Source: an uncultured Jannaschia sp. (GTDB lineage: Bacteria > Pseudomonadota > Alphaproteobacteria > Rhodobacterales > Rhodobacteraceae). Taken from it: 64,000 nucleotides of DNA. Of this stretch, positions 1 to 64,000 are shown piece after piece (position 1 is the first letter of the stretch; every line of letters starts with the position of its first letter). A program made the translations under genes and the position numbers. Under the pieces are notes generated by a model that saw nothing but the letters and a program-made list of their open reading frames with translations, was not told the origin of the DNA and did no database searches. The DNA lies in assembly GCF_947494055.1 (NCBI RefSeq), contig NZ_CANLTR010000003.1, positions 1-64,000 on the forward strand. The letters run 5' to 3'.

Positions 1-34
1 TCTCCCTGGCGGTTGCCGCCGCCGGTCAGGTGGT

Positions 35-622
35 TTGACTCACCCGGAGATTACGCCGCCCTCGATTTTCCACCACCTTCGCGACACGACCGACTGGAGC
101 GCCGGGGAGATGCTGAACTACGCAAAATGGTCGCTCATGGCGGTCGTTTTCGTGCTGACCTGGCGTGTGACCGGTCTCCGTCTCTACATGGCGCTCGCAT
201 TCTTCGTGCTGCTCGTGCTCGCGGACGACGCGCTCCAGCTGCATGAACGCGGGTCCGAAATATTGATGACCGCCTTTCCTGCCCTTCGCGCGGATAGCGG
301 AAGCGGCACCGAGATCGTCATATGGGTCATGATCGGTCTGCTCGGGCTGTCGGCTGTCGGACTGAGCCTGGGTGGCGCCCCGCGTTCCGAACTCGCCAAG
401 GTCCGGATGGCGGGAGTGCTTTTCGTACCGATCATCTTCTTCGGGGTCGTCGTCGACGCAGTGCATGCCATGGCGGAGGATTACGGCCAGATTCTTCTGC
501 TTGTCGAGGATGGCGGGGAAATGCTCGCGATCTCGGTCCTGGCCGCATACGTCTACGCATCCTTCCGACCCGGGACGGACAGCGCAATTCGCTGGCCTTT
601 CAGGAAGGCGCGCCGAGCCTGA
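35..622 (+). CDS. Small multi-pass membrane protein of unknown function (5' end uncertain)
   Basis: The frame encodes a hydrophobic protein of up to 195 residues. Likely membrane segments lie near residues 31-66, 90-111, 124-146 and 160-178, and a basic tail ends in RKARRA. No family is recognised. The TTG at 35 is only the first possible start inside the window. The frame stays open to the window edge, so the gene may begin upstream. An ATG at 110 (giving MLNYAKW) lies just behind a GGGGAG stretch and is another candidate. The next gene, xdhA, starts 148 bp later, so a functional link is not implied. Confidence 0.55.
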   Translation: MTHPEITPPSIFHHLRDTTDWSAGEMLNYAKWSLMAVVFVLTWRVTGLRLYMALAFFVLLVLADDALQLHERGSEILMTAFPALRADSGSGTEIVIWVMIGLLGLSAVGLSLGGAPRSELAKVRMAGVLFVPIIFFGVVVDAVHAMAEDYGQILLLVEDGGEMLAISVLAAYVYASFRPGTDSAIRWPFRKARRA

Positions 623-770
623 CACGGGGTCTCGTGGCCTTCGGCGGTCGCATCTCGGCCAACAGGCTTGCATCACCCGCGCCGCTGCGCTCCTATCGGT
701 GCCACCCGCCCCCTCTACGCCGCATCGAGGGGGTTCCCCGGGCCATACGTAACGCGGCGGACCACGTGCA

Positions 771-2129
771 ATGGAGATCGATTTCCGTCTGAACGGCGAG
801 GACGTCACCGCCACGACCGACGATCCGACCGCGACCCTGCTCGACTGGCTCCGAAACGAGGCCGGTCTGCCGGGCACGAAGGAAGGCTGCAACGAGGGCG
901 ATTGCGGGGCCTGCTCGGTCATCGTGACCGGCGCGGACGGAGTGCCGCGGGCGTTCAATGCCTGCATCCTCTTCCTGCCGCAGCTTGCGGGGCGCGCCGT
1001 GCGGACGGTGGAGGGGCTGACCGGGCCGGACGGCACGATGCATCCCGTGCAGCGGGCGATGATCGACCGGCACGGCTCGCAATGCGGGTTCTGCACGCCG
1101 GGCTTCGTCACGACGATGGCGGCGGCGCATGCGCGGGGCGACACCGACCACGCCGACCAGATCGCGGGGAACCTTTGCCGCTGCACCGGCTATGCGCCAA
1201 TCTTGCGCGCGGCGCGGGATATCGAGGGCGAACCGATCCCCGACCATATGCGCGACACGGCGCCCGCGCCGGCGATCCGGAGTGCACGCACGTTCCATCC
1301 GCAAAGCGCCGACGAACTGGCGGAATGGTATGTCGACCACTCCGACGCCACGCTCGTCGCCGGGGCGACCGATGTCGGCCTCTGGGTGACGAAGCAGTTT
1401 CGCGCGCTGGACGGGATCGCCTTTCTCGCCGGCTGCAACGACCTGCGGGGTGTCGCAGTGACGGACGACGCCATCGAGATCGGCGCGATGACCGACATCG
1501 AGGCGTTGCGCGCCGCGGTCGCGCCGTATCACCCGTCCTTCGGCGAGCTCCTGCGCCGCTACGGCAGCGTACAGGTTCGCAACGCCGCGACGCTCGGCGG
1601 CAACATCGCCAACGGCTCGCCCATCGGGGATTCGCCGCCGCCGCTGATCGCTCTCGGGGCGAAGCTGCACTTGCGACGGGGCGACGTGCGGCGGTCAATG
1701 CCGCTCGAAGACTTCTATCTCGATTACGGAAAGCAGGACCGCCAACCAGGCGAGTTCGTTGAGCGCGTGACGATCCCGCGGCGGGCCGACAGCCTCCTGT
1801 GCCACAAGCTGTCCAAGCGGTTCGACCAAGATATTTCCGCCGTCTGCGGCGCGTTCAACCTGCCCGAGGCGGACGGCGCACTGCGTGACGTGCGGATCGC
1901 GTTCGGCGGCATGGCGGGCATTCCGAAGCGGGCGCGTGCGGCCGAGGCGGCGCTGGAGGGGCGTGCGCGGAATGCGGAGACCCTGGCCGCCGCGGCGGAG
2001 GCGTTGGCGGAGGACTTCACGCCGCTGACGGACATGCGCGCATCGGCCGGCTACCGGTTGCAGGCGGCACAGGGGATGCTGCGGCGGCTGGCCACCGACG
2101 CGCCCTCGATCCTCACGGTGCAGGCATGA
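771..2129 (+). CDS. xdhA: Xanthine dehydrogenase small subunit XdhA (2Fe-2S / FAD)
   Basis: This subunit carries electrons from the molybdenum site of XdhB to FAD and NAD+ during oxidation of hypoxanthine and xanthine to urate. The 452-residue protein begins with a plant-type ferredoxin domain (Cys40, Cys45, Cys48, Cys65). A helical 2Fe-2S domain follows (QCGFC at 104-108, CRC at 136-138). The FAD-binding domain runs from about residue 165, with [17 protein letters not shown] as the flavin-binding stretch. This order is that of bacterial split-subunit XDH. The ATG at 771 gives the usual N-terminus, although the ribosome site is weak. The stop overlaps the xdhB start by 4 bp. Confidence 0.96.
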
Positions 2130-4456
2130 GCGTCGCAAAGCCCCTCCCGCATGAGAGTGCGCGGCTGCACGTCACCGGCACGGCGCGCTACACCGACGAC
2201 ATCCCGGCGCCGAAGGGCTGCCTGCATCTGGCTTTCGGGCTGGCGGAGGTCGCGCGGGGGCGGCTCGACGCGCTCGATCTCTCCGCGGTGCGCGAAGCAC
2301 CCGGCGTGGTGGCGGTGCTGACGGCGGAGGATCTGGACCCGATGCCGGATTGCTCGCCCTCGAACGGCGACGAGCCGCTCCTTTGCACGGGCGAGATCCA
2401 TTACGCGGGGCAGCCGCTCTATCTTGTCGTGGCCGACACGCATCTCGCGGCTCGCCGCGCCGCGCGTCTGCACGAGGCGCGCGTGACGGAGGCGCCGGCG
2501 ATCCTGACCATCGAGGACGCGGTCGACGCGGAAAGCTGGTTCGACGGCGGGCCGCGCGTCTGGACGGACGGGGACGTGGCGGCGGGGCTCGCAGAGGCGC
2601 CCCACCGGCTCGAAGGACAGATCGAGATCGGCGGACAGGAGCATTTCTACCTCGAGGGTCACGCCGCGCTGGCAATCCCCTCCGAGGCGGGGGAGATGCA
2701 CGTCCTGACCTCCACCCAGCATCCCACCGAGATCCAGCACAAAGTGGCGGAGGCGTTGGGCGTGCCGATGCACGCGGTCCGCTCCGAGGTGCGGCGCATG
2801 GGCGGAGCGTTCGGTGGCAAGGAGAGCCAGGGCAACGCGCTCGCCGTGGCCTGCGCCGTTGCCGCCGAGCGGACGGGCCGCGCCTGCCGGATGCGCTACG
2901 ACCGCGACGACGATTTCGTGGTGACCGGCAAGCGCCACGATTTCCGCGTGGCCTATGAGGTGGGCCACGACGAGGCGGGCAGGGTGTTCGCCGTGCGGTT
3001 CCTGCACTGGACGCGCTGCGGCTGGAGCCAGGACCTGTCGCTTCCGGTCGCCGACCGGGCAATGCTGCATGCAGACAACGCCTACGATATCCCTGTCATG
3101 TCGATCGAGAGCTGGCGGCTACGCACCAACACACAGTCCGCGACCGCCTTCCGTGGGTTCGGCGGGCCGCAGGGGATGCTTGGGATCGAGCGGGTGATGG
3201 ATCATGTCGCGCATGCGGTCGGGCGCGATCCGCTGGAGGTGCGGCGGGCGAACTTCTACGCGGACGCGCGGGGCGAAGGCGGCGCCTCCGGCGGGGATAT
3301 TTCGGAAGCAAAGATGCCGGCGGGCGGCACGGGCCGGACGCATTACGGGCAGGCGGTCACGGATTCCTGCCTCGGCGCACTGACGGAGCAACTGGCCGAA
3401 AGCTGCGACTATGACGGTCGGCGCCGGCGGGTGGCGGGGTGGAACGCGGCGAACCCGGTTCTGAAGCGCGGGATCGCGCTGACGCCGGTAAAGTTCGGGA
3501 TCAGCTTCACGCTGACGCATCTCAATCAGGCGGGGGCGCTGGTCCATGTCTATGCCGACGGCTCGATCCACCTGAATCACGGCGGGACGGAGATGGGGCA
3601 GGGGCTCCACTCGAAGGTCGCGCAGGTGGCGGCCGACCGCTTCGGTTGCGACCTGGCGCGGGTGCGGGTGACGGCGACGGATACCGGCAAGGTTCCGAAT
3701 ACCTCCGCCACGGCGGCCTCCTCGGGGGCGGATCTGAACGGGATGGCAGTGCGCGCCGCCTGCGACACGATCCGCGACCGGATCGCCGCGTTTCTGGCGG
3801 AAACGCATCAGGCGGAGGCGGCGTCGGTCGTCTTCGCGGAAGATGCGGTGAATGTCGGTGGCGCGACCTACCCGTTCGAAGAGGCGGCGGCGATGGCCTA
3901 TGCGGGGCGTGTCTCCCTGTCCTCCACCGGCTACTACGCCACGCCCGAGATCGAGTGGGACCGGGCGGCGGGACGGGGCCGACCGTTCTACTACTTCGCC
4001 TACGGGGCGGCCTGTTCGGAGGTGGTGATCGATACGCTGACGGGCGAGAACCGGATCCTGCGGACCGACATCCTGCACGATGCCGGCGCCTCGCTGAACC
4101 CCGCGCTCGACATCGGGCAGATCGAGGGCGGGTTCGTGCAGGGGGCGGGCTGGCTCACGACGGAAGAGCTGGTGTGGGACGAAGCGGGGCGGCTCCGGAC
4201 GCACGCGCCCTCGACCTACAAGATCCCCTGCGCCTCGGACGTGCCGGATGTGTTCGAGGTCGCGCTCTGGGACGCGCCGAACCGGGCGGAGACGATCTAC
4301 CGCTCGAAGGCCGTGGGCGAGCCGCCCCTGATGCACGGGATCAGCGTGTTCCTCGCGCTCTCGGACGCGGTGGCGGCCTGCGGGACGGGCTACCCCGCGC
4401 TCGACGCGCCGGCGACGGCGGAGCGGGTGCTGGGCGCGGTGCGGCGGCTCGGGTGA
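2126..4456 (+). CDS. xdhB: Xanthine dehydrogenase molybdopterin-binding subunit XdhB
   Basis: This is the catalytic subunit that binds molybdenum cofactor and hydroxylates xanthine. It has 776 residues, close to the usual length. The cofactor motif GGAFGGKE lies near residue 227, [11 protein letters not shown] near 338, and the C-terminal [12 protein letters not shown] carries the conserved catalytic glutamate. ATG at 2126 overlaps the xdhA stop (ATGA). Oddity: residues about 386-397 ([12 protein letters not shown]) are encoded by a 36-bp copy of an intergenic repeat found again at 16685 and 16848. It lies in a glycine-rich loop between NFYADA and THYGQ. Confidence 0.96.
3281..3316 (+). repeat. 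Copy of the GGCGGGGATATTT repeat arm, in frame inside xdhB
   Basis: The 36 bases match the arms of the composite element at 16685-16720 and 16883-16848 (reverse) at 32 of 36 positions each. The shared block GCCTCCGGCGGGGATATTT is followed by three variable bases and AAGCAAAGAYG. In those other places the sequence is intergenic. Here it is read as protein, adding a Gly/Ala/Ser-rich stretch without breaking the frame. Confidence 0.75.
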
Positions 4457-5337
4457 GCTTCGACACGACGCGGCTGGGCGCGCTGATCGCGGCGCACGGG
4501 CCGGTCGTCCGCGTGCTGGTGGCCGAGGCCCGCGGCTCGGTCCCGCGTGAGGCGGGGACGGCGATGGTCGTCTGGGCGGACGGGTTCGACGGCACGATCG
4601 GCGGCGGGGCGCTGGAATGGCGGGCGCTCGGGATCGCGCGAGAGGTTCTGACCGCGGGCGGGCCGCGGGTGGCGCGGATGCCGCTCGGCCCGGCGCTCGC
4701 GCAATGCTGCGGCGGCGCGGTAACGCTGGTTTTCGAACGGCTCGACGCGCTGCCGGACTTGCCTTGGCTCAGGCGGGTGGAGGGGTCGCGTCCGGCGCCC
4801 GATCTGCGCGGCTTCGCCTTTGCCGACGGGTGGTTGCGGGAGGAGGCGGCCGCGGGCGTGCGACCCGTCTGGATCTGGGGGGCCGGCCATGTCGGCGCGG
4901 CGCTTGCCGACGTGCTGACGCCCCTGCCGGATATCGCGGTCACCTGGGTCGACGTCGCGGCGTCGCGGTTCGGCGTGGTGCCGGACGGGGTGACGCGACT
5001 GGTCGCGGCCGACATGCCGCGCGCAATGGCGCATGCGCCGGGCGACGCGCACCACCTCGTCCTGACCTACAGCCACGAGATCGACCTCGCACTCTGCCAC
5101 GCGGCGCTCGGGCGGGGCTTCGCGTCCTGCGGCGTGATCGGGTCGGCCACGAAATGGGCGCGGTTCCGGTCGCGGCTCATGGCGCTCGGGCACGAAAAGC
5201 AGGCAATCGCGCGCATCCGCTGCCCGATCGGCGAGCCGTCCTTCGGCAAGCACCCCCAGGCCATTGCCGTGGGCGTGGCGGCGAGTCTACTCTCCGGGGA
5301 CGCGCCCGCAGAGGCGCACGGGGGGACGCGCGCTTGA
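4453..5337 (+). CDS. xdhC: Xanthine dehydrogenase accessory protein XdhC (molybdenum cofactor insertion)
   Basis: XdhC binds molybdenum cofactor, promotes its sulfuration and delivers it to XdhB. The 294-residue protein has the N-terminal XdhC/CoxI signature (VAEARGSVPREAGTAMVV, then GTIGGGALEW). A Rossmann-like second domain follows (VWIWGAGHVGAALADVL near 140, then YSHEIDLALCHAAL and GVIGSATKWARF). GTG at 4453 overlaps the xdhB stop by 4 bp, so translation is probably coupled. The frame is open far upstream inside xdhB, but homology begins only at this GTG. Confidence 0.94.
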   Translation: MSFDTTRLGALIAAHGPVVRVLVAEARGSVPREAGTAMVVWADGFDGTIGGGALEWRALGIAREVLTAGGPRVARMPLGPALAQCCGGAVTLVFERLDALPDLPWLRRVEGSRPAPDLRGFAFADGWLREEAAAGVRPVWIWGAGHVGAALADVLTPLPDIAVTWVDVAASRFGVVPDGVTRLVAADMPRAMAHAPGDAHHLVLTYSHEIDLALCHAALGRGFASCGVIGSATKWARFRSRLMALGHEKQAIARIRCPIGEPSFGKHPQAIAVGVAASLLSGDAPAEAHGGTRA

Positions 5338-6848
5338 CCGCACTTCTGGAACTCGAGGGGCTGACCAAGGCCTATCCCGGCGTGGTGGCCAACGACGACG
5401 TGTCCTTCGCGGTCACGCGGGGCGGGGTTCATGCGCTGCTGGGCGAGAACGGGGCGGGCAAGTCGACGCTGGTCAAGACGATCTACGGGCTGGTGAAGCC
5501 CGACCGGGGGCGGATGCGCCTCGACGGTCAGCCCTTCGCCCCGGCCGAGCCGCGCGAGGCTAGGGCCGCGGGTGTGGCGATGGTGTTCCAGCATTTCAGC
5601 CTTTTCGACGCGCTGAGCGTGGCCGAGAACGTGGCGCTCGGCATGGAGACGCCGCCGCCGATGCGCGACCTTGCCCGCCGCATCCGCGCCGTGTCGGAGG
5701 AATACGGCCTGCCGCTCGACCCGGGCCGGCTGGTGGGCGACCTGTCGGCGGGGGAACGGCAGCGGGTGGAGATCGTGCGCTGCCTGTTGCAGGAGCCGCG
5801 GCTGCTCATCATGGACGAGCCGACCAGCGTGCTGACCCCGCAGGAGGTGGAGATCCTCTTCGCGACGCTCCGGCAGCTTTCGGCGGAGGGGACGTCGATC
5901 CTCTACATCTCCCACAAGCTCGAGGAGATCCGTACGCTTTGCGACGCCGCGACGATCCTCCGGGGCGGCCGGGTGGTGGGCGGATGCGACCCGCGCGAAG
6001 CCTCGGTGGCGGAGCTGGCCGAGCGGATGGTCGGCGCGAAGCTGACCGCGCCGAAATCGGGCGGCGGGGCGCCGGGCGAAACGCTGCTCCGCGTCGAGGG
6101 GCTTTCACTACCGCCGGTGTCGCAGTTCGGCACGCCGTTGCGCGAGGTGGCGCTCGAGCTCCGTGCGGGCGAGGTGCTGGGCATCGGCGGGGTCGCGGGG
6201 AACGGGCAGGACGAGCTGCTGGCCGCGCTGTCCGGGGAACGCCTTTCGGCGGCCGGTTCGGTCACGTTCGAGGGGCATGACGTCTCACGGCTCGGGCCCG
6301 TGGCCCGGCGTCGGGCGGGTTTGCTGACTGCACCGGAGGAGCGGCTGGGCCATGCCGCGGCACCCGACATGACGCTGACCGAGAACGCGGCACTTACGGG
6401 GGGCGCGCGGAAGGGGATGCTTCGGCGCGGCTTTCTCGACTGGGGCCTCGCCCGGACCTTCGCGGACGAGGTCATCGCGCGCTTCGACGTCCGCACGCCC
6501 GGCGCCGAAGTCGCTGCCCGCAGCCTGTCCGGCGGCAACCTGCAGAAGTTCGTGATCGGGCGGGAAGTGCTGCAGGACCCGCGCGTACTGGTCGTGAACC
6601 AGCCGACCTGGGGCGTGGACGCGGCCGCGGCGAGCGCCATCCGGCAGGCGCTGCTCGACCTCGCCGCCGGGGGCGCGGGGGTGATCGTCATTTCGCAGGA
6701 TCTCGACGAGCTTCTGGAGATCTCCGACCGCTTCGCCGCGCTGAACGCGGGTCGGCTCGGCACGTCCGTGCCCACGGCGGACCTGACGATGGAGCGGATC
6801 GGCCTGATGCTGGGCGGGGCGCATGACATGGAGGCGGCGCATGCGTGA
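5334..6848 (+). CDS. Nucleoside ABC transporter ATP-binding protein (two ATPase domains)
   Basis: This is the energising subunit of a BmpA-type sugar/nucleoside importer. The 504-residue protein contains two fused ATPase domains. The first has Walker A GENGAGKST, signature LSAGERQRVEIVR and Walker B LLIMDEPTS. The second has a degenerate P-loop (GGVAGNGQDELLAALSG) and signature LSGGNLQKFVIGRE, as in the RbsA/NupA group. TTG at 5334 overlaps the xdhC stop by 4 bp and gives an N-terminus (TALLELEGLTKAYPG) aligned with the family. Linkage to xdhABC points to purine nucleosides or bases as cargo. Confidence 0.92.
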   Translation: MTALLELEGLTKAYPGVVANDDVSFAVTRGGVHALLGENGAGKSTLVKTIYGLVKPDRGRMRLDGQPFAPAEPREARAAGVAMVFQHFSLFDALSVAENVALGMETPPPMRDLARRIRAVSEEYGLPLDPGRLVGDLSAGERQRVEIVRCLLQEPRLLIMDEPTSVLTPQEVEILFATLRQLSAEGTSILYISHKLEEIRTLCDAATILRGGRVVGGCDPREASVAELAERMVGAKLTAPKSGGGAPGETLLRVEGLSLPPVSQFGTPLREVALELRAGEVLGIGGVAGNGQDELLAALSGERLSAAGSVTFEGHDVSRLGPVARRRAGLLTAPEERLGHAAAPDMTLTENAALTGGARKGMLRRGFLDWGLARTFADEVIARFDVRTPGAEVAARSLSGGNLQKFVIGREVLQDPRVLVVNQPTWGVDAAAASAIRQALLDLAAGGAGVIVISQDLDELLEISDRFAALNAGRLGTSVPTADLTMERIGLMLGGAHDMEAAHA

Positions 6849-6872
6849 AGCGTCCGTCCGCGGGGCCCCGGC

Positions 6873-7955
6873 GTGATCCGGCTGGAGCGTCGTCCGACGC
6901 CGTCGCGCGTCTGGGGTGCGGCCTCGCCGCTCCTCGCGGTCGCGCTGACGATGGTGTCGGGCGGGCTGATGTTCGCGGCTTTGGGTCAGGACCCCCTTGA
7001 AGCGCTCCGCACGATCTTCTGGGACCCGGTCCTCGGCGAGTTCGCGTGGTACTTCCGCGCGCAGCTTCTGGTGAAGGCCGCGCCACTCATCCTGATCGCG
7101 GCGGGGCTCGCCATCGGGTTTCGGGCGGGCATCTGGAACATCGGGGCGGAGGGGCAATACATCGTCGGCGCCATCGCGGGCGCGGCGGCCGGGCTGGCCT
7201 TTTACCCGTCCGAAAGCGCGCTGATCTTCCCGCTGATGGTGGTCTGCGGCGCGCTGGGCGGGTTCCTCTGGGCGATGATCCCGGCGGTGCTGAAGGTGAC
7301 GCTCGGCACGAACGAGATCCTCGTCTCGCTGATGCTGGTCTACGTGGCCGACAACCTGCTGGCCTCCGCCGCCGTGGGCTGGCTCAGGAACCCCGACGCC
7401 GTTGGCTTCCCCGGCTCGCGCAACCTGTCGCAGTGGGAGGCGTCGGCGAACCCCGAGCTGATTGCGGGGACGGGGATGCACTGGGGCGTGGTCGCGGCCT
7501 TGATCGCGGTGATCTTCGCGCATGTGCTGATGACCCGCCACCTGATGGGCTTCCACATCCGCCTCGCCGGGCAGGCGCCCCGTGCGGCGCGTTTCGCGGG
7601 CGTGGCGCCGGCGCGGCTCGTGCTGTTTTGCCTCGGCCTGTCGGGTCTGCTCGCGGGTCTCGCCGGGCTCTTCGAGGTGACGGGGCCGGCGGGGCAGGTC
7701 AGCATCGACTTCGCCTCGGGCTACGGCTTCACCGCGATCATCGTCGCATTCCTCGGCCGGCTGAACCCGCTCGGCATCGTCGCGGCGGGGCTGCTGATGG
7801 CGGTGACCTATGTGGGTGGCGACAACGCGGCGGCCAATCTCGGCATCCCCGGCGCGGCGATCAGCGCGTTCCAGGGAATGCTGCTGTTCTTCCTGCTGGC
7901 GGTGGACGTCCTGTCGAACTTCCGGGTGCGGGTCGGACGGGGTGCCCTTGCGTGA
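6873..7955 (+). CDS. Nucleoside ABC transporter permease (NupB/YufP type)
   Basis: This is one of two inner-membrane permeases forming the import channel with the neighbouring ATPase. It has 360 residues and about eight to ten hydrophobic helices. The family block IAAGLAIGFRAGIWNIGAEG near residue 78 is followed by GTNEILVSLML near 148. The GTG at 6873 lies 24 bp after the ATPase stop. The first half is longer than in the second permease, which is typical of the pair in BMP systems. The substrate is inferred from context. Confidence 0.91.
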   Translation: MIRLERRPTPSRVWGAASPLLAVALTMVSGGLMFAALGQDPLEALRTIFWDPVLGEFAWYFRAQLLVKAAPLILIAAGLAIGFRAGIWNIGAEGQYIVGAIAGAAAGLAFYPSESALIFPLMVVCGALGGFLWAMIPAVLKVTLGTNEILVSLMLVYVADNLLASAAVGWLRNPDAVGFPGSRNLSQWEASANPELIAGTGMHWGVVAALIAVIFAHVLMTRHLMGFHIRLAGQAPRAARFAGVAPARLVLFCLGLSGLLAGLAGLFEVTGPAGQVSIDFASGYGFTAIIVAFLGRLNPLGIVAAGLLMAVTYVGGDNAAANLGIPGAAISAFQGMLLFFLLAVDVLSNFRVRVGRGALA

Positions 7956-7998
7956 GCCCGGATCCGACCTACCACGAGCCGCATGGACGGATGACCTG

Positions 7999-8928
7999 AT
8001 GGACCTTTCCGCGATCTCCCCCACGCTCCTCGTCGCCTCGCTGATGGTCGCGGCGACGCCGATCCTGCTCGCCGCCCTGGGCGAGATGGTCGTCGAGAAG
8101 GCCGGCGTTCTGAACCTCGGGGTGGAGGGGATGATGATCATGGGCGCGGTGACCGGCTTCGTCGCGGCGATCGAGTCCGGCTCGCCCTGGGCAGGTTTCC
8201 TCGCCGCCGCGATCGGTGGCGCGGCGATGGCGCTCCTCTTCGGGTTCCTGACGCAAGTGCTGCTGTCGAACCAGGTCGCGACGGGACTGGCGCTCACGCT
8301 CTTCGGGCTTGGCCTCTCCGCGCTGATCGGACAGGGCTATGTCGGCATCAAGGCGAACTCGCTCGGGCGAGTCGACCTCGGCGCGCTGTCGGACCTGCCC
8401 TTCGTGGGCCGCGTGCTCTTCGGGCACGACCCCATCGTCTATCTTTCCCTCCTCCTCGTCGCGGGCGTCTGGGCGTTCCTGCGATTCACCCGTGCGGGCC
8501 TGATCCTGCGCGCCGTGGGCGAGAGCCACAACGCGGCCCACGCGCTCGGCTATCACGTCCGCCGCGTGCGGATGACGGCAATCGCTTTCGGCGGCGCCTG
8601 CGCGGGGCTGGGCGGGGCCTACCTCTCGCTCGTGCGGGTGCCGCAATGGACCGAGGGCATGACCGCCGGCGCGGGCTGGATCGCGCTCGCCATCGTCGTC
8701 TTCGCGTCGTGGCGGGCGGAGCGGGTTCTGGTCGGTGCCTATCTTTTCGGCGGCATCACGGTTCTGCAGCTCAACCTGCAGACGGCGGGCGCACGGGTCC
8801 CGGTCGAGCTGCTCTCGGCGGCGCCCTACCTTGTCACCATCCTCGTCCTCGTGCTCATATCGATCCGCGCCAGACGCGGCGGGGCCGCCCCCGCCGATCT
8901 GGCCAGACCATTCCACGCCTCCACCTGA
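7999..8928 (+). CDS. Nucleoside ABC transporter permease (NupC/YufQ type)
   Basis: This is the second permease of the importer, 309 residues with about eight membrane segments. The signature GEMVVEKAGVLNLGVEGMMI lies at residues 28-47. VGESHNAAHALGYHVRRVRM is the cytoplasmic coupling loop that contacts the ATPase. The ATG at 7999 starts in-family sequence (MDLSAISPTLLVASLMVAAT). The longer open frame that begins inside the previous permease has no homology upstream of this point. The next gene, the binding protein, starts 27 bp on. Confidence 0.92.
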   Translation: MDLSAISPTLLVASLMVAATPILLAALGEMVVEKAGVLNLGVEGMMIMGAVTGFVAAIESGSPWAGFLAAAIGGAAMALLFGFLTQVLLSNQVATGLALTLFGLGLSALIGQGYVGIKANSLGRVDLGALSDLPFVGRVLFGHDPIVYLSLLLVAGVWAFLRFTRAGLILRAVGESHNAAHALGYHVRRVRMTAIAFGGACAGLGGAYLSLVRVPQWTEGMTAGAGWIALAIVVFASWRAERVLVGAYLFGGITVLQLNLQTAGARVPVELLSAAPYLVTILVLVLISIRARRGGAAPADLARPFHAST

Positions 8929-8955
8929 GAGGGGCGATCCAACCGGGAGATTTCC

Positions 8956-10044
8956 ATGACGAACAAGACATTCCTCGCCCTCGCGGCGACGCTCGGCTTG
9001 ACCGGGGCGGCCTTGGCCCAGGACGATCCGATCAAGGCCGGGTTCATCTATGTCGGCCCGATCGGCGACGGCGGCTGGACCTACCAGCACGACCAGGGCC
9101 GTCTCGCCCTCGAGGAGGAATACGGCGACCGGGTCGAGACCGTGTATCAGGAATCGGTGCCCGAAGGCGCGGACGCGGAGCGGGCGATCACGCAGATGGC
9201 GCTCGGCGGGGCGGACATCATCTTCACCACCTCCTTCGGCTACATGGACGCGACCAACGCGGTCGCCGAGAAGTTCCCCGACGTGAAGTTCGAACATGCG
9301 ACCGGCTTCAAGCGCGACCATCCGAATGTCTCCACCTACGATGCGCGCTTCTACGAAGGACGCGCCGTGCTGGGCACTCTGGCGGGTCACCTGACGGAGA
9401 CGAACAAGATCGGCTATATCGGCTCCTTCCCGATCCCCGAGAACATTCAGGGCATCAACTCCGCCTACCTGCATGCCAAGGAGGTCAACCCGGACGTCGA
9501 GATGGTCGTGACCTGGGCCTATACCTGGTTCGACCCCGCCAAGGAGGCCGACGCCGCGCGTGCGATGATCGACCAGGGCGTGGACGTCATCCTGCAGCAT
9601 ACCGACTCGACCGCGCCCCAGGCCGCCGCCGAGGAGGCCAACGCGAACGGGGGCCGCGTCTTCACCTTCGGGCAGGCCTCCGACATGGCGGAGTTCAAGC
9701 CCGAGCCGCGTGTCGCCTCGATCATCGACAACTGGGCGCCCTATTACATCGAGCGCGTCGGCGCGGTCATGGACGGCACCTGGGAGCAGCAGGCGAGCTG
9801 GGGCGGCATGGCCGAGGGCGAGGTCGTGATCGGCGAGATCACCGACGCCGTGCCCGAGGAGGCGAAGGCCGCCGCCGAGGAGATGATCGCGAACATCACC
9901 GACGGCAGCTACCACCCGTTCACCGGCCCGATCAACAAGCAGGACGGCAGCGAATGGCTGGCCGAGGGCGAGGTGGCCGAGGACGGCGAGCTTGCCGGGA
10001 TGGACTTCTACGTCGAGGGCATCACGGGCGACATCCCGAACTGA
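8956..10044 (+). CDS. BMP-family substrate-binding lipoprotein-like protein (nucleoside import)
   Basis: This is the periplasmic binding protein that captures the ligand for the preceding permeases. The 362-residue precursor has a signal peptide ending at ALAQ-DDP (about residue 22). The BMP fold follows: AGFIYVGPIGDGGWTYQHD, then ADIIFTTSFGYMDATNAVAE and NKIGYIGSFPIPENIQGINS. No lipobox cysteine is visible, so it is probably soluble in the periplasm rather than lipid-anchored. A GGGAG ribosome site precedes the ATG. It closes the xdhABC-importer operon. Confidence 0.93.
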   Translation: MTNKTFLALAATLGLTGAALAQDDPIKAGFIYVGPIGDGGWTYQHDQGRLALEEEYGDRVETVYQESVPEGADAERAITQMALGGADIIFTTSFGYMDATNAVAEKFPDVKFEHATGFKRDHPNVSTYDARFYEGRAVLGTLAGHLTETNKIGYIGSFPIPENIQGINSAYLHAKEVNPDVEMVVTWAYTWFDPAKEADAARAMIDQGVDVILQHTDSTAPQAAAEEANANGGRVFTFGQASDMAEFKPEPRVASIIDNWAPYYIERVGAVMDGTWEQQASWGGMAEGEVVIGEITDAVPEEAKAAAEEMIANITDGSYHPFTGPINKQDGSEWLAEGEVAEDGELAGMDFYVEGITGDIPN

Positions 10045-10071
10045 GCGCGCCTTACGGCGCCCGGGGCGCGG

Positions 10072-10088
10072 GGGCGCGCCGCGCGCCC
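10072..10088 (+). terminator. GC-rich hairpin after the BMP gene
   Basis: GGGCGCG and CGCGCCC form a 7-bp perfect stem around a 3-base loop, 27 bp after the binding-protein stop. There is no T-run, so termination by this hairpin alone is uncertain. Confidence 0.3.
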
Positions 10089-10141
10089 GTCCGCGTGTAG
10101 CCGCGTGCCGCACCATCGGGACTTGGCGGACGGGGCCCGGC

Positions 10142-11083
10142 ATGGCACGAATGGGCATGAACACAATCACCGCTCCCGACGGCTCCCCTCTTTCTCCCCT
10201 CTGCTTCGGCGCCATGCAATTCGGCGGCAATGCCGACGAGGCGGCCGCGCGCGGCATGTACGATGCCTGCCGCGCGGCCGGCGTCAATTTCTTCGACACG
10301 GCCCATGCCTATACCGAGGGCCGGTCGGAAACCCTGCTCGGCCGCTTCGCCGCCGCCGAGCGCGACGCCCTCGTGATCGCCACCAAGGCGGCCTATTCCG
10401 GCGGTGCCTCGCCCGAGAACATCCGGGCGAGCCTCGAGGACAGCCGCGCGCGCCTCGGCATGGACGTGATCGACATCCTCTACCTGCATCGCTGGGACGG
10501 CGACACGCCGCTCGAGGCGAGCTTCGAGACGCTGGCGGAGTTCCGGCATGCCGGCACGATTCGGCACGTCGCGGTCAGCAACTTCGCCGCGTGGCAGGTG
10601 ACGAAGGCACAGGCGGTGGCCGCGTACTTCGACATCCGCATCGACATGATCCAGCCGATGTACAACCTCGTGAAGCGGCAGGCGGAGGTGGAGCTTCTGC
10701 CGATGGCCGCGTCCGAGGGCATCGCCGTCGTGCCCTATTCGCCGCTGGGCGGCGGGCTGCTGTCGGGCAAGTATGCGCGCGGCGAGACCGGGCGGCTGAC
10801 GGTCGACGACCGCTACGCCAAGCGATACGGGCCCGAGTGGATGCACCGCGCGGCCGCGGGACTGACGGAGATCGCCGCCGAGACGGGGCACCATCCGGCG
10901 ACGCTGGCCGTGGCCTGGGTCGCGGCGAACCCGGCCGTCACGGCCCCGATCGTCAGCGCGCGGGACGCCGCGCAACTGGCGCCGTCGCTCGCCGCGATGG
11001 AACTGTCCCCCGACCCGGACCTGATGGCGCGCCTGACCGCGCTCAGCCCCACCCCCGCCCCGGACCGGCTGGAAGAGGCGTGA
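10142..11083 (+). CDS. Aldo/keto reductase
   Basis: This is an NADPH-dependent carbonyl reductase of the AKR superfamily ((beta/alpha)8 barrel), probably cytosolic. The catalytic tetrad is visible in FFDTAHAYTEG (Asp, Tyr), VIATKAAY (Lys) and YLHRWD (His). The C-terminal half has PYSPLGGGLLSGKY, which binds cofactor. Three in-frame ATGs (10142, 10151, 10157) are possible. The first gives 313 residues (MARMGMNTIT), and the third matches the usual family N-terminus more closely. The natural substrate cannot be told from sequence. Confidence 0.88.
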   Translation: MARMGMNTITAPDGSPLSPLCFGAMQFGGNADEAAARGMYDACRAAGVNFFDTAHAYTEGRSETLLGRFAAAERDALVIATKAAYSGGASPENIRASLEDSRARLGMDVIDILYLHRWDGDTPLEASFETLAEFRHAGTIRHVAVSNFAAWQVTKAQAVAAYFDIRIDMIQPMYNLVKRQAEVELLPMAASEGIAVVPYSPLGGGLLSGKYARGETGRLTVDDRYAKRYGPEWMHRAAAGLTEIAAETGHHPATLAVAWVAANPAVTAPIVSARDAAQLAPSLAAMELSPDPDLMARLTALSPTPAPDRLEEA

Positions 11084-11171
11084 GCGTCCGCAAGACGCGG
11101 ATCGGGGCGGACCCGACGCCGCCCGTCCCGGGCGGTTGAGACGGCAAGCAACGGTGTGAGAGGGGGCGGCC

Positions 11172-12236
11172 GTGGATCACGACATACTGATAATCGGGGG
11201 CGGTATCGCCGGCGCGTCGGCCGGAGCGGCGCTGGCGTCGCTCGGATCGGTCGCGCTGTGGGAGGGCGAGGACGCGTTCGGCTATCACGCCACCGGCCGG
11301 TCCGCCGCCCTCTTCGAGCAGAGCTACGGTTTGCCGCCGGTCGTCGCGCTCAACCGCGCGTCACGGGCGGCGCACGAGGCGGGGGGATGGCTCGGCCCGC
11401 GCGGCTTGATGCTTGTCGGATGCGCAGGGGAGGAGGCGACGTTCGCGCGTGATCTCGACGCCATGGCGCTGCACGAGTCGGAGGTGGCGACGGCGCGGAG
11501 GACGGTGCCGATCCTGTCGGATGCGGTGACGCGCGTCGCGGTCGACGCGGACGCCTTCGACATCGACACGGACCGGATGCTGCAGAGCTACCTCGCGACG
11601 ATCCGCGCCGGGGGCGAGGTCGCGACCGGACGGCGCGTGGACGGGATCGCACCCGTTCCCGGCGGCTGGTCCGTCCGCGCCGGCCCCGCGGAGGTCACTG
11701 CCCGCCATGTCGTGCTCGCGGCCGGGCCGTGGACGGACCGGATCGCGGCACTGGCCGGGCTCGACCCGCTGGGCCTGACGCCGCTCCGCCGTTCGATGGC
11801 GCGGATCGCCGCGCCGGGCGGGCACGACGTCTCCGGCTGGCCCATGCTGCTCGGCGCGGGCGAGACGTGGTACGCCAAGCCCGATGCCGGTGCGCTGATC
11901 GTGTCCCCGGCCGAGGAGGACCCGTCCGAGCCGATGGACGCCTTCGCCGACGACATGACCCTCGCCGAGGGGCTGGACCGCTACCAGAATGCGGTGACGG
12001 AACCGGTCACGCGGCCGCTCGCCACCTGGGCCGGGCTGCGGACCTTCGCGCCCGATCGGTGTCTCGTCATCGGCCCGGCCGCGCGGCCCGGGCTCTGGTG
12101 GTTCGCCGGGCAGGGCGGGTACGGCTTCCAGACGGCGCCCGCCGCGTCGGCCCTGCTCGCGGATCTAGTGGCGGGCCGTTCCCCGGCGCTCGACGCCGAC
12201 CTCGTCGCGGCCCTCGATCCGGGGCGCTTCGCGTGA
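11172..12236 (+). CDS. FAD-dependent amine oxidase / DadA-like oxidoreductase
   Basis: This is a 354-residue flavoprotein of the D-amino-acid/glycine-oxidase (DAO) family. The N-terminus has the dinucleotide motif ILIIGGGIAGASAGAAL. A second FAD contact, HVVLAAGPWTD, lies near residue 176. The C-terminal flavin-binding stretch is WWFAGQGGYGFQTAPA. GTG at 11172 follows a GAGGGGG ribosome site. The substrate is unknown; the family oxidises secondary or primary amines of amino acids. The stop overlaps an in-frame GTG of the following methyltransferase gene, so the two may be co-translated. Confidence 0.85.
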   Translation: MDHDILIIGGGIAGASAGAALASLGSVALWEGEDAFGYHATGRSAALFEQSYGLPPVVALNRASRAAHEAGGWLGPRGLMLVGCAGEEATFARDLDAMALHESEVATARRTVPILSDAVTRVAVDADAFDIDTDRMLQSYLATIRAGGEVATGRRVDGIAPVPGGWSVRAGPAEVTARHVVLAAGPWTDRIAALAGLDPLGLTPLRRSMARIAAPGGHDVSGWPMLLGAGETWYAKPDAGALIVSPAEEDPSEPMDAFADDMTLAEGLDRYQNAVTEPVTRPLATWAGLRTFAPDRCLVIGPAARPGLWWFAGQGGYGFQTAPAASALLADLVAGRSPALDADLVAALDPGRFA

Positions 12237-12259
12237 TCCGTCGTCTGAAAACGGCGGGC

Positions 12260-12886
12260 ATGGAAGCGAAACCGGATGCGGAAGGCCGGATGACGGCGCC
12301 GTCCGCGGAACGTAACCAGCGCCCCATCCTCGACGCGCTCCTGCCGCGGCTTCCGCAATCGGGCCACGTGCTGGAGATTGCGTCCGGCACCGGCCAGCAC
12401 GTCGCTGCAATGGCGACGCACCGGCCCGATCTGATCTTCCACCCGAGCGAGCCCGACGCCGCGCGCCGCGCTTCGATCGACGCGCGTTGCCGGGGATTGT
12501 CGAACGTGCTGGAGGCGGTGGAACTCGACGCCTGCCGCACCGGCTGGGCCACGCCGGGCGCGGTGGACGCGGTCGTCATCGTCAACCTGCTGCATCTGAT
12601 CTCGGACGGCGAGATGTCGGTGCTGCTCGACGAAGCGCATCGCGCGCTCTCGCCCGGCGGCATGCTGGCGATCTACGGCCCGTTCCTGCGCGACGGGCGC
12701 GCGATCAGCGCCGCCGACCGGGCCTTCGACGCCCACTTGCGTGCCCAGGACGAGGCTGTGGGTCTGAAGGACGTCGCCGTGCTGGAAACCGTGCTTCGCG
12801 TGCTCGGTCTCGACGTCGAGGTGGTGGAGATGCCGGCGGGCAACCTGATGATCTTCGGCCGCGCCGCCGCCGTGCCGGGTCTATGA
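12260..12886 (+). CDS. DUF938-family SAM-dependent methyltransferase
   Basis: This is a class I methyltransferase of about 208 residues. Motif I is VLEIASGTGQHVAAMA, and VVIVNLLHLIS and LSPGGMLAIYGPF match DUF938 members. The substrate is unknown. Three starts are possible: GTG 12233, whose frame overlaps the preceding stop (GTGA); ATG 12260; and ATG 12290, which has a better spaced GGAAG upstream. Family similarity begins near APSAERNQRPIL, so the shorter forms are more likely. Confidence 0.82.
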   Translation: MEAKPDAEGRMTAPSAERNQRPILDALLPRLPQSGHVLEIASGTGQHVAAMATHRPDLIFHPSEPDAARRASIDARCRGLSNVLEAVELDACRTGWATPGAVDAVVIVNLLHLISDGEMSVLLDEAHRALSPGGMLAIYGPFLRDGRAISAADRAFDAHLRAQDEAVGLKDVAVLETVLRVLGLDVEVVEMPAGNLMIFGRAAAVPGL

Positions 12887-12994
12887 ACGGCTGAACGGCA
12901 TCCATGATCCGGTTCCGGTATGCGGACCGGACGAGCCAGACCACAAACTGGGGCCGGGCGAGAACAGAGCGCTATCGCTTCGTCATCCGCAGCC

Positions 12995-13690
12995 TCACCC
13001 TGTCGCTGCGAGCCGCGTCCGGAGCGCGTCGAGTTCCCGCCGGGCCGGCGCATCCCAGGCGGCCGGTAGCGAGCGGAACAGCGTGGCCTGGCTCGCATGG
13101 ATCAACCCGTCGTCGAGCACCTTGAGGTGGTTCGCCCGAAGCGTCTCGCCGGTGGAGGTGATGTCGGCGATCGCCTCTGCCGTGCCGTTCAGGACCGTCC
13201 CCTCCGTAGCGCCCTGACTGTCGACGAGGGCGTAGTCGGCCACGCCGTGCTCGCGCAGGAACTCGCGCACCTGCCGGTGGTACTTCGTCGCGATCCGGAG
13301 GCGGTGCCCGTGCGTCGCACGGAACTGCGCCGCCGCCGCGTCGAGATCGTCGAGCGTGTCCACGTCGATCCAGACCTGCGGCACGGCAAGGACGAGGTCG
13401 GCATGGCCGAACCCCATCCGCGCGATCGTTTCCACCTTCGTTTCCCAACGGACGAGCTTCTCGCGTACGAGATCGCTGCCGGTCACGCCGAGATGGATGC
13501 GTCCCGTGGCGAGTTCGCGCGGGATTTCGCCCGCGGAAAGCAGTACGAGCGTAATCTCCGCCCCCTCGACCTGGCCGGCATATTCGCGGTCGTTGCCCGT
13601 GCGGCTGAGCGTCAGGCCGTGGCGCCCGAACCAGTCGAAGGTCTTGTCCATGAGCCGCCCTTTGGACGGCACGCCGAGGCGGATCATCAC
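12995..13690 (-). CDS. hisG: ATP phosphoribosyltransferase, short form HisG
   Basis: This enzyme catalyses the first step of histidine synthesis, ATP plus PRPP to phosphoribosyl-ATP. The 231-residue protein is the short HisG lacking the C-terminal regulatory domain, so it needs HisZ as partner; hisZ lies directly upstream. The sequence shows VPSKGRLMDKTFDWF near the N-terminus, GVTGSDLVRE, and the PRPP-binding loop ADITSTGETLRAN. The start at 13690 overlaps the hisZ stop by 4 bp (ATGA). The operon order is hisS-hisZ-hisG on the minus strand. Confidence 0.95.
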   Translation of the reverse strand: MMIRLGVPSKGRLMDKTFDWFGRHGLTLSRTGNDREYAGQVEGAEITLVLLSAGEIPRELATGRIHLGVTGSDLVREKLVRWETKVETIARMGFGHADLVLAVPQVWIDVDTLDDLDAAAAQFRATHGHRLRIATKYHRQVREFLREHGVADYALVDSQGATEGTVLNGTAEAIADITSTGETLRANHLKVLDDGLIHASQATLFRSLPAAWDAPARRELDALRTRLAATG

Positions 13691-14787
13691 GCGCCCTCCG
13701 CAAGTCCGGCCAGCAGGCCCGGCCGCACGACCCCGCCGACGGCCGGCACGCCGCGCCCGCCGCCCAGCACCGCGGTCAGCGCATCGTAGCGTCCGCCGGT
13801 GGCGAGCGGGGCCAGGTCCGGCCGCCCCGGCGCGGAGAGGGTGAAGGTGAAGCCGTCGTAATATTCCATCGCCGTCCGGTTGCGGGCCGGGGCGAAGGGC
13901 AGGGCGGCCGGGTCGTGTCCGCGCCGGGCCAGCGCATCCGCCCGCGCCTCCAGCCGGTCGGCGGCCGGGCCGAGGGTCGGCAGGTCCACCGCCATGTCGC
14001 GCAGAGGGTCGATCGCCTCCGCCATCGACCCTTCCATCGTCAGCAACGTGTCGAGCACGTCGGCCTCGCTCCGCGTCACCGGCGGCTCGACGGCGTCCTC
14101 GCGCAGCGCCCCGAGCCGCGATGCGATCTCGCCCGTCTCGCGCAGTCCGACCGCCGTACCGGCCCGCGCCACGAGCTCTTCGACCGGGACACCTTCCAGC
14201 GTTGCAAGCAACGCCGCGCGCTTCCCGGGCCGGGCCGCCTGGCCGGTGAACCGCTCCATCAGGCGGCGGAACCGGACCGGCCGCCAGATATGCCGACGCA
14301 AGGCCGCGCGTCGTCGTTCCGACGTCGTCAGCCCCTCGACGGCAGCGATCAGGATGCCCAGGTCGCCGGTCGCGGCGATCGGCTTGCAGGGGGCCAGCAC
14401 CTCGTGCAGGAGCGCGAAGACCTCCGCGTCGGCATCGGCGGGGTCAGAGGCGCCGAACACCTCGTAGCCCGCCTGAAGGTATTCGCGGGGGCGGTCCGGA
14501 TCGCTCTCCTGCCGCCGGAACACCTCGCCCGCATAGCAGTAGCGCGCAGGATCGGAGGCGCCCGCCATGTGCGCCTGCACCACCGGCACCGTGAAGTCGG
14601 GGCGCAGCATCATCTCCCCGGCCAGCGGGTCCTGCGTGGTGAAGGCGCGCGCGCGGATGTCCTCGCCGTAGAGGTCGAGCAGCGTACCGGCGGGCTGCAG
14701 GATCGCCGCCGCCACCGGCGCTGCGCCGGCCTCGCGGAACCGCGCGAGGATGTCGGCGGCGCGGTCGCGGTCGGCGGAGGTGATCAT
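13687..14787 (-). CDS. hisZ: ATP phosphoribosyltransferase regulatory subunit HisZ
   Basis: HisZ is a histidyl-tRNA synthetase paralogue that does not charge tRNA. It assembles with short HisG and gives it activity and histidine feedback control. The 366-residue protein has the class II synthetase motif 2-like stretch [11 protein letters not shown] and [12 protein letters not shown]. Motif 3 is [14 protein letters not shown]. The ATG at 14787 overlaps the hisS stop by 4 bp. A longer open frame upstream runs into hisS and has no matching homology. Confidence 0.93.
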
Positions 14788-16388
14788 TTCAGCAGGCGTT
14801 GGAGATGGGTAACGAGGTCGCCCACCGGAACCTCGGTCTGGGACGGGTTCTCCTTCCATTCCTCGACCGTGGCGTCCTGGCTGAGCTTCGCGCCGAGGAC
14901 GAGGTCCTTGACCTGCACCACGTCCCGCGCGGCCTCGTCGGAGCCCTGGATGATCGCGGCCGGGCTGCCCCGCCGGTCGGCGTACTTAAGCTGGTTGCCG
15001 AAGTTCTTCGGGTTGCCGAAATAGACCTCCGCCCGGATGCCCGCCCCGCGGAGCATGGCGCAAATCGACTGGTACTCGGCCATGCGGTCGCGATCCATGA
15101 CGGTGACGATGACGGGGCCGGCCGCTGCGCCTCCCGTCCGTCCCTTGGCGTGCAGAGCCGCGAGGAGCCGGTCCACGCCGATCGAGACGCCGGTGGCCGG
15201 CACGGCCTGCCCGGTGAACCGGGTCACGAGGTCGTCGTAGCGCCCCCCGCCCGCGACCGAGCCGAACCGCTGCGGCCGGCCTTTCTCGTCGGCGATCTCG
15301 AAGGTGAGTTCCGCCTCGAAGACGGGCCCGGTATAGTAGCCGAGGCCGCGCACCACGGAAGGGTCGATGACGATGCGGTCGGGGCCGTAGCCCTGGAGGT
15401 CGAGGAGATCGGCCATTTCCTCCAGCTCGTCGATCCCTTGCAGGCCGACTTCAGATCTTCCCACCAACCCGCGCAGTTCGTTGAGGGTCTCGAAGTTCAG
15501 AAGCCTCTCAGGATCGTCGGATGCCATTTTTAAGAAACGCTCGTCGTCAGAGCGCCATCTTTCGCTAGCTGCCGATGATGTCCTTGCTTCAAGACGTATG
15601 CCTGCGCCTTGAGTATGCTCCCCTCTCGCGACCCGCGCCGCAGCTTTGGCCCGGGCGCCAAGAAACACGATAACGCTTTCGATCTGATCGTTTGCGAGAC
15701 CGACTCCGTCAATGAATGCTCCAGACTGGTCTTTTCGGCCCTCGCCGAGCAACTCGCGCACACCGGTCTCGCCGACCTTGTCGAACTTGTCGATGGTGCG
15801 CAGAACGGCAGCCCTATGCGCTTCGTCTTCGAGGCCGATTGCCTCTAGCACCCCGTTCAGCACCTTCCTGTTGTTCACGCGCACCACATAGTCGCCTGGG
15901 TTGATCCCAACCTTCTTGAGCGTGTCGCAAAGCATCGCGCAGATCTCGGCGTCGGCAGCCACGCTCGCCGTGCCCACCGTGTCGGCATCACACTGATAGA
16001 ACTGCCGGAACCGCCCCGGCCCCGGCTTCTCGTTGCGCCAGACCGGGCCCATCGCGTAGCGCCGGTAGGGGGTGGGCAGTTCGTTTCGATGCTGTGCGTA
16101 GACGCGCGCGAGCGGCGCGGTCAGGTCGTAGCGCAATGCCAGCCAGTCCGCGTCCTCCTGCCAGGCGAACACGCCCTCGTTCGGGCGATCCACGTCGGGC
16201 AGGAATTTGCCCAGCGCCTCGACCGTCTCCACTGCGGAGCTTTCGAGCGCGTCGAAGCCGTAGCGATGGTAGATCTCGGCGATCGCGTCGAGCATGGCCT
16301 TGCGCTCGACGACCTCGGCGCCGAAATAGTCGCGGAAGCCCTTGGGCGTCTCCGCCCGCGCGCGGCGGGGCTTGTCTTTCCTGGCCAT
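14784..16388 (-). CDS. hisS: Histidyl-tRNA synthetase with an unusual internal insert
   Basis: This enzyme charges tRNA-His. Class II motifs are present: [15 protein letters not shown] and [19 protein letters not shown] (motif 2), the histidine-binding [12 protein letters not shown], and GGGRYDDLV (motif 3). The start at 16388 follows GAGGGACC and gives [20 protein letters not shown]. At 534 residues it is longer than I expect for this group. About 40-45 residues (from [10 protein letters not shown] to LLNFETLNE) sit between the catalytic core and the region before LRGLVG. The encoding DNA, about 15490-15720, is clearly poorer in G+C (47-53% in two 60-base blocks). Confidence 0.94.
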
Positions 16389-16459
16389 GACCCGGTCCCT
16401 CGAATTCGCCCGGTCCATACGTTCCGCGCCCCGCGCGCACAACCCGGAGGCTCCTCCCC

Positions 16460-16654
16460 GTGACCGACCTAGAAGAGCGCATCGCCCACCTGACCCGCAC
16501 GGTCGAGGATCTCTCCGACGTCGTGGCGCGTCAGGCGGGCGAGATCGCGACGCTGGAACGCCGCGTCCGACTCCTGATGGAGCGCGCGGCGGAGGCTGAG
16601 GCCGCGAGCGCCGGCACCGTGCCGCTGGCCGACCAGCGTCCGCCGCATTGGTAG
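16460..16654 (+). CDS. slyX: SlyX family protein
   Basis: This is a 64-residue coiled-coil protein of unknown biochemical role. It starts [20 protein letters not shown] and ends with the family hallmark DQRPPHW; the heptad-like middle predicts one helix. GTG at 16460 follows a GGAGG site by about ten bases. It is divergent from hisS, with 71 bp between the starts that must hold both promoters. No clear -35/-10 pair stands out there. The composite repeat begins 30 bp after the stop. Confidence 0.88.
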
Positions 16655-16684
16655 GCCGCTGACCGTCGCGCCTGCCGGCTAGTT

Positions 16685-16883
16685 GGAGCCTCCGGCGGGG
16701 ATATTTTCGAAGCAAAGACGACCTTAACGTCCTCCTAACGCCTGTCGTGGCAAATGCGCGGCGCGGTACAGGCGGGGACGCCGATGACCGCAAGCGAAGA
16801 CGGCCCCGTCGCCCCTCCGCATGTCGGACCCGGTGGCGGGGCCCCATCGTCTTTGCTTTGCAAATATCCCCGCCGGAGGCGCC
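16685..16883 (+). repeat. Composite inverted-repeat element A with CtrA-like box and conserved core
   Basis: Two 36-bp arms face each other: 16685-16720 forward and 16848-16883 reverse, sharing GCCTCCGGCGGGGATATTT and AAGCAAAGACG. Between them lie TTAA-N7-CTAAC (16724-16739), then 25 bp on GGTACAGGC, then GCCGATGACCG. The same order and spacing occur in element B at 43462-43667. An ATG at 16784 opens a frame whose residues resemble the matching frame in element B (MT, PP, SS, KY.RRR.R.F). The element lies between the converging slyX and denD genes. Each arm is in sense orientation behind one of them. No transposase or target duplication was seen. Confidence 0.75.
16724..16739 (+). promoter_or_regulatory. 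CtrA-like box in composite element A
   Basis: TTAA, seven bases, CTAAC differs at one base from the alphaproteobacterial CtrA site TTAA-N7-TTAAC. It precedes the conserved GGTACAGGC core by 25 bases. Element B has a similar box 24 bases before the same core. Confidence 0.4.
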
Positions 16884-16901
16884 GCAGGTTCGACCGGACG
16901 G

Positions 16902-17885
16902 TCAGGTTTCGGCGACCGGGATGCGCCCGTCGAGTTCGTCCTCCACATGCGCGCGGACGATCGCATCCATGTCGGCATCCGCCTCGAAACCAAGCGACCG
17001 CGCGCGGGCGGGGTCGAAGGCTTCGGGCCAGACGGCGACGATTCGCCCGATGGTTTCGTCCGGCTCGCGCCGGATCAGGGCGGTGGCGGCAGGTCCGGCG
17101 ATGCGTTCGAGCGCGGCGATCTCGTCGCCGACGGTCGCGTTCACGCCCGGCAGGTTGAGGGCTCGGGACTGGCCCATCGGCGCGGTGTCCATCTCGGCCG
17201 CGTGAAGCAGGAATCCCACGGCTGCGCGGGGCGAGGCGAACCAGTGCCGGACCGTGTCGGAGACGGGCAGCACCGCCTCCTGCCCAACGAGTGGCTCGCG
17301 CAGGATCGAGGAATAGAAGCCCGAAGCCGCGGCGTTGGGCTTGCCCGGCCGGATGCAGATCGTCGGCAGGCGCAGCGACACGCCGTCGAGCCGGCCCTTC
17401 CGCGACAGGTCGTCGATCAGCATCTCGCTCATCAGCTTCTGCGTTCCGTAGCTCGTCAGCGGCCGGGGCGGCACGTCGTCGTCGATCACCTCCGGCAGGG
17501 GCGTGCCGAAGACCGCGATGGAGGAGGTGAAGACGAAGCGCGGGCAGTAGTCCTCCTCCGCGAGGATCGCCTCGCAGAGCGCAACCGTGCCGTTCAGGTT
17601 CACGGCATAGCCTTTCGCCGTATCGGCCTCGGCCTCGCCCGAGACGATCGCGGCGAGATGGAAGACGACATCCGGCCGTGCCTCGATCAGGGCGGGTGCG
17701 GCGGCGGGGTCGGTGAGGTCCACGGCCATCGCCGCCCCGGTGACGCCGTCGGGCAGGACCGGCGGGTGGACGTCCACCAGGGTCAGGCCCGTAATCTCCT
17801 GCCCGCGCAACTTCCCCCGTGCGCACAATGCCTGGGTCAGCTTGCGGCCGATCATGCCGGCCGCGCCGGTTATGAGAATGTGCAT
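16902..17885 (-). CDS. NAD-dependent epimerase/dehydratase, D-erythronate dehydrogenase (DenD)-like
   Basis: This is an extended short-chain dehydrogenase of 327 residues. The cofactor motif is ILITGAAGMIGRKL at the N-terminus. The active-site serine lies in FVFTSSIAVFG and the YxxxK pair in SYGTQK. The substrate-side block RLPTICIRPGKPNAAASGFYS is typical of the DenD group, which oxidises D-erythronate and related acids. A GGGGGAG ribosome site precedes the ATG. It probably shares a transcript with the kinase gene 78 bp upstream. The assignment to DenD rests on remembered family motifs. Confidence 0.8.
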   Translation of the reverse strand: MHILITGAAGMIGRKLTQALCARGKLRGQEITGLTLVDVHPPVLPDGVTGAAMAVDLTDPAAAPALIEARPDVVFHLAAIVSGEAEADTAKGYAVNLNGTVALCEAILAEEDYCPRFVFTSSIAVFGTPLPEVIDDDVPPRPLTSYGTQKLMSEMLIDDLSRKGRLDGVSLRLPTICIRPGKPNAAASGFYSSILREPLVGQEAVLPVSDTVRHWFASPRAAVGFLLHAAEMDTAPMGQSRALNLPGVNATVGDEIAALERIAGPAATALIRREPDETIGRIVAVWPEAFDPARARSLGFEADADMDAIVRAHVEDELDGRIPVAET

Positions 17886-17963
17886 GTGAGGCTCCCCCGG
17901 TAATCCACTTGCGACGCTAGGCCCGGATCGGCCCGGCGGGAAGCCCCGACGGCACCGGCGGCG

Positions 17964-18941
17964 TCAGGCGAGCCCCGCCTCGCGGAACAGCGCGGCGATG
18001 TCGGTGGCGGGGCGGGGGCCGATATGGCCGATCACCTCGCGGGCGCAGACCACGCCCATCCGCGCGGACGTCTCGAGATCGCGTCCCGTGGAGAGGCCGT
18101 ACAGGAACCCCGCGGCGAACTGGTCGCCGGCGCCGGTCGCGTCCACGACCGTCGCGGACGTGACGGGGGCGGTGGCGCGGGTGTCGCCCGAGCGGATCCA
18201 CACGTCCTCCCCGGATCGGGTGCAGGCGACGATCTCGCAGGCCTCGGACGCCATGCCGATGGCCCGGTCGAGGTCGTCGGTCTGGTAGAGCGTCGTCCAT
18301 TCGGCCGCGTTGCCGATGGCGACGTCCATGTCCTCTGCGATCAGGCGCTGGAAATCGGCGCGGTGGCGGTCGGCGCAGAACGGGTCGGAGATGGTGATCG
18401 CCGCCTTGCCGCCCGCGTCCTTCATCTTGGCGGCGGCCTCGGCGAAGGCGGTCTTTCCCTCGTCCTTGTCGAAGAGATAGCCCTCGAGGAACAGGATGCC
18501 CGGCCCGAACACGTCGGGCACGTCGGCGCGGCCCAGATCGGCCCCGGCGCCGAGATAGGTGTTCATCGACCGCTCCCCGTCGGGCGAGACGAAGATCATC
18601 GAGCGCGAGGTGGGCAGGTCCACGTGCTGCGGCGGATGCGGGAAGGCCGTGCCCGCCCCCTCCATCGTGTTGGCGTAGAAGCGGCCGAGCGCGTCGTCCT
18701 TCACCTTGCCGATGAACGCCGTCGACAGGCCGAGCGCGCCGATCCCCGCGAGCGTGTTGGCGACCGAGCCGCCCGGCGCCTCCACCCGCTCGGACATCGA
18801 CGCGTAGAGAAGCTCCGCCCGTTCGCGTTCGACGAGCTGCATGATGCCCTTCTCGATCCCCATCTGATCGAGGAACGTGTCGGTGGCGGGCGAGATCACG
18901 TCGACGATGGCGTTGCCGATGCCGATGACGTCGTAGCTCAT
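17964..18941 (-). CDS. PfkB-family carbohydrate/adenosine kinase
   Basis: This is a 325-residue ribokinase-fold kinase. PGGSVANTLAGIGALG near residue 56 is the substrate-binding motif. DATGAGDQFAAGFLYG near 270 is the PfkB signature 2 with the catalytic aspartate. The N-terminus MSYDVIGIGNAIVDV and overall length match bacterial adenosine-kinase-like proteins of this group. That would fit nucleoside salvage with the importer at 5.3-10 kb, but the exact sugar or nucleoside is not proven. GAGGA precedes the start. nth lies 25 bp upstream on the same strand. Confidence 0.83.
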   Translation of the reverse strand: MSYDVIGIGNAIVDVISPATDTFLDQMGIEKGIMQLVERERAELLYASMSERVEAPGGSVANTLAGIGALGLSTAFIGKVKDDALGRFYANTMEGAGTAFPHPPQHVDLPTSRSMIFVSPDGERSMNTYLGAGADLGRADVPDVFGPGILFLEGYLFDKDEGKTAFAEAAAKMKDAGGKAAITISDPFCADRHRADFQRLIAEDMDVAIGNAAEWTTLYQTDDLDRAIGMASEACEIVACTRSGEDVWIRSGDTRATAPVTSATVVDATGAGDQFAAGFLYGLSTGRDLETSARMGVVCAREVIGHIGPRPATDIAALFREAGLA

Positions 18942-18966
18942 GGGATTTGTCCTCGCGGAATGGGGG

Positions 18967-19623
18967 TCAGGCGGACGCCTCCGGCGTCTTGTCCTCGTAG
19001 GGACAGAGATCGCGGATCAGGCAGGCCGGGCATTTCGGTTTGCGCGCGACGCAGGTGTAGCGGCCGTGCAGGATCAGCCAGTGATGGGCGTGACGCTGGT
19101 ATTCGGCCGGGACGTTGTCCTCGATGGCGCGCTCGACGGCGTCGACATCCTTGCCGGGCGCGATGCGGGTGCGGTTGCCGACGCGGAAGATGTGGGTGTC
19201 CACCGCCTGCGCCGGATGGCCCCACCACATGTTGAGCACCACGTTCGCCGTCTTGCGCCCGACGCCGGGCAGGGCCTGCAGCGCGGCGCGGCTGGAGGGA
19301 ACATCGCCGCCATGCTCCTCGACGAGGATGCGGCTTAGCGCCATCACGTTCTTCGCCTTGTTGCGGTAGAGGCCGATGGTGCGGATGCGTTCGGTCAGCC
19401 CCTCGAGCCCGAGGTCGAGCATCTTCTCGGGCGTGTCGGCCACCTCGAAGAGCGCGCGGGTCGCGCGGTTCACCCCGGCATCGGTCGCCTGCGCTGAGAG
19501 AGCGACGGCGACAACGAGCGTATAGGCGTTCACGTGCTCCAGCTCACCCTTCGGTTCGGGCACCGCCGCGTGGAAGCGTGCGAAGATCGCCTTCTGTGTC
19601 GGGTAGTCGAGCGGGCGCGGCAT
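18967..19623 (-). CDS. nth: Endonuclease III (base-excision repair glycosylase/AP lyase)
   Basis: Nth removes oxidised pyrimidines and nicks the abasic site. The 218-residue protein has the helix-hairpin-helix LPGVGRKTANVVL with the catalytic lysine, then VDTHIFRVGNR with the catalytic aspartate. The C-terminal 4Fe-4S loop has the spacing C-x6-C-x2-C-x5-C (CVARKPKCPACLIRDLC). ATG at 19623 behind AAGGGCG is the sensible start; the longer open frame has no homology. It appears to be first in a minus-strand run with the kinase and dehydrogenase genes. Confidence 0.95.
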   Translation of the reverse strand: MPRPLDYPTQKAIFARFHAAVPEPKGELEHVNAYTLVVAVALSAQATDAGVNRATRALFEVADTPEKMLDLGLEGLTERIRTIGLYRNKAKNVMALSRILVEEHGGDVPSSRAALQALPGVGRKTANVVLNMWWGHPAQAVDTHIFRVGNRTRIAPGKDVDAVERAIEDNVPAEYQRHAHHWLILHGRYTCVARKPKCPACLIRDLCPYEDKTPEASA

Positions 19624-19748
19624 GGCGCCCTTGTGACGCGGGCGGGGCAGGCTCGCAAGTCGGTGCCGTTGCCGCAGGTTCCGGGTCGCGCGGCGTGGGC
19701 CGGTGCCGCTATGGTCAGGCATGGACACTCGTCGCGCCGGAGGCTCCG

Positions 19749-20624
19749 ATGTCACAGACTGCCCTGCAGATCGCGCCCGCGGCCGGGCCGTCGTCGCGCT
19801 ACCACTACGCCGTCATTCGCCGCGCCATCGACCTGATCGACGCGCGTGCCGACGATCCGCCTTCGCTGGAGGACCTGGCCGCCGAGATGCGGATGAGCCC
19901 CGCGCATTTCCAGCGCACCTTCTCGGCCTGGGCCGGGGTGAGCCCCAAGCGATTCGCGCAATACCTGACGCTCGGCCACGCCAAGGCGCTTCTGCGGGAG
20001 CGGTTCACGCTTTTGGAAACGGCCGCCTCGACTGGGCTGTCGGGGACGGGACGGCTGCACGACCTGTTCCTGCGGTGGGAGGCGATGTCGCCCGGCGATT
20101 ACGCGGCGGGGGGCGGCGGGCTCGTGATCCGCTACGGATGGCTCGACGGGCCCTTCGGGGAGATGCTGGCGATGGCCACGGAGCGCGGGCTCTGCGGCCT
20201 GTCCTTCTCTGCCGAGACCGGGCGCGACGCCGCGCTCGCCGACATGGCCGCGCGCTGGCCCGCGGCGCGGCTGGTGGAGGACCCGGCGGCCGTCGCGCCC
20301 TTCGCCGAGTCCCTGCGCGAGATGCGGGGCGAGGCGCGGCTCCACCTCATCGGCGGCCCGTTCCGGATCAAGGTCTGGGAGGCGCTGATGCGCATCCCAT
20401 CGGGCCACGTCACCACCTACGGCGAGATCGCCGGCGCGATCGGCAATCCCGGGGCGGTCCGGGCCGTGGGCACCGCGATCGGGCGCAACCCGGTGGCCTG
20501 GCTCATCCCGTGCCACCGGGCGCTTCGGAAATCGGGCGGGCTCGGCGGCTATCACTGGGGCCTGCCGGTGAAGCGCGCGATGCTCGCCTGGGAAAGCGGG
20601 CGGGCGGAGGCGGCGCGCGCCTGA
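19749..20624 (+). CDS. AraC-type HTH / O6-methylguanine-DNA methyltransferase fusion (Ada-like, lacks N-terminal zinc domain)
   Basis: This 291-residue fusion has an AraC helix-turn-helix (residues about 20-115, LEDLAAEMRMSPAHFQRTF). A methyltransferase domain follows, with the acceptor cysteine in NPVAWLIPCHRAL and the recognition helix block HVTTYGEIAGAIGNPGAVRAVG. The zinc-binding Ada N-terminus with its phosphotriester acceptor cysteine is missing. It should therefore repair O6-alkylguanine and may bind DNA, but not sense methylphosphotriesters as Ada does. ATG at 19749 has a good GGAGG. It is divergent from nth, another repair gene, so the short gap is probably a shared promoter region. 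Confidence 0.9.
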   Translation: MSQTALQIAPAAGPSSRYHYAVIRRAIDLIDARADDPPSLEDLAAEMRMSPAHFQRTFSAWAGVSPKRFAQYLTLGHAKALLRERFTLLETAASTGLSGTGRLHDLFLRWEAMSPGDYAAGGGGLVIRYGWLDGPFGEMLAMATERGLCGLSFSAETGRDAALADMAARWPAARLVEDPAAVAPFAESLREMRGEARLHLIGGPFRIKVWEALMRIPSGHVTTYGEIAGAIGNPGAVRAVGTAIGRNPVAWLIPCHRALRKSGGLGGYHWGLPVKRAMLAWESGRAEAARA

Positions 20625-20777
20625 CGCCCGTGTGATATTGCCTATCGGCAGCGCTCCGGTCATCTGCGGCAGAGCCCCGCCCATGCGATTCGTGACCGGG
20701 AAGGGGGCGGAACAGGCCGTCCGGGCATGCGTTGGCGTGCCGCACGACCGCTCACGAATTCATCTGGAAAGACCGAC

Positions 20778-21425
20778 ATGACACGTATCAAGACCCCCGT
20801 TCTCGCCGCCCTCGCAGGCAGCCTCGTCCTCGCGGGTTGCGTCGACGCGACCACCGGCGAGCCGAACCGCACCCGCAACGGCGCGCTGATCGGCGCGGGT
20901 GTCGGCGCCGCGGCCGGCGCGCTGGCCGGCAGCGGCAGCCGCGCCGACGAGATCGCCGGGGGCGCGCTCGCCGGCGGCCTGATCGGCGGCGCCGTCGGGT
21001 CCCGCCTCGACCGACAGGCGGCCGACCTCCGCAACCAGCTCGGCGACGACCGCATCACGATCAACAACACCGGCAACGAGCTGATCGTGACGATGCCGCA
21101 GGACATCCTGTTCGCCACCGACAGCGCGACCCTGCGGCCCGACCTGCAGAGCGACATCCGCGCGCTTGCCGGCAACCTGCTCCAGTATCCGAACACCTCG
21201 GTGCAGGTGATCGGCCATACCGACAGCGACGGCCCGGCGGCCTACAACCAAGACCTGAGCGAGCGGCGCGCGAGTTCGGTGGCGAGCGTGCTGATCTCGC
21301 AGGGCGTGCCCGCGTCGCGGATCGTTCCGATCGGCCGCGGCGAATCGCAGCCCATCGCGACGAACAACACCGCCACCGGCAAGCAGCAGAACCGTCGCGT
21401 GGAAGTCGTCATCACGCCGTATTGA
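20778..21425 (+). CDS. OmpA-family lipoprotein with glycine-zipper (YiaD-like)
   Basis: This is a 215-residue envelope lipoprotein. The lipobox is LVLAGC with Cys at about residue 20. A glycine-zipper stretch (GALIGAGVGAAAGALAG and AGGALAGGLIGGAVG) may insert in the outer membrane. The C-terminal OmpA-like domain (ILFATDSATLRPD, VIGHTDSDGPAAYN, LSERRASSVASVL) binds peptidoglycan. The ATG at 20778 follows GGAAAG; an upstream in-frame GCG-rich extension would destroy the signal peptide. The role is probably anchoring the outer membrane to the wall. Confidence 0.9.
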   Translation: MTRIKTPVLAALAGSLVLAGCVDATTGEPNRTRNGALIGAGVGAAAGALAGSGSRADEIAGGALAGGLIGGAVGSRLDRQAADLRNQLGDDRITINNTGNELIVTMPQDILFATDSATLRPDLQSDIRALAGNLLQYPNTSVQVIGHTDSDGPAAYNQDLSERRASSVASVLISQGVPASRIVPIGRGESQPIATNNTATGKQQNRRVEVVITPY

Positions 21426-21447
21426 GCGCGATTTCCGAATGGATCGA

Positions 21448-21478
21448 CGCCCGTCGGAGCGATCCGGCGGGTGTTTTC
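21448..21478 (+). terminator. Intrinsic terminator after the OmpA-type lipoprotein gene
   Basis: A 10-bp stem (21448-21457 with 21464-21473, two G-T pairs) around a 6-base loop is followed by TTTT. It starts 23 bp after the stop codon and ends at the 3' end of the convergent doc gene. Confidence 0.6.
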
Positions 21479-21866
21479 ATGCGACCGGCGTGCTGCCCCG
21501 TTCGAGCCAGGCGGCGAAGGCCGCCTCCGTGACCGCGCCGGCCGCAAGATCCTCCATCATCCGCACGCCCTCCATGGGGTCGGGCCGGAAGGTCAGGCCG
21601 TTGAGGCGCAGGAACGTCAGCGCGGTCACGAAGGCCGTGCGCTTGTTGCCGTCGACGAAGGCATGCGCCTTGGCGATCCCGTAGGCATAGGCGGCCGCGA
21701 GTTCGTAAAGGCCCGGCGTGCCATAGGCGGCGAGGTTCAGCGCCCGCGCCGCGCCCATTTCGAGGAGCCCCGCATCGCGCAGGCCCGGCGCGCCGCCGTG
21801 GCGGGCGATCTGCCGGTCGTGGATGATCCGGATCGCCGGGAGCGGCACCCAGACGGGTGCGGTCAC
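21477..21866 (-). CDS. doc: Doc/Fic-family toxin of a type II toxin-antitoxin pair
   Basis: Doc toxins phosphorylate elongation factor Tu and stop translation. The 129-residue protein has the catalytic Fic loop as HAFVDGNKRTAFVTAL near residue 68, matching the HxFxxGNKR Doc form. An N-terminal helical region includes HDRQIARHGGAPGLRD, typical of death-on-curing proteins. Its start overlaps the stop of the upstream antitoxin gene by 4 bp, the usual antitoxin-first order. All catalytic residues appear intact. Confidence 0.9.
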   Translation of the reverse strand: MTAPVWVPLPAIRIIHDRQIARHGGAPGLRDAGLLEMGAARALNLAAYGTPGLYELAAAYAYGIAKAHAFVDGNKRTAFVTALTFLRLNGLTFRPDPMEGVRMMEDLAAGAVTEAAFAAWLERGSTPVA

Positions 21867-22087
21867 GCCAGCGCGGCCAGAAGGTCGCGGTTCTCGTCCA
21901 TCACCATCTCGGCCGCCGCCAGCGCCTCGGCCACCGAGGGATCGTGCGCCATGATCCGGAGCGACCCGTCGTCGCCACGCACCACGAACAGCGAATCCCC
22001 GGCCTTCGCGTCGAGCATCGCCAGCATCTCGCCGGTGAGCGTCATGACGGCGGAATTGCCGACCTTGCGGATCTTCGTCTCGATCAT
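21863..22087 (-). CDS. AbrB/SpoVT-type antitoxin partner of Doc
   Basis: The 74-residue protein begins with a swapped-hairpin DNA-binding domain (IRKVGNSAVMTLTGEMLAML and DSLFVVRGDDGSLRI). It ends with a helical, acidic tail (VAEALAAAEMVMDENRDLLAALA region) that should bind and neutralise Doc. It is translationally coupled to doc. AbrB-type antitoxins with Doc/Fic partners are known, but the classic P1 partner is Phd. A palindrome 20 bp upstream of the start (22107-22128) is a likely operator for self-repression. Confidence 0.86.
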   Translation of the reverse strand: MIETKIRKVGNSAVMTLTGEMLAMLDAKAGDSLFVVRGDDGSLRIMAHDPSVAEALAAAEMVMDENRDLLAALA

Positions 22088-22106
22088 CGGGACCTCCGGG
22101 GTGTAT

Positions 22107-22128
22107 CCGCTCGTATATACGGAAGCGG
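22107..22128 (-). promoter_or_regulatory. Palindromic operator upstream of the antitoxin gene
   Basis: CGTATATACG (22112-22121) is a perfect 10-bp palindrome, flanked by CCGC and GCGG ends. It lies 20 bp before the antitoxin ATG in an AT-rich island, where a toxin-antitoxin complex would be expected to bind. Confidence 0.5.
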
Positions 22129-22151
22129 GCCTGCGAAGTCCAGCGGCGCGA

Positions 22152-24383
22152 TCAGCGGGCCCGCAGGTAATCCATCACCGCGTCGCGCACGGTCTGCGCC
22201 CCGGCTTCCCGCGCGCGTCCGATGACATCGCGGACCTCGGCGAGATTGGTCCGCAACAGGATGTGCTTCACAGGCCCGATGCTCGCCGGACGCATCGAAA
22301 GAGAGCGCAGACCCATCGCCACGAAGCACAGCGCCTCGACCGGGCGCCCCGCATCCTCGCCGCAGAACGAGACCGGCGTGGCCGTCTCGGCGCAGCGCGC
22401 GACGATCTGCTCGATCAGCGACAGGAAGCTCACGTTCAGCGTGTCGTAGCGGCGGCGCACACGCTCGTTCTCCCGGTCGGCGGCGAAGAAGAACTGCTTG
22501 AGGTCGTTGCCGCCGATCGAGATGAAGTCCGCCTCCTCGAAGAAGCGACGCGGCGCGAAGGCCATCGACGGCGTCTCGAGCATCGCGCCGACGCTGATCT
22601 CCCGCGGGAGGGTATGGCCTAGCACCCGCTCCCGCGCGATCTCCCGGCTCAGATGGCCGCGCGCGTCGAGGAATTCCTGCATCTGCGCGATGAAGGGGAA
22701 CATGACCTTGAGGTCGCGACCGTGAGCCGCGCGCAGCAGCGCCTGCAACTGCATCCGCATGACGCCGCGCTTGTCGAGGCCGACCCGGATCGCGCGCCAG
22801 CCGAGCGCCGGGTTCGGCTCCTCGAAGGCCTTCATGTAGGGCAGCACCTTGTCGGAGCCGATGTCGAGCGTGCGGAAGACGACGGGCTTGCCGCCGGCGG
22901 CGTCCATCACCCCCGAATAGAGCGATGCCAGCTCGCCCCGCTTCGGCACGACGTTGCGCATCAGGAATTGCAGCTCGGTGCGGAACAGCCCCACGCCCTC
23001 CGCGCCCGAACTCGGCAGCGACGGCAGGTCCGCCAGAAGCCCCGCATTCATCATCAGCTCGATGCGTTCCCCGTCGAGCGTGACGCAGTCCGTGTCGCGG
23101 ATCGTGGCGTAGCGCTTCTGCGCCTGCGCCGCCATCTCCAGCTTCTCGCCGAACGCCTTGCGGACCATCTCGTCGGGGCGCAGGTGGACGATTCCCTGAT
23201 CCCCGTCGACGAGGATGCGGTCCCCGGACAGCGCCTCGGTCGTGATCCCCTGCGCCTGGATCACCAGCGGGATGGCCCAGGCCCGGGCCACGATCGCCGC
23301 GTGGCTGCCGACCGATCCCTCCTCGAGCACCACGCCCTGCAGCTTGCGGCCGTATTCCAGCAACTCTCCCGGCCCGATGTTGCGCGCCACGAGGACGGCC
23401 TTGTCGGGCAGGACGCCGCGGTCGCGCCCCTGGCCGGTCAGCATCCGCAGAAGGCGGTTCGACAGGTCGTCCAGATCGGCCAGCCGGTCGCGGAGATAGG
23501 GCTCGGCCACCCGCATCCGCGCCCGCGCGGCGGTCTGCTGCTTCTCGACGGCGGCCTCGGCGGTGAGGCCGGCGTTGATATCCTCCTCCATCCGCCTGAC
23601 CCAGCTGCGGGAATAGGCGAACATGCGGAACGCCTCGATCACCTCCTCCTGCGCCCGGTCGCCGCTGGCCTGGCCCAGCATCCGGTCCACGGACAGCCGC
23701 AGCTCGTCCATCGCGGCGTGGAGCCGCGCGGCCTCCGCCTCGGGGTCGTCGGTGACGGGATTGGTGATGACCACGCGCGGGTCGTGCAGGAAGACCGTGC
23801 CCTCGCAGGCACCCTCCTGACCGGTGACGCCCTTGAACATGACCTGGCTCGCGTGCCGCGGCCGGAGCGCCTCGCCCTCGCCGGTGAAGGCGCCGAGCTC
23901 GGTCATCTCGGCCAGCACCATCGCCACGACCTCGAGCGCGTAGATCTCGTCCTCGTTGAACTCGCGCGCGTCCTTCGATTGCACGACCAGCACGCCGAGC
24001 CGTTCGCCCAGCCGCTGCACCGGCACGCCGAGGAAGCTCGAGAACACCTCCTCGCCGGTTTCCGGCATGAAGCGGAAGCCCTTGGTCGAGGGGGCGTCGG
24101 CGGTGTTGAGCGGCCCCCGCGAGCGCGCCACGCGACCGACCAGCCCCTCGCCCACGCGCAGCCGGGTGACGTGCACCGCTTCCAGATTGAGCCCGCAGGT
24201 CGCGCACAGCTCCAGCGTCTGCTCGTCGCGGTGCAGGTAGACGGAGCAGACATCGGTCATCATCGACGACGCGACGAGCCGCACGATCATGTCGAGCCGC
24301 TCCTGCCCCTCGGCCGCCTCGGCCATGACGGCCTGGAGCCGCCGCAGCAGCTTGCGGCTGTCGCTGTCCTTCGGCGCTGCCAT
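22152..24383 (-). CDS. ptsP: Phosphoenolpyruvate-protein phosphotransferase PtsP (Enzyme I-Ntr)
   Basis: PtsP takes phosphate from PEP and passes it to NPr in the nitrogen-linked phosphotransferase relay. The 743-residue protein starts with a GAF domain (about residues 10-160, LVASSMMTDVCSVYLHRDEQ). The Enzyme I fold follows, with the phospho-histidine in GSVGSHAAIVARA and the C-terminal PEP-binding barrel (GVGLFRTELQFL, ISIGGNDLKQF, the cysteine in PVSFCGEDAG). ATG at 24383 gives the GAF start; the longer frame is Arg/Pro-rich with no homology. Pairing with lysC upstream is common in this family of bacteria. Confidence 0.95.
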   Translation of the reverse strand: MAAPKDSDSRKLLRRLQAVMAEAAEGQERLDMIVRLVASSMMTDVCSVYLHRDEQTLELCATCGLNLEAVHVTRLRVGEGLVGRVARSRGPLNTADAPSTKGFRFMPETGEEVFSSFLGVPVQRLGERLGVLVVQSKDAREFNEDEIYALEVVAMVLAEMTELGAFTGEGEALRPRHASQVMFKGVTGQEGACEGTVFLHDPRVVITNPVTDDPEAEAARLHAAMDELRLSVDRMLGQASGDRAQEEVIEAFRMFAYSRSWVRRMEEDINAGLTAEAAVEKQQTAARARMRVAEPYLRDRLADLDDLSNRLLRMLTGQGRDRGVLPDKAVLVARNIGPGELLEYGRKLQGVVLEEGSVGSHAAIVARAWAIPLVIQAQGITTEALSGDRILVDGDQGIVHLRPDEMVRKAFGEKLEMAAQAQKRYATIRDTDCVTLDGERIELMMNAGLLADLPSLPSSGAEGVGLFRTELQFLMRNVVPKRGELASLYSGVMDAAGGKPVVFRTLDIGSDKVLPYMKAFEEPNPALGWRAIRVGLDKRGVMRMQLQALLRAAHGRDLKVMFPFIAQMQEFLDARGHLSREIARERVLGHTLPREISVGAMLETPSMAFAPRRFFEEADFISIGGNDLKQFFFAADRENERVRRRYDTLNVSFLSLIEQIVARCAETATPVSFCGEDAGRPVEALCFVAMGLRSLSMRPASIGPVKHILLRTNLAEVRDVIGRAREAGAQTVRDAVMDYLRAR

Positions 24384-24496
24384 GAGCCCCCCCGTCCGCG
24401 TCCGGATCCTCCTTAGCGGAGGCGGTTCCGGTTGGGGAGGGGGCTTTGCCGCGCGGGCCGGGCGTCCGGGGCCGGTGGATACGGCCGTTCGGCCCG

Positions 24497-24607
24497 TCAG
24501 GGGTGGGCGATCAGGGCGGTCACGTCGCCGGTCAGCGCGGGCAGCAGCAGCATCACGCCGACGCAGAGCAGGCACCAGTAGAGCGAGAGGCGATCGAGGG
24601 ACGACAT
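24497..24607 (-). CDS. Candidate 36-residue single-span membrane peptide between lysC and ptsP
   Basis: This short frame lies on the same strand as lysC and ptsP. It begins MSSLDRLSLYWCLLCVGVM, continues LLLPALTGDVTALIAHP and stops. That is one hydrophobic segment with a short polar head, in keeping with small inner-membrane peptides. The ribosome site is weak (GTGGCGG). A CtrA-like box, TTAG-N7-TTAA in this orientation, ends about 26 bp upstream. No homologue is recalled, and the evidence is composition and position only. Confidence 0.35.
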   Translation of the reverse strand: MSSLDRLSLYWCLLCVGVMLLLPALTGDVTALIAHP

Positions 24608-24632
24608 GGCCGCCACAATTACGCCCGATTGC

Positions 24633-24647
24633 TTAAGACCCGGCTAA
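24633..24647 (-). promoter_or_regulatory. CtrA-like box upstream of the 36-residue ORF
   Basis: Read on the plus strand it is TTAA-GACCCGG-CTAA, one base from TTAA-N7-TTAA. It lies 26-40 bp before the candidate peptide start on the minus strand, at about the -35 region of a short promoter. Confidence 0.3.
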
Positions 24648-24813
24648 GGCGGCGGACGACGGTATCGACCCGACGCTTTATCTCGGAGGGCGGGGCTCGG
24701 CCACAAGTAAGCAAGGCCCCGGCCGCGGGGTGGCGGTCGGAACCTGCCCGATGTGCCGCCGCGCGGACGGATCACTGTCGAAGGCCCGGACCCATCGGAC
24801 GACCGCCCGCCGT

Positions 24814-26049
24814 TCAGACCTTCTCGAGTTCGAACGCGTCGTGGAGCGCCTGCACGGCAAGCTCCATGTACTTCCGGTCGATCAGGACGCTGATCTTGAT
24901 TTCCGAGGTCGTGATGACCTTGATGTTGATCCCCTCGGCCGAGAGCGCCTTGAACATCCGCGCCGCGACGCCCGCGTGGGAGCGCATGCCGATGCCCACG
25001 ACGGAGACCTTGCTCACCCCCTCGTCGGCGATCAGGTCGTGGAAGTTGATCTCCGCGCGCGCCATCGCGTCGCGCACGGCCTTCTCGGCCCGCGCGACCT
25101 GATCGACGGGGAGCGAGAAGGTCATGTCGGTGCGGCCATCCTCGGCGATGTTCTGCACGATCATGTCGACGTTCACGCCCGCCTCGGCGAGCGGTCCGAA
25201 GATCGCCGCCGACACGCCGGGCCGGTCGGCGACCGAGACCAGCGTCATCTTCGCCTCGTCGCGGCTGAAGGCGACCCCGGCGACCACGTTCGATTCCATG
25301 ATGTCCTCCTCGTCGCAGACGAGCGTGCCCGCGTCGTCGCTCATTTCCTCGAAGCTCGATAGCACGCGCAGCTTGACCTTGTAGCGCATCGCGAGCTCCA
25401 CCGACCGCGTCTGCAGCACCTTGGCGCCGAGCGAGGCCAGCTCCAGCATCTCCTCGAAGGCGATGCGGTCGAGCTTGCGGGCCTTCGACGTGATCCGCGG
25501 GTCGGTGGTGTAGACCCCGTCAACGTCGGTGTAGATGTCGCAGCGCTCCGCGTCGAAGGCCGCCGCGAAGGCCACCGCCGTCGTGTCCGACCCGCCGCGG
25601 CCCAGCGTGGTGATCCGGCCCTCGGGGCTGATCCCCTGAAAGCCCGCGACTACGGCCACGCGCATGCCCCCGGCGAACTTCGCGTCGAGGTTGTCGCTCG
25701 GGATCGCCGCGATCCGCGCCGAGGAATGCGAGGAGTTGGTCTGCACCGGCACCTGCCAGCCCTGCCAGGAGCGGGCGTCGATCCCGTTCTCCTGCAGCGT
25801 CAGCGCGAGGAGGCCCGCCGTCACGTTCTCGCCGGAAGAGACGACGGCGTCGTATTCGCGCGCGTCGTAGAACGCGCCGGTCTCGCCCACCCAGCCCACC
25901 AGCTCGTTGGTCTTGCCCGACATGGCCGAGACGACGACGATCACGTCGTAGCCCTTCGCGACCTCGACGCCCACGCGTTTCGCCACGCGGCGTATCCGGT
26001 CGAGATTGGCGACGGAGGTTCCGCCGAATTTCATCACCAGTCGCGGCAT
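24814..26049 (-). CDS. lysC: Aspartate kinase
   Basis: LysC phosphorylates aspartate, the first step towards lysine, threonine and methionine. The 411-residue protein has the kinase signature VMKFGGTSVANLDRI at the N-terminus, VVVSAMSGKTNEL, TTLGRGGSDTTAVA and DIYTDVDGVYTTDP. Two C-terminal ACT domains (from about residue 265; VSVADRPGVSAAIFGPLAEA and VVGIGMRSHAGVAARMF) mediate feedback inhibition. ATG at 26049 behind AGAGG is chosen because homology begins there. A gap of about 200 bp separates it from the small ORF and ptsP downstream. Confidence 0.96.
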   Translation of the reverse strand: MPRLVMKFGGTSVANLDRIRRVAKRVGVEVAKGYDVIVVVSAMSGKTNELVGWVGETGAFYDAREYDAVVSSGENVTAGLLALTLQENGIDARSWQGWQVPVQTNSSHSSARIAAIPSDNLDAKFAGGMRVAVVAGFQGISPEGRITTLGRGGSDTTAVAFAAAFDAERCDIYTDVDGVYTTDPRITSKARKLDRIAFEEMLELASLGAKVLQTRSVELAMRYKVKLRVLSSFEEMSDDAGTLVCDEEDIMESNVVAGVAFSRDEAKMTLVSVADRPGVSAAIFGPLAEAGVNVDMIVQNIAEDGRTDMTFSLPVDQVARAEKAVRDAMARAEINFHDLIADEGVSKVSVVGIGMRSHAGVAARMFKALSAEGINIKVITTSEIKISVLIDRKYMELAVQALHDAFELEKV

Positions 26050-26254
26050 GCGAACCTCTGTCGATCGGTCGCGGCCTGTTAGGGGAGGGGCGCGGGGAGA
26101 GCAAGACGGGCAGGGCGTCGCCGGCCGTCTCGCGCATCGTGAGAGAGAGACCTTCGCATCCATGCAGGATCGCGGCCCGTTGCGGCCCGCCGACGCCGTC
26201 CTAGCTGCAGCGCGGAACGAGCCCGGTTCGACCGGGCCCTCGAAGGAGCACAGC

Positions 26255-27400
26255 ATGACCCAGACCGGCAACCCCGCCAACGCCCCGCTCTTCGCGCCGC
26301 TCGAAATGGGCGCGACGACGGCATCGAACCGCATCGTGATGGCCCCGCTCACGCGGTCGCGGTCCACGGCGCAGGAAAACACGCAGACCGCGATGCACGC
26401 CGAATACTACGCGCAGCGCGCCGGCGCGGGCCTGATCGTGTCCGAGGCCACGCAGATTTCGCAGGAGGGGCAGGGCTACGCCTGGACCCCCGGCATCTTC
26501 ACCGACGCACAGGTGGAAAGCTGGAAGAATGTCACCGACGCCGTCCACGCGGCGGGCGGGCGCATCTTCTGCCAGCTCTGGCACGTGGGCGCGATCAGCC
26601 ACGGCGTGTTCCAGCCGGACAACGCCGCGCCCGTCTCCGCGAGCGAATGGACGCCCGAGGGCGAGGCCTTCGTCGGCGACCTGCATCCCGACGGCCCGAC
26701 CGTGCCGCACCCGACGGCTCGCGCGCTCAGCGTGGAGGAGATCGCCCGAGTGCTGGACGATTACCGCCACGCCGCCGCCTGCGCCGAGCGCGCCGGCTTC
26801 GACGGGGTCGAGCTGCACGCGGCGAACGGCTACCTGATCGACCAGTTCCTGCGCAGCTCGGTCAACGCCCGCGACGACGAATACGGCGGCGCCGTCGAGA
26901 ACCGGGTGCGCTTCCTGACCGAGGCGGTCGACGCGCTCCTCGACGTGCTGCCGGCCGGCCGGATCGGCGTGCGCCTGTCGCCGGTGGGCGGGCCGGGCAA
27001 GAGTTCCGACGACGATCCCGCGACGACCTACGCCGCGGCGGCGAAAGCCATCGCGGGCCGGGGCCTCGCCTATCTCCACGTCGTGCGTCCGAACGACCAC
27101 ACCAGCGCCGAGGCGGACATGGACTCGAACGTGCGCATCGTCGCGACCATGCGCGAGGCCTTCGACGGCCCGTTCATCGCCAACGGTAACTTCACGCCCG
27201 CGGAGGCGGCCGAATGGGTCGAATCCGGGCGGGCCGACGCCGTGGCCTTCGGTCGGATGTTCATCGCGAACCCCGACCTGCCGGCGCGGATCGCGTCCGA
27301 CGGGCCCTACAACGACGCCGACCAGGCCACCTTCTACGGCGGCGGGGCCGAGGGCTACACGGATTACCCCGCGCTCGACGAATCCGACGTCGCGGCCTGA
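26255..27400 (+). CDS. Old yellow enzyme family alkene reductase (NemA-like)
   Basis: This is an FMN-containing ene-reductase acting on activated C=C bonds or nitro compounds with NADPH. The 381-residue protein has MAPLTRSRSTAQENTQTAM, FCQLWHVGAISH, and the His-Ala-Ala-Asn motif as VELHAANGYLIDQFLR. C-terminal flavin-binding blocks are FIANGNFTPAEA and DAVAFGRMFIANPDL. The ATG at 26255 follows a clear AAGGAG. It is divergent from lysC. The physiological substrate is not evident; detoxification of electrophiles is the usual proposal. Confidence 0.92.
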   Translation: MTQTGNPANAPLFAPLEMGATTASNRIVMAPLTRSRSTAQENTQTAMHAEYYAQRAGAGLIVSEATQISQEGQGYAWTPGIFTDAQVESWKNVTDAVHAAGGRIFCQLWHVGAISHGVFQPDNAAPVSASEWTPEGEAFVGDLHPDGPTVPHPTARALSVEEIARVLDDYRHAAACAERAGFDGVELHAANGYLIDQFLRSSVNARDDEYGGAVENRVRFLTEAVDALLDVLPAGRIGVRLSPVGGPGKSSDDDPATTYAAAAKAIAGRGLAYLHVVRPNDHTSAEADMDSNVRIVATMREAFDGPFIANGNFTPAEAAEWVESGRADAVAFGRMFIANPDLPARIASDGPYNDADQATFYGGGAEGYTDYPALDESDVAA

Positions 27401-27411
27401 GCGTACCGAAC

Positions 27412-27435
27412 GGAGGGCGCCGGGCGGCGCCCTCC
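27412..27435 (+). terminator. Strong GC hairpin after the ene-reductase gene
   Basis: GGAGGGCGCC and GGCGCCCTCC form a perfect 10-bp stem around a GGGC loop, 11 bp after the stop. The following bases (CTCCAGCGG) lack a T-run, so termination is likely but not canonical. Confidence 0.45.
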
Positions 27436-27536
27436 CTCCAGCGGCCCGTCCGCACGGGCGCAACGCGGCATCCTGTCCGGAACCCGCCCCCGCCGCACAC
27501 GCGTTGGGGGCGGAAACCCATGCAGGAGCGACCCCC

Positions 27537-28841
27537 ATGCGTCTGACCGCCCTTCTTCTGGCTTCCACCCTCACCCTTCCGCAAATGGCGCTGGCCCAGG
27601 CCGGCGCCGGCAGTAGCGAGCCCGCCGCCGAGGAGGATCGCGGCCGCCAGGGGGTCGAGATCACGGGCCACGTCCTCAAGCCCGTCCCGCTCGACTGGAG
27701 CGAGGAGCGCATGGCCCGCCTCGCCCTGCCGGAGGGCTTCGCGATCTCCGTCTTCGCCCGTGACGTCGAGAACCCCCGCATGATGCGCGTGGCCGAGGAC
27801 GGCACGGTCTACGTGACCCGCCGCCAGCTCGGCGACGTGATGATGCTGCGCGACACCGACGGCGACGGCATGGCCGACGAGACCGAGGTCGTCGCCCAGA
27901 AGGAACAGCTGCACGGGATCGAGATCGACGGCGACGACGTCTGGCTGATGACCGTGAACGACCTCTTCCACACCACGCTGCAGGAGGACGGCACCTTCGG
28001 CACGCTGGAGACGATCATCGACGACTTCCCCGAGGGCGGGCAGCACCCGAACCGGATGGTCGTCAAGGGCCCGGACGACAAGCTCTACGTCTCCGTCGGC
28101 TCGACCTGCAACGCCTGCGGCGAGACCAATGTCGAGAACGCCACGATCGTGTCGATGAACCCCGACGGCACCGCGCGGGCGATCCACGCCTCGGGCCTCC
28201 GCAACACGATCGGCTACGGCTTCGAGCCCGAGACGGGGCAGCTCTACGGCTTCGACCACGGCATCGACTGGCTCGGCGACAACGAGCAGCACGAGGAGTT
28301 CAACCGCATCACCGAGGGCGACCGCTACGGCTGGCCCTACGTCTACGCGATGTCGCGCTTCAACCCGCAGGACACGCCGCCGAACTCGTCCTTCTCGGAC
28401 TACGCTGCCGCCAGCGAGGAGCCGATCGGCCTGCACACCCCCCACGCCGCACCGATGCAGATGGCCTTCTACACCGGCGACGCCTTCCCCGAGGAATACC
28501 ACGGCGACGCCTTCGTCGCGTTCCGCGGCTCCTGGAACCGTCAGCCGCCCTCGGGCTACGAGGTCATGCGCGTCGATTTCGAGGATGGCGAGCCGGTCGC
28601 GATGGAGCCGTTCCTGACCGGTTTCCTGATGGAGGACGACGCCAGCCCGACCGGCTGGGGCAACATGGGCCGCCTCTGCGGTCTGGCGCAGGGCCCGGAC
28701 GGAAGCCTTTACCTCTCCGACGACACGGGCGGCGTGATCTATCGGATCACCTACGAGGGGGAGGACGCCACCGCGCGTCCGACGCCGGAATTCACCAATG
28801 CCGACACGGAGGAGCTGAACATCGGGCTCGTCGAGGGGTAG
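27537..28841 (+). CDS. Periplasmic PQQ-dependent sugar dehydrogenase-like beta-propeller (sorbosone dehydrogenase type)
   Basis: This 434-residue precursor has a signal peptide (cleavage near MALAQ-AGA, residue 20-21). The six-bladed propeller of soluble glucose/sorbosone dehydrogenases follows. Landmarks are LPEGFAISVFARDVENPRMM, HGIEIDGDDVWL, the loop QHPNRMVVKGPDDKLYVSVG with a cysteine pair in STCNACGE, and RNTIGYGFEPETGQLYGFDH. It should oxidise an aldose or aldehyde in the periplasm if PQQ is supplied; no PQQ synthesis genes are in the window. AGGAG precedes the ATG. Confidence 0.86.
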   Translation: MRLTALLLASTLTLPQMALAQAGAGSSEPAAEEDRGRQGVEITGHVLKPVPLDWSEERMARLALPEGFAISVFARDVENPRMMRVAEDGTVYVTRRQLGDVMMLRDTDGDGMADETEVVAQKEQLHGIEIDGDDVWLMTVNDLFHTTLQEDGTFGTLETIIDDFPEGGQHPNRMVVKGPDDKLYVSVGSTCNACGETNVENATIVSMNPDGTARAIHASGLRNTIGYGFEPETGQLYGFDHGIDWLGDNEQHEEFNRITEGDRYGWPYVYAMSRFNPQDTPPNSSFSDYAAASEEPIGLHTPHAAPMQMAFYTGDAFPEEYHGDAFVAFRGSWNRQPPSGYEVMRVDFEDGEPVAMEPFLTGFLMEDDASPTGWGNMGRLCGLAQGPDGSLYLSDDTGGVIYRITYEGEDATARPTPEFTNADTEELNIGLVEG

Positions 28842-28888
28842 GGTCCGGTCCACGGGATCTCGTTTTCGTGATGTCGGGGCCTTCGGCC

Positions 28889-28917
28889 TTGGCATCGCGG
28901 CCGACCTGCTGTAGAGG
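28889..28917 (+). promoter_or_regulatory. Candidate promoter of the cold-shock gene
   Basis: TTGGCA (28889-28894) and TAGAGG (28912-28917) are separated by 17 bp. This would give a leader of about 115 bases before the csp start, in keeping with the long untranslated leaders of cold-shock genes. Confidence 0.3.
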
Positions 28918-28998
28918 GAACGGGCGAACGTTATTCTATTTCGACCACTGTCTCCTCTCACGGCGCTCAGTCTCATCGATCCAGACCGACCACGCCGC

Positions 28999-29020
28999 GC
29001 TGCCGCATCCTGCGGGCAGC
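28999..29020 (+). promoter_or_regulatory. Hairpin in the csp leader next to the ribosome site
   Basis: GCTGCC-GCA pairs with TGC-G-GGCAGC, nine base pairs with a one-base bulge and a TCC loop. It ends eight bases before the AGGAG ribosome site of the cold-shock gene. It could affect translation at low temperature. Confidence 0.35.
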
Positions 29021-29040
29021 ATCGAACAGGAGATACGGAT

Positions 29041-29247
29041 ATGGCCACTGGCACCGTAAAATGGTTCAACGCAACTAAAGGCTTCGGCTTCATCGCCCCC
29101 GATGGCGGCAGCAGCGACGTCTTCGTGCACATCTCGGCTGTCGAGCGCGCCGGCCTGACCGGCCTCGCCGACAACCAGAAGGTCACCTTCGACATCGAAT
29201 CGGGCCGCGACGGCCGCAGCTCGGCGTCGAACCTGCAACTCGCCTGA
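29041..29247 (+). CDS. Cold-shock protein (CspA family)
   Basis: This 68-residue single cold-shock domain binds single-stranded RNA or DNA and melts RNA structure. Both RNP motifs are visible: KGFGFIAP (RNP1) and DVFVHISAV (RNP2), after the start [20 protein letters not shown] lies eight bases before the ATG. A 199-bp upstream gap contains a hairpin and a candidate promoter, and a strong terminator follows, so it is likely a single-gene transcript. Confidence 0.96.
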
Positions 29248-29270
29248 TCCAAGCGATCGGCTGATGCACG

Positions 29271-29299
29271 AAACGCGGCCCCCGGGCCGCGTTTCTTCG
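29271..29299 (+). terminator. Rho-independent terminator of the cold-shock gene
   Basis: AAACGCGGCC and GGCCGCGTTT form a 10-bp stem around a 4-base loop, followed by CTTCGTTT. It begins 24 bp after the csp stop and can also serve the convergent epimerase gene. Confidence 0.75.
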
Positions 29300-29322
29300 T
29301 TTCGGGGTATCGCGACCCGGCC

Positions 29323-30219
29323 TCAGACCTCCGTGCCGACTTCCTCGCGCCAATCCACCTGCGGCGCGAACCCGACGAGCCGCCGGGCCTTCTCGATCGA
29401 GTAGAACGTCTCGTCCGGCCCCATTTCGCGCTTGCGCGGCACGCCCGCGTAGAACCGCTCGGCGACCTCGTCGGTGGAGATCGCGACCGAGGAATTGGCG
29501 TTCGCCACGTTGAACACCTCGTAGCCCAGCCCGTCCGTCTCCAGACAGCACTGCACCATCCGGCCAAGGTCGCGCGCGTCGATATAGGCGAAGATGTTGC
29601 GACGGCGCAGGTCCGGATCGGCGACGAAGTCCGGGAATTTCTCGGCATATTCGTGCGGCTCGAACACGTTGTTGATCCGCAGCCCGTAGATGTCCGCGCC
29701 CGAGCGTTGCTGGAAGCAGCGCGCCGTCGCCTCGTTGCAGACCTTCGACATCGCGTAGCTGTCGCCCGGAAGGGTCGGATGCTCCTCGTCCACCGGGATG
29801 TAGTCAGGCTTGCGCTCGCCGTCCGCGAAGCAGATCCCGTAGGTCGTCTCGGACGACGCGAAGATCACCTTGCGGATGCCGAGGCCCAGCGCCGCCTCGA
29901 TCACGTTGTAGGTGCCCATCGTGTTGACGCGGTAGGTCTCGTTGTCGGTGCGGATCATGATCCGCGGGATCGCGGCGAAATGCACCACCGCGTCGTAGGC
30001 CGGCACGCCCCGCGGCGGCTCCAGGTCGCGGAAGTCCGACGGCTGCGTCAGCGCGCCCCAGACCTGCCCGGAATCGGTGAGATCCGCCATCAGGTTCTCC
30101 ACCCCCTCCGCCTCGAGCGGGACGAGATCGAGGTTGGTGACCCGGTGCCCCTGCGCCAGCAGGTAGGGCACGACGTGCCGCCCCGCCTTGCCGCTGCCGC
30201 CCGTGAACAGAATCCGCAT
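29323..30219 (-). CDS. NAD-dependent epimerase/dehydratase (SDR family)
   Basis: This is a 298-residue extended SDR enzyme. It begins MRILFTGGSGKAGRHVVPYL with the NAD-binding GGxGxxG variant. It has IFASSETTYG (catalytic Ser/Thr region), SYAMSKVCNEATAR (YxxxK) and GLRINNVFEPHEY. The set resembles nucleotide-sugar epimerases, but the substrate is unknown. AGGAGG precedes the start at 30219. No sugar-nucleotide pathway genes flank it, so it appears to be a single gene converging on csp. Confidence 0.82.
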   Translation of the reverse strand: MRILFTGGSGKAGRHVVPYLLAQGHRVTNLDLVPLEAEGVENLMADLTDSGQVWGALTQPSDFRDLEPPRGVPAYDAVVHFAAIPRIMIRTDNETYRVNTMGTYNVIEAALGLGIRKVIFASSETTYGICFADGERKPDYIPVDEEHPTLPGDSYAMSKVCNEATARCFQQRSGADIYGLRINNVFEPHEYAEKFPDFVADPDLRRRNIFAYIDARDLGRMVQCCLETDGLGYEVFNVANANSSVAISTDEVAERFYAGVPRKREMGPDETFYSIEKARRLVGFAPQVDWREEVGTEV

Positions 30220-30378
30220 GCTCGGTCCTCCTTCGTGATCCGCAACCGGACCTAGCGGAGACGACGCGCGCGGCGACCCCCGTCCACACGTTTTGCGCGG
30301 GGGATCACGCCCCATGTTACACGAACCGGCAGGGAGTGGCCCGGTAGCTTGTGTCCCTTCGGCAACAGCCAGGGCTCC

Positions 30379-30393
30379 TTAACCTTCGTTTAA
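30379..30393 (+). promoter_or_regulatory. Perfect CtrA-type box (TTAA-N7-TTAA) upstream of the DUF481 gene
   Basis: TTAA, CCTTCGT, TTAA lies 90 bp before the start of the outer-membrane gene. A -10-like CATAGA sits 18 bp after TTAATT (30390-30395), so the box overlaps the -35 position. In DNA of this G+C content a perfect match by chance is unlikely. Confidence 0.5.
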
Positions 30394-30482
30394 TTGTCCG
30401 CCGCCGATGCAGGCATAGATGCCCTCTCAGCAGACGAACTGCCCGTACGTCATTCGTACGAAACTCCCAGAGAGGAACAACA

Positions 30483-31304
30483 ATGAAAAAGATTGCAAGC
30501 CTCGCCGTCGTCCTGGCGATGACGACCGCGCTGCCGGCCTTCGCGCAGACGACCGTCACCGGCATCCGCGACCTCGACGACCGCATCGACGACATCAACC
30601 GCGACGCGCAGCGTGGCCTGAGCCGTGGCGAAGATGACGAACGCTTCGGCGAGAACGACGTCGTTCAGGGCTTCCGCGGCTCGGCGGCGGTGACCTTCTC
30701 CGGTACCGACGGCAACACCGAGACGTCCGACCTCAGCTTCGCCGGCCGCATCACCTACGGTGCCGGAAGCTGGAACCACCTTTTCGGTTTCGCGGGCGAA
30801 TACGGTGAGTCGGACGGTGACACCGACGACGAAGAGGCCTTCCTGATCTACGAAGGCAGCCGCTACTTCACGCCGCAGCTCTACGCCTTCGGCACCGGCC
30901 GGTTCGAATACGACAGCTTCGGCTCGAACCGTCAGGACGCGTTCCTCGGCGGCGGTCTCGGCTACCGCATCTTCAACACGTCCGAGGTCGCCTGGCGCGT
31001 CCAGGCCGGCCCGGGCCTCCGCTACGTCCGCGACCAGGAAGGCGAGTCCGACACCGAAGCCGCCGGCATCGCGTCCTCGCGCCTCTATTACGGCCTGACG
31101 GACACCGTCGCGCTGACCAACGACACCGACATCCTGTCCTCGGACACCGATACGGCCGTGGTCAACGATTTCGGCGTGAACTTCCGGGTCAACGATACGC
31201 TCTCGACCCGCATCAGCTACCGGACGGACTACACCACCGACCCGGAGCCGGGCTTCGAGTCCACCGACAACACGCTGGGCGTCTCGCTCGTCGTCGGCTT
31301 CTGA
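30483..31304 (+). CDS. DUF481 family outer-membrane beta-barrel protein (YdiY-like)
   Basis: This 273-residue precursor has a signal peptide ending at PAFAQ-TT (residue 21-22). An acidic stretch follows (DRIDDINRDAQRGLSRGEDD), then repeating amphipathic strands rich in Gly, Tyr and Phe. It ends with LGVSLVVGF, the terminal aromatic expected for outer-membrane insertion. DUF481 members are described as salt- or alkali-induced barrels; function is not settled. A GAGAGGAAC site precedes the ATG. A CtrA-type box 90 bp upstream and a strong terminator downstream suggest a regulated single-gene transcript. Confidence 0.87.
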   Translation: MKKIASLAVVLAMTTALPAFAQTTVTGIRDLDDRIDDINRDAQRGLSRGEDDERFGENDVVQGFRGSAAVTFSGTDGNTETSDLSFAGRITYGAGSWNHLFGFAGEYGESDGDTDDEEAFLIYEGSRYFTPQLYAFGTGRFEYDSFGSNRQDAFLGGGLGYRIFNTSEVAWRVQAGPGLRYVRDQEGESDTEAAGIASSRLYYGLTDTVALTNDTDILSSDTDTAVVNDFGVNFRVNDTLSTRISYRTDYTTDPEPGFESTDNTLGVSLVVGF

Positions 31305-31325
31305 GCCGATCCGACCGGATTGCAG

Positions 31326-31359
31326 GAGGGGCGCGGCGCAAGCCGCGCCCCTCTTTCGT
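31326..31359 (+). terminator. Rho-independent terminator of the DUF481 gene
   Basis: A 12-bp perfect stem (31326-31337 with 31342-31353) closes a GCAA tetraloop and is followed by TTTCGT. It is the strongest terminator in the window. Confidence 0.85.
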
Positions 31360-31422
31360 CAAGGGCGTCGTTGAACGCCGATCCGCCGGGGGGACGGAGC
31401 CGCCGCGAGAGATCCGCTTGTA

Positions 31423-31444
31423 ATGTAAAACGATCGTTTTACAT
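31423..31444 (+). promoter_or_regulatory. Perfect 22-bp palindrome, probable operator of the TetR gene
   Basis: ATGTAAAACGA is followed directly by its reverse complement, with no mismatch over 22 bp. It is about 27% G+C in a region of about 65-70%. It lies 30 bp upstream of the first TetR start, the usual place and size for a TetR-family dimer site. Confidence 0.75.
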
Positions 31445-31473
31445 CGTGATCCATGGACACGAAAGGACGCGCC

Positions 31474-31998
31474 ATGGACATCACCGACAGGCTGACCGCC
31501 GCGGCCGAACGGCTCTTCGATCGACACGGCTACACGGCCACCGGCATGGATCGGCTCACCCGGGCCGCGGGCATGTCGAGCCGGACGCTCTACAAGCATG
31601 CCGGCAACAAGGCGCAGCTCATGGCGCGGGTGCTGGCGGCGCGGGACCGGCGCTTCATGGCCCGGATCGAGGTGGAAAGCGTCGATGCCCTCTTCGCGGC
31701 CCTGGAGGACTGGGTGCGGGACGAGGGCGTGCGGGGATGCCTGTTCCTGCGATCCCTGGCGGAGACCGGCGGCGACACGCCGGAGATCGCCGAGGCCGTC
31801 GCGCGCCACAAGGCGGCGTTCCACAAGCGGGTGGGCAAGATCGTCGGTGCGGACCTGGGACATGACGACCCCGCGCTCACCGAGCAGGTGCTGGTCCTCT
31901 TCGAGGGCGCGACCCATGCGGCAATCTATCGAGGTGCCGGTTCCGTATCCGCCGCGCGGGCGGCGGCGGCGATCCTGATGGGCCGGGCCCGGACATGA
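31474..31998 (+). CDS. TetR/AcrR family transcriptional regulator
   Basis: This is a repressor of about 174 residues. The N-terminal helix-turn-helix reads RLFDRHGYTATGMDRLTRAA then GMSSRTLYKHAGNKAQLMAR. A variable ligand-binding helical domain ends in AAAAILMGRART. ATG at 31474 has AAAGGAC upstream; an in-frame ATG at 31453 would add seven residues. Its stop overlaps the MFS transporter start by 4 bp. It probably represses both genes through the palindrome upstream and releases on binding a drug-like ligand. Confidence 0.9.
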   Translation: MDITDRLTAAAERLFDRHGYTATGMDRLTRAAGMSSRTLYKHAGNKAQLMARVLAARDRRFMARIEVESVDALFAALEDWVRDEGVRGCLFLRSLAETGGDTPEIAEAVARHKAAFHKRVGKIVGADLGHDDPALTEQVLVLFEGATHAAIYRGAGSVSAARAAAAILMGRART

Positions 31999-33131
31999 GC
32001 CCGGCCCTCCGCATCGGCACCGTGGGATTCGCCCTGATCGCCGTCTGCTACGGCTTCGCCCGTTTCGCGTTCGGTCTGTTCCTGCCGCAGATCGACGCCG
32101 AACTGGGCCTCGGCCCTTCGCTCGGCGGGCTGATCTCCGGCGGCGCCTTCGCAGGCTATTGCATCGCCATCGTCGCCTCGGCGGTCCTGACCGAGCGGAT
32201 CGGCGCGCGCGCCGTCGCGACGGCGGCCGCGATCGTCGCGGCCATCGGCATGGCGGGGATCGCGCTCGCCCCGTCGCCGCCGATCCTCGCCGTCGCCGTG
32301 ATCGTGGCCGGGTCGAGCACGGGCCTCGCCTCTCCGCCCATGGCCGCGGCCGTGGCGGCCGCGGTGCGCATGGATCGCCGGGACATGACGAACACGGTGA
32401 TCAACGCGGGAACGAGCGCGGGCGTGGCCCTGTCTGGGCCGATCGCCCTTGCCATCGCGGGGCAATGGCGGCTGGCCTTCGGCGCGTTCGCCGCCGTCGC
32501 GGCAGTGCTCGCGATCGAGGCCGCGCGCTCCCTTCCGGCCTCCCGCGGCGGCCAGGGGCCGGGCGGTCTGCCACCGATGACCGGCCCGGTCCTGCGCCTG
32601 ATCTCCGCGTCGCTCCTGATGGGCGCGGCGAGCACCGCCCTGTGGTCCTTCGGTGGGCAGCTCGTCGCGCGGCAACCGGGATGGGGGCCGACCGGAACCG
32701 GCACGCTCTGGACCTGCATCGGCGCCGGCGGGATCGCCGGAGCCTGGGCCGGCACCCTCGTCGGCCGGTTCGGCCTCGACCCGATCCACCGGATGTTCCT
32801 CGGCCTCATGGCAGCCGGGATCCTCTCGGTCGGATCGGGCCTCGCCACGCCCGCCCTGGCCCTGCTCGGCGGCGCGCTCTTCGGCGCCGCCTACGTGATG
32901 CTGACGGGCGTCTATCTGGTCTGGGGCACCTGTGCCCTGCCGGACCGTCCCGCGACGGGGCTCATGGTCGGCTTCCTCACGATCGCCGTGGGACAGACCG
33001 CCGGCGCACCGCTTTTCGGCCTCCTGATGTCGGGGTTCGGCGCGGGGACGTCGGTGGCATGCTTCGCCGCCCTCGCGCTTCTGGCCGGGCTGATCCGGGC
33101 CGGACGCACGCCTGCCGCCGCACCGGCATAG
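31995..33131 (+). CDS. MFS transporter (YbfB/YjiJ type), probable efflux pump
   Basis: This 378-residue protein has about twelve hydrophobic helices with the halves joined near residues 175-200. It starts ALRIGTVGFALIAVCYGFAR, typical of the YbfB/YjiJ group. The motif A region between helices 2 and 3 is reduced (AVLTERIGARA). Start ATG overlaps the TetR stop (ATGA), so regulator and pump form one unit controlled by the upstream palindrome. The substrate is unknown. Confidence 0.86.
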   Translation: MSPALRIGTVGFALIAVCYGFARFAFGLFLPQIDAELGLGPSLGGLISGGAFAGYCIAIVASAVLTERIGARAVATAAAIVAAIGMAGIALAPSPPILAVAVIVAGSSTGLASPPMAAAVAAAVRMDRRDMTNTVINAGTSAGVALSGPIALAIAGQWRLAFGAFAAVAAVLAIEAARSLPASRGGQGPGGLPPMTGPVLRLISASLLMGAASTALWSFGGQLVARQPGWGPTGTGTLWTCIGAGGIAGAWAGTLVGRFGLDPIHRMFLGLMAAGILSVGSGLATPALALLGGALFGAAYVMLTGVYLVWGTCALPDRPATGLMVGFLTIAVGQTAGAPLFGLLMSGFGAGTSVACFAALALLAGLIRAGRTPAAAPA

Positions 33132-33561
33132 GTGCGATGTGACAGCGGTCTCCGCGTGGTTTCCGATGGCGGAGGTTTGGCGAACCCCTCCGCCATTCGC
33201 CCGACCGCAGCGATGACGCTTCGATCGGGCCGTCCGGCGCATCCCTGCCGGTCTTCCGTCCCTGCAACCGGTGGCAAGGAATCTGCGGGGCAGGGGTGCA
33301 GCGACGTCCTCGACTGGATCCGGGGCGCAAGTCAGGGCCGTCCGGGACCGGACGACGCGTCCCGACACGATCCATGCATCCGTCACCCTCATCGCAGGGG
33401 ACGGACGACAGGATCGAACCGCCGCGATGCACTTAGGTCAGCCCCCGCTTCGGAGCGCGGTCGGGGTCGTTCGCCTGCCACTGGATGGGACGGTCACGGC
33501 AGCCGCCGCCAGGAACTCCCGCCTCGCCATACGATCCGCCGGGGGCAACTCCGTCCCACGC
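33132..33561. other. Gene-free region between converging MFS and glmS genes
   Basis: No convincing gene was found. Open frames here have no recognisable motif. A tRNA-like T-arm (GGTTCGATCC on the minus strand near 33417-33426) is not followed by a complete cloverleaf. The right end runs into four 11-bp tandem repeats. Confidence 0.5.
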
Positions 33562-33605
33562 CTGTGACACGGCCGTAACACAGCCATAACACAGGCGTAA
33601 CACGC
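33562..33605. repeat. Four tandem 11-bp repeats downstream of glmS
   Basis: The units are CTGTGACACGG, CCGTAACACAG, CCATAACACAG and GCGTAACACGC, back to back with consensus CCGTAACACAG. The 11-bp period places each copy on nearly the same face of the helix. They lie 23 bp beyond the glmS stop codon. Confidence 0.7.
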
Positions 33606-33615
33606 CGCCTGACGC

Positions 33616-33628
33616 GGCCCGGCGGGCC
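33616..33628 (-). terminator. Short hairpin at the glmS stop codon
   Basis: GGCCC and GGGCC pair around a 3-base loop, starting at the last base of the glmS stop codon. There is no T-run; weak evidence for termination. Confidence 0.3.
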
Positions 33629-35430
33629 TATTCGACGGTGACGGACTTCGCGAGGTTGCGCGGCTGGTCCACGTCCGTGCCCTTGTGGACGGCCGTGTGG
33701 TAGGCCAGCAATTGCGCCGGAATCGCGTAGAGGATCGGTGCCAGCATCGGGTCGATCCGCGGCATCGTCAGCACCTCGCGCACGCCCTTGCCCCCGCGCT
33801 CCGCCCCCTCCGGATCGGTCACCAGCAGGACCTGCCCCTCGCGGGCCATGACCTCCTGCATGTTGCTGACCGTCTTGTCGAACAGCGCGTCGGTCGGCGC
33901 GAAGACCACGACCGGCAGAGTCTTGTCGACCAGCGCGATCGGCCCGTGCTTGAGTTCGCCCGACGCATAGGCCTCCGCATGGATGTAGCTAATCTCCTTC
34001 AGCTTCAGCGCGCCCTCATGCGCCAGCGGATACATCGGCCCGCGCCCGAGGAAGAGGATGTCGGACGCCTCGGCGAGCCAGCCCGCGAGCTCGGCGCAAC
34101 GCTCCTCGATGGCGAGCGCCTGGCTCACGAGGCCGGGCAGGCGGCGGATTCCGGCGACGATCTCCGCCTCCTCCGCCGCGTCGATCACCCCCCGCTGCCG
34201 CGCGGCGAGGACCGCCAGCATCAGCAGGATGGCAAGCTGGTTCGTGAAGGCCTTGGTCGAGGCGACGGAGACCTCCACGCCCGCGTGGATCGGGAACACG
34301 ACGTCCCCCTCCCGCGCGATGGAGGACTGGTCCACGTTGACCATCGACAGGATCGCCCCGGCCCGCCCCTTCGCGTAGCGCAACGCCGCCAACGTGTCCG
34401 CCGTCTCCCCCGACTGGCTGAGGAAGAGCGAGGCCGTGTCATGGCCGAGCGGGCCCTCGCGGTAGCGGTACTCGGAGGCCACGTCGACCTCGACCGGCAT
34501 CCGCGCGATCCGCTCGAACCAGTATTTCGCTACCGAACAGGCAAGGAAACCGGTGCCACAGGCGACCATCTGCAGCCGCGCGACCGAGGCGAAGTCGAAG
34601 CCCGCATCCGCGACCCTGTCGCCGTCGAGATAGGCGTCGATGACGTTGGCGAGAGTCTGCGGCTGCTCGTGGATTTCCTTGGCCATGAAGTGCCGGTGCC
34701 CGGCCTTCTCGATCCGCGTCGCCTCCATCCGGATGCGCTTCGTCTCGCGGTAGGTCTGATGCCCGGCCGCGTCGAAGATCTGCGCCCCCGCCCGCGTGAC
34801 CACGGCCCGGTCGCCCTCCTCGAGATAGGTCAGCCGATCCGTGAGCGGCCCGAGCGCGATCGCGTCGGAGCCGACATACATCTCGCCGTCCCCGTGTCCG
34901 ATCGCGAGCGGGGAGCCCGCGCGTGCGGCGACGAGCAGGTCCGGCTCGCCTTCGAACAGGAAGCAGAGCGCGTAGGCCCCCTCGAGCCGGTCGATCGTCG
35001 CGAAGGCGGCCTCCCGCGGGGCCATCCCGTCGTCGAGGAAGCGCTCGCAGAGCCGCGCGACGACCTCGGTATCCGTCTCCGACTCCCAGGGGCCGTCCAG
35101 TTCCGCCTTCAGCGTCTGGAAGTTCTCGATGATGCCGTTGTGGACGACCGACACGCGCGCGGCGCGGTGCGGATGCGCGTTGGCGACGCTGGGCGCACCG
35201 TGCGTGGCCCAGCGGGTATGGCCGATCCCCGCCAGCCCGGCGAGGGGCTCGTGGACCAGCAAGTCGGACAGGTTGACCAGCTTGCCCACGGCCCGGCGGC
35301 GGTCGAGCCGGCCCTCCTCCACGGTCGCGATGCCGGCGGAATCGTAGCCGCGATATTCAAGACGCTTCAGCGCGTCGAGCATGATCGGGGCGGCCTGGTG
35401 CGACCCGAGGATGCCGATGATCCCGCACAT
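33628..35430 (-). CDS. glmS: Glutamine-fructose-6-phosphate aminotransferase
   Basis: GlmS makes glucosamine-6-phosphate from fructose-6-phosphate and glutamine, the entry to wall and LPS amino sugars. The 600-residue protein begins MCGIIGILGS, and Cys2 is the amidotransferase nucleophile after Met removal. That fixes the start at 35430, not the ATG six bases upstream, and AGGAG is correctly spaced. HTRWATHG and HNGIIENF mark the glutaminase domain. Two SIS domains follow (FLSQSGETADTL; HAEAYASGELKHGP) and the C-terminal LAKSVTVE is intact. The start shares one base with the glmU stop (TGATG). Confidence 0.97.
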   Translation of the reverse strand: MCGIIGILGSHQAAPIMLDALKRLEYRGYDSAGIATVEEGRLDRRRAVGKLVNLSDLLVHEPLAGLAGIGHTRWATHGAPSVANAHPHRAARVSVVHNGIIENFQTLKAELDGPWESETDTEVVARLCERFLDDGMAPREAAFATIDRLEGAYALCFLFEGEPDLLVAARAGSPLAIGHGDGEMYVGSDAIALGPLTDRLTYLEEGDRAVVTRAGAQIFDAAGHQTYRETKRIRMEATRIEKAGHRHFMAKEIHEQPQTLANVIDAYLDGDRVADAGFDFASVARLQMVACGTGFLACSVAKYWFERIARMPVEVDVASEYRYREGPLGHDTASLFLSQSGETADTLAALRYAKGRAGAILSMVNVDQSSIAREGDVVFPIHAGVEVSVASTKAFTNQLAILLMLAVLAARQRGVIDAAEEAEIVAGIRRLPGLVSQALAIEERCAELAGWLAEASDILFLGRGPMYPLAHEGALKLKEISYIHAEAYASGELKHGPIALVDKTLPVVVFAPTDALFDKTVSNMQEVMAREGQVLLVTDPEGAERGGKGVREVLTMPRIDPMLAPILYAIPAQLLAYHTAVHKGTDVDQPRNLAKSVTVE

Positions 35431-36773
35431 CAGCATGACTCCTTCAGGGTTCGGAGCGCCTGTCGCAGGCGGTCGGCATAGCCCGGCTTGGTCACCTGCC
35501 GCGCCCGCCCCAACGCCAGCGCGTCGTCGGGGACGTCCTCCGTCACCACGCTGCCCGAGCCGGTGATCGCGCCCGCGCCGATTGTGACCGGCGCGACCAG
35601 CATCGTGTCCGACCCGATGAACGCGTCCGCCCCGACGATCGTGCGATGCTTCGACACGCCGTCGTAATTGCAGGTGATCGTCCCGGCCCCGATATTCGCG
35701 CGCGCCCCGATCTCGGCGTCGCCGATATAAGTCAGGTGGTTGATCTTCGCGCCCTCGTGGACCTGCGCGGATTTGACCTCGACGAAGTTGCCGATGCGGA
35801 CCCCCCGGTCGAGCTCCGCGCCGGGACGCAGGCGGGCATAGGGGCCGACCACGCACCCGTCGGAGACGTGACAGCCTTCCAGATGCGAGAAGGCGCGGAT
35901 GGTCGCGCCAGACTCGATGGTCACGTCGGGCCCGAAGACGACGTTCGGCTCGATCGTCACGTCGCGGCCGATCACCGTGTCATGCGCGAAGAACACCGTC
36001 TCGGGCGCGGTGAGCGTCGCGCCGGTCGCCATCGCCTCGCGCCGCATGTCCGCCTGGAAGGTGGCCTCGGCCCGTGCCAGGTCGGCACGGGTGTTCACGC
36101 CCATCGTCTCCGCCTCGGGGCAGGTGACGACGCGGGCCGGGCGCCGCGCCGCCCGGGCCAGCGCCACGATGTCGGTGAGGTAGTACTCGCCCGCCGCATT
36201 GTCGGCGCCGACCTGGTCGATCAGTTCGAACAGCAGGTCCTTGTCCGCCACGATCACGCCCGAATTGCACAGGCGGATCCGAAGCTCCTCCGGGGTCGCG
36301 TCCTTCGCCTCGACGATCCGCTCGAGCCGGTCGCCGTCGGTCACCAACCGCCCGTAGCGGCCGGGATCGGCCGCCTCGAAGCCGAGCACGACGACGTCGG
36401 CACCGTCTGCGCGGGCACTCAGCATCGCGTCCAGCGTCTCGGGACGGATGAACGGCGTGTCCCCGTAGAGGATGACGGCGTCGCCCGAGAACCCGTCGAG
36501 CGCCGCGCGGGCCTGCGCGACTGCATGGGCCGTGCCCTTCTGCTCCGTCTGCCGCACGACGATTGCCTCCGGGTCGAGCGCGCGGGTCACGGCCTCGACG
36601 GCGTCGCCGCCGTGACCCGCCACAACCACGACGCGATCCGGCCGAAGTGTGCCGCCCGCGCGCAGGGCATGGGCGAGCAGGGGGGCATGCGCCACCCGAT
36701 GGAGCACCTTCGGCAGGTCGGATTGCATCCGGCTGCCCTGTCCGGCGGCGAGAACGATCAGAGCAATCGGCAT
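35430..36773 (-). CDS. glmU: Bifunctional N-acetylglucosamine-1-P uridyltransferase / glucosamine-1-P acetyltransferase
   Basis: GlmU acetylates glucosamine-1-phosphate and then makes UDP-GlcNAc. The 447-residue protein has the uridyltransferase loop LAAGQGSRMQSDLPK at residues 8-22 and GDTPFIRP. A left-handed beta-helix of hexapeptides runs from about residue 245 (IEPNVVFGPDVTIESGATI) to the acetyl-CoA region (GSGSVVTEDVPDDALALG). ATG at 36773 follows AAAGGG. It is co-transcribed with glmS and divergent from gph, with about 80 bp between them. Confidence 0.96.
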   Translation of the reverse strand: MPIALIVLAAGQGSRMQSDLPKVLHRVAHAPLLAHALRAGGTLRPDRVVVVAGHGGDAVEAVTRALDPEAIVVRQTEQKGTAHAVAQARAALDGFSGDAVILYGDTPFIRPETLDAMLSARADGADVVVLGFEAADPGRYGRLVTDGDRLERIVEAKDATPEELRIRLCNSGVIVADKDLLFELIDQVGADNAAGEYYLTDIVALARAARRPARVVTCPEAETMGVNTRADLARAEATFQADMRREAMATGATLTAPETVFFAHDTVIGRDVTIEPNVVFGPDVTIESGATIRAFSHLEGCHVSDGCVVGPYARLRPGAELDRGVRIGNFVEVKSAQVHEGAKINHLTYIGDAEIGARANIGAGTITCNYDGVSKHRTIVGADAFIGSDTMLVAPVTIGAGAITGSGSVVTEDVPDDALALGRARQVTKPGYADRLRQALRTLKESC

Positions 36774-36856
36774 CGGCGGGCCCTTTCCCTCGGTCGCCCG
36801 CCGTTCTACCCCCCGCGTGACCTGCCGCAAGCCGGCATCGACAAAGGATGGCCCGG

Positions 36857-37531
36857 ATGAAACGTTGCGTGATCTTCGATCTCGACGGCACGCTCTGCGA
36901 CACGTCGGGCGACCTGATCGCGGCGGCCAACGCGGCCTTCGCGATGCGCGGGCACGACATCCGGCTCGACCCCGCCGCGTCGGAGGACCGGGCGACCGCA
37001 CTGCGCGGCGGGCGGGCGATGTTGCGGCTGGGCTTTTCGCGGGTGGGGGAGGTCGACGAGGCGGAGGTGGATGCGGGCTACCAGCCGCTCCTCGACGCCT
37101 ACGAACGCGACATCTGCCGGCACACGGTTTTCTATCCCGGCGCCGTCGAGGCGGTTCGACGCCTGCGGGCGCGGGGCGATGCGGTCGGCATCTGCACCAA
37201 CAAGCCGGAAGGCCTGGCGGAGCAGCTGATGACGGCGCTCGGCGCGCGCGACCTGTTCGACAGTCTCGTGGGCGCCGACCGGCTCGCCGTCCGCAAGCCA
37301 CGGCCCGAGCATCTGGTCGAGAGCGTCGTCGAGGCCGGGGGCGACATGGCGCATACCGTCCTGATCGGCGACACGATCACCGACCGGCGGACGGCCGAGG
37401 CGGCGGGCGTTCCCTGCATCCTGGTGACCTTCGCGCCCGCGGGCCCTTCCGTCGCCGATCTGGCACCGGAGGCGACGCTCGACGATTACGCCGATCTCGA
37501 CGCGGTGATCGACCGCGTGCTTGCCCGTTAG
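36857..37531 (+). CDS. gph: Phosphoglycolate phosphatase (HAD superfamily)
   Basis: This phosphatase removes phosphate from 2-phosphoglycolate, a by-product of Rubisco oxygenation and of repair of 3'-phosphoglycolate DNA ends. The 224-residue HAD protein has motif I FDLDGTLCDTSGDL with the nucleophilic aspartate. Motif II is ICTNKP, the motif III lysine lies in AVRKPRPEHL, and motif IV is LIGDTITDRRTA. ATG at 36857 has AAAGGA eight bases upstream and is preferred over ATG 36848. The Gph name rests on the family and on its place beside glmU. Confidence 0.83.
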   Translation: MKRCVIFDLDGTLCDTSGDLIAAANAAFAMRGHDIRLDPAASEDRATALRGGRAMLRLGFSRVGEVDEAEVDAGYQPLLDAYERDICRHTVFYPGAVEAVRRLRARGDAVGICTNKPEGLAEQLMTALGARDLFDSLVGADRLAVRKPRPEHLVESVVEAGGDMAHTVLIGDTITDRRTAEAAGVPCILVTFAPAGPSVADLAPEATLDDYADLDAVIDRVLAR

Positions 37532-37537
37532 ACGCGG

Positions 37538-39427
37538 CTACCGGGAATTTTCGGAATCGGCCTTCGCGACCGAAGGACAGTCCCGTTCTTCGAGTTCCTT
37601 GCGAACGATCCTTTCGAGTTCGACGAGCGGGATCGGCTTGATGATGGTCGTCACGCCGCGGATCGCCTCCCCGTAGCCTTCGAGCGCGTCCTTTGGATAG
37701 CCCGACATGAGGATCACCTTCGTCTCCGGCCGTTCCTTCCGGCAGGTGAGCATCAGGTCCGCCCCCTGCATCGCCCCCGGCATGACCACATCGGTCAGGA
37801 GGAGGTCGATCCGGCTCACGGTCCGAAGCGTTTTGAGCGCGCTTGCCCCGTCGGCGGCCTCGAGCACGTCGTAGCCGAAGGTGCGGAGCTGCAGGGCCAG
37901 TACGGTGCGCACCTCGTCGCTGTCGTCGACGACGAGGATGCGACCGGATTCGGTCGTGGGAATGTCGGTCGGCTCCGCCTTCGTGTCGGGGCTCGCCGGA
38001 CCGCCGTTGCAGGCGGGGAAGTAGAGACGGACCTCCGTGCCGCACCCCGGCATGCTCGTCACCTCGGCGTGGCCGCCCGATTGCTTGGCGAACCCGTAGA
38101 CCATGGCCAGGCCCAGCCCCGACCCCTCGCCGATGGGCTTGGTGGTGAAGAACGGCTCGAAGACCTGGTTTAGGAGGTCGCGCGGGATGCCGGTGCCGGT
38201 ATCGCGGACGCCGACCATGACGTGGGCGCCGTCATGCGCGTTTCCGTCGTCGTCCCGCCCGTCGATCTCGCTGCCGTCCAGCGTCCGGACCGCGAGCATG
38301 ATCGTCCCGCCATCCGGCATGGCGTCCCGCGCATTGATGCAGAGGTTGAGGATCGCGTTCTCGAGCTGGGACCGGTCGACGCGGACGTGATGCGGGTCGG
38401 AGGGCAGATCGGTGTCGATGTTAATGTTTGCGGGAAGCGTGCGTCGAAGGAAGGAGTACATCTCCGAGATGACGGTGGCCGGTTTCAGGATCTCGGGCAT
38501 GAGCGGCGCCTTCCGCCCGAAGGCGAGCAGCTGCTTCGTCAGATCCGCGCCCCGTTTCGTCGAGTTCAGCGCCGCCTCGATCAGCTCCGTCCGCTCGCCT
38601 TCCTTCCGGACGACCTGAAGAAGCTCGAGATTGCCCATGATCACGGCGAGGAGGTTGTTGAAGTCGTGCGCCACGCCCGCGGTCAGGCGTCCCACGGCGT
38701 CCAGCTTCTGGACCTGGGCCAGCCGCGCCTCCGCTTCGCGTTGCTGGATGTCGGCCTCGGTCCGCGTCTCGTCGAGAAGCTGCGCGATCACGTGATTCCT
38801 CTCGTCGAGCTCCCTTCGCGCGCGGAACTCGGAGACGAAGACCTGCTCGTGGCGGATCACGCTGCGGGCGATGACGTAGAAGAACGCGCATGCGACGGCG
38901 ATGAAGCTCAGGAAGATGGGCTGCGCCACCAGCGCGAAGCCGACGAGGTATCCGGCCGCGATGATGCCGGAATACAGGAAGGCGGCCGCCGGGACGGGGT
39001 AGAGCGCGATCGCCCCGCCGGACATCATCCCGGCCGCCAGCGCCACGAGGAAGCCCTGCGTGAGGATCGTCGCATCCGGCAGGACCAAGAGGCCCGGATA
39101 GGCCCAGATCGCGCCCAGGATACCGGAGAACAGGACGACCTTTCGCCTGGTCCGCCGCGTCAGGGATTCCGGAAACGGTCGCTTCAGGCGCCAGAACCAC
39201 CGGGCCTTGAGCGAGACCGCGAAGAGGATGCCGACGCTTCCCCAGACGACGACGTGGCTTCGCAGCGGGCCCTCCTGGGCCAGCGCGAAAAGCGTGGCGA
39301 GAATGGTCACGACATTCGCCGTCATCATCACGGGCGTCAGCCGCGAGATCGCATAGACCTGCCGGGCGATGATCTCGCCTTCCTCCACGGCGAGGTGTGG
39401 CGGATAATCGTGCCTCGACGCTATCAT
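37538..39427 (-). CDS. Hybrid sensor histidine kinase with C-terminal receiver domain
   Basis: This 629-residue protein has about six membrane helices between residues 33 and 190. A short coiled linker follows, then a histidine-kinase core with phospho-acceptor His254 in GVAHDFNNLLAVIMGNLEL. The ATPase has N box NLCINARDAMP (361-371), DTGTGIP and GEGSGLGLAMVYG. The receiver domain is at 497-620 with Asp501/502, phospho-acceptor Asp546 in LLTDVVMPG and Lys597. The layout resembles CckA-type hybrids of alphaproteobacteria but lacks PAS domains. No response regulator lies nearby. The ligand is unknown. Confidence 0.9.
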   Translation of the reverse strand: MIASRHDYPPHLAVEEGEIIARQVYAISRLTPVMMTANVVTILATLFALAQEGPLRSHVVVWGSVGILFAVSLKARWFWRLKRPFPESLTRRTRRKVVLFSGILGAIWAYPGLLVLPDATILTQGFLVALAAGMMSGGAIALYPVPAAAFLYSGIIAAGYLVGFALVAQPIFLSFIAVACAFFYVIARSVIRHEQVFVSEFRARRELDERNHVIAQLLDETRTEADIQQREAEARLAQVQKLDAVGRLTAGVAHDFNNLLAVIMGNLELLQVVRKEGERTELIEAALNSTKRGADLTKQLLAFGRKAPLMPEILKPATVISEMYSFLRRTLPANINIDTDLPSDPHHVRVDRSQLENAILNLCINARDAMPDGGTIMLAVRTLDGSEIDGRDDDGNAHDGAHVMVGVRDTGTGIPRDLLNQVFEPFFTTKPIGEGSGLGLAMVYGFAKQSGGHAEVTSMPGCGTEVRLYFPACNGGPASPDTKAEPTDIPTTESGRILVVDDSDEVRTVLALQLRTFGYDVLEAADGASALKTLRTVSRIDLLLTDVVMPGAMQGADLMLTCRKERPETKVILMSGYPKDALEGYGEAIRGVTTIIKPIPLVELERIVRKELEERDCPSVAKADSENSR

Positions 39428-39575
39428 GCCACGCTCCGCGTGCGAGAAGTGATGCGGACGATGCCCCCCGGATCCGCGACAGTCCGGGCTGTCTATCCCA
39501 GGACGTCGTTCAAGCAAATTCTTTTCGGGCCAGGCGAAAAACCCGTCGGATTGTTGCCGGTCCGGATGGGGCGCG

Positions 39576-40085
39576 TCAGGCGTCGAGGCCGCGCGCGTCG
39601 TCCCAGAGGTTCGCGCAGGCCGCGCGCCGGCCGGCTTCGTAGGTATCCGAATGGTCCCGGATCGCGCGCAGCAGGTCGCCCGGCGAATAGGCGTGCGGCA
39701 TATCGAGGCGCAGGGCGTAGGCGATGAGCTCGGAGCAGAACCACCTGTCCCGATCGCCGCGCCGGAAGTTGAAGAGATGCGTCGTGACCAGCGACCAGAG
39801 TTCGTACGGCGCGCCGAGCTTGTCCGCCGCGCGGTCCCACGTCCCGTCCGGCGCCCAGGTGACGTCGTAGACGCACCATTTCGCCGGCTTCAGCTCGATC
39901 TGCTTGAGCCGTACGCCCCCGTCGCGCCGTGACGCGCTCAGACACTCGACCGTCGTGCCGAGCTTCGGTCGCGTCTCGCTCCAGATCAACTCGCAATGCG
40001 AATAGGCGGAACGCGTCGCGAAGCGGACGATCCTGTCGGCCCAATCCCCCGTCCCCCGGTAGAAGGCCACGTAGTACCGCTTCAT
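39576..40085 (-). CDS. Permuted papain-like (YiiX/NlpC-type) enzyme
   Basis: This 169-residue protein has the circularly permuted papain fold pattern. An early His lies in SAYSHCELIWSE (about residue 29) and a late catalytic Cys in RWFCSELIAYAL (about residue 122). Such enzymes act as amidases or peptidases; YiiX-like members have no settled substrate. No signal peptide is seen, so it is probably cytosolic. The start at 40085 follows GGGGGAG; a longer in-frame ATG at 40145 is less well placed. It diverges from the DUF1622 gene. Confidence 0.72.
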   Translation of the reverse strand: MKRYYVAFYRGTGDWADRIVRFATRSAYSHCELIWSETRPKLGTTVECLSASRRDGGVRLKQIELKPAKWCVYDVTWAPDGTWDRAADKLGAPYELWSLVTTHLFNFRRGDRDRWFCSELIAYALRLDMPHAYSPGDLLRAIRDHSDTYEAGRRAACANLWDDARGLDA

Positions 40086-40145
40086 CTCGCATCTCCCCCG
40101 CAGGATACCCGATGAAAGGCTGCCCATCGTCTGCCCCTTGGTCAA

Positions 40146-40161
40146 GTCGGGTATTCCCGAC
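40146..40161. promoter_or_regulatory. Inverted repeat between divergent genes
   Basis: GTCGGG and CCCGAC are perfect inverted copies around TATT, in the 270-bp gap between the papain-like gene and the DUF1622 operon. It is a possible operator for either side. Confidence 0.35.
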
Positions 40162-40355
40162 CCCCGACCCTCCGGTGGACGCCGCCGGAAATCCCGCGCA
40201 GAGTGTCAGGGCCGACATTCGGGGCGAGCGACACTCCAGACGTTCGACGTCGTGATAGGCTTCGATCCGGACGCGGGACGGCCGACCGGACCGGCTCCGG
40301 TCGCGGCGAGGAGGATCGGCCGGGGTGCGCGACCCGGCATGCGAAAGGAGGATCG

Positions 40356-40799
40356 ATGGACCCGGAAGAAGTGCAGGCCGCCGAGGCCGATCAGTCCCGC
40401 GCGAGCTTTCTGGACTACGTCAGCGATCCCCCGGCCCTGCACGAACAACTGCATCTGGTCTTCGTCGTCCTCGACTGGGGCGCGACGGTCGCGAAGCTCA
40501 TCGGCTGCATCATCCTGCTGCTCGGTGCGGCGCGCTTCACAATCGGCTTCATCCGCTCGGAGATCCGCTCCAGCGGGCACGACGAGCGGATGGAGATCGT
40601 CAACGACAACCGGCTCCATTTCGGTCGTGCCATCCTGGCCGGCCTGATGATGCTCATCGTGTCCGACATCATCCACACGGCGCTCAGCCTTCGCATGGGC
40701 GATCTCGTCTTCCTCGCCGTCCTTGTCGCCATCCGCTCCACCATCGCGTATTTTCTCGAGCGCGAACTCGTCGCCGTGAAGGAGGACCTGAACAGATGA
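40356..40799 (+). CDS. DUF1622 family membrane protein
   Basis: This 147-residue inner-membrane protein has three likely helices (about 28-54, 89-106 and 110-130). A conserved charged tail [15 protein letters not shown] follows, as in DUF1622 members, whose function is unknown. ATG at 40356 has a near-ideal AAAGGAGG site. Its stop overlaps the next start (ATGA), placing it first in a run of four co-directed genes ending in a lytic transglycosylase. Confidence 0.83.
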   Translation: MDPEEVQAAEADQSRASFLDYVSDPPALHEQLHLVFVVLDWGATVAKLIGCIILLLGAARFTIGFIRSEIRSSGHDERMEIVNDNRLHFGRAILAGLMMLIVSDIIHTALSLRMGDLVFLAVLVAIRSTIAYFLERELVAVKEDLNR

Positions 40800-41290
40800 T
40801 GCGTGTTTTCTTCCTGATCCTGCTGGCTTTGCCCGCCATGGCGCAGGACGTGGCCTTCGACACCGCCGCGACCGAAGCCTGTCTGGCGACGGACGCGCTC
40901 GCGGAGAGCTGTATCGGTCTGGCTGCCGATGCCTGCAGGCGCGACACCGATGGCGGCGACACGACAGTCGGCATGGGGGCCTGCCTCGCGGCGGAGGTCG
41001 CCTATTGGGACGACAGGCTGAACGCGGCCTACGACGCGCTCCGGGTCCGCACGCGCGCCATCGATGCCGAATCCCTGGATTACGGCTTCGAAGTGCCTTC
41101 GCAGGCGGACGCGTTGCAGGCGATGCAGCGCGCCTGGATCCCGTTTCGCGATGCGGCCTGTGCCTACGAGCGCAGCAAATGGGGCGGCGGCACGGGGCAG
41201 GGCCCGGCGGGCGCGGCCTGCCTCCTCCGGCAGACCGCGCGGCAGGCGCTGGCGCTGGAGGACGATCTGGCCGAACGGCAGAGCCAGTGA
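40796..41290 (+). CDS. LprI-type lysozyme-inhibitor domain protein, secreted
   Basis: This 164-residue precursor has a signal peptide ending MAQ-DVAF (about residue 17). Six cysteines lie in the mature part. The LprI/DUF1311 pattern follows: [26 protein letters not shown] and a final [16 protein letters not shown]. LprI proteins are periplasmic and reported to inhibit lysozyme. Position next to a lytic transglycosylase gene suggests work at the cell wall, but this is inference. Start codon overlaps the DUF1622 stop. Confidence 0.76.
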
Positions 41291-41318
41291 GCGGGATCGA
41301 CGGGCGGAGGGCGATCGC

Positions 41319-41813
41319 GTGATCGAGGTCTGGCAGGGAGACATCACGACGCTGGACGTGGACGCCATCGTGAACGCGGCCAACGCGTCGCTGCTCGGCG
41401 GGGGAGGGGTGGACGGAGCCATCCACCGCGCGGCCGGACCGAAGCTGCTCGCGGAATGCCGCACGCTCGGCGGATGCGAGACGGGCGACGCGAAGGCGAC
41501 GAAGGGCTACGATCTGCCCGCCCGTCATGTCATCCATACCGTCGGGCCGGTCTGGAAGGGCGGCAATGCGGGAGAGGACGACGCGCTGGCCGCCTGCTAC
41601 CGCAACGCGATGGCGCGGGCACGCGAACTCGGCGCGCGGACGGTTGCCTTCCCGGCGATCTCCACCGGCATCTACGGCTTCCCGCCGGACCGCGCCGCGC
41701 GGATCGCGGTGGCGACGCTGCGCGTGGCGGCGCGGGAGGATCAGACGATCACGCTTGTCGCCTTTTCGGAGCGCGACGCGCGAACGCTGCAGGACGCCCT
41801 CGAAGGTCCGTGA
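41319..41813 (+). CDS. Macro-domain protein (O-acetyl-ADP-ribose deacetylase-like, YmdB type)
   Basis: This 164-residue single macro domain binds ADP-ribose and can remove it or its acetyl ester. The motifs are [20 protein letters not shown] near residue 18 with the conserved Asn and Asp, VIHTVGPVW, and [11 protein letters not shown] near 109. GTG at 41319 has GGAGG eight bases upstream; homology starts here ([10 protein letters not shown]). It lies 28 bp after the LprI-like gene. Confidence 0.9.
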
Positions 41814-41897
41814 CGGTCGTGCCGCGCGAAGTGGGTTGCCGTTGCGTCGCCCGTGGCTAGGGTGGCCCCGAACCTTTCCCGCGAGGACGCCTGCACC

Positions 41898-43010
41898 ATG
41901 TTGACGCGCCGTACGTTTCTGTCCGCCGCCTCGGCCGCGGCCATCTCCGGCTGCGGCGGCGCACAGACGGTCACGCGCACCGCACCCGACGACCCGGCCC
42001 TGCGCCCGCGGCCCGATCCCGGCTGGGACGCCTGGGTCGCCGCTTTCCGGCCCCGCGCCGAGGTGGCGGGCATTCAGCCAGGCGTGATCGACGAGGCCTT
42101 CCGCGGCGCGGGCTTCCTGCCGGGCGTGATCGAGCGGGACCGCAATCAGACCGAGTTCCGGCGCAGCTTCGAGGATTATCTCGCCATCGTCGCGTCCGAG
42201 CCGAAGGTGCAAGCGGGCCGCGCCGCATTCGCGCGCCAGCGCGCCACGCTCGCAGCGATCGAGTCGACCTACGGCGTGCCAGCCGAAATCGTCTGCGCGA
42301 TCTGGGGCGTGGAAAGCAATTTCGGGACCCGGCGCGGCGACATTCCCACGATCTCGGCGGTTTCCTCGCTGGCCTATGACGGCCGCCGCGGCGCGTTCTT
42401 CGAAAGCCAACTCGTCGCAGCGCTGCGCATCCTCCAGGCGGGCGACGTGACGGCGGATCGGATGGTCGGCTCCTGGGCCGGGGCGATGGGACATACGCAG
42501 TTCATCCCGACCTCCTACCTGCAATCGGCGGTGGATTTCACCGGCGACGGGCGACGCGATATCTGGGGCGAGGATCCGGCCGACGCGCTGGCCTCCACGG
42601 CCTCGTACCTCGCCGGCGCGGGATGGCAACGGGGCGCATCCTGGGCAATCGAGGATCCGGCAGGGTCGCTCACGCCCGATTCCGGGGGGCCGAGCTTCCG
42701 GACAGGGCCGAACTTCCGCGTCATCAAGCGCTACAACAATTCGGACAGCTACGCGCTCGGCGTCGGGTACCTCGCCGACCGGATCGCGGGGGGCGCGCCG
42801 CTGCGGCAAGGCTTCGGACCCGACCGCTACGGCCTGACCATCGCCCAGCGGCAGGACCTTCAGCGGCGGCTGACCGCGGCAGGCTTCGACACCGGCGGCA
42901 CGGACGGCGTGATCGGCCCGAACAGTCGTACCGCCATCGCCGCGTTTCAGGCAAGCCGGGGGCTGCCGGCCACGGGCGATCCGTCACCGGCCTTGCTGGC
43001 GATGCTCTGA
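41898..43010 (+). CDS. MltB-family lytic murein transglycosylase lipoprotein
   Basis: This enzyme cleaves peptidoglycan glycan strands and forms 1,6-anhydro ends. The 370-residue precursor starts MLTRRTFLSAASAAAISGCG, with twin arginines and a lipobox cysteine at about 19, so Tat export and lipid anchoring are both possible. The catalytic glutamate lies in CAIWGVESNFG. The SLT_2 blocks GSWAGAMGHTQFIPTSYL and SYALGVGYLADRI follow. A C-terminal peptidoglycan-binding repeat (TDGVIGPNSRTAIAAFQA) ends the protein. nuoA starts only 42 bp on. Confidence 0.93.
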   Translation: MLTRRTFLSAASAAAISGCGGAQTVTRTAPDDPALRPRPDPGWDAWVAAFRPRAEVAGIQPGVIDEAFRGAGFLPGVIERDRNQTEFRRSFEDYLAIVASEPKVQAGRAAFARQRATLAAIESTYGVPAEIVCAIWGVESNFGTRRGDIPTISAVSSLAYDGRRGAFFESQLVAALRILQAGDVTADRMVGSWAGAMGHTQFIPTSYLQSAVDFTGDGRRDIWGEDPADALASTASYLAGAGWQRGASWAIEDPAGSLTPDSGGPSFRTGPNFRVIKRYNNSDSYALGVGYLADRIAGGAPLRQGFGPDRYGLTIAQRQDLQRRLTAAGFDTGGTDGVIGPNSRTAIAAFQASRGLPATGDPSPALLAML

Positions 43011-43052
43011 CGGCCTAATGGTACGGTGATCGTACGCGACCGGAGACCAACG

Positions 43053-43418
43053 ATGGAAATCATGCTGCTGGAATACCTGCCGATCCTGATGTTCCTCGGC
43101 GTCGCCGTGGGGCTGGGTGTCGTGCTGATCCTCGCTGCTGCCATCGTCGCGGTGCGTGCCCCGGACCCCGAGAAGGTCTCGGCCTACGAATGCGGTTTCA
43201 ACGCCTTCGACGATGCGCGGATGAAGTTCGACGTGCGCTTCTACCTCGTCGCCATCCTCTTCATCATCTTCGACCTCGAGATCGCGTTCCTGTTCCCTTG
43301 GGCGGTCAGTTTCGCCGGTCTCACGGAGGCGGCATTCTGGTCTATGATGGTCTTCCTGACCGTGCTGACGGTCGGCTTTGCCTACGAATGGAAGAAGGGC
43401 GCGCTCGACTGGGAGTGA
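43053..43418 (+). CDS. nuoA: NADH-quinone oxidoreductase subunit A
   Basis: NuoA is a membrane subunit at the quinone-entry end of complex I. The 121-residue protein has three helices. The conserved loop between helices 1 and 2 reads [20 protein letters not shown], with the cysteine near the quinone channel. The next helix is [20 protein letters not shown]-like. ATG at 43053 follows CGGAG; nine upstream in-frame residues have no homology. It is the first gene of the nuo operon. A 416-bp gap carrying composite element B separates it from nuoB. Confidence 0.96.
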
Positions 43419-43461
43419 CCCGGCCGTATCCGGGCCTGCCACGCGGCGCGACGTCGGATTC

Positions 43462-43667
43462 GAGTATTTCCGCCAAGAAGAAGGCGCTTTGAGCCTTTGT
43501 TAACGGCCCGTGGGTCAGGTGGCCCGGCGGTACAGGCTGGAGAGCCGATGACCGTCCAAGGAGAAGCCACGGTGCTTCCACCCCGGCGGGCCCTGCGTCA
43601 GGCGACTCGGTCAGCCGGGGTGACTGCGCGTTCTTCTTGGTATAAATACTCTCGCCGAAGGCTCCGC
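43462..43667 (+). repeat. Composite inverted-repeat element B inside the nuo operon
   Basis: Arms at 43462-43487 and 43651-43626 (reverse) both read GAGTATTT-N3-CCAAGAAGAA-N-GCGC. The right arm extends to 43667 with GGAGCCTTCGGCG, matching the arms of element A. Between them are TTGA-N7-TTAAC (43489-43504), GGTACAGGC 24 bases later, and GCCGATGACCG. This is the order and near-identical spacing of element A at 16685-16883. An ATG at 43548 opens a frame similar to that of element A and runs on to 43856. The element splits nuoA from nuoB. Confidence 0.75.
43489..43504 (+). promoter_or_regulatory. CtrA-like box in composite element B
   Basis: TTGA, seven bases, TTAAC is one base from the CtrA consensus TTAA-N7-TTAAC. 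It lies 24 bases before the conserved GGTACAGGC core. Confidence 0.4.
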
Positions 43668-43752
43668 GGCTTCGTCGCACGGGACGGGATGTCGCGCTCG
43701 ATCCCCCTGCAATCCACGACCGCTTCACCCATATTGGAGATGAAGGGGCGCG

Positions 43753-43781
43753 TTGACCCCTCCGGGGGTGCGGGCTACACC
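43753..43781 (+). promoter_or_regulatory. Candidate internal promoter for nuoB onwards
   Basis: TTGACC (43753-43758) and TACACC (43776-43781) are separated by exactly 17 bp and lie 54 bp upstream of nuoB, after composite element B. It could restart transcription of the remaining nuo genes. Confidence 0.4.
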
Positions 43782-43834
43782 GCTCTCCGACCGGACGGGG
43801 CCAGCGCCTCGCGACACTCTCGAGGAGCGGCGAC

Positions 43835-44368
43835 ATGGGCGTGCAGACCGGACTGAACACCGCGGGCGGCGACAAGGAGCACGGGACGCAGCTCCTCAAC
43901 CGCGAATTGCAGGACAAGGGCTTCCTGCTCACCTCCACCGAGGACATCATCAATTGGGCGCGGACCGGCTCGCTGCACTGGATGACGTTCGGCCTGGCCT
44001 GTTGTGCGGTCGAGATGATGCACACGGCGATGCCGCGCTACGATGCCGAGCGCTTCGGCATGGCGCCCCGCGCCTCCCCTCGGCAATCCGACCTGATGAT
44101 CGTGGCCGGGACGCTGACGAACAAGATGGCGCCGGCGCTGCGCAAGGTCTACGATCAGATGCCGGAACCGCGCTACGTCGTGTCGATGGGGTCCTGCGCC
44201 AATGGTGGCGGCTACTACCACTACAGCTATTCCGTCGTGCGCGGTTGCGACCGGGTGATCCCCGTCGACCTTTACGTGCCCGGCTGTCCGCCGACGGCGG
44301 AGGCGCTGCTTTACGGGCTGCTCCAGTTGCAGCGAAAGATCCGGCGGACGGGGACCTTGGTGCGATGA
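43835..44368 (+). CDS. nuoB: NADH-quinone oxidoreductase subunit B
   Basis: NuoB carries the last iron-sulfur cluster (N2), which hands electrons to quinone. The 177-residue protein shows the adjacent cysteine pair in [12 protein letters not shown], the third ligand in [17 protein letters not shown] and the fourth in [20 protein letters not shown] at 43835 follows CGAGGAG. The stop overlaps the nuoC start by 4 bp. Confidence 0.97.
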
Positions 44369-44991
44369 GCGAGACGTTGCAGGAACTGATCAGCCATATC
44401 GAGACGCGGGAAAGCGACCGTATTTCGTCGCATGCGATCGTACGCGACGAGCTGACGCTGGAAACGGCGCCCTCGGACATTCCCATGCTCGTCGAGTTCC
44501 TCAAGACCGACGAGCAGTGCCGGTTCTCCACGCTCATCGACATCACCGCGATCGACTATCCCGGCGAGGACCGGCGGTTCTGCCTCGTCTACCATTTCCT
44601 GTCGATGTACCGGAACCAGCGTATCCGGCTGAAGGCCTATGCGCGCGAGGACGAGATCGTACCGTCGATCACCGACATCTATCCCGCCGCCAACTGGTTC
44701 GAGCGGGAGGTGTTCGACATGTTCGGCGTCCTGTTCTCCGGCCACCCGGACCTGCGGCGCATCCTCACCGATTACGGCTTTCGCGGCTATCCGCTGCGCA
44801 AGGATTTTCCGACGACGGGTTACACCGAGGTCCGCTACGACGAGGTGCAGAAGCGCGTGGTCTACGAGCCGGTGAAGCTGACGCAGGAATACCGGCAATT
44901 CGACTTCGCCTCGCCTTGGGAGGGTGCGGACTACGTCCTGCCGGGCGACGAGAAAGGCCGGGTGCAGGTGGACAAGGCCCGGGGCAACTGA
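44365..44991 (+). CDS. nuoC: NADH-quinone oxidoreductase subunit C
   Basis: This is the 30-kDa peripheral subunit that braces NuoD. The 208-residue protein has [20 protein letters not shown] near residue 110 and [19 protein letters not shown], the family signature. It ends [11 protein letters not shown]. The ATG at 44365 is inside the nuoB stop (ATGA), so translation is coupled. The longer frame that runs back through nuoB is a shadow. A 124-bp gap precedes nuoD. Confidence 0.96.
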
Positions 44992-45115
44992 CCGCGATGC
45001 GGCTACGTGCGACGATGAGAACATGCGCGGGCCCCGGCTGGGGCCGATCAAGGACGGATCCGACGCGCCGGATTCGCGGGCGTTTCGGCCCCGACCCGCT
45101 GAGCGAAGAGGTGCG

Positions 45116-46351
45116 ATGATGGACGGCGACCTGACCAAGACCCGCGGCTTCGAGGACGCCCTGACCGGCGAGCAGCGGATCCGCAACTTCAACATCAATT
45201 TCGGGCCACAGCACCCGGCGGCGCACGGCGTACTGCGCCTCGTGCTGGAGCTCGACGGCGAGATCGTGGAGCGCTGCGATCCGCATATCGGCCTGCTCCA
45301 TCGCGGCACCGAGAAGCTGATGGAGAGCCGGACCTACCTTCAGAACCTCCCCTATCTCGACCGGCTCGACTACGTCGCGCCGATGAACCAGGAGCATGCC
45401 TGGTGCCTCGCGATCGAACGCCTGACCGACACGCCTGTGCCCCGGCGGGCGCAGCTCATCCGCGTGCTCTTCTGCGAGATCGGGCGCATCCTGTCACATC
45501 TGCTGAACGTCACGACACAGGCGATGGATATCGGCGCGCTGACCCCGCCGCTCTGGGGCTTCGAGGAGCGCGAGAAGCTGATGGTGTTCTACGAGCGGGC
45601 CTCCGGCGCCCGGCTCCACGCCGCCTATTTCCGCCCCGGCGGCGTGCATCAGGACCTCACGCCCGACCTTCTCGACGACATCGACACGTGGTGCGGGACG
45701 TTCCCGGCCGTGCTTGACGACATCGACACCCTGCTGACCGAGAACCGGATCTTCAAGCAGCGCAACGTCGACATCGCCATCGTCTCCGAGCAGGAGGTGA
45801 TGGACTGGGCGTTCTCCGGCGTGATGGCGCGGGGCTCCGGCCTGGCGTGGGACCTTCGCCGCGCGCAGCCCTACGAATGCTACGACGAGTTCGAGTTCCG
45901 GATCCCGACCGGTGCGAACGGGGATTGCTTCGACCGCTACCTCGTCCGCATGGAGGAGATGCGGCAGTCCGTCGCGATCATGAAGCAGGCCATCGCCAAG
46001 CTGCGCGAACCCGAGGGGCAGGGCGACATCCTCGCCCGTGGCAAGATGACCCCGCCCTCTCGGGGCGACATGAAGACGTCGATGGAGAGCCTGATCCACC
46101 ACTTCAAGCTCTATACCGAAGGCTTCCACGTGCCCGCGGGCGAAGTCTATGCCGCCGTCGAGGCGCCGAAGGGCGAGTTCGGCGTCTACATGGTCTCCGA
46201 CGGGACCAACAAACCCTACCGTGCCAAGTTGCGCGCGCCGGGCTACCTGCACCTGCAGGCAATGGATCACATTACCCGCGGTCATCAGCTTGCCGATGTC
46301 GCGGCGATCATCGGCACGCTGGACGTCGTGTTCGGCGAAATCGACCGGTGA
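45116..46351 (+). CDS. nuoD: NADH-quinone oxidoreductase subunit D
   Basis: This is the 49-kDa subunit that forms the quinone site with NuoB. The 411-residue protein has [20 protein letters not shown], with the quinone-pocket histidine, then [20 protein letters not shown], and ends with the conserved [10 protein letters not shown]. Start ATG 45116 (or 45119) follows GAAGAGG. An ATG at 45023 would add 31 residues with no family match. The stop overlaps the start of a small secreted-protein gene. Confidence 0.96.
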
Positions 46352-46668
46352 TCCTGCGATTGGTTCCCGTTGCGGTGGTGGCGCTCCTCGGAGCGGCGCC
46401 GGTGGCAGCGCAGACGGCGCTTGAATACGAGACGGCGGTCCTCGACATGTTGCGCTATGGCGATTGTCGATACGACAACGGCGCCGACAATGCCGAGATC
46501 CGGTTCGCGCGTCAGATCGCGCCGAAGCTCGGGCTGACCTCTGCCCAGATCACCAATCCACGTTCGCCGCATTGGCAAGCGCTCCGCGAGGCTGTGGCCC
46601 GGCTCAAGGCGCGCGGCCTCGTCTCGTCCGAGGGCGAGGTGCTGAGCCTCGTGGACTGCGCCGGCTGA
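46348..46668 (+). CDS. Small secreted protein of unknown function, embedded between nuoD and nuoE
   Basis: This 106-residue precursor has a signal peptide ([18 protein letters not shown], cleavage near residue 22). The mature part is short and helical with two cysteines (GDCRYDNG and the C-terminal LVDCAG). GTG at 46348 overlaps the nuoD stop (GTGA), so it is translationally coupled. No family is recognised. The two cysteines could form a disulfide in the periplasm. It may aid complex I assembly or simply ride with the operon. Confidence 0.72.
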
Positions 46669-46735
46669 TCGGCGGCCCTTGCAGCGCCCCGCGGCCAGCG
46701 CCTAAAGAGGCCGCGTCACGACGAAGGGACCCCCG

Positions 46736-48124
46736 ATGCTCCGCCGCCTTTCCGCAGAACAGCCCGAGTCCTTCGCCTTCACGCCGGCCAACCAAGCCTG
46801 GGCCGAAGGGCAGATCACCAAGTATCCCGAGGGGCGGCAGGCTTCCGCGATCATTCCGCTGCTCTGGCGCGCGCAGGAGCAGGAGGGCTGGCTTTCCCGT
46901 CCCGCCATCGAGCACGTCGCCGGGATGCTGGGCCTCGCCTATATCCGCGCCCTCGAAGTGGCGACCTTCTACTTCATGTTCCAGCTTCAGCCGGTGGGCA
47001 AAGCAGCGCATATCCAGATCTGCGGCACGACGTCCTGCATGATCTGCGGCTCCGAGGACCTGATCGCCGTCTGCCGCGAGAAGATCGCGCCGCGTCCGCA
47101 CGAGATCAGTGCCGATGGGCAACTGTCGTGGGAGGAGGTCGAGTGCCTCGGGGCCTGCGCGAACGCACCGATGGCGCAGATCGGCAAGGATTACTACGAG
47201 GACCTGACGGTCGAGCGTCTGGGCGAGATGCTCGACGCGTTCCGCGCGGGCGAAGTGCCGGTCCCCGGTCCGCAGAACGGGCGTTACGCGTCCGAGCCGC
47301 TGGAAGGTGTGACCGCGCTCGAGGAGCACGCGCGGAACCGCGACCACGATCAGAATGCCAGCGTCTCGCTTGCCACGACGATCGGCGACACCGTGAAGCG
47401 GATCGACGGGACGGAAGTGCCGCTGAAGACGCCGTGGCACCGCGCCGAGCAGGCCGACCCCGATCCCGAGACCGCCGCGCGGGATCCGAAGCTCGGCCCG
47501 GCTGGGCCGACCGGCCGGCAGGGCGGCACGGCGCCGGGCGAGCCCGAGGCCGACCGCAAGCGCGGCGATGCGAGTGACAAGGTCTCGAACGTCCAGGGCA
47601 CGGACGTCGAGGCGACCGGCCGCCCCGACGAAGGCACGGTCGCGCCCGAGCCGGAGCGCGACGTCGACATAGACGGCGCCTACAAGCCCGGCGGTGAACG
47701 CAACGCGCAGCCGGCGGACGAGCCGGTCGATACCGATGGCGAGCCACGGGGGTCGCAGACGGCGACGGAATCGCTCGCCACGCCCGCCAAGGCGACGCCG
47801 GAAAGTCCGTCGGAGCCATCCGCGGATGCGGCGATCGGCGTGAAACCGCAGACGCTCGACGCGCCGCGCGATGGCCGGGGCGACGATCTGAAGCGTCTTC
47901 GCGGTGTCGGGCCGAAGCTCGAAGACCTGCTGCATTCGCTTGGATTCTGGCATTTCGATCAGATCGCGCGCTGGTCCGACGAGGAAGCCGCCTGGGTCGA
48001 TCGGCATCTCGAAGGCTTCAAGGGCCGCGTGATGCGTGACGAATGGGTCAAACAGGCTAAGGTGCTAGCCGAGGGGGGCGGGACCGGAGCCTCGCCCCGC
48101 GCCGAGGAGGGGAGCGGCGACTGA
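46736..48124 (+). CDS. nuoE: NADH-quinone oxidoreductase subunit E with long C-terminal extension
   Basis: The first 200 or so residues are normal NuoE, holding 2Fe-2S cluster N1a: [11 protein letters not shown] (about 98-108) and [10 protein letters not shown] (about 140). At 462 residues it is about twice the usual size. Residues about 205-365 are an acidic, Pro/Gly/Ala-rich and probably disordered linker. Residues 373-444 form a helix-hairpin-helix-like module ([20 protein letters not shown] ... [15 protein letters not shown]). The same module ends the next gene, with about 70% identity by eye. The ATG at 46736 gives the family start. Confidence 0.93.
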
Positions 48125-48157
48125 CTTCGCGCCCCGCACAATACGGGGAGTGATTTC

Positions 48158-49102
48158 ATGGACGACACCACCATCACGGTCTACCGCCACCGCTGGACGA
48201 TCGCGGGGATCGGCGGGGCCATCGCGTTCCTGCTGTTCTGGCTGTCCATCGGCTGGGGGTTCATCGGCGCGCTGATCCTCGGCATCGTCGTCTTCGCCCT
48301 GCTGCTGATCGTCATCGGCATGATCGGAACGGACACGCCGGAGACGGAGGGCGCGAGCTTCACCGCGCCTCCGGCCTCGGCGACGACCGACCGGACCGGC
48401 CCCGTCGGCGGCAGCACGGTTCCGCCCAGCGTCGCCGGTGGCGGCGCGGCCGCGGGCGGCGGCGCGCCGGGCGCGACGGCCGAGGCCACGACCGGCACGC
48501 CGCTGGGCGAGGGGGCCGAGACGGCCGAGGCGCGTCGGGAGGACGAGATCACCGCCGCGAACGCGAAGATGTCGGGTCCGACCCACGAGACGCCTCCGGT
48601 CGTGGCGACATCGCCCGCCTCCGAACGCGCGGCCGACGTGGCACGCGGCAGCGTCGCGCCGACATCCGCGTCCGGGTCGGCGCCGTCCTCCGATCCCGTG
48701 GCCATGCCGCCGGCCGAACCGCCGGCGGAGGCATCGCCTGACGCCGACGTGACGGAAGACCGGACCCTGTCGTCCGAGGGTGACCCGTCAAACGAGGACC
48801 CGATGGCCGAGGCCGTGGCGGATGCGGCCGGCACCGGGAAGAAGCCCGAGACGCTCGACGCGCCGCGCGACGGGAGCGCCGACGACCTGAAGCGGATCAA
48901 GGGCGTCGGTCCGAAGCTCGAGGCGCTGTGCAACCGGCTCGGCATCTGGCACTTCAGCCAGGTCGCGGGCTGGACCGACGAGGAGGTGGCCTGGGTCGAC
49001 CAGCATCTGGAGGGCTTCAAGGGACGCGTCCGCCGGGACGACTGGGTGGAGCAGGCGCGCGCCCTGTCGGGGGATCGTCCCGAGGGCACCCGCCTGTCCT
49101 AG
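48158..49102 (+). CDS. Membrane-anchored protein with NuoE-like helix-hairpin-helix tail
   Basis: This 314-residue protein of unknown function has two adjacent membrane helices (about residues 14-32 and 33-56). A long low-complexity linker rich in Ala, Pro, Gly, Glu and Thr follows. Residues 232-303 repeat the C-terminal module of NuoE ([53 protein letters not shown]). It lies 33 bp after nuoE. The shared module suggests a common partner or a recent duplication. A membrane anchor in one and the complex I arm in the other fits a tethering idea (inference). Confidence 0.8.
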   Translation: MDDTTITVYRHRWTIAGIGGAIAFLLFWLSIGWGFIGALILGIVVFALLLIVIGMIGTDTPETEGASFTAPPASATTDRTGPVGGSTVPPSVAGGGAAAGGGAPGATAEATTGTPLGEGAETAEARREDEITAANAKMSGPTHETPPVVATSPASERAADVARGSVAPTSASGSAPSSDPVAMPPAEPPAEASPDADVTEDRTLSSEGDPSNEDPMAEAVADAAGTGKKPETLDAPRDGSADDLKRIKGVGPKLEALCNRLGIWHFSQVAGWTDEEVAWVDQHLEGFKGRVRRDDWVEQARALSGDRPEGTRLS

Positions 49103-49172
49103 GGGCGAGAGGTCGCGGGGATGCGGCGGCCGCTTGACGCGCTGCCTCCCGCGCTGTTGAAGGGGGCGCGAC

Positions 49173-49397
49173 ATGGCATCCGCACCGGACCATAGCAAGG
49201 CCGCCGCACGCTCCCGCGTGGTGGGCGGCGTGATCGTCGGAACCGCGCTGATCTGGATGGTGGCGCAGTTCGCGGGGGCCCGTCTGGGCGTTCCGGTGCG
49301 CTGGATGGTCCTGATCGACCTCGCGGCGCTGGCGGCGATGGTCTGGGCGATGATCGTGGCCGTTGGCCTCTGGCGCGCGCGCCGCGACAAGGAGTGA
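49173..49397 (+). CDS. DUF5337-type small membrane protein of the nuo operon
   Basis: This 74-residue protein has two hydrophobic segments (about 16-34 and 44-65) and a basic end (RARRDKE). It matches the small DUF5337-type protein I recall from Rhodobacterales nuo operons between nuoE and nuoF. Its function is unknown. Its frame ends in GGAGTGA, which also supplies the AAGGAG site for nuoF, so the two are translationally linked. Confidence 0.78.
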
Positions 49398-49402
49398 AGA
49401 GA

Positions 49403-50698
49403 ATGCTGAAGGATCAGGACCGGATCTTCACCAACATCTACGGGATGGACGACCGTAGCCTGAAGGGCGCGCAGGCGCGCGGTCATTGGGACGGCACCGC
49501 CGACCTGATCGGGCTCGGGCGCGACAAGATCGTGGAGGTCATGAAGGCCTCCGGCCTGCGCGGCCGGGGCGGTGCGGGGTTCCCGACGGGTCTCAAATGG
49601 TCCTTCATGCCGAAGGAGAGCGACGGCCGCCCGGCCTACCTCGTCATCAACGCCGACGAGTCGGAGCCCGGGACCTGCAAGGACCGGGAGATCATGCGCC
49701 ACGATCCGCACACGTTGATCGAGGGGGCCCTGATCGCGAGCTTCGCGATGGGCGCGCATGCCTGCTACATCTACATCCGCGGTGAATACATCCGCGAGAA
49801 GGAAGCGCTGCAGAACGCCATCGACGAAGCCTACGAGGCGGGTTTCCTCGGCTCCGACGCTTGCGGCTCGGGCTGGGATTTCGATCTCTACCTGCATCAC
49901 GGCGCCGGCGCCTATATCTGCGGCGAGGAGACGGCCCTGATCGAGAGCCTCGAGGGCAAGAAGGGCATGCCGCGCATGAAGCCGCCCTTCCCCGCGGGCG
50001 CGGGCCTCTACGGGTGTCCGACGACGGTGAACAACGTCGAATCGATTGCCGTCGTGCCGACCATCCTGCGCCGGGGCGCGGAATGGTTCGCGGGCTTCGG
50101 CCGGCCGAACAACGCGGGCACCAAGCTCTTCGCGATTTCGGGTCACGTGAACCGGCCCTGCGTCGTCGAGGAAGCGATGTCGATCTCCTTCGAGGAGCTG
50201 ATCGAGACGCATTGCGGCGGCATCCGCGGCGGCTGGGACAACCTCAAGGCGGTGATCCCCGGCGGCTCGTCCGTGCCGCTGATCCCCGGCGCGCAGATGC
50301 GCGAGGCGATCATGGATTTCGACTACCTCAAGGAACAGAAGTCGGGCCTCGGCACCGCCGCCGTGATCGTGATGGACAACTCGACCGACGTCGTGAAGGC
50401 GATCTGGCGGCTCAGCGCGTTCTACAAGCACGAATCCTGCGGGCAATGCACGCCCTGCCGCGAGGGGACGGGGTGGATGATGCGGGTCATGGACCGGCTG
50501 GTGAAGGGCGACGCGGAGGTTGAGGAGATCGACATGCTGCTCGACGTCACCAAGCAGGTGGAGGGTCATACGATCTGCGCTCTGGGCGATGCCGCGGCCT
50601 GGCCGATCCAGGGCCTGATCCGGCATTTCCGCGGCGAGATCGAGGACCGCATCAAGCACAAGCGCACCGGCCGCGTCAGCGCCGTCGCCGCCGAGTGA
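49403..50698 (+). CDS. nuoF: NADH-quinone oxidoreductase subunit F
   Basis: NuoF binds NADH, FMN and a 4Fe-4S cluster and takes the hydride. The 431-residue protein has the NADH/FMN loop [18 protein letters not shown] near residue 52, [16 protein letters not shown] and [16 protein letters not shown]. The cluster ligands lie in [15 protein letters not shown] (about 350) with the fourth cysteine in [16 protein letters not shown] 49403 has AAGGAG at good spacing; the GTG at 49394 would be too close to it. Confidence 0.97.
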
Positions 50699-50770
50699 CC
50701 GGCCGCATCGAATGATCGCCGAGACGACCCGTTCCGACACTCCGGCCGCGAGGACGCCCTCCGGGGCGAC

Positions 50771-51187
50771 ATGCCGATGACTTCGCGTCGGAGGCCTGTG
50801 ACGCGGATGGTGGTCTTGCTGCTGGGCCTGACCCTGATCGCCTCCTGCGGGCGGCTCGACGGGCTTACCTCCGGCGTGTCGGGCCTGTTCGACCGGAACG
50901 GCGCGGGTGGACTGCGCGGTGCGCCGACGGAGTTCGGCGGGGTACGCTTCCGTACGCGCATGGCGATCGAGAGCGAGGACCGACGGGCCTTCTTGACGGC
51001 GACGACCGGTCGAGGCCCCGCCACCGACGCGGCGGAAGCGGGGCGCGTGCGCGCTGTCGAATATTGTCTGCGTCGCTTCGGCGGCTCGGACATCGTCTGG
51101 AGCGTCGGCCCGGAGAGCGTGCCGGTGAGCCCCCTCCGCGATGACCGAGGGGCGCTGATCCTGCGGGGCGTGTGCGTCACGCGCTGA
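50771..51187 (+). CDS. Small lipoprotein of unknown function between nuoF and nuoG
   Basis: This protein of up to 138 residues has a lipobox (LTLIASC, Cys near residue 26) after a hydrophobic stretch. The mature part has a short Gly/Ser-rich linker and a compact domain with two further cysteines (VEYCLRRFGG and ILRGVCVTR). Starts at 50771, 50777 or 50807 are possible. It is likely a periplasmic lipid-anchored protein. Similar reading frames of unknown function occur in nuo clusters of relatives, but I do not recognise a named family. Confidence 0.65.
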   Translation: MPMTSRRRPVTRMVVLLLGLTLIASCGRLDGLTSGVSGLFDRNGAGGLRGAPTEFGGVRFRTRMAIESEDRRAFLTATTGRGPATDAAEAGRVRAVEYCLRRFGGSDIVWSVGPESVPVSPLRDDRGALILRGVCVTR

Positions 51188-51261
51188 CGCCAGGACGCGG
51201 ATATTGAATATCCGGCAATCCGCGACGATCTCGATCGGGTCCGTCCCATCGGAGCGTCCCC

Positions 51262-51660
51262 ATGTCCCACTTTCGCCTTCTGCTGACTTTCGCAGCGCTT
51301 TCGCTCGCCGCGCCCGCCGCGGCGCGGCTCGGGGAGGAGCGGGGGATCACGGAAGGGCTTATCAACGTGGGCATCGCCTACGAGATCTCGGAGGTCTGTC
51401 CGACGATCGACGCCCGCCGGTTGCGGGGGCTGCGCTATCTTCTGGCCCTGCGCTCGGCGGCCTCCGACCTCGGCTATTCGCGTGCCGAGATCGAGGCGTT
51501 CATCGACGACGACGCCGAGAAGGACCGGCTCGAGGCAATCGCCCGCGGCCGTCTGGCACGGCTCGGGGCGCCGCGGGGCGACGTGGCGGCGCATTGTGCG
51601 GTCGGCCGGGCTGAGGTCGCACGAGACAGCCAGGTCGGTCGCCTGCTCGCCCCGCGTTGA
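51262..51660 (+). CDS. DUF5333-type secreted protein of the nuo operon
   Basis: This 132-residue precursor has a signal peptide ending near PAAAR (residue 22). The mature part is helical with one early cysteine (ISEVCPTIDARRLRGL) and one late (DVAAHCAVGRAEV). It matches the DUF5333-type proteins I recall just upstream of nuoG in Rhodobacterales. The role is unknown. It lies 100 bp before nuoG on the same strand. Confidence 0.75.
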   Translation: MSHFRLLLTFAALSLAAPAAARLGEERGITEGLINVGIAYEISEVCPTIDARRLRGLRYLLALRSAASDLGYSRAEIEAFIDDDAEKDRLEAIARGRLARLGAPRGDVAAHCAVGRAEVARDSQVGRLLAPR

Positions 51661-51759
51661 TGCGTCGCTGTCCCGCGCGCCTTGCACAGGACCCGGCCCG
51701 GCGGGTAAGCGGGGCGGGAGACGGGATGCCCGCGGCATCCGCCACCGGAGGCTGACGCA

Positions 51760-53778
51760 ATGAGTGATCTCAAGAAGGTCGTGATCGACGGGACCGAGCT
51801 CGAGGTGCCGGGCGAGATGACGCTGATCCAGGCCTGCGAGCAGGCCGGCGTCGAGATTCCCCGCTTTTGCTACCACGAGCGCCTGTCCATTGCCGGCAAT
51901 TGCCGCATGTGCCTCGTCGAGGTCGTGGGCGGCCCGCCCAAGCCCGCCGCGTCCTGCGCCATGCAGGTGCGCGACCTGCGGCCCGGCAAGGATGGCGAAC
52001 CGCCGGTCGTCAAGACGAACTCCCCCATGGTCAAGAAAGCCCGCGAGGGGGTGATGGAGTTCCTGCTCATCAATCACCCGCTCGACTGCCCGATCTGCGA
52101 CCAGGGCGGCGAATGCGACCTGCAGGATCAGGCGATGGCCTACGGCGTCGACTTCTCCCGCTACCGCGAGCCGAAGCGCGCCGCGATCGACCTCGATCTC
52201 GGGCCGCTGGTCGAGACGCACATGACGCGCTGCATCTCCTGCACCCGCTGCGTCCGCTTCACGACCGAGGTCGCGGGCGTCACCCAGATGGGCCAGACCG
52301 GACGCGGCGAGGACGCGGAGATCACGTCCTATCTGGGGGAGACGCTGAAGTCGAACCTGCAGGGCAACATCATCGATCTTTGCCCCGTCGGCGCGTTGGT
52401 ATCGAAGCCCTACGCCTTCACCGCCCGGCCTTGGGAGCTCACCAAGACCGAGACGGTGGACGTGATGGACGCGCTCGGCAGCGCCATCCGCGTGGACACC
52501 AAGGGGCGCGAAGTCATGCGCATCCTTCCGCGCAACAATGACGGCACCAACGAGGAGTGGATTTCCGACAAGACCCGTTTCGTCTGGGACGGCCTGCGCC
52601 GGCAGCGGCTCGACCGGCCCTATATCCGTCGCGACGGGAAGTTGCGCCCCGCCACCTGGCCCGAGGCCTTCGCGGCGGTGGCCGATGCGGTGAAAGGCCG
52701 AAAGGTCGCTGGGATCGTCGGCGATCTCGTCTCTACCGAGGCGGCCTACGCGCTGCGCCGGCTGATGGACGCGATGGGCGGCGTGACCGAGTGCCGCACG
52801 GATGGCGCGGCCCTGCCGACGGAGCGCGCGGGCTATGCCGGCACCGCCGCGATCGAGGACATCGACACGGCGAAGCGCATCGTCCTGATCGGAACCGACC
52901 CGGCCCGCGAAGCGCCGGTACTGAACGCGCGCATCCGCAAGGCCTGGCTGCGCGGCGCTGACGTCTCGTTGGTCGGCGAGGCCGCCGACATGACGTACGA
53001 TTACGACCATCTCGGCACCGACCGGGCCGCGCTCGACGAACTGTCCCGTCGCATGCGTGACGAGGGAGAGAGCGACGTGGCCACGCTCGTCATCCTCGGC
53101 AACGCCGCGATGACCGGCGAGGACGGGGCCGCCGTGCTCGCCCATGCCCGCGCGATGGCGGAGGCGGCCGGGGCCGGACTCCTGATCCTGCATTCCGCCG
53201 CCGCCCGTGTCGGCGCGATGGATGCCGGCTGCCACACGGACGGCGGGTTGGACGCCGCGCTGTCGGCCGACGTGATCTACAACCTCGGCGCCGACGAGAT
53301 CGACGTGCCGACCGGCCCCTTCGTCATCTATCAGGGCAGTCACGGCGACCGCGGTGCGCACCGGGCCGACGTGATCCTGCCCGGGGCCGCTTGGACCGAG
53401 GAGCAAGGGCTCTTCGTCAACACCGAGGGCCGTCCGCAGCTCGCGCTCCGCTCCGGCTTCGCGCCGGGCGAGGCCAAGGAGAACTGGGCGATCCTGCGCG
53501 CGCTTTCCGCGGAAATCGGGTTCCAGCTGCCCTTCGACAGCCTGGCCGAACTTCGCCGGGCGCTCGTCGAGGAGGCGCCGCAACTGGCCGAGCTCGACGC
53601 GGTGCCGGTCAACAGCTTCGAGCCCGCGGGCGAGTTGCCCGATCTGGGGGAAGGGGCGTTCGGACTCGCCGTGCGTGACTTCTACCTCACCAACCCGATC
53701 GCGCGGGCCAGCGTGCTGATGGCGGAGCTATCGCAGCTCGCGCAGGGCCGCGACCCGCAGCCGATCGCCGCGGAGTGA
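51760..53778 (+). CDS. nuoG: NADH-quinone oxidoreductase subunit G
   Basis: This is the 75-kDa subunit with iron-sulfur clusters N1b, N4 and N5. The 672-residue protein shows [20 protein letters not shown] (2Fe-2S), the His/Cys cluster region [20 protein letters not shown], and a 4Fe-4S site in [18 protein letters not shown] with [13 protein letters not shown]. The C-terminal half is the inactive molybdopterin-oxidoreductase-like fold. The size is as expected for alphaproteobacteria without the extra N7 cluster. CCGGAGG precedes the ATG. Confidence 0.96.
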
Positions 53779-54019
53779 TTCCGGCGGTGGCCGGCCCGGC
53801 GGCGTTCGGCCGCCCGTCACTGCGCGGCCCGCTGACCCGGGGGAATGGATTCGCGCGACGGGTTTCAACAAAGCTGAGCCGGAAGGGTGGCGTTCGGCGC
53901 GCGGATGCGGTTTACACCGTCTCGCCATCGCTCCCGAGCGGGCTTAGGACGATCGATGCCGCGGTTGCCTCTGGCGTGTGCAGCGCTCCGGGGCATCCTG
54001 ACCGTATGAGGACGTGACT

Positions 54020-55060
54020 ATGGCGGACTTTCTGGCCTCACCCTTCGGGATCACGCTTCTGATCCTCGCGCAATGCATGGCCGTCGTGGCCTTCGTGATG
54101 ATCTCGCTGCTGTTTCTCGTCTACGGCGACCGCAAGGTCTGGGCGGCGGTGCAGATGCGTCGCGGGCCGAACGTCGTGGGCCCCTGGGGCCTGCTGCAAT
54201 CGGTTGCGGACGCGTTGAAATACGTCCTCAAGGAAATCGTGATCCCGGCCGGCGCCGACCGTTTCGTCTTCATGCTGGCGCCGCTTCTGTCCTTCGTGCT
54301 GGCGATGGTGGCCTGGGCGGTGATCCCCTTCTCCGACGGATGGGTCCTCGCCGACATCAACGTCGCCGTGCTCTACGTCTTCGCCGTCTCCTCGCTGGAG
54401 GTCTACGGCGTGATCATGGGCGGCTGGGCCTCGAACTCGAAGTACCCGTTCCTCGGGAGCTTGCGCTCCGCCGCGCAGATGATCTCCTACGAGGTCTCCA
54501 TCGGCCTCATCATCATCGGCGTGATCCTTTCCACCGGCTCCCTCAACTTCGGCGACATCGTCCGGGCGCAGGATACCGGCTGGGGCTTCTTCGGCTGGTA
54601 CTGGCTGCCGCATTTCCCGATGGTGTTCCTGTTCTTCATCTCCTGCCTCGCCGAGACGAACCGCGCGCCCTTCGACCTGCCCGAGGCCGAGTCGGAGCTC
54701 GTCGCGGGCTACCAGGTGGAGTATTCCTCGACGCCGTTCCTGCTGTTCATGGCCGGCGAATACATCGCTATCTTCCTGCTTTGCGCCGTCAATTCGCTCC
54801 TGTTCTTCGGTGGCTGGCTCTCGCCGGTGCCGTTCCTTCCGGACGGGGTTTTCTGGATGGTGCTGAAGATGGCGTTCTTCTTCTTCCTCTTCGCGATGGT
54901 GAAGGCCGTCGTCCCGCGCTTCCGCTACGACCAACTCATGCGGATCGGCTGGAAGGTGTTCCTGCCGCTTTCGCTCGCCTGGGTCGTGGTGGTCGCTTTC
55001 CTCGCACGCTACGAAGTGCTCGGGGGCTTCTGGGCCCGCTGGGCCGTCGTCGGAGGCTGA
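54020..55060 (+). CDS. nuoH: NADH-quinone oxidoreductase subunit H
   Basis: NuoH forms the membrane part of the quinone tunnel. The 346-residue protein has about eight helices. The signatures are [20 protein letters not shown] and [20 protein letters not shown], the acidic loop linking quinone chemistry to proton pumping. ATG 54020 is preferred over GTG 54014 because GAGG is correctly spaced. The 241 bp after nuoG hold no convincing gene. Confidence 0.96.
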
Positions 55061-55061
55061 C

Positions 55062-55556
55062 ATGACGCAGATCGACTGGACCCGCTCGGTCAAATACTTC
55101 TTGCTGGCCGACATGTGGTCGGGCCTGAGGATCGGACTGAGATACTTCTTCGCGCCGAAGGCGACGCTGAACTATCCGCACGAACGGGGGCCGCAATCGC
55201 CGCGGTTCCGCGGCGAGCACGCCCTTCGCCGCTATCCGAACGGCGAGGAGCGCTGCATCGCCTGCAAGCTCTGCGAGGCGATCTGCCCCGCGCAGGCGAT
55301 CACCATCGATGCCGAGCCGCGCGAGGACGGGTCGCGGCGCACGACGCGCTACGACATCGACATGACGAAGTGTATCTATTGCGGCTTTTGTCAGGAGGCC
55401 TGCCCGGTCGACGCCATCGTCGAGGGGCCGAACCTTGAATTCGCGACCGAGACCCGGGAGGAGCTGATCTACGACAAGCAGAAGCTTCTCGACAACGGCG
55501 AGCGGTGGGAGCCGATCCTCGCCAAGAACCTCGAGCTGGACGCACCCTACCGATGA
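55062..55556 (+). CDS. nuoI: NADH-quinone oxidoreductase subunit I
   Basis: This peripheral ferredoxin-type subunit carries clusters N6a and N6b. The 164-residue protein has two complete 4Fe-4S motifs, [16 protein letters not shown] and [16 protein letters not shown]. The conserved N-terminal amphipathic helix ([18 protein letters not shown]) touches the membrane. Start lies one base after the nuoH stop with GGAGG upstream. Its stop overlaps the next start by 4 bp. Confidence 0.97.
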
Positions 55557-55951
55557 GTGATCCGCAGAACCCCTTCGCCACCTGGATGACGCACATGCAG
55601 GACATGGCGCGAACGATGAACCCCGCGCTCGAGAAGTTCACGCCGCAGGGTTTCGAGAAGCTCTGGCCGACCATGCCCCGCGACGTGATGGAGCAGTTCG
55701 CCGGCAAGGGCATGAATCCCGAAGGGCTCGACGCCAAGACCAAGATGCTGCTGACGCTCGCGGGGCTGACCGTCCTCGGCGCGCAGGCGGAAGCGCAGGT
55801 GCGGCTGACCGTCCGGCAGGCCAAGGAGCAGGGCGCGACGAAGCAGGAGATCGCCGAGACGATCGGCTTGATGGGCCTGTTCGGCGGGCTGCCGGCGATG
55901 AACAAGGCGATGACGCTCGCCACCGAGGTGCTCGAGGAGGACAAGGAATGA
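55553..55951 (+). CDS. AhpD/carboxymuconolactone-decarboxylase-fold protein lacking cysteines
   Basis: This 132-residue helical protein resembles the carboxymuconolactone decarboxylase (AhpD-like) fold: [20 protein letters not shown], then [37 protein letters not shown]. It contains no cysteine, so the CxxC redox site of AhpD is absent and thiol peroxidase support is ruled out. It is translationally coupled to nuoI (ATGA) and to nuoJ (ATGA). A structural or assembly role for complex I is possible but unproven. Confidence 0.8.
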
Positions 55952-56562
55952 GCGTTCTCGATGTCGCCTTTTACCTGTTCGCGATCGTTACCGTTGGCGC
56001 GGGGCTCTTCACCGTCGTCTCGCGAAACCCGGTCCATTCGGTGCTGTGGCTGATCGCGTGCTTCCTGTCGACGGCGGGGCTCTTCGTTCTGCTCGGTGCC
56101 GAGTTCGTCGCCATGCTCCTCGTCATCGTCTACGTGGGCGCGGTCGCGGTGCTCTTCCTCTTCGTGGTGATGATGCTCGACATCGACTTCGCCGAGCTGA
56201 AGGCCGAGATGGCGCGCTACGTGCCGCTCGCGGGCCTGATCGGCATCGTGCTGCTGATGCAGCTCGCCATCGCCTATGGCGTATGGGAGGCGGCGGAGGG
56301 CGTCGTCGTGGCCGAAGGGCTCGACACGATCATCGTCCCGCCGGCAATCAACACGGCCGCGCTCGGACTGATCCTCTACGACCGCTACTTCCTGATGTTC
56401 CAGCTTGCGGGTCTCATTCTGCTCGTGGCGATGATCGGCGCCATTGCACTGACCTTGCGTCATCGCAAAGACGTCAAGCGCCAGAACGTGCTGCACCAGA
56501 TGTGGCGCGACCCTGCCACGGCCATGACGACCCATGACGTGAAACCCGGCCAAGGCCTGTGA
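55948..56562 (+). CDS. nuoJ: NADH-quinone oxidoreductase subunit J
   Basis: This is a membrane subunit of the proton-pumping arm. The 204-residue protein has five helices. The conserved [20 protein letters not shown] near residue 30 is followed by [20 protein letters not shown], which includes the helix-3 pi-bulge region known from structures. A C-terminal cytoplasmic tail ([17 protein letters not shown]) follows the last helix. GAGGAGGAC precedes the ATG. Confidence 0.95.
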
Positions 56563-56575
56563 CGAGGAACGCGGA

Positions 56576-56647
56576 ATGTCCCAGACGACCATAATCATCA
56601 TTATCGTCCTGATCATCGTCCTGGTCGGCGGCTACAGCTTCTTCTGA
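56576..56647 (+). CDS. 23-residue membrane peptide between nuoJ and nuoK
   Basis: A complete frame, [20 protein letters not shown] then SFF and stop, lies in the 144-bp gap between nuoJ and nuoK. GAGGA is well placed eight bases upstream of the ATG. Residues 6-17 are all Ile, Val or Leu, an uninterrupted single membrane span. It is too short for standard gene finders. Codons for the Ile run vary (ATA, ATC, ATT), which argues against a simple repeat. It may be a small accessory subunit of the complex I membrane arm (inference). Confidence 0.6.
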
Positions 56648-56706
56648 GCCGCCGGGCCCAGGGACACGAAACGAGAGGGCGGGCAGACGCGCCCCGGAGG
56701 ACTACG

Positions 56707-57012
56707 ATGATCGGACTCGAGCATTACCTGACCGTGGCGGCCGCACTCTTCGTGATCGGCATCTTCGGCATCTTCCTCAATCGGAAGAACGTGATCATCA
56801 TCCTGATGTCGATCGAGTTGATGCTGCTCGCGGTGAACATAAACTTCGTCGCCTTCTCGGGCTTCCTCGGCGATCTGACGGGGCAGGTCTTCACCCTGTT
56901 CGTCCTCACCGTCGCCGCCGCGGAGGCCGCGATCGGGCTTGCCATCCTCGTCTGCTTCTTCCGCAACCGCGGCACCATCGACGTCGAAGACGTCAACGTG
57001 ATGAAGGGCTGA
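56707..57012 (+). CDS. nuoK: NADH-quinone oxidoreductase subunit K
   Basis: This is a small antiporter-like membrane subunit. The 101-residue protein has three helices. The conserved glutamates for proton transfer lie in [19 protein letters not shown] (helix 2) and [16 protein letters not shown] (helix 3). CCGGAGG precedes the ATG. nuoL begins six bases after the stop. Confidence 0.97.
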
Positions 57013-57017
57013 GCGAC

Positions 57018-59102
57018 ATGACGACGATCATCCTCCTCGCGCCCCTTCTCGGCAGTCTGATCTGCGGCTTCGGCTGGCGCTTCATGGGCGAGAAGGCTGC
57101 GATGGTCACGGCGACCGCGCTCCTGTTCCTCGCCGCGTTCCTGTCCTGGATCGTGTTCTTCGCACATGACGGCGAGACCCACATCATCCCGCTCATGCGC
57201 TGGATCGAGAGCGGGTCGCTGCTCACCGACTGGGGAATCCGCCTCGACCGGCTGACGGCAATCATGCTGATCGTGGTGACGACGGTGTCGTCGCTCGTCC
57301 ACCTCTACAGCTTCGGCTACATGGATCACGACCCGCAATGGCGGCAGGGCGAAGTCTACAAGCCGCGCTTCTTCGCCTACCTGTCGTTCTTCACCTTCGC
57401 GATGCTGGCGCTGGTGACCTCCGACAACCTTCTTCAGATGTTCTTCGGCTGGGAAGGCGTTGGCGTCGCGTCCTACCTCCTGATCGGTTTCTACTGGCGC
57501 AAGCCCTCGGCCTCGGCCGCCGCGATGAAGGCGTTCATCGTCAACAGGGTTGGTGATTTCGGCTTTGCGCTCGGCATCTTCGGTCTGTTCTACCTGACGG
57601 ACTCGATCAACTTCTCAGACATCTTCGCGGCCACGCCCGAGATTGCCGAGACGAATATCCACTTCCTCTGGACGGACTGGAACGCGGCGAACCTGCTGGC
57701 TTTCCTCCTGTTCATCGGCGCGATGGGCAAGTCGGCGCAGCTCGGCCTGCACACCTGGCTGCCCGACGCGATGGAGGGGCCGACCCCGGTTTCCGCCCTG
57801 ATCCATGCGGCGACGATGGTGACGGCGGGCGTGTTCCTCGTCTGCCGCATGTCGCCGTTGATGGAGTTCGCGCCCGAGGCGATGACCTTCGTCGTCGTGA
57901 TCGGCGCGGCGACCGCGTTCGTGGCGGCGACGATTGGCCTCGTGCAGTTCGACATCAAGCGCGTGATCGCCTATTCGACCATGTCGCAGCTAGGCTACAT
58001 GTTCGTGGCGGCCGGGCTGGGCGCCTATTCGGTGGCGATGTTCCACCTCTTCACCCACGCCTTTTTCAAGGCGATGCTGTTCCTCGGCGCCGGCTCCGTC
58101 ATCCACGCGATGCACCATGAGCAGGACATGCGGAACTACGGCGGCCTGCGGAAGAAGATCCCCTATACGTTCTGGGCGATGATGATCGGCACGCTCGCCA
58201 TCACCGGCGTCGGCATCCCGCTCACCCATATCGGCTTCGCGGGCTTCCTGTCGAAGGACGCGGTGATCGAGACCGCCTATGCCGGCGCGCCCGGCGCGTT
58301 CTGGGCACTCGTCGTCGCGGCGCTGTTCACCAGCTTCTATTCCTGGCGGCTGATGTTCATGACCTTCTACGGCGCGCCGCGGGGGGACAAGCACACGCAT
58401 GAACACGCCCACGAGAGTCCGCTCGTGATGACGATCCCTCTCGGCGTTCTGGCGCTCGGCTCGGTCCTCGCGGGCATGATCTGGTACAACAGCTTCTTCG
58501 GCGACCATCACGCCATCGAGGAGTTCTTCGGCATCACCGGCGGCGAGGTTCATGCGGCCGCGCCCGCCGGCACCGGCGAAGATGCCTCGGGCGAGGACAT
58601 CACCGAACTTGGCGAGGCGGAGACCTCCGAACCCGTCGCCATGTCCGTGCCGGGCGAGGGCGCCATCTACATGGGCGCCGAGAACAACATCATCGACGAT
58701 GCGCACCACGTCCCCGTCTGGGTCAAGGTCTCGCCCTTCATAGCGATGCTGATCGGTTTCGGCGTGGCATGGCTGGGCTACATCCGCCAGCCGGGCCTTC
58801 CGGCGCAATGGGCCGCGACGCTTTCGCCGCTGCACCAGTTCCTGTTCCGGAAGTGGTACTTCGACGAAATCTACGACGCCGTCTTCGTCCGCCCGGCCAA
58901 GCGGATCGGGTCGTTCCTCTGGAAGAAGGGCGACGGCACCGTCATCGACGGCTCGATCAACGGTCTCGCCATGGGGATCGTGCCGTTCTTCACCCGCGCG
59001 CTGAACCGGGCGCAGTCGGGCTACATCTTCACCTACGCCTTCGCGATGGTGATCGGGATCGTCGTCCTGATCACCTGGACGACGATCGCCGCCGGGAATT
59101 GA
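57018..59102 (+). CDS. nuoL: NADH-quinone oxidoreductase subunit L
   Basis: This is the distal antiporter-like proton pump subunit of complex I. The 694-residue protein has about 16 helices. The half-channel signatures are [20 protein letters not shown] and [19 protein letters not shown], with lysine and glutamate residues of the proton path, then the long C-terminal lateral helix. A His-rich loop [10 protein letters not shown] near residue 458 and an acidic loop near 520-545 ([13 protein letters not shown]) are local features. The length is slightly above the usual 610-690 range. Confidence 0.96.
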
Positions 59103-59114
59103 GGGTCGGAACTC

Positions 59115-60662
59115 ATGGACAACCTTCTTTCCATCGTCACCTTCACGCCGATGATCGCCGCGGCGATCCTCGCGCTGTTCCTGCGCGGCGACGACGCGGC
59201 CGCGCAGCGCAACGCCAAGTGGCTGGCCCTCGGCGCGACGACCTTCACCTTCATCGTCTCGCTCTTCGTCCTGTCGGGCTTCGATGCCGCCGATCCGGGC
59301 TTCCAGCTCGTAGAGGAGCGGGACTGGTTCCTCGGGCTCAAGTACAAGATGGGCGTCGACGGGATCTCGGTCCTGTTCGTGATGCTGACGACCTTCCTCA
59401 TGCCGCTGGTGATCGCGTCCTGCTGGGACGTCACGACGCGGGTGAAGGATTACATGGTCGCGTTCCTCGTGCTGGAATCGCTGATGATCGGCGTGTTCTG
59501 CGCGCTCGACATGATCCTGTTCTACCTGTTCTTCGAGGCTGGCCTCATCCCGATGTTCCTGATCATCGGCATCTGGGGCGGGGCGAACCGGATCTACGCG
59601 TCCTTCAAGTTCTTTCTCTACACGCTCCTCGGCTCGGTCCTGATGCTCGTCGCGATGATCGCGATGTATCTCGATGCCGGCACGACCGACATTCCGACGC
59701 TCCTCGCGCACCAGTTCAGCTACGCGCCGCTCAGCGTCTTGGGGCTCGACGTCGTCGGCGGCGCGCAGACGCTGCTCTGGCTCGCTTTCTTCGCGTCCTT
59801 CGCGGTCAAGATGCCGATGTGGCCGGTCCATACCTGGCTGCCCGATGCGCACGTCCAGGCGCCCACGGCGGGGTCGGTCGTCCTCGCCGCGATCCTGTTG
59901 AAGATGGGGGGCTACGGTTTCCTGCGGTTCTCGCTGCCGATGTTCCCCGTGGGCTCGGAGGTGATGGGGCCGCTCGTCCTGTGGCTCTCGGCCATCGCCA
60001 TCGTCTACACCTCCCTCGTGGCGATGATGCAGGAGGACATGAAGAAGCTGATCGCCTATTCCTCCGTCGCGCATATGGGCTTCGTCACGATGGGCATCTT
60101 CGCCGCCAACCAGCAGGGGATCGACGGCGCCATCTTCCAGATGATCAGCCACGGCTTCGTCTCCGGCGCGCTGTTCCTCTGTGTCGGGGTGATCTACGAC
60201 CGGATGCATACGCGGGAGATCGCGGCCTATGGGGGCCTCGTGAACCGGATGCCGGCCTACGCGCTCGTCTTCATGCTCTTCACGCTGGCCAATGTCGGCC
60301 TGCCTGGCACCTCCGGCTTCGTGGGCGAGTTCCTGACGCTCATGGGCGTGTTCCAGGTCAACACCTGGGTCGCCTTCGTCGCCACCACCGGCGTGATCTT
60401 CTCGGCCTGCTACGCGCTCTGGCTCTACCGGCGGGTCGTGTTCGGCGACCTCATCAAGGAGAGCCTGCGGTCGATCACCGACATGACCGGGCGGGAAAGG
60501 GTAATCTTCGCGCCACTCGTGGTGGCCACGATCCTGCTCGGCGTGTATCCGAGCCTGATCACCGACATCATCGGCCCCTCCGTCGCCAACCTTGTCGAGA
60601 CCTACGACGTCGCCACGTCCGATCTGGTTCTGGATCGGGCGGTCGCGGATGCCGGACATTGA
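59115..60662 (+). CDS. nuoM: NADH-quinone oxidoreductase subunit M
   Basis: This is the middle antiporter-like pump subunit. The 515-residue protein has about 14 helices. Key blocks are [20 protein letters not shown] with the channel glutamate, [20 protein letters not shown], and [21 protein letters not shown] at 59115 follows GGAAC by a short spacer. It lies 12 bp after nuoL and 12 bp before nuoN. Confidence 0.96.
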
Positions 60663-60674
60663 GAGAGGCCGCCG

Positions 60675-62105
60675 ATGAGCGCTGATCTGAACATCATCCT
60701 GCCCGAGATCGTCCTCGCGGTGTATGCGCTCGGCGCCCTGCTCGTCGCTGTCTATACCGGCAAGGACGCGCTCACTCGTCCGCTGATCTGGCTCACGGCC
60801 GCCGTCTTTGTCGTCGTCGCGTTCTGGATCGGTGTTTCTTCGGAGGTCGGGACCGGCTTTACCGCGATGATCGTCAAGGACGGGTTCAGCCGCTTCGCGG
60901 AGGTCACGATCCTCCTCTCGGCGGCGATCGTGCTCGTCCTGAGTCAGGACTACATGGCCCGCTTCGGCCTTTCCAAGTTCGAGTACCCGCTGCTGATCAC
61001 GCTCGCCGTCATCGGCATGATGGTCATGGTCTCTGCCGGCAACCTGCTGACGCTCTACATGGGGCTCGAGCTGCAATCGCTGTCGATGTATGTCGTGGCC
61101 TCGATGCGACGCGACAACGTCAAGTCGACGGAGGCGGGGCTCAAGTATTTCGTTCTCGGCGCGCTGTCCTCGGGGCTGCTGCTCTATGGCATTTCGCTTA
61201 CCTACGGTTACGCCGGCTCGACCGAGTTCGCGGCCGTGATCCTCGCGGCGTCGGGCGAGGTGCCGCTCGGCCTTCTGTTCGGGCTCGTCTTCATGTTGGC
61301 AGGGCTGGCCTTCAAGGTTTCCGCCGCACCCTTCCACATGTGGACGCCGGACGTCTACGAGGGCGCGCCGACGCCGGTCACGACCTTCATGGCGACCGCT
61401 CCGAAGGTCGCCGCGATCTGCATGTTCGCTCGCGTCACGCACGACGCTTTCGGCAACGTTGTGGAGGATTGGCAGCAGATCATCGCGCTCCTGTCCGTCC
61501 TGTCGATGTTCGTCGGCGCCATCGCCGCGATCGGCCAGCGCGACATCAAGCGGCTGATGGCCTATTCCTCGATCGCCCATATGGGTTACGCGCTGATGGG
61601 CCTCGCCGCCGGTACCGTAGGCGGGGTCGAGGCGATGCTGCTCTACATGGCGATCTACGTCGTGATGAATATCGGCACGTTCGCCTTCATCCTGACGATG
61701 ACCCGTGACGGTCTGGAAACGACCGACATCATGTCGCTCAACCGGCTTTCCGAGGCCCGCCCCGGGGCTGCGCTGGCGCTGCTCCTGCTGATGTTCAGCC
61801 TCGCCGGCATCCCCCCAACGCTCGGTTTCTTCGCCAAGTACGCGGTGCTGCAGGCGGCGGTGGATGCCGGACTCGTCTGGCTCGCCGTGCTGGGCGTGAT
61901 CGCCTCCGTCATCGGTGCGTTCTACTACCTGCGCATCGTCTACTACATGTATTTCGGCGAGACCGAGGCGCCGCTCGACAACGATGTGCCGGTCGTCCAG
62001 ATGGTCGCCCTCGCCGCGTCGGGCATCCTGATGCTGGCGCTGTTTCCGAACCTTCTGGGGCTGGAACCGGCCGCCGCCGCCGCCGCCGCCGCGCTGGTCC
62101 GGTAA
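60675..62105 (+). CDS. nuoN: NADH-quinone oxidoreductase subunit N
   Basis: This is the inner antiporter-like pump subunit. The 476-residue protein has about 14 helices. [19 protein letters not shown] carries the conserved glutamate, [20 protein letters not shown] the central channel residues, and [18 protein letters not shown] the matching second half. GAGAGAGG precedes the ATG. The stop is followed immediately by the birA start, as in Paracoccus-type clusters. Confidence 0.96.
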
Positions 62106-62849
62106 ATGGCCGCCCCCTGGCCCGAGGGGGTGGACCGCGTCGTCCTGCCTGAAACCGACAGCACCTCGGCCGAACTCGTCCGCCGGCGCCCCGCGCGGCC
62201 GACCTGGCTTCTCGCGCATCATCAGTTGGCGGCGCGCGGCCGCCGGGGTCGCGTCTGGGCGATGCCGCTGGGTAATTTCGCCGCCTCGCTGAGCTATGTA
62301 CTGGCCGACGACCCGTCCCGGATCGCGCTGCGCAGCTTCGTCGCGTCGCTGGCGCTCCACGACGCACTTACGGAACTTGGCGTCGCGGATCTGACGCTCA
62401 AATGGCCGAACGACGTTCTGCTCGGCGACCGCAAGCTTGCCGGCATCCTTCTCGAATGCCCCGTGCCCGGCTGCCTCGTCGTCGGCATCGGCCTCAACCT
62501 CGCCGTCGCACCGGACGCGGCGGTGCTGGAATCCGGAGCCGTCCCTCCGATCGCGCTGGCTGAGCGGGGTCACGACGTCCGGCCGGAGGTGCTCCTCGAC
62601 GCGCTTGCGCCGGCCTATGCAGCGCGTGAAGCCGCGTTCCGCGCCGAAGGGTTCGCTCCGATCCGCGAAGCGTGGCTCGCTCGGGCCGCCCGGAGCGGGC
62701 AGCGGATCACCGCGCGGACGATGACGGAGACGCGCATCGGCATGTTCGAGGACGTGGACATGGAGGGGCACCTGATCCTCGCCGAAGGTTCGGGGCGTCA
62801 TCGTATCGCCGCCGCGGATATCTTCTTCGCCGAGGCGCCATGCTCCTGA
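62106..62849 (+). CDS. birA: Biotin-[acetyl-CoA carboxylase] ligase
   Basis: This enzyme activates biotin and attaches it to carboxylase carrier protein. The 247-residue protein has STSAELVRRRP, the biotinyl-AMP loop GRRGRVW (a variant of GRGRxGRxW), LKWPNDVLLGDRKLAGILLE and a final beta domain. It lacks the N-terminal helix-turn-helix of the E. coli protein, so it is a non-regulatory (class I) ligase. ATG 62106 directly follows the nuoN stop, and the end overlaps coaX by 10 bp. Confidence 0.93.
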   Translation: MAAPWPEGVDRVVLPETDSTSAELVRRRPARPTWLLAHHQLAARGRRGRVWAMPLGNFAASLSYVLADDPSRIALRSFVASLALHDALTELGVADLTLKWPNDVLLGDRKLAGILLECPVPGCLVVGIGLNLAVAPDAAVLESGAVPPIALAERGHDVRPEVLLDALAPAYAAREAAFRAEGFAPIREAWLARAARSGQRITARTMTETRIGMFEDVDMEGHLILAEGSGRHRIAAADIFFAEAPCS

Positions 62850-63613
62850 CCGTCGATTGCGGAAACACAAACACCGTCTTCGCCATCTGGGACGGCAGGC
62901 AGTTCCTCGCCTCCTGGCGCTGTGCCACGCAGCACCAGCGCACGGCAGACGAGTACTACACTTGGCTCCGGACCCTGATGGCGCTGAACAAGGTCGAGGT
63001 GGCGATCACCGACGTCATCGTCTCCTCCACCGTGCCGCGCGTGGTCTTCAACCTGCGGGTGCTCTGCGACCGGTATTTCGCCACGCGCCCCCTCGTCGTC
63101 GGCAAGCCCGAGACCCGCCTGCCGGTCGATGTCCGCGTCGATGCCGGCACGCAGGTCGGGCCCGACCGGCTGGTGAACACCGTGGGCGGCTACGACCGCC
63201 ACGGCGGCGATCTGATCGTCGTGGATTTCGGCACCGCCACGACCTTCGACGTGGTCGACACCGACGGCGCCTATGTCGGCGGCGTGATCGCGCCCGGCGC
63301 GAACCTCTCGCTCGAGGCGCTGCACATGGCGGCCGCGGCGCTTCCGCATGTCGACATCACCCAGCCGCAGCGGGTGGTCGGCACCAACACCGTCGCCTGC
63401 ATGCAATCGGGCGTGTTCTGGGGCTATGTCGGCCTCATCAAGGAGATCACCGCGCGCATCCGCGCGGAACGTGATCGGCCGATGAAGGTAATCTCCACCG
63501 GAGGGCTTGCGCCGCTCTTCCAGCAGGCCGAAGTGCTCTTCGACGCATTCGAGGACGACCTCACGATGCACGGTCTGACCGTGATCCACAGTTACAACAA
63601 GGAAAACGCATGA
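62840..63613 (+). CDS. coaX: Type III pantothenate kinase
   Basis: CoaX phosphorylates pantothenate, the first step of coenzyme A synthesis, without feedback inhibition by CoA. The 257-residue protein has the phosphate loop LTVDCGNTNTVFAIW at residues 3-17, GPDRLVNTVGGYDRHGGDL, then VVDFGTATTFDVVDTDG and STGGLAPLF. ATG 62840 lies inside the end of birA. The stop overlaps the rnj start by 4 bp. A type I CoaA is not in the window. Confidence 0.94.
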   Translation: MLLTVDCGNTNTVFAIWDGRQFLASWRCATQHQRTADEYYTWLRTLMALNKVEVAITDVIVSSTVPRVVFNLRVLCDRYFATRPLVVGKPETRLPVDVRVDAGTQVGPDRLVNTVGGYDRHGGDLIVVDFGTATTFDVVDTDGAYVGGVIAPGANLSLEALHMAAAALPHVDITQPQRVVGTNTVACMQSGVFWGYVGLIKEITARIRAERDRPMKVISTGGLAPLFQQAEVLFDAFEDDLTMHGLTVIHSYNKENA

Positions 63614-64000
63614 GCGCCAAGCGCGAGCGGCTTATATATCTCCCCCTTGGCGGGGCCGGCGAAATCGGGATGAACGCCTATGTCTACGGCTACGGGCCGG
63701 AAGGGCAGGAACGGCTGATCCTCGTCGATCTCGGCATCGCCTTTCCCGACATGGATTCGACCCCCGGCGTCGATGTGATCTTGCCCGACATCTCCTGGCT
63801 CAGGGACAACCTCGACCGGCTGGAGGCGATCTTCGTCACCCACGGGCACGAGGATCATGTCGGCGGCGTGGGCCATCTCTGGCCCGAACTGCGCGTGCCG
63901 GTTCATGCCCGCCGATTCACCGCCAACCTCGCCCGGCGCAAGATGGTGGAGAAGGGACAGGACCCGAAGGTCGTCGTCACGGCCGATCCGTTCCCCGCGA
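63610..64000 (+). CDS. rnj: Ribonuclease J, N-terminal part (runs off the window)
   Basis: This metallo-beta-lactamase-fold RNase is both 5'-exo- and endonuclease in mRNA decay and rRNA maturation. The visible 130 codons begin MSAKRERLIYLPLGGAGEIG. The zinc motif is FVTHGHEDHVGGV near residue 77, and ILVDLGIAFPDMDSTPGVD precedes it. The rest, including the beta-CASP domain, is outside the window. Start is coupled to the coaX stop (ATGA). Confidence 0.9.
   Translation, partial: MSAKRERLIYLPLGGAGEIGMNAYVYGYGPEGQERLILVDLGIAFPDMDSTPGVDVILPDISWLRDNLDRLEAIFVTHGHEDHVGGVGHLWPELRVPVHARRFTANLARRKMVEKGQDPKVVVTADPFPA

What the first reader, a model, noticed from the sequence alone, without database searches (positions are those of the whole stretch)
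16685..16883. Composite inverted-repeat element repeated twice with the same internal plan
Two intergenic elements 27 kb apart (16685-16883 and 43462-43667) share one architecture: an arm, a CtrA-like box, GGTACAGGC 24-25 bases later, GCCGATGACCG 10 bases after that, then the arm in reverse. The arms form long inverted repeats (36 bp here, 22 of 26 fixed positions in the other) around about 130-145 bp. There is no transposase, and the core is more conserved than needed for a passive repeat. It could be a small mobile element, a structured RNA, or a portable regulated promoter with a short ORF.
Basis: seen in the sequence. Interest (0 to 1): 0.78.

Follow-up and report, generated by a model that had tools for sequence, protein, structure and literature searches.

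The report
Guide-like RNA with dispersed genome sites
The two repeats look like genes for a small structured RNA, and each RNA carries in two pieces the sequence of some two dozen short sites scattered over the genome; in a sister species where one of the RNA genes is broken, the sites that match it have changed far more than those of the intact one.

Summary
The elements are two members of a small-RNA gene family of Rhodobacterales without an Rfam match, also on plasmids of other Alpha- and Gammaproteobacteria. Plan: TTAA box, 5' hairpin, 11-nt tag*, terminator-like hairpin. The arms are copies of a dispersed site, xyz-TATTT-NNN-tag. This genome has two site families and two RNAs; each RNA holds both halves of its own family's site: loop = xyz (150 of 161 5' arms, 131 of 137 3' arms; shuffles at most 66 and 56) and tag* = tag, with differences at positions 4-8 nearly all G in the RNA, A in the site. 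In the nearest relative, 7 sites of the intact RNA have 5 substitutions in 133 positions; 11 sites of the RNA that lost half its hairpin have 45 in 209 (P=1.5e-6). In 11 of 15 genus members a site inside xdhB matches that genome's own RNA. So the arms look like targets of a bipartite guide-like RNA, kept by selection that depends on it. Inferred only: transcription, pairing with DNA rather than RNA, protein partner, purpose. A mobile element or short-ORF cassette fits worse.

The parts
16685..16721 (+). 5' arm of element E1: GC module GCCTCCGGCGG plus family I site GGATATTT-TCG-AAGCAAAGACG (site 16699-16720)
16724..16738 (+). TTAA-N7-CTAA, CtrA-like box of the E1 promoter
   Evidence: phased TTAA enrichment over 172 elements
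16751..16756 (+). presumed -10 box of E1 (positions -14 to -9 from the hairpin)
   Evidence: column composition over 172 elements; inference
16763..16791 (+). 5' hairpin of the E1 RNA, loop GGGA = xyz (GGA) of family I sites
   Evidence: covariation; loop-arm match; fold
16792..16802 (+). tag* AAGCGAAGACG of the E1 RNA
16802..16843 (+). GC-rich terminator-like hairpin of E1
16847..16883 (-). 3' arm of E1 in inverse orientation (site 16848-16869)
43462..43483 (+). 5' arm of element E2, family II site GAGTATTT-CCG-CCAAGAAGAAG
43489..43503 (+). TTGA-N7-TTAA box of the E2 promoter
43527..43555 (+). 5' hairpin of the E2 RNA, loop GGAG = xyz (GAG) of family II sites
43556..43566 (+). tag* CCAAGGAGAAG of the E2 RNA
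43579..43622 (+). GC-rich terminator-like hairpin of E2
43630..43651 (-). 3' arm of E2, family II site with one mismatch
3295..3316 (+). solitary family I site (one mismatch), in frame inside the xdhB-like ORF 2126-4456

Best explanation
Each element is a gene for a small noncoding RNA (some 80-100 nt by prediction) that works as a bipartite guide. Shown by sequence: the strand forms a conserved 5' hairpin; its tetraloop and the 11-nt single strand after it reproduce the two outer parts of a dispersed 22-bp site, xyz-TATTT-NNN-tag; TATTT and NNN are not in the RNA. Inferred: the RNA recognises its sites by pairing with the strand opposite the site (tag* over 11 nt, usually with one or two G.T/U wobbles, and the loop over 3-4 nt), while TATTT is read by an unlinked host protein, much as a PAM is; the target most likely is DNA. 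The complex marks or tethers some two dozen places per RNA, many of them gaps between convergent genes, and the arm beside the RNA promoter gives feedback on the RNA. Purpose (nucleoid organisation, or insulation of convergent genes) is the weakest step. A CtrA-type box suggests control by the CtrA regulon.
For: Own genome: 35 exact sites, 18 GGA..AAGCAAAGACG and 17 GAG..CCAAGAAGAAG, 0 mixed, and two RNAs whose loops (GGGA, GGAG) and tags match one family each. Last three loop bases = xyz in 150 of 161 5' arms and 131 of 137 3' arms, 2000 shuffles max 66 and 56; arms had been chosen by tag similarity, not by xyz. tag* against 5' arm: at positions 4-8, 168 of 178 differences are G in RNA, A in site (position 8 alone 114 of 115), as wobble pairing of the RNA would allow. 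Covariation: stem pair 10/15 paired in 171 of 172 (shuffle max 100), pair -2/pos2 in 170 of 172 (max 156). Natural knock-out: in the nearest relative G017 the E2 gene lacks 17 bases with the first half of the hairpin; 11 E2-type sites have 45 substitutions of 209 there, 7 sites of the intact E1 have 5 of 133. The xdhB site matches an RNA of its own genome in 11 of 15 genus members; summed score 181, shuffled mean 141, 0 of 20000 reach it.
Against: No transcript was seen and no protein partner found. 21 of 193 cores have no arm, some of them chance. At positions 9-13 the differences are of mixed kinds (at least 23 of 52 G/A). 4 of 15 xdhB sites match no RNA found (G011, G016, G001, G004), and G009 has a decayed one. 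In G017, 7 of the 11 E2-type sites share G at tag position 4 where the own genome has A, so part of the divergence may be a concerted shift of the code rather than decay; without that column it is 37 of 198 against 5 of 126 (P=7e-5), in the TATTT box alone 22 of 88 against 2 of 56 (P=5e-4). The shuffles ignore relatedness. One natural knock-out is one event. Two 2-mismatch cores counted for G017 were not listed and not read.
Confidence: 0.6

Rival explanations
1. A trans-acting sRNA that pairs with RNA: the target is a 3' UTR (or antisense read-through transcript) that carries the reverse complement of the arm, 5'-rc(tag)-NNN-AAATA-rc(xyz)-3', with the unpaired AAAUA as processing or protein site.
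For: G.U wobbles are usual in RNA-RNA pairing; with a rough gene proxy 6 of 10 own sites with both neighbours resolved lie between convergent genes, where one of the two mRNAs would carry the complement; Hfq is conserved in roseobacters (passage of PMC4809877).
Against: The 5' arm (160 of 193 elements) has the orientation of the RNA, and the xdhB site is in sense with xdhB in the 15 genomes read, so the complement would be only in antisense transcripts; on two small plasmids read whole the only site found is that upstream arm.
Confidence: 0.27
2. A non-autonomous mobile element (MITE or REPIN-like): the arms are terminal repeats, solitary arms are remnants or copies, the RNA is a passenger or the guide of an unlinked transposase.
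For: Inverted arms around a core; an inverted pair of sites without an RNA (L296); dispersed copies; positions empty in some relatives, for example G011 at slyX-epimerase and at several family II places; an ISAs1 transposase gene lies next to one plasmid copy.
Against: NNN varies between copies while 19 flanking positions are nearly fixed; positions are shared with the nearest relative in altered form; the same xdhB and slyX-epimerase positions hold different families in different species; 36 elements lack the 3' and 12 the 5' arm.
Confidence: 0.08
3. The RNA is a decoy: a sequence-specific protein binds both the arm and the look-alike RNA.
For: RNA and site have the same sense.
Against: Two site families with different xyz and tag coexist in one genome and the codes differ from species to species, which one protein would hardly read; differences at positions 4-8 are one-way G/A.
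Confidence: 0.05

Closest known systems
IS110/IS1111 bridge RNA or seekRNA
   Same: 70-100 nt RNA with two short separate segments that together specify a DNA site (PMC11187229, passages read)
   Different: There the two segments match opposite strands and the RNA serves the transposase encoded beside it; here both match the same strand, no transposase gene is beside E1 or E2, and one RNA has about 17-25 sites
naRNA4 / REP325 with HU in E. coli
   Same: Small RNA from a palindromic repeat that contacts DNA at cruciform sites and connects DNA segments (PMC6907758, two passages)
   Different: That complex is said not to involve extensive Watson-Crick pairing; here RNA and site sequences change together over the order
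REP elements (GTAG- or CGTC-tagged)
   Same: Short intergenic repeats with palindromic parts, singly or in inverted pairs
   Different: No GTAG; CGTC only as the end of the family I tag read backwards, not in family II; each family is matched by one RNA gene. Definition from the abstract of PMC3733652 in a listing
TnpB/TldR and Cas12-type guide RNAs
   Same: T-rich motif 5' of the guide-matched sequence; hairpin followed by guide (recalled; TldR seen in a listing only)
   Different: Here the loop also specifies bases upstream of the T-rich motif; the RNA is smaller than TnpB guide RNAs (recalled); no such gene seen beside the elements read
Trans-acting sRNAs of Rhodobacteraceae
   Same: Own promoter, terminator-like hairpin, seed-like single strand
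   Different: The seed varies between species in step with dispersed sites; no Rfam match

Membership tests
IS110/IS1111 seekRNA | transposase gene next to the RNA | tested here: not met
   E1 and E2 lie beside slyX/epimerase and nuoA/nuoB; none among the 7 genes of a 5.6-kb plasmid; neighbours of four further loci are metabolic or transport genes. One plasmid copy has an ISAs1 (not IS110) transposase beside it. Not every locus was annotated
IS110/IS1111 seekRNA | guide segments match opposite strands of the target | tested here: not met
   both match the same strand
MITE / REPIN mobile element | copies alike throughout the repeat, recent insertions | tested here: not met
   NNN free, 19 positions nearly fixed; shared older positions; no search for fresh insertions between strains was made
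GTAG/CGTC REP | GTAG or CGTC at one end | tested here: not met
   absent from family II; families of other genera looked at by eye only
Rfam RNA families | match to a covariance model | tested here: not met
   none at gathering score in the window; at E up to 5 only microRNA or Clostridiales-2 scores far below their cut-offs for E1 and one plasmid copy
naRNA4-like nucleoid RNA | acts with HU and joins DNA segments | not testable with these tools
   needs pull-downs and contact maps
TnpB/TldR guide RNA | binds a TnpB-family protein | not tested
   no whole-genome search for such a protein was run
CtrA-controlled promoter | TTAA-N7-TTAA near -35 | tested here: inconclusive
   TTAAC/GTTAA in 118 of 172 elements against 4 of 960 control windows, peaks at -29/-30 and -40/-41; but a two-half pattern with one variable base in only 7 of 172 (0 of 960); motif and activator position from passages of PMC6180460; binding untested

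The most novel reading that the evidence does not exclude
A new class of RNA-guided DNA-binding system: a tiny bipartite guide RNA, run with a host protein, that serves dozens of dispersed chromosomal sites, with guide and sites co-evolving so that each species has its own code and several codes run in parallel in one cell.
Probability: 0.5. Interest if true: 0.95.

Novelty: categorically new. Interest (0 to 1): 0.86.

Why it matters
If the pairing is with DNA, this is a housekeeping RNA-guided DNA-targeting system in a large order of bacteria, with a very small guide and a ready-made test bed: a natural knock-out, several codes per genome, and plasmid-borne versions. If the pairing is with RNA, it is an unusual case of one sRNA changing in step with some two dozen fixed target sites. 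Either way it gives a reason for the species-specific GAGTATTT/GGATATTT repeats of this genome and its relatives, and makes their function testable.

Tried and rejected
Short ORF from the core ATG: length and sequence not conserved. Rfam: nothing. Mobile element: see rivals. Partner protein from the neighbourhood: clusters of neighbours around 131 loci, of which I annotated eight proteins of four loci by Pfam (acyl-CoA dehydrogenase, GST, thiolase, CoA-ligase type, ABC transporter parts); the other clusters were not annotated. Arms only as a closing RNA stem: 36 elements lack the 3' arm yet keep tag* like tag. Literature: 10 full-text searches, not all of them for this element, listed no description of it; the library lacks most subscription papers. 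Paracoccus denitrificans sRNA Intergenic 134 (84 nt; PMC5107571, section with Table 1 read) lies 2.7 kb from a core in another strain's record and is listed on the other strand: not matched, left open. Errors mended: a wrong pattern (7 for 8 free bases) made its nuo part void and made one search return nothing; both redone. Searches used wrong spacings and are void.

Full report
Observation. Both elements are as described, except that 6 bases, not 10, separate GGTACAGGC from GCCGATGACCG. E1 lies between convergent slyX and an epimerase gene (Pfam SlyX and Epimerase); E2 lies between nuoA and nuoB (gene names from sequence, recalled). The genome holds just these two exact cores.

Distribution. 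At up to 2 mismatches the core is in 114 of 194 genomes, own included, 0-5 per genome in the family; outside the family most hits are single 2-mismatch ones, with G131 (same class) an exception that has three near-exact cores. One viral contig matched, without arms. A 40-nt query matched 22 plasmid records, among them Paracoccus, Thalassococcus, rhizobia, Azospirillum, Thiothrix and Nitrosococcus, the weakest perhaps by chance; the E1 query matched one Legionella plasmid; a 40-nt query matched no phage record.

Plan of the element. Of 193 core hits chosen by a core pattern, 124 have both arms, 36 only the 5', 12 only the 3', 21 none; an arm had to match tag* at 7 of 10 positions behind TATTT or TACTT. 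Order: arm, TTAA box, hairpin, tag*, GC hairpin, inverse arm. In the 172 with an arm the stem pair 10/15 is T-A 88, G-C 75, A-T 7, C-G 1, C-A 1 (171 paired, shuffle max 100); pair -2/pos2 is G-C 95, A-T 38, G-T 36 and 3 others (170 paired, max 156). Pairs beyond -2 show no covariation, pair 3/23 is no better than shuffles, and the remaining stem pairs hardly vary or were fixed by the pattern. TTAAC/GTTAA occurs before 118 of 172 against 4 of 960 shifted windows, TTAA starting mostly at -29/-30 (90) and -40/-41 (45); A at -13 (111) and T at -9 (127) look like a -10 box, which would put the start just before the hairpin. MFE folds of E1 and E2 show the 5' hairpin and a GC hairpin. No transcript was seen.

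The arms are a dispersed site. The genome carries xyz-TATTT-NNN-tag in two families: 18 exact GGATATTT-NNN-AAGCAAAGACG and 17 exact GAGTATTT-NNN-CCAAGAAGAAG, no mixed ones, arms of E1 and E2 included; 24 more places have one mismatch to the degenerate pattern, some of them chance; the reversed control gave 2. NNN varies. GC hairpin modules before xyz occur with both families. With a rough gene proxy on 30 of these loci, the upstream gene has the sense of the site in 17 of 21 resolved cases and the downstream gene the opposite sense in 14 of 16; 6 of the 10 with both resolved are convergent. One site lies in frame inside the xdhB-like gene.

RNA and site match in both parts. The last three loop bases equal xyz in 150 of 161 5' arms and 131 of 137 3' arms (2000 shuffles, max 66 and 56); the shuffles ignore relatedness, but rare loops (GACA, GAAG, GCGG, GGCA, GAGA) match too. 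tag* differs from the 5' arm at positions 4-8 in 178 cells, 168 of them G in the RNA and A in the site; at position 8 114 of 115, with 3' arms 95 of 101. At positions 9-13 there are 52 differences of mixed kinds, at least 23 of them G/A. One-way G/A differences are what wobble pairing of the RNA with the complement of the site allows. By eye the rule also holds in Nitrosococcus, Azospirillum and a Rhizobium plasmid; the Legionella copy matches without the G/A step.

Natural knock-out. G017 is the nearest relative by the proteins compared. Its slyX-epimerase gap has an intact E1. Its nuoA-nuoB gap has E2 without 17 bases that hold the 5' half of the hairpin; a search at up to one mismatch with positions 3 and 23 free finds only E1 in G017, though two unlisted 2-mismatch hits were not read. 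Sites compared were chosen as intact in the own genome, so the test is family I against family II within G017. Of 12 family II flanks searched, 10 gave strong matches in G017; 8 aligned without gap, and with two E2 arms and one site found by synteny they give 45 substitutions in 209 fixed positions (own 2). Left out: one locus with an indel (L298), one that did not align (L319), one whose site is absent (C3 140240), two flanks without strong match; L313, known in G017 only through the site pattern, has two substitutions. The seven family I sites of contig C3, found by synteny or protein and not by the site pattern, give 5 in 133 (own 1); one of them has a 4-base spacer in G017 and was counted as two substitutions (without it 3 in 114). 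Fisher P=1.5e-6, 9e-7 without that site. Against a simple decay: 7 of the 11 share G at tag position 4 where the own genome has A, so the code may have shifted first. Without that column the counts are 37 of 198 against 5 of 126 (P=7e-5), and in the box GAGTATTT/GGATATTT alone 22 of 88 against 2 of 56 (P=5e-4). With the looser site pattern 11 of 18 family I and 3 of 12 family II loci had a detectable partner in G017. G019 has an intact E2 in the same gap with its own tag.

Same place, species' own code. In 20 genus genomes the xdhB position holds a site in 15, a decayed one in G009 and none in 4. In 11 of the 15 it scores 12.8 or more of 14 against an RNA of the same genome (G/A counted 0.8); G011, G016, G001 and G004 score 5.4-11.4. 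The sum is 181, shuffled mean 141, maximum 174, 0 of 20000 at or above. In the slyX-epimerase gap G006 holds a site of one of its own families, G019 an inverted pair, G011 nothing (by eye). So places persist while codes change.

Reading. A site kept at 19 of 22 positions, mainly where an RNA with the same two segments is intact, is best explained as a target of that RNA. The sense of the 5' arms and of the xdhB site favours DNA over mRNA as target; this is inference. TATTT, absent from the RNA, would be read by a protein or serve melting. Clusters of the 5' arm at 44, 55-58, 62-68 and 76-79 bases from the hairpin hint at feedback on the promoter; not tested. A nucleoid or insulation role is a guess by analogy with naRNA4 (PMC6907758, passages).

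Novelty. I rate the kind as categorically new because the tested features (same-strand bipartite match, dispersed sites that follow the RNA, no linked enzyme at the loci read) separate it from the nearest kinds I know; a description in papers not held here cannot be excluded. Papers seen: passages of PMC6907758, PMC6180460, PMC4046655, PMC11187229, PMC4809877; one section and passages of PMC5107571; all others in listings only.

Noticed in passing
window 2126-4456 (xdhB-like), site 3295-3316: In-frame insertion of a GC module plus site at one place of XdhB in 15 of 20 genus genomes, with species-specific sequence.
   Followed up: yes
L296 (own genome, contig C1 near 233450): Inverted pair of family II sites 11 bases apart without an RNA gene between them.
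   Followed up: no
arms, e.g. L306, L309, L313, L319: A few GC hairpin modules (GCGAGGGGCCAGCCCCTCGCGCTCCCC, GGGGGCTGTCTGCCCCCGGACCCCC, GCCTCCGGCGG) precede sites of both families and are seen in other genera too; their own role is unknown.
   Followed up: partly
L330-L332, L326, L339: On several small plasmids the core lies some hundreds of bases from the replication gene; on two plasmids read whole (L337, L338) one site was found, upstream of the RNA.
   Followed up: partly
L338 10947-14130: Three tandem tyrosine recombinase genes on the Phaeobacter plasmid that also carries the core, like recombinase-in-trio elements (recalled).
   Followed up: no
L075, L120, L048: Three of the four loci annotated have the RNA gene beside acyl-CoA dehydrogenase genes; groups of 26-27 of 131 loci share neighbours.
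   Followed up: partly
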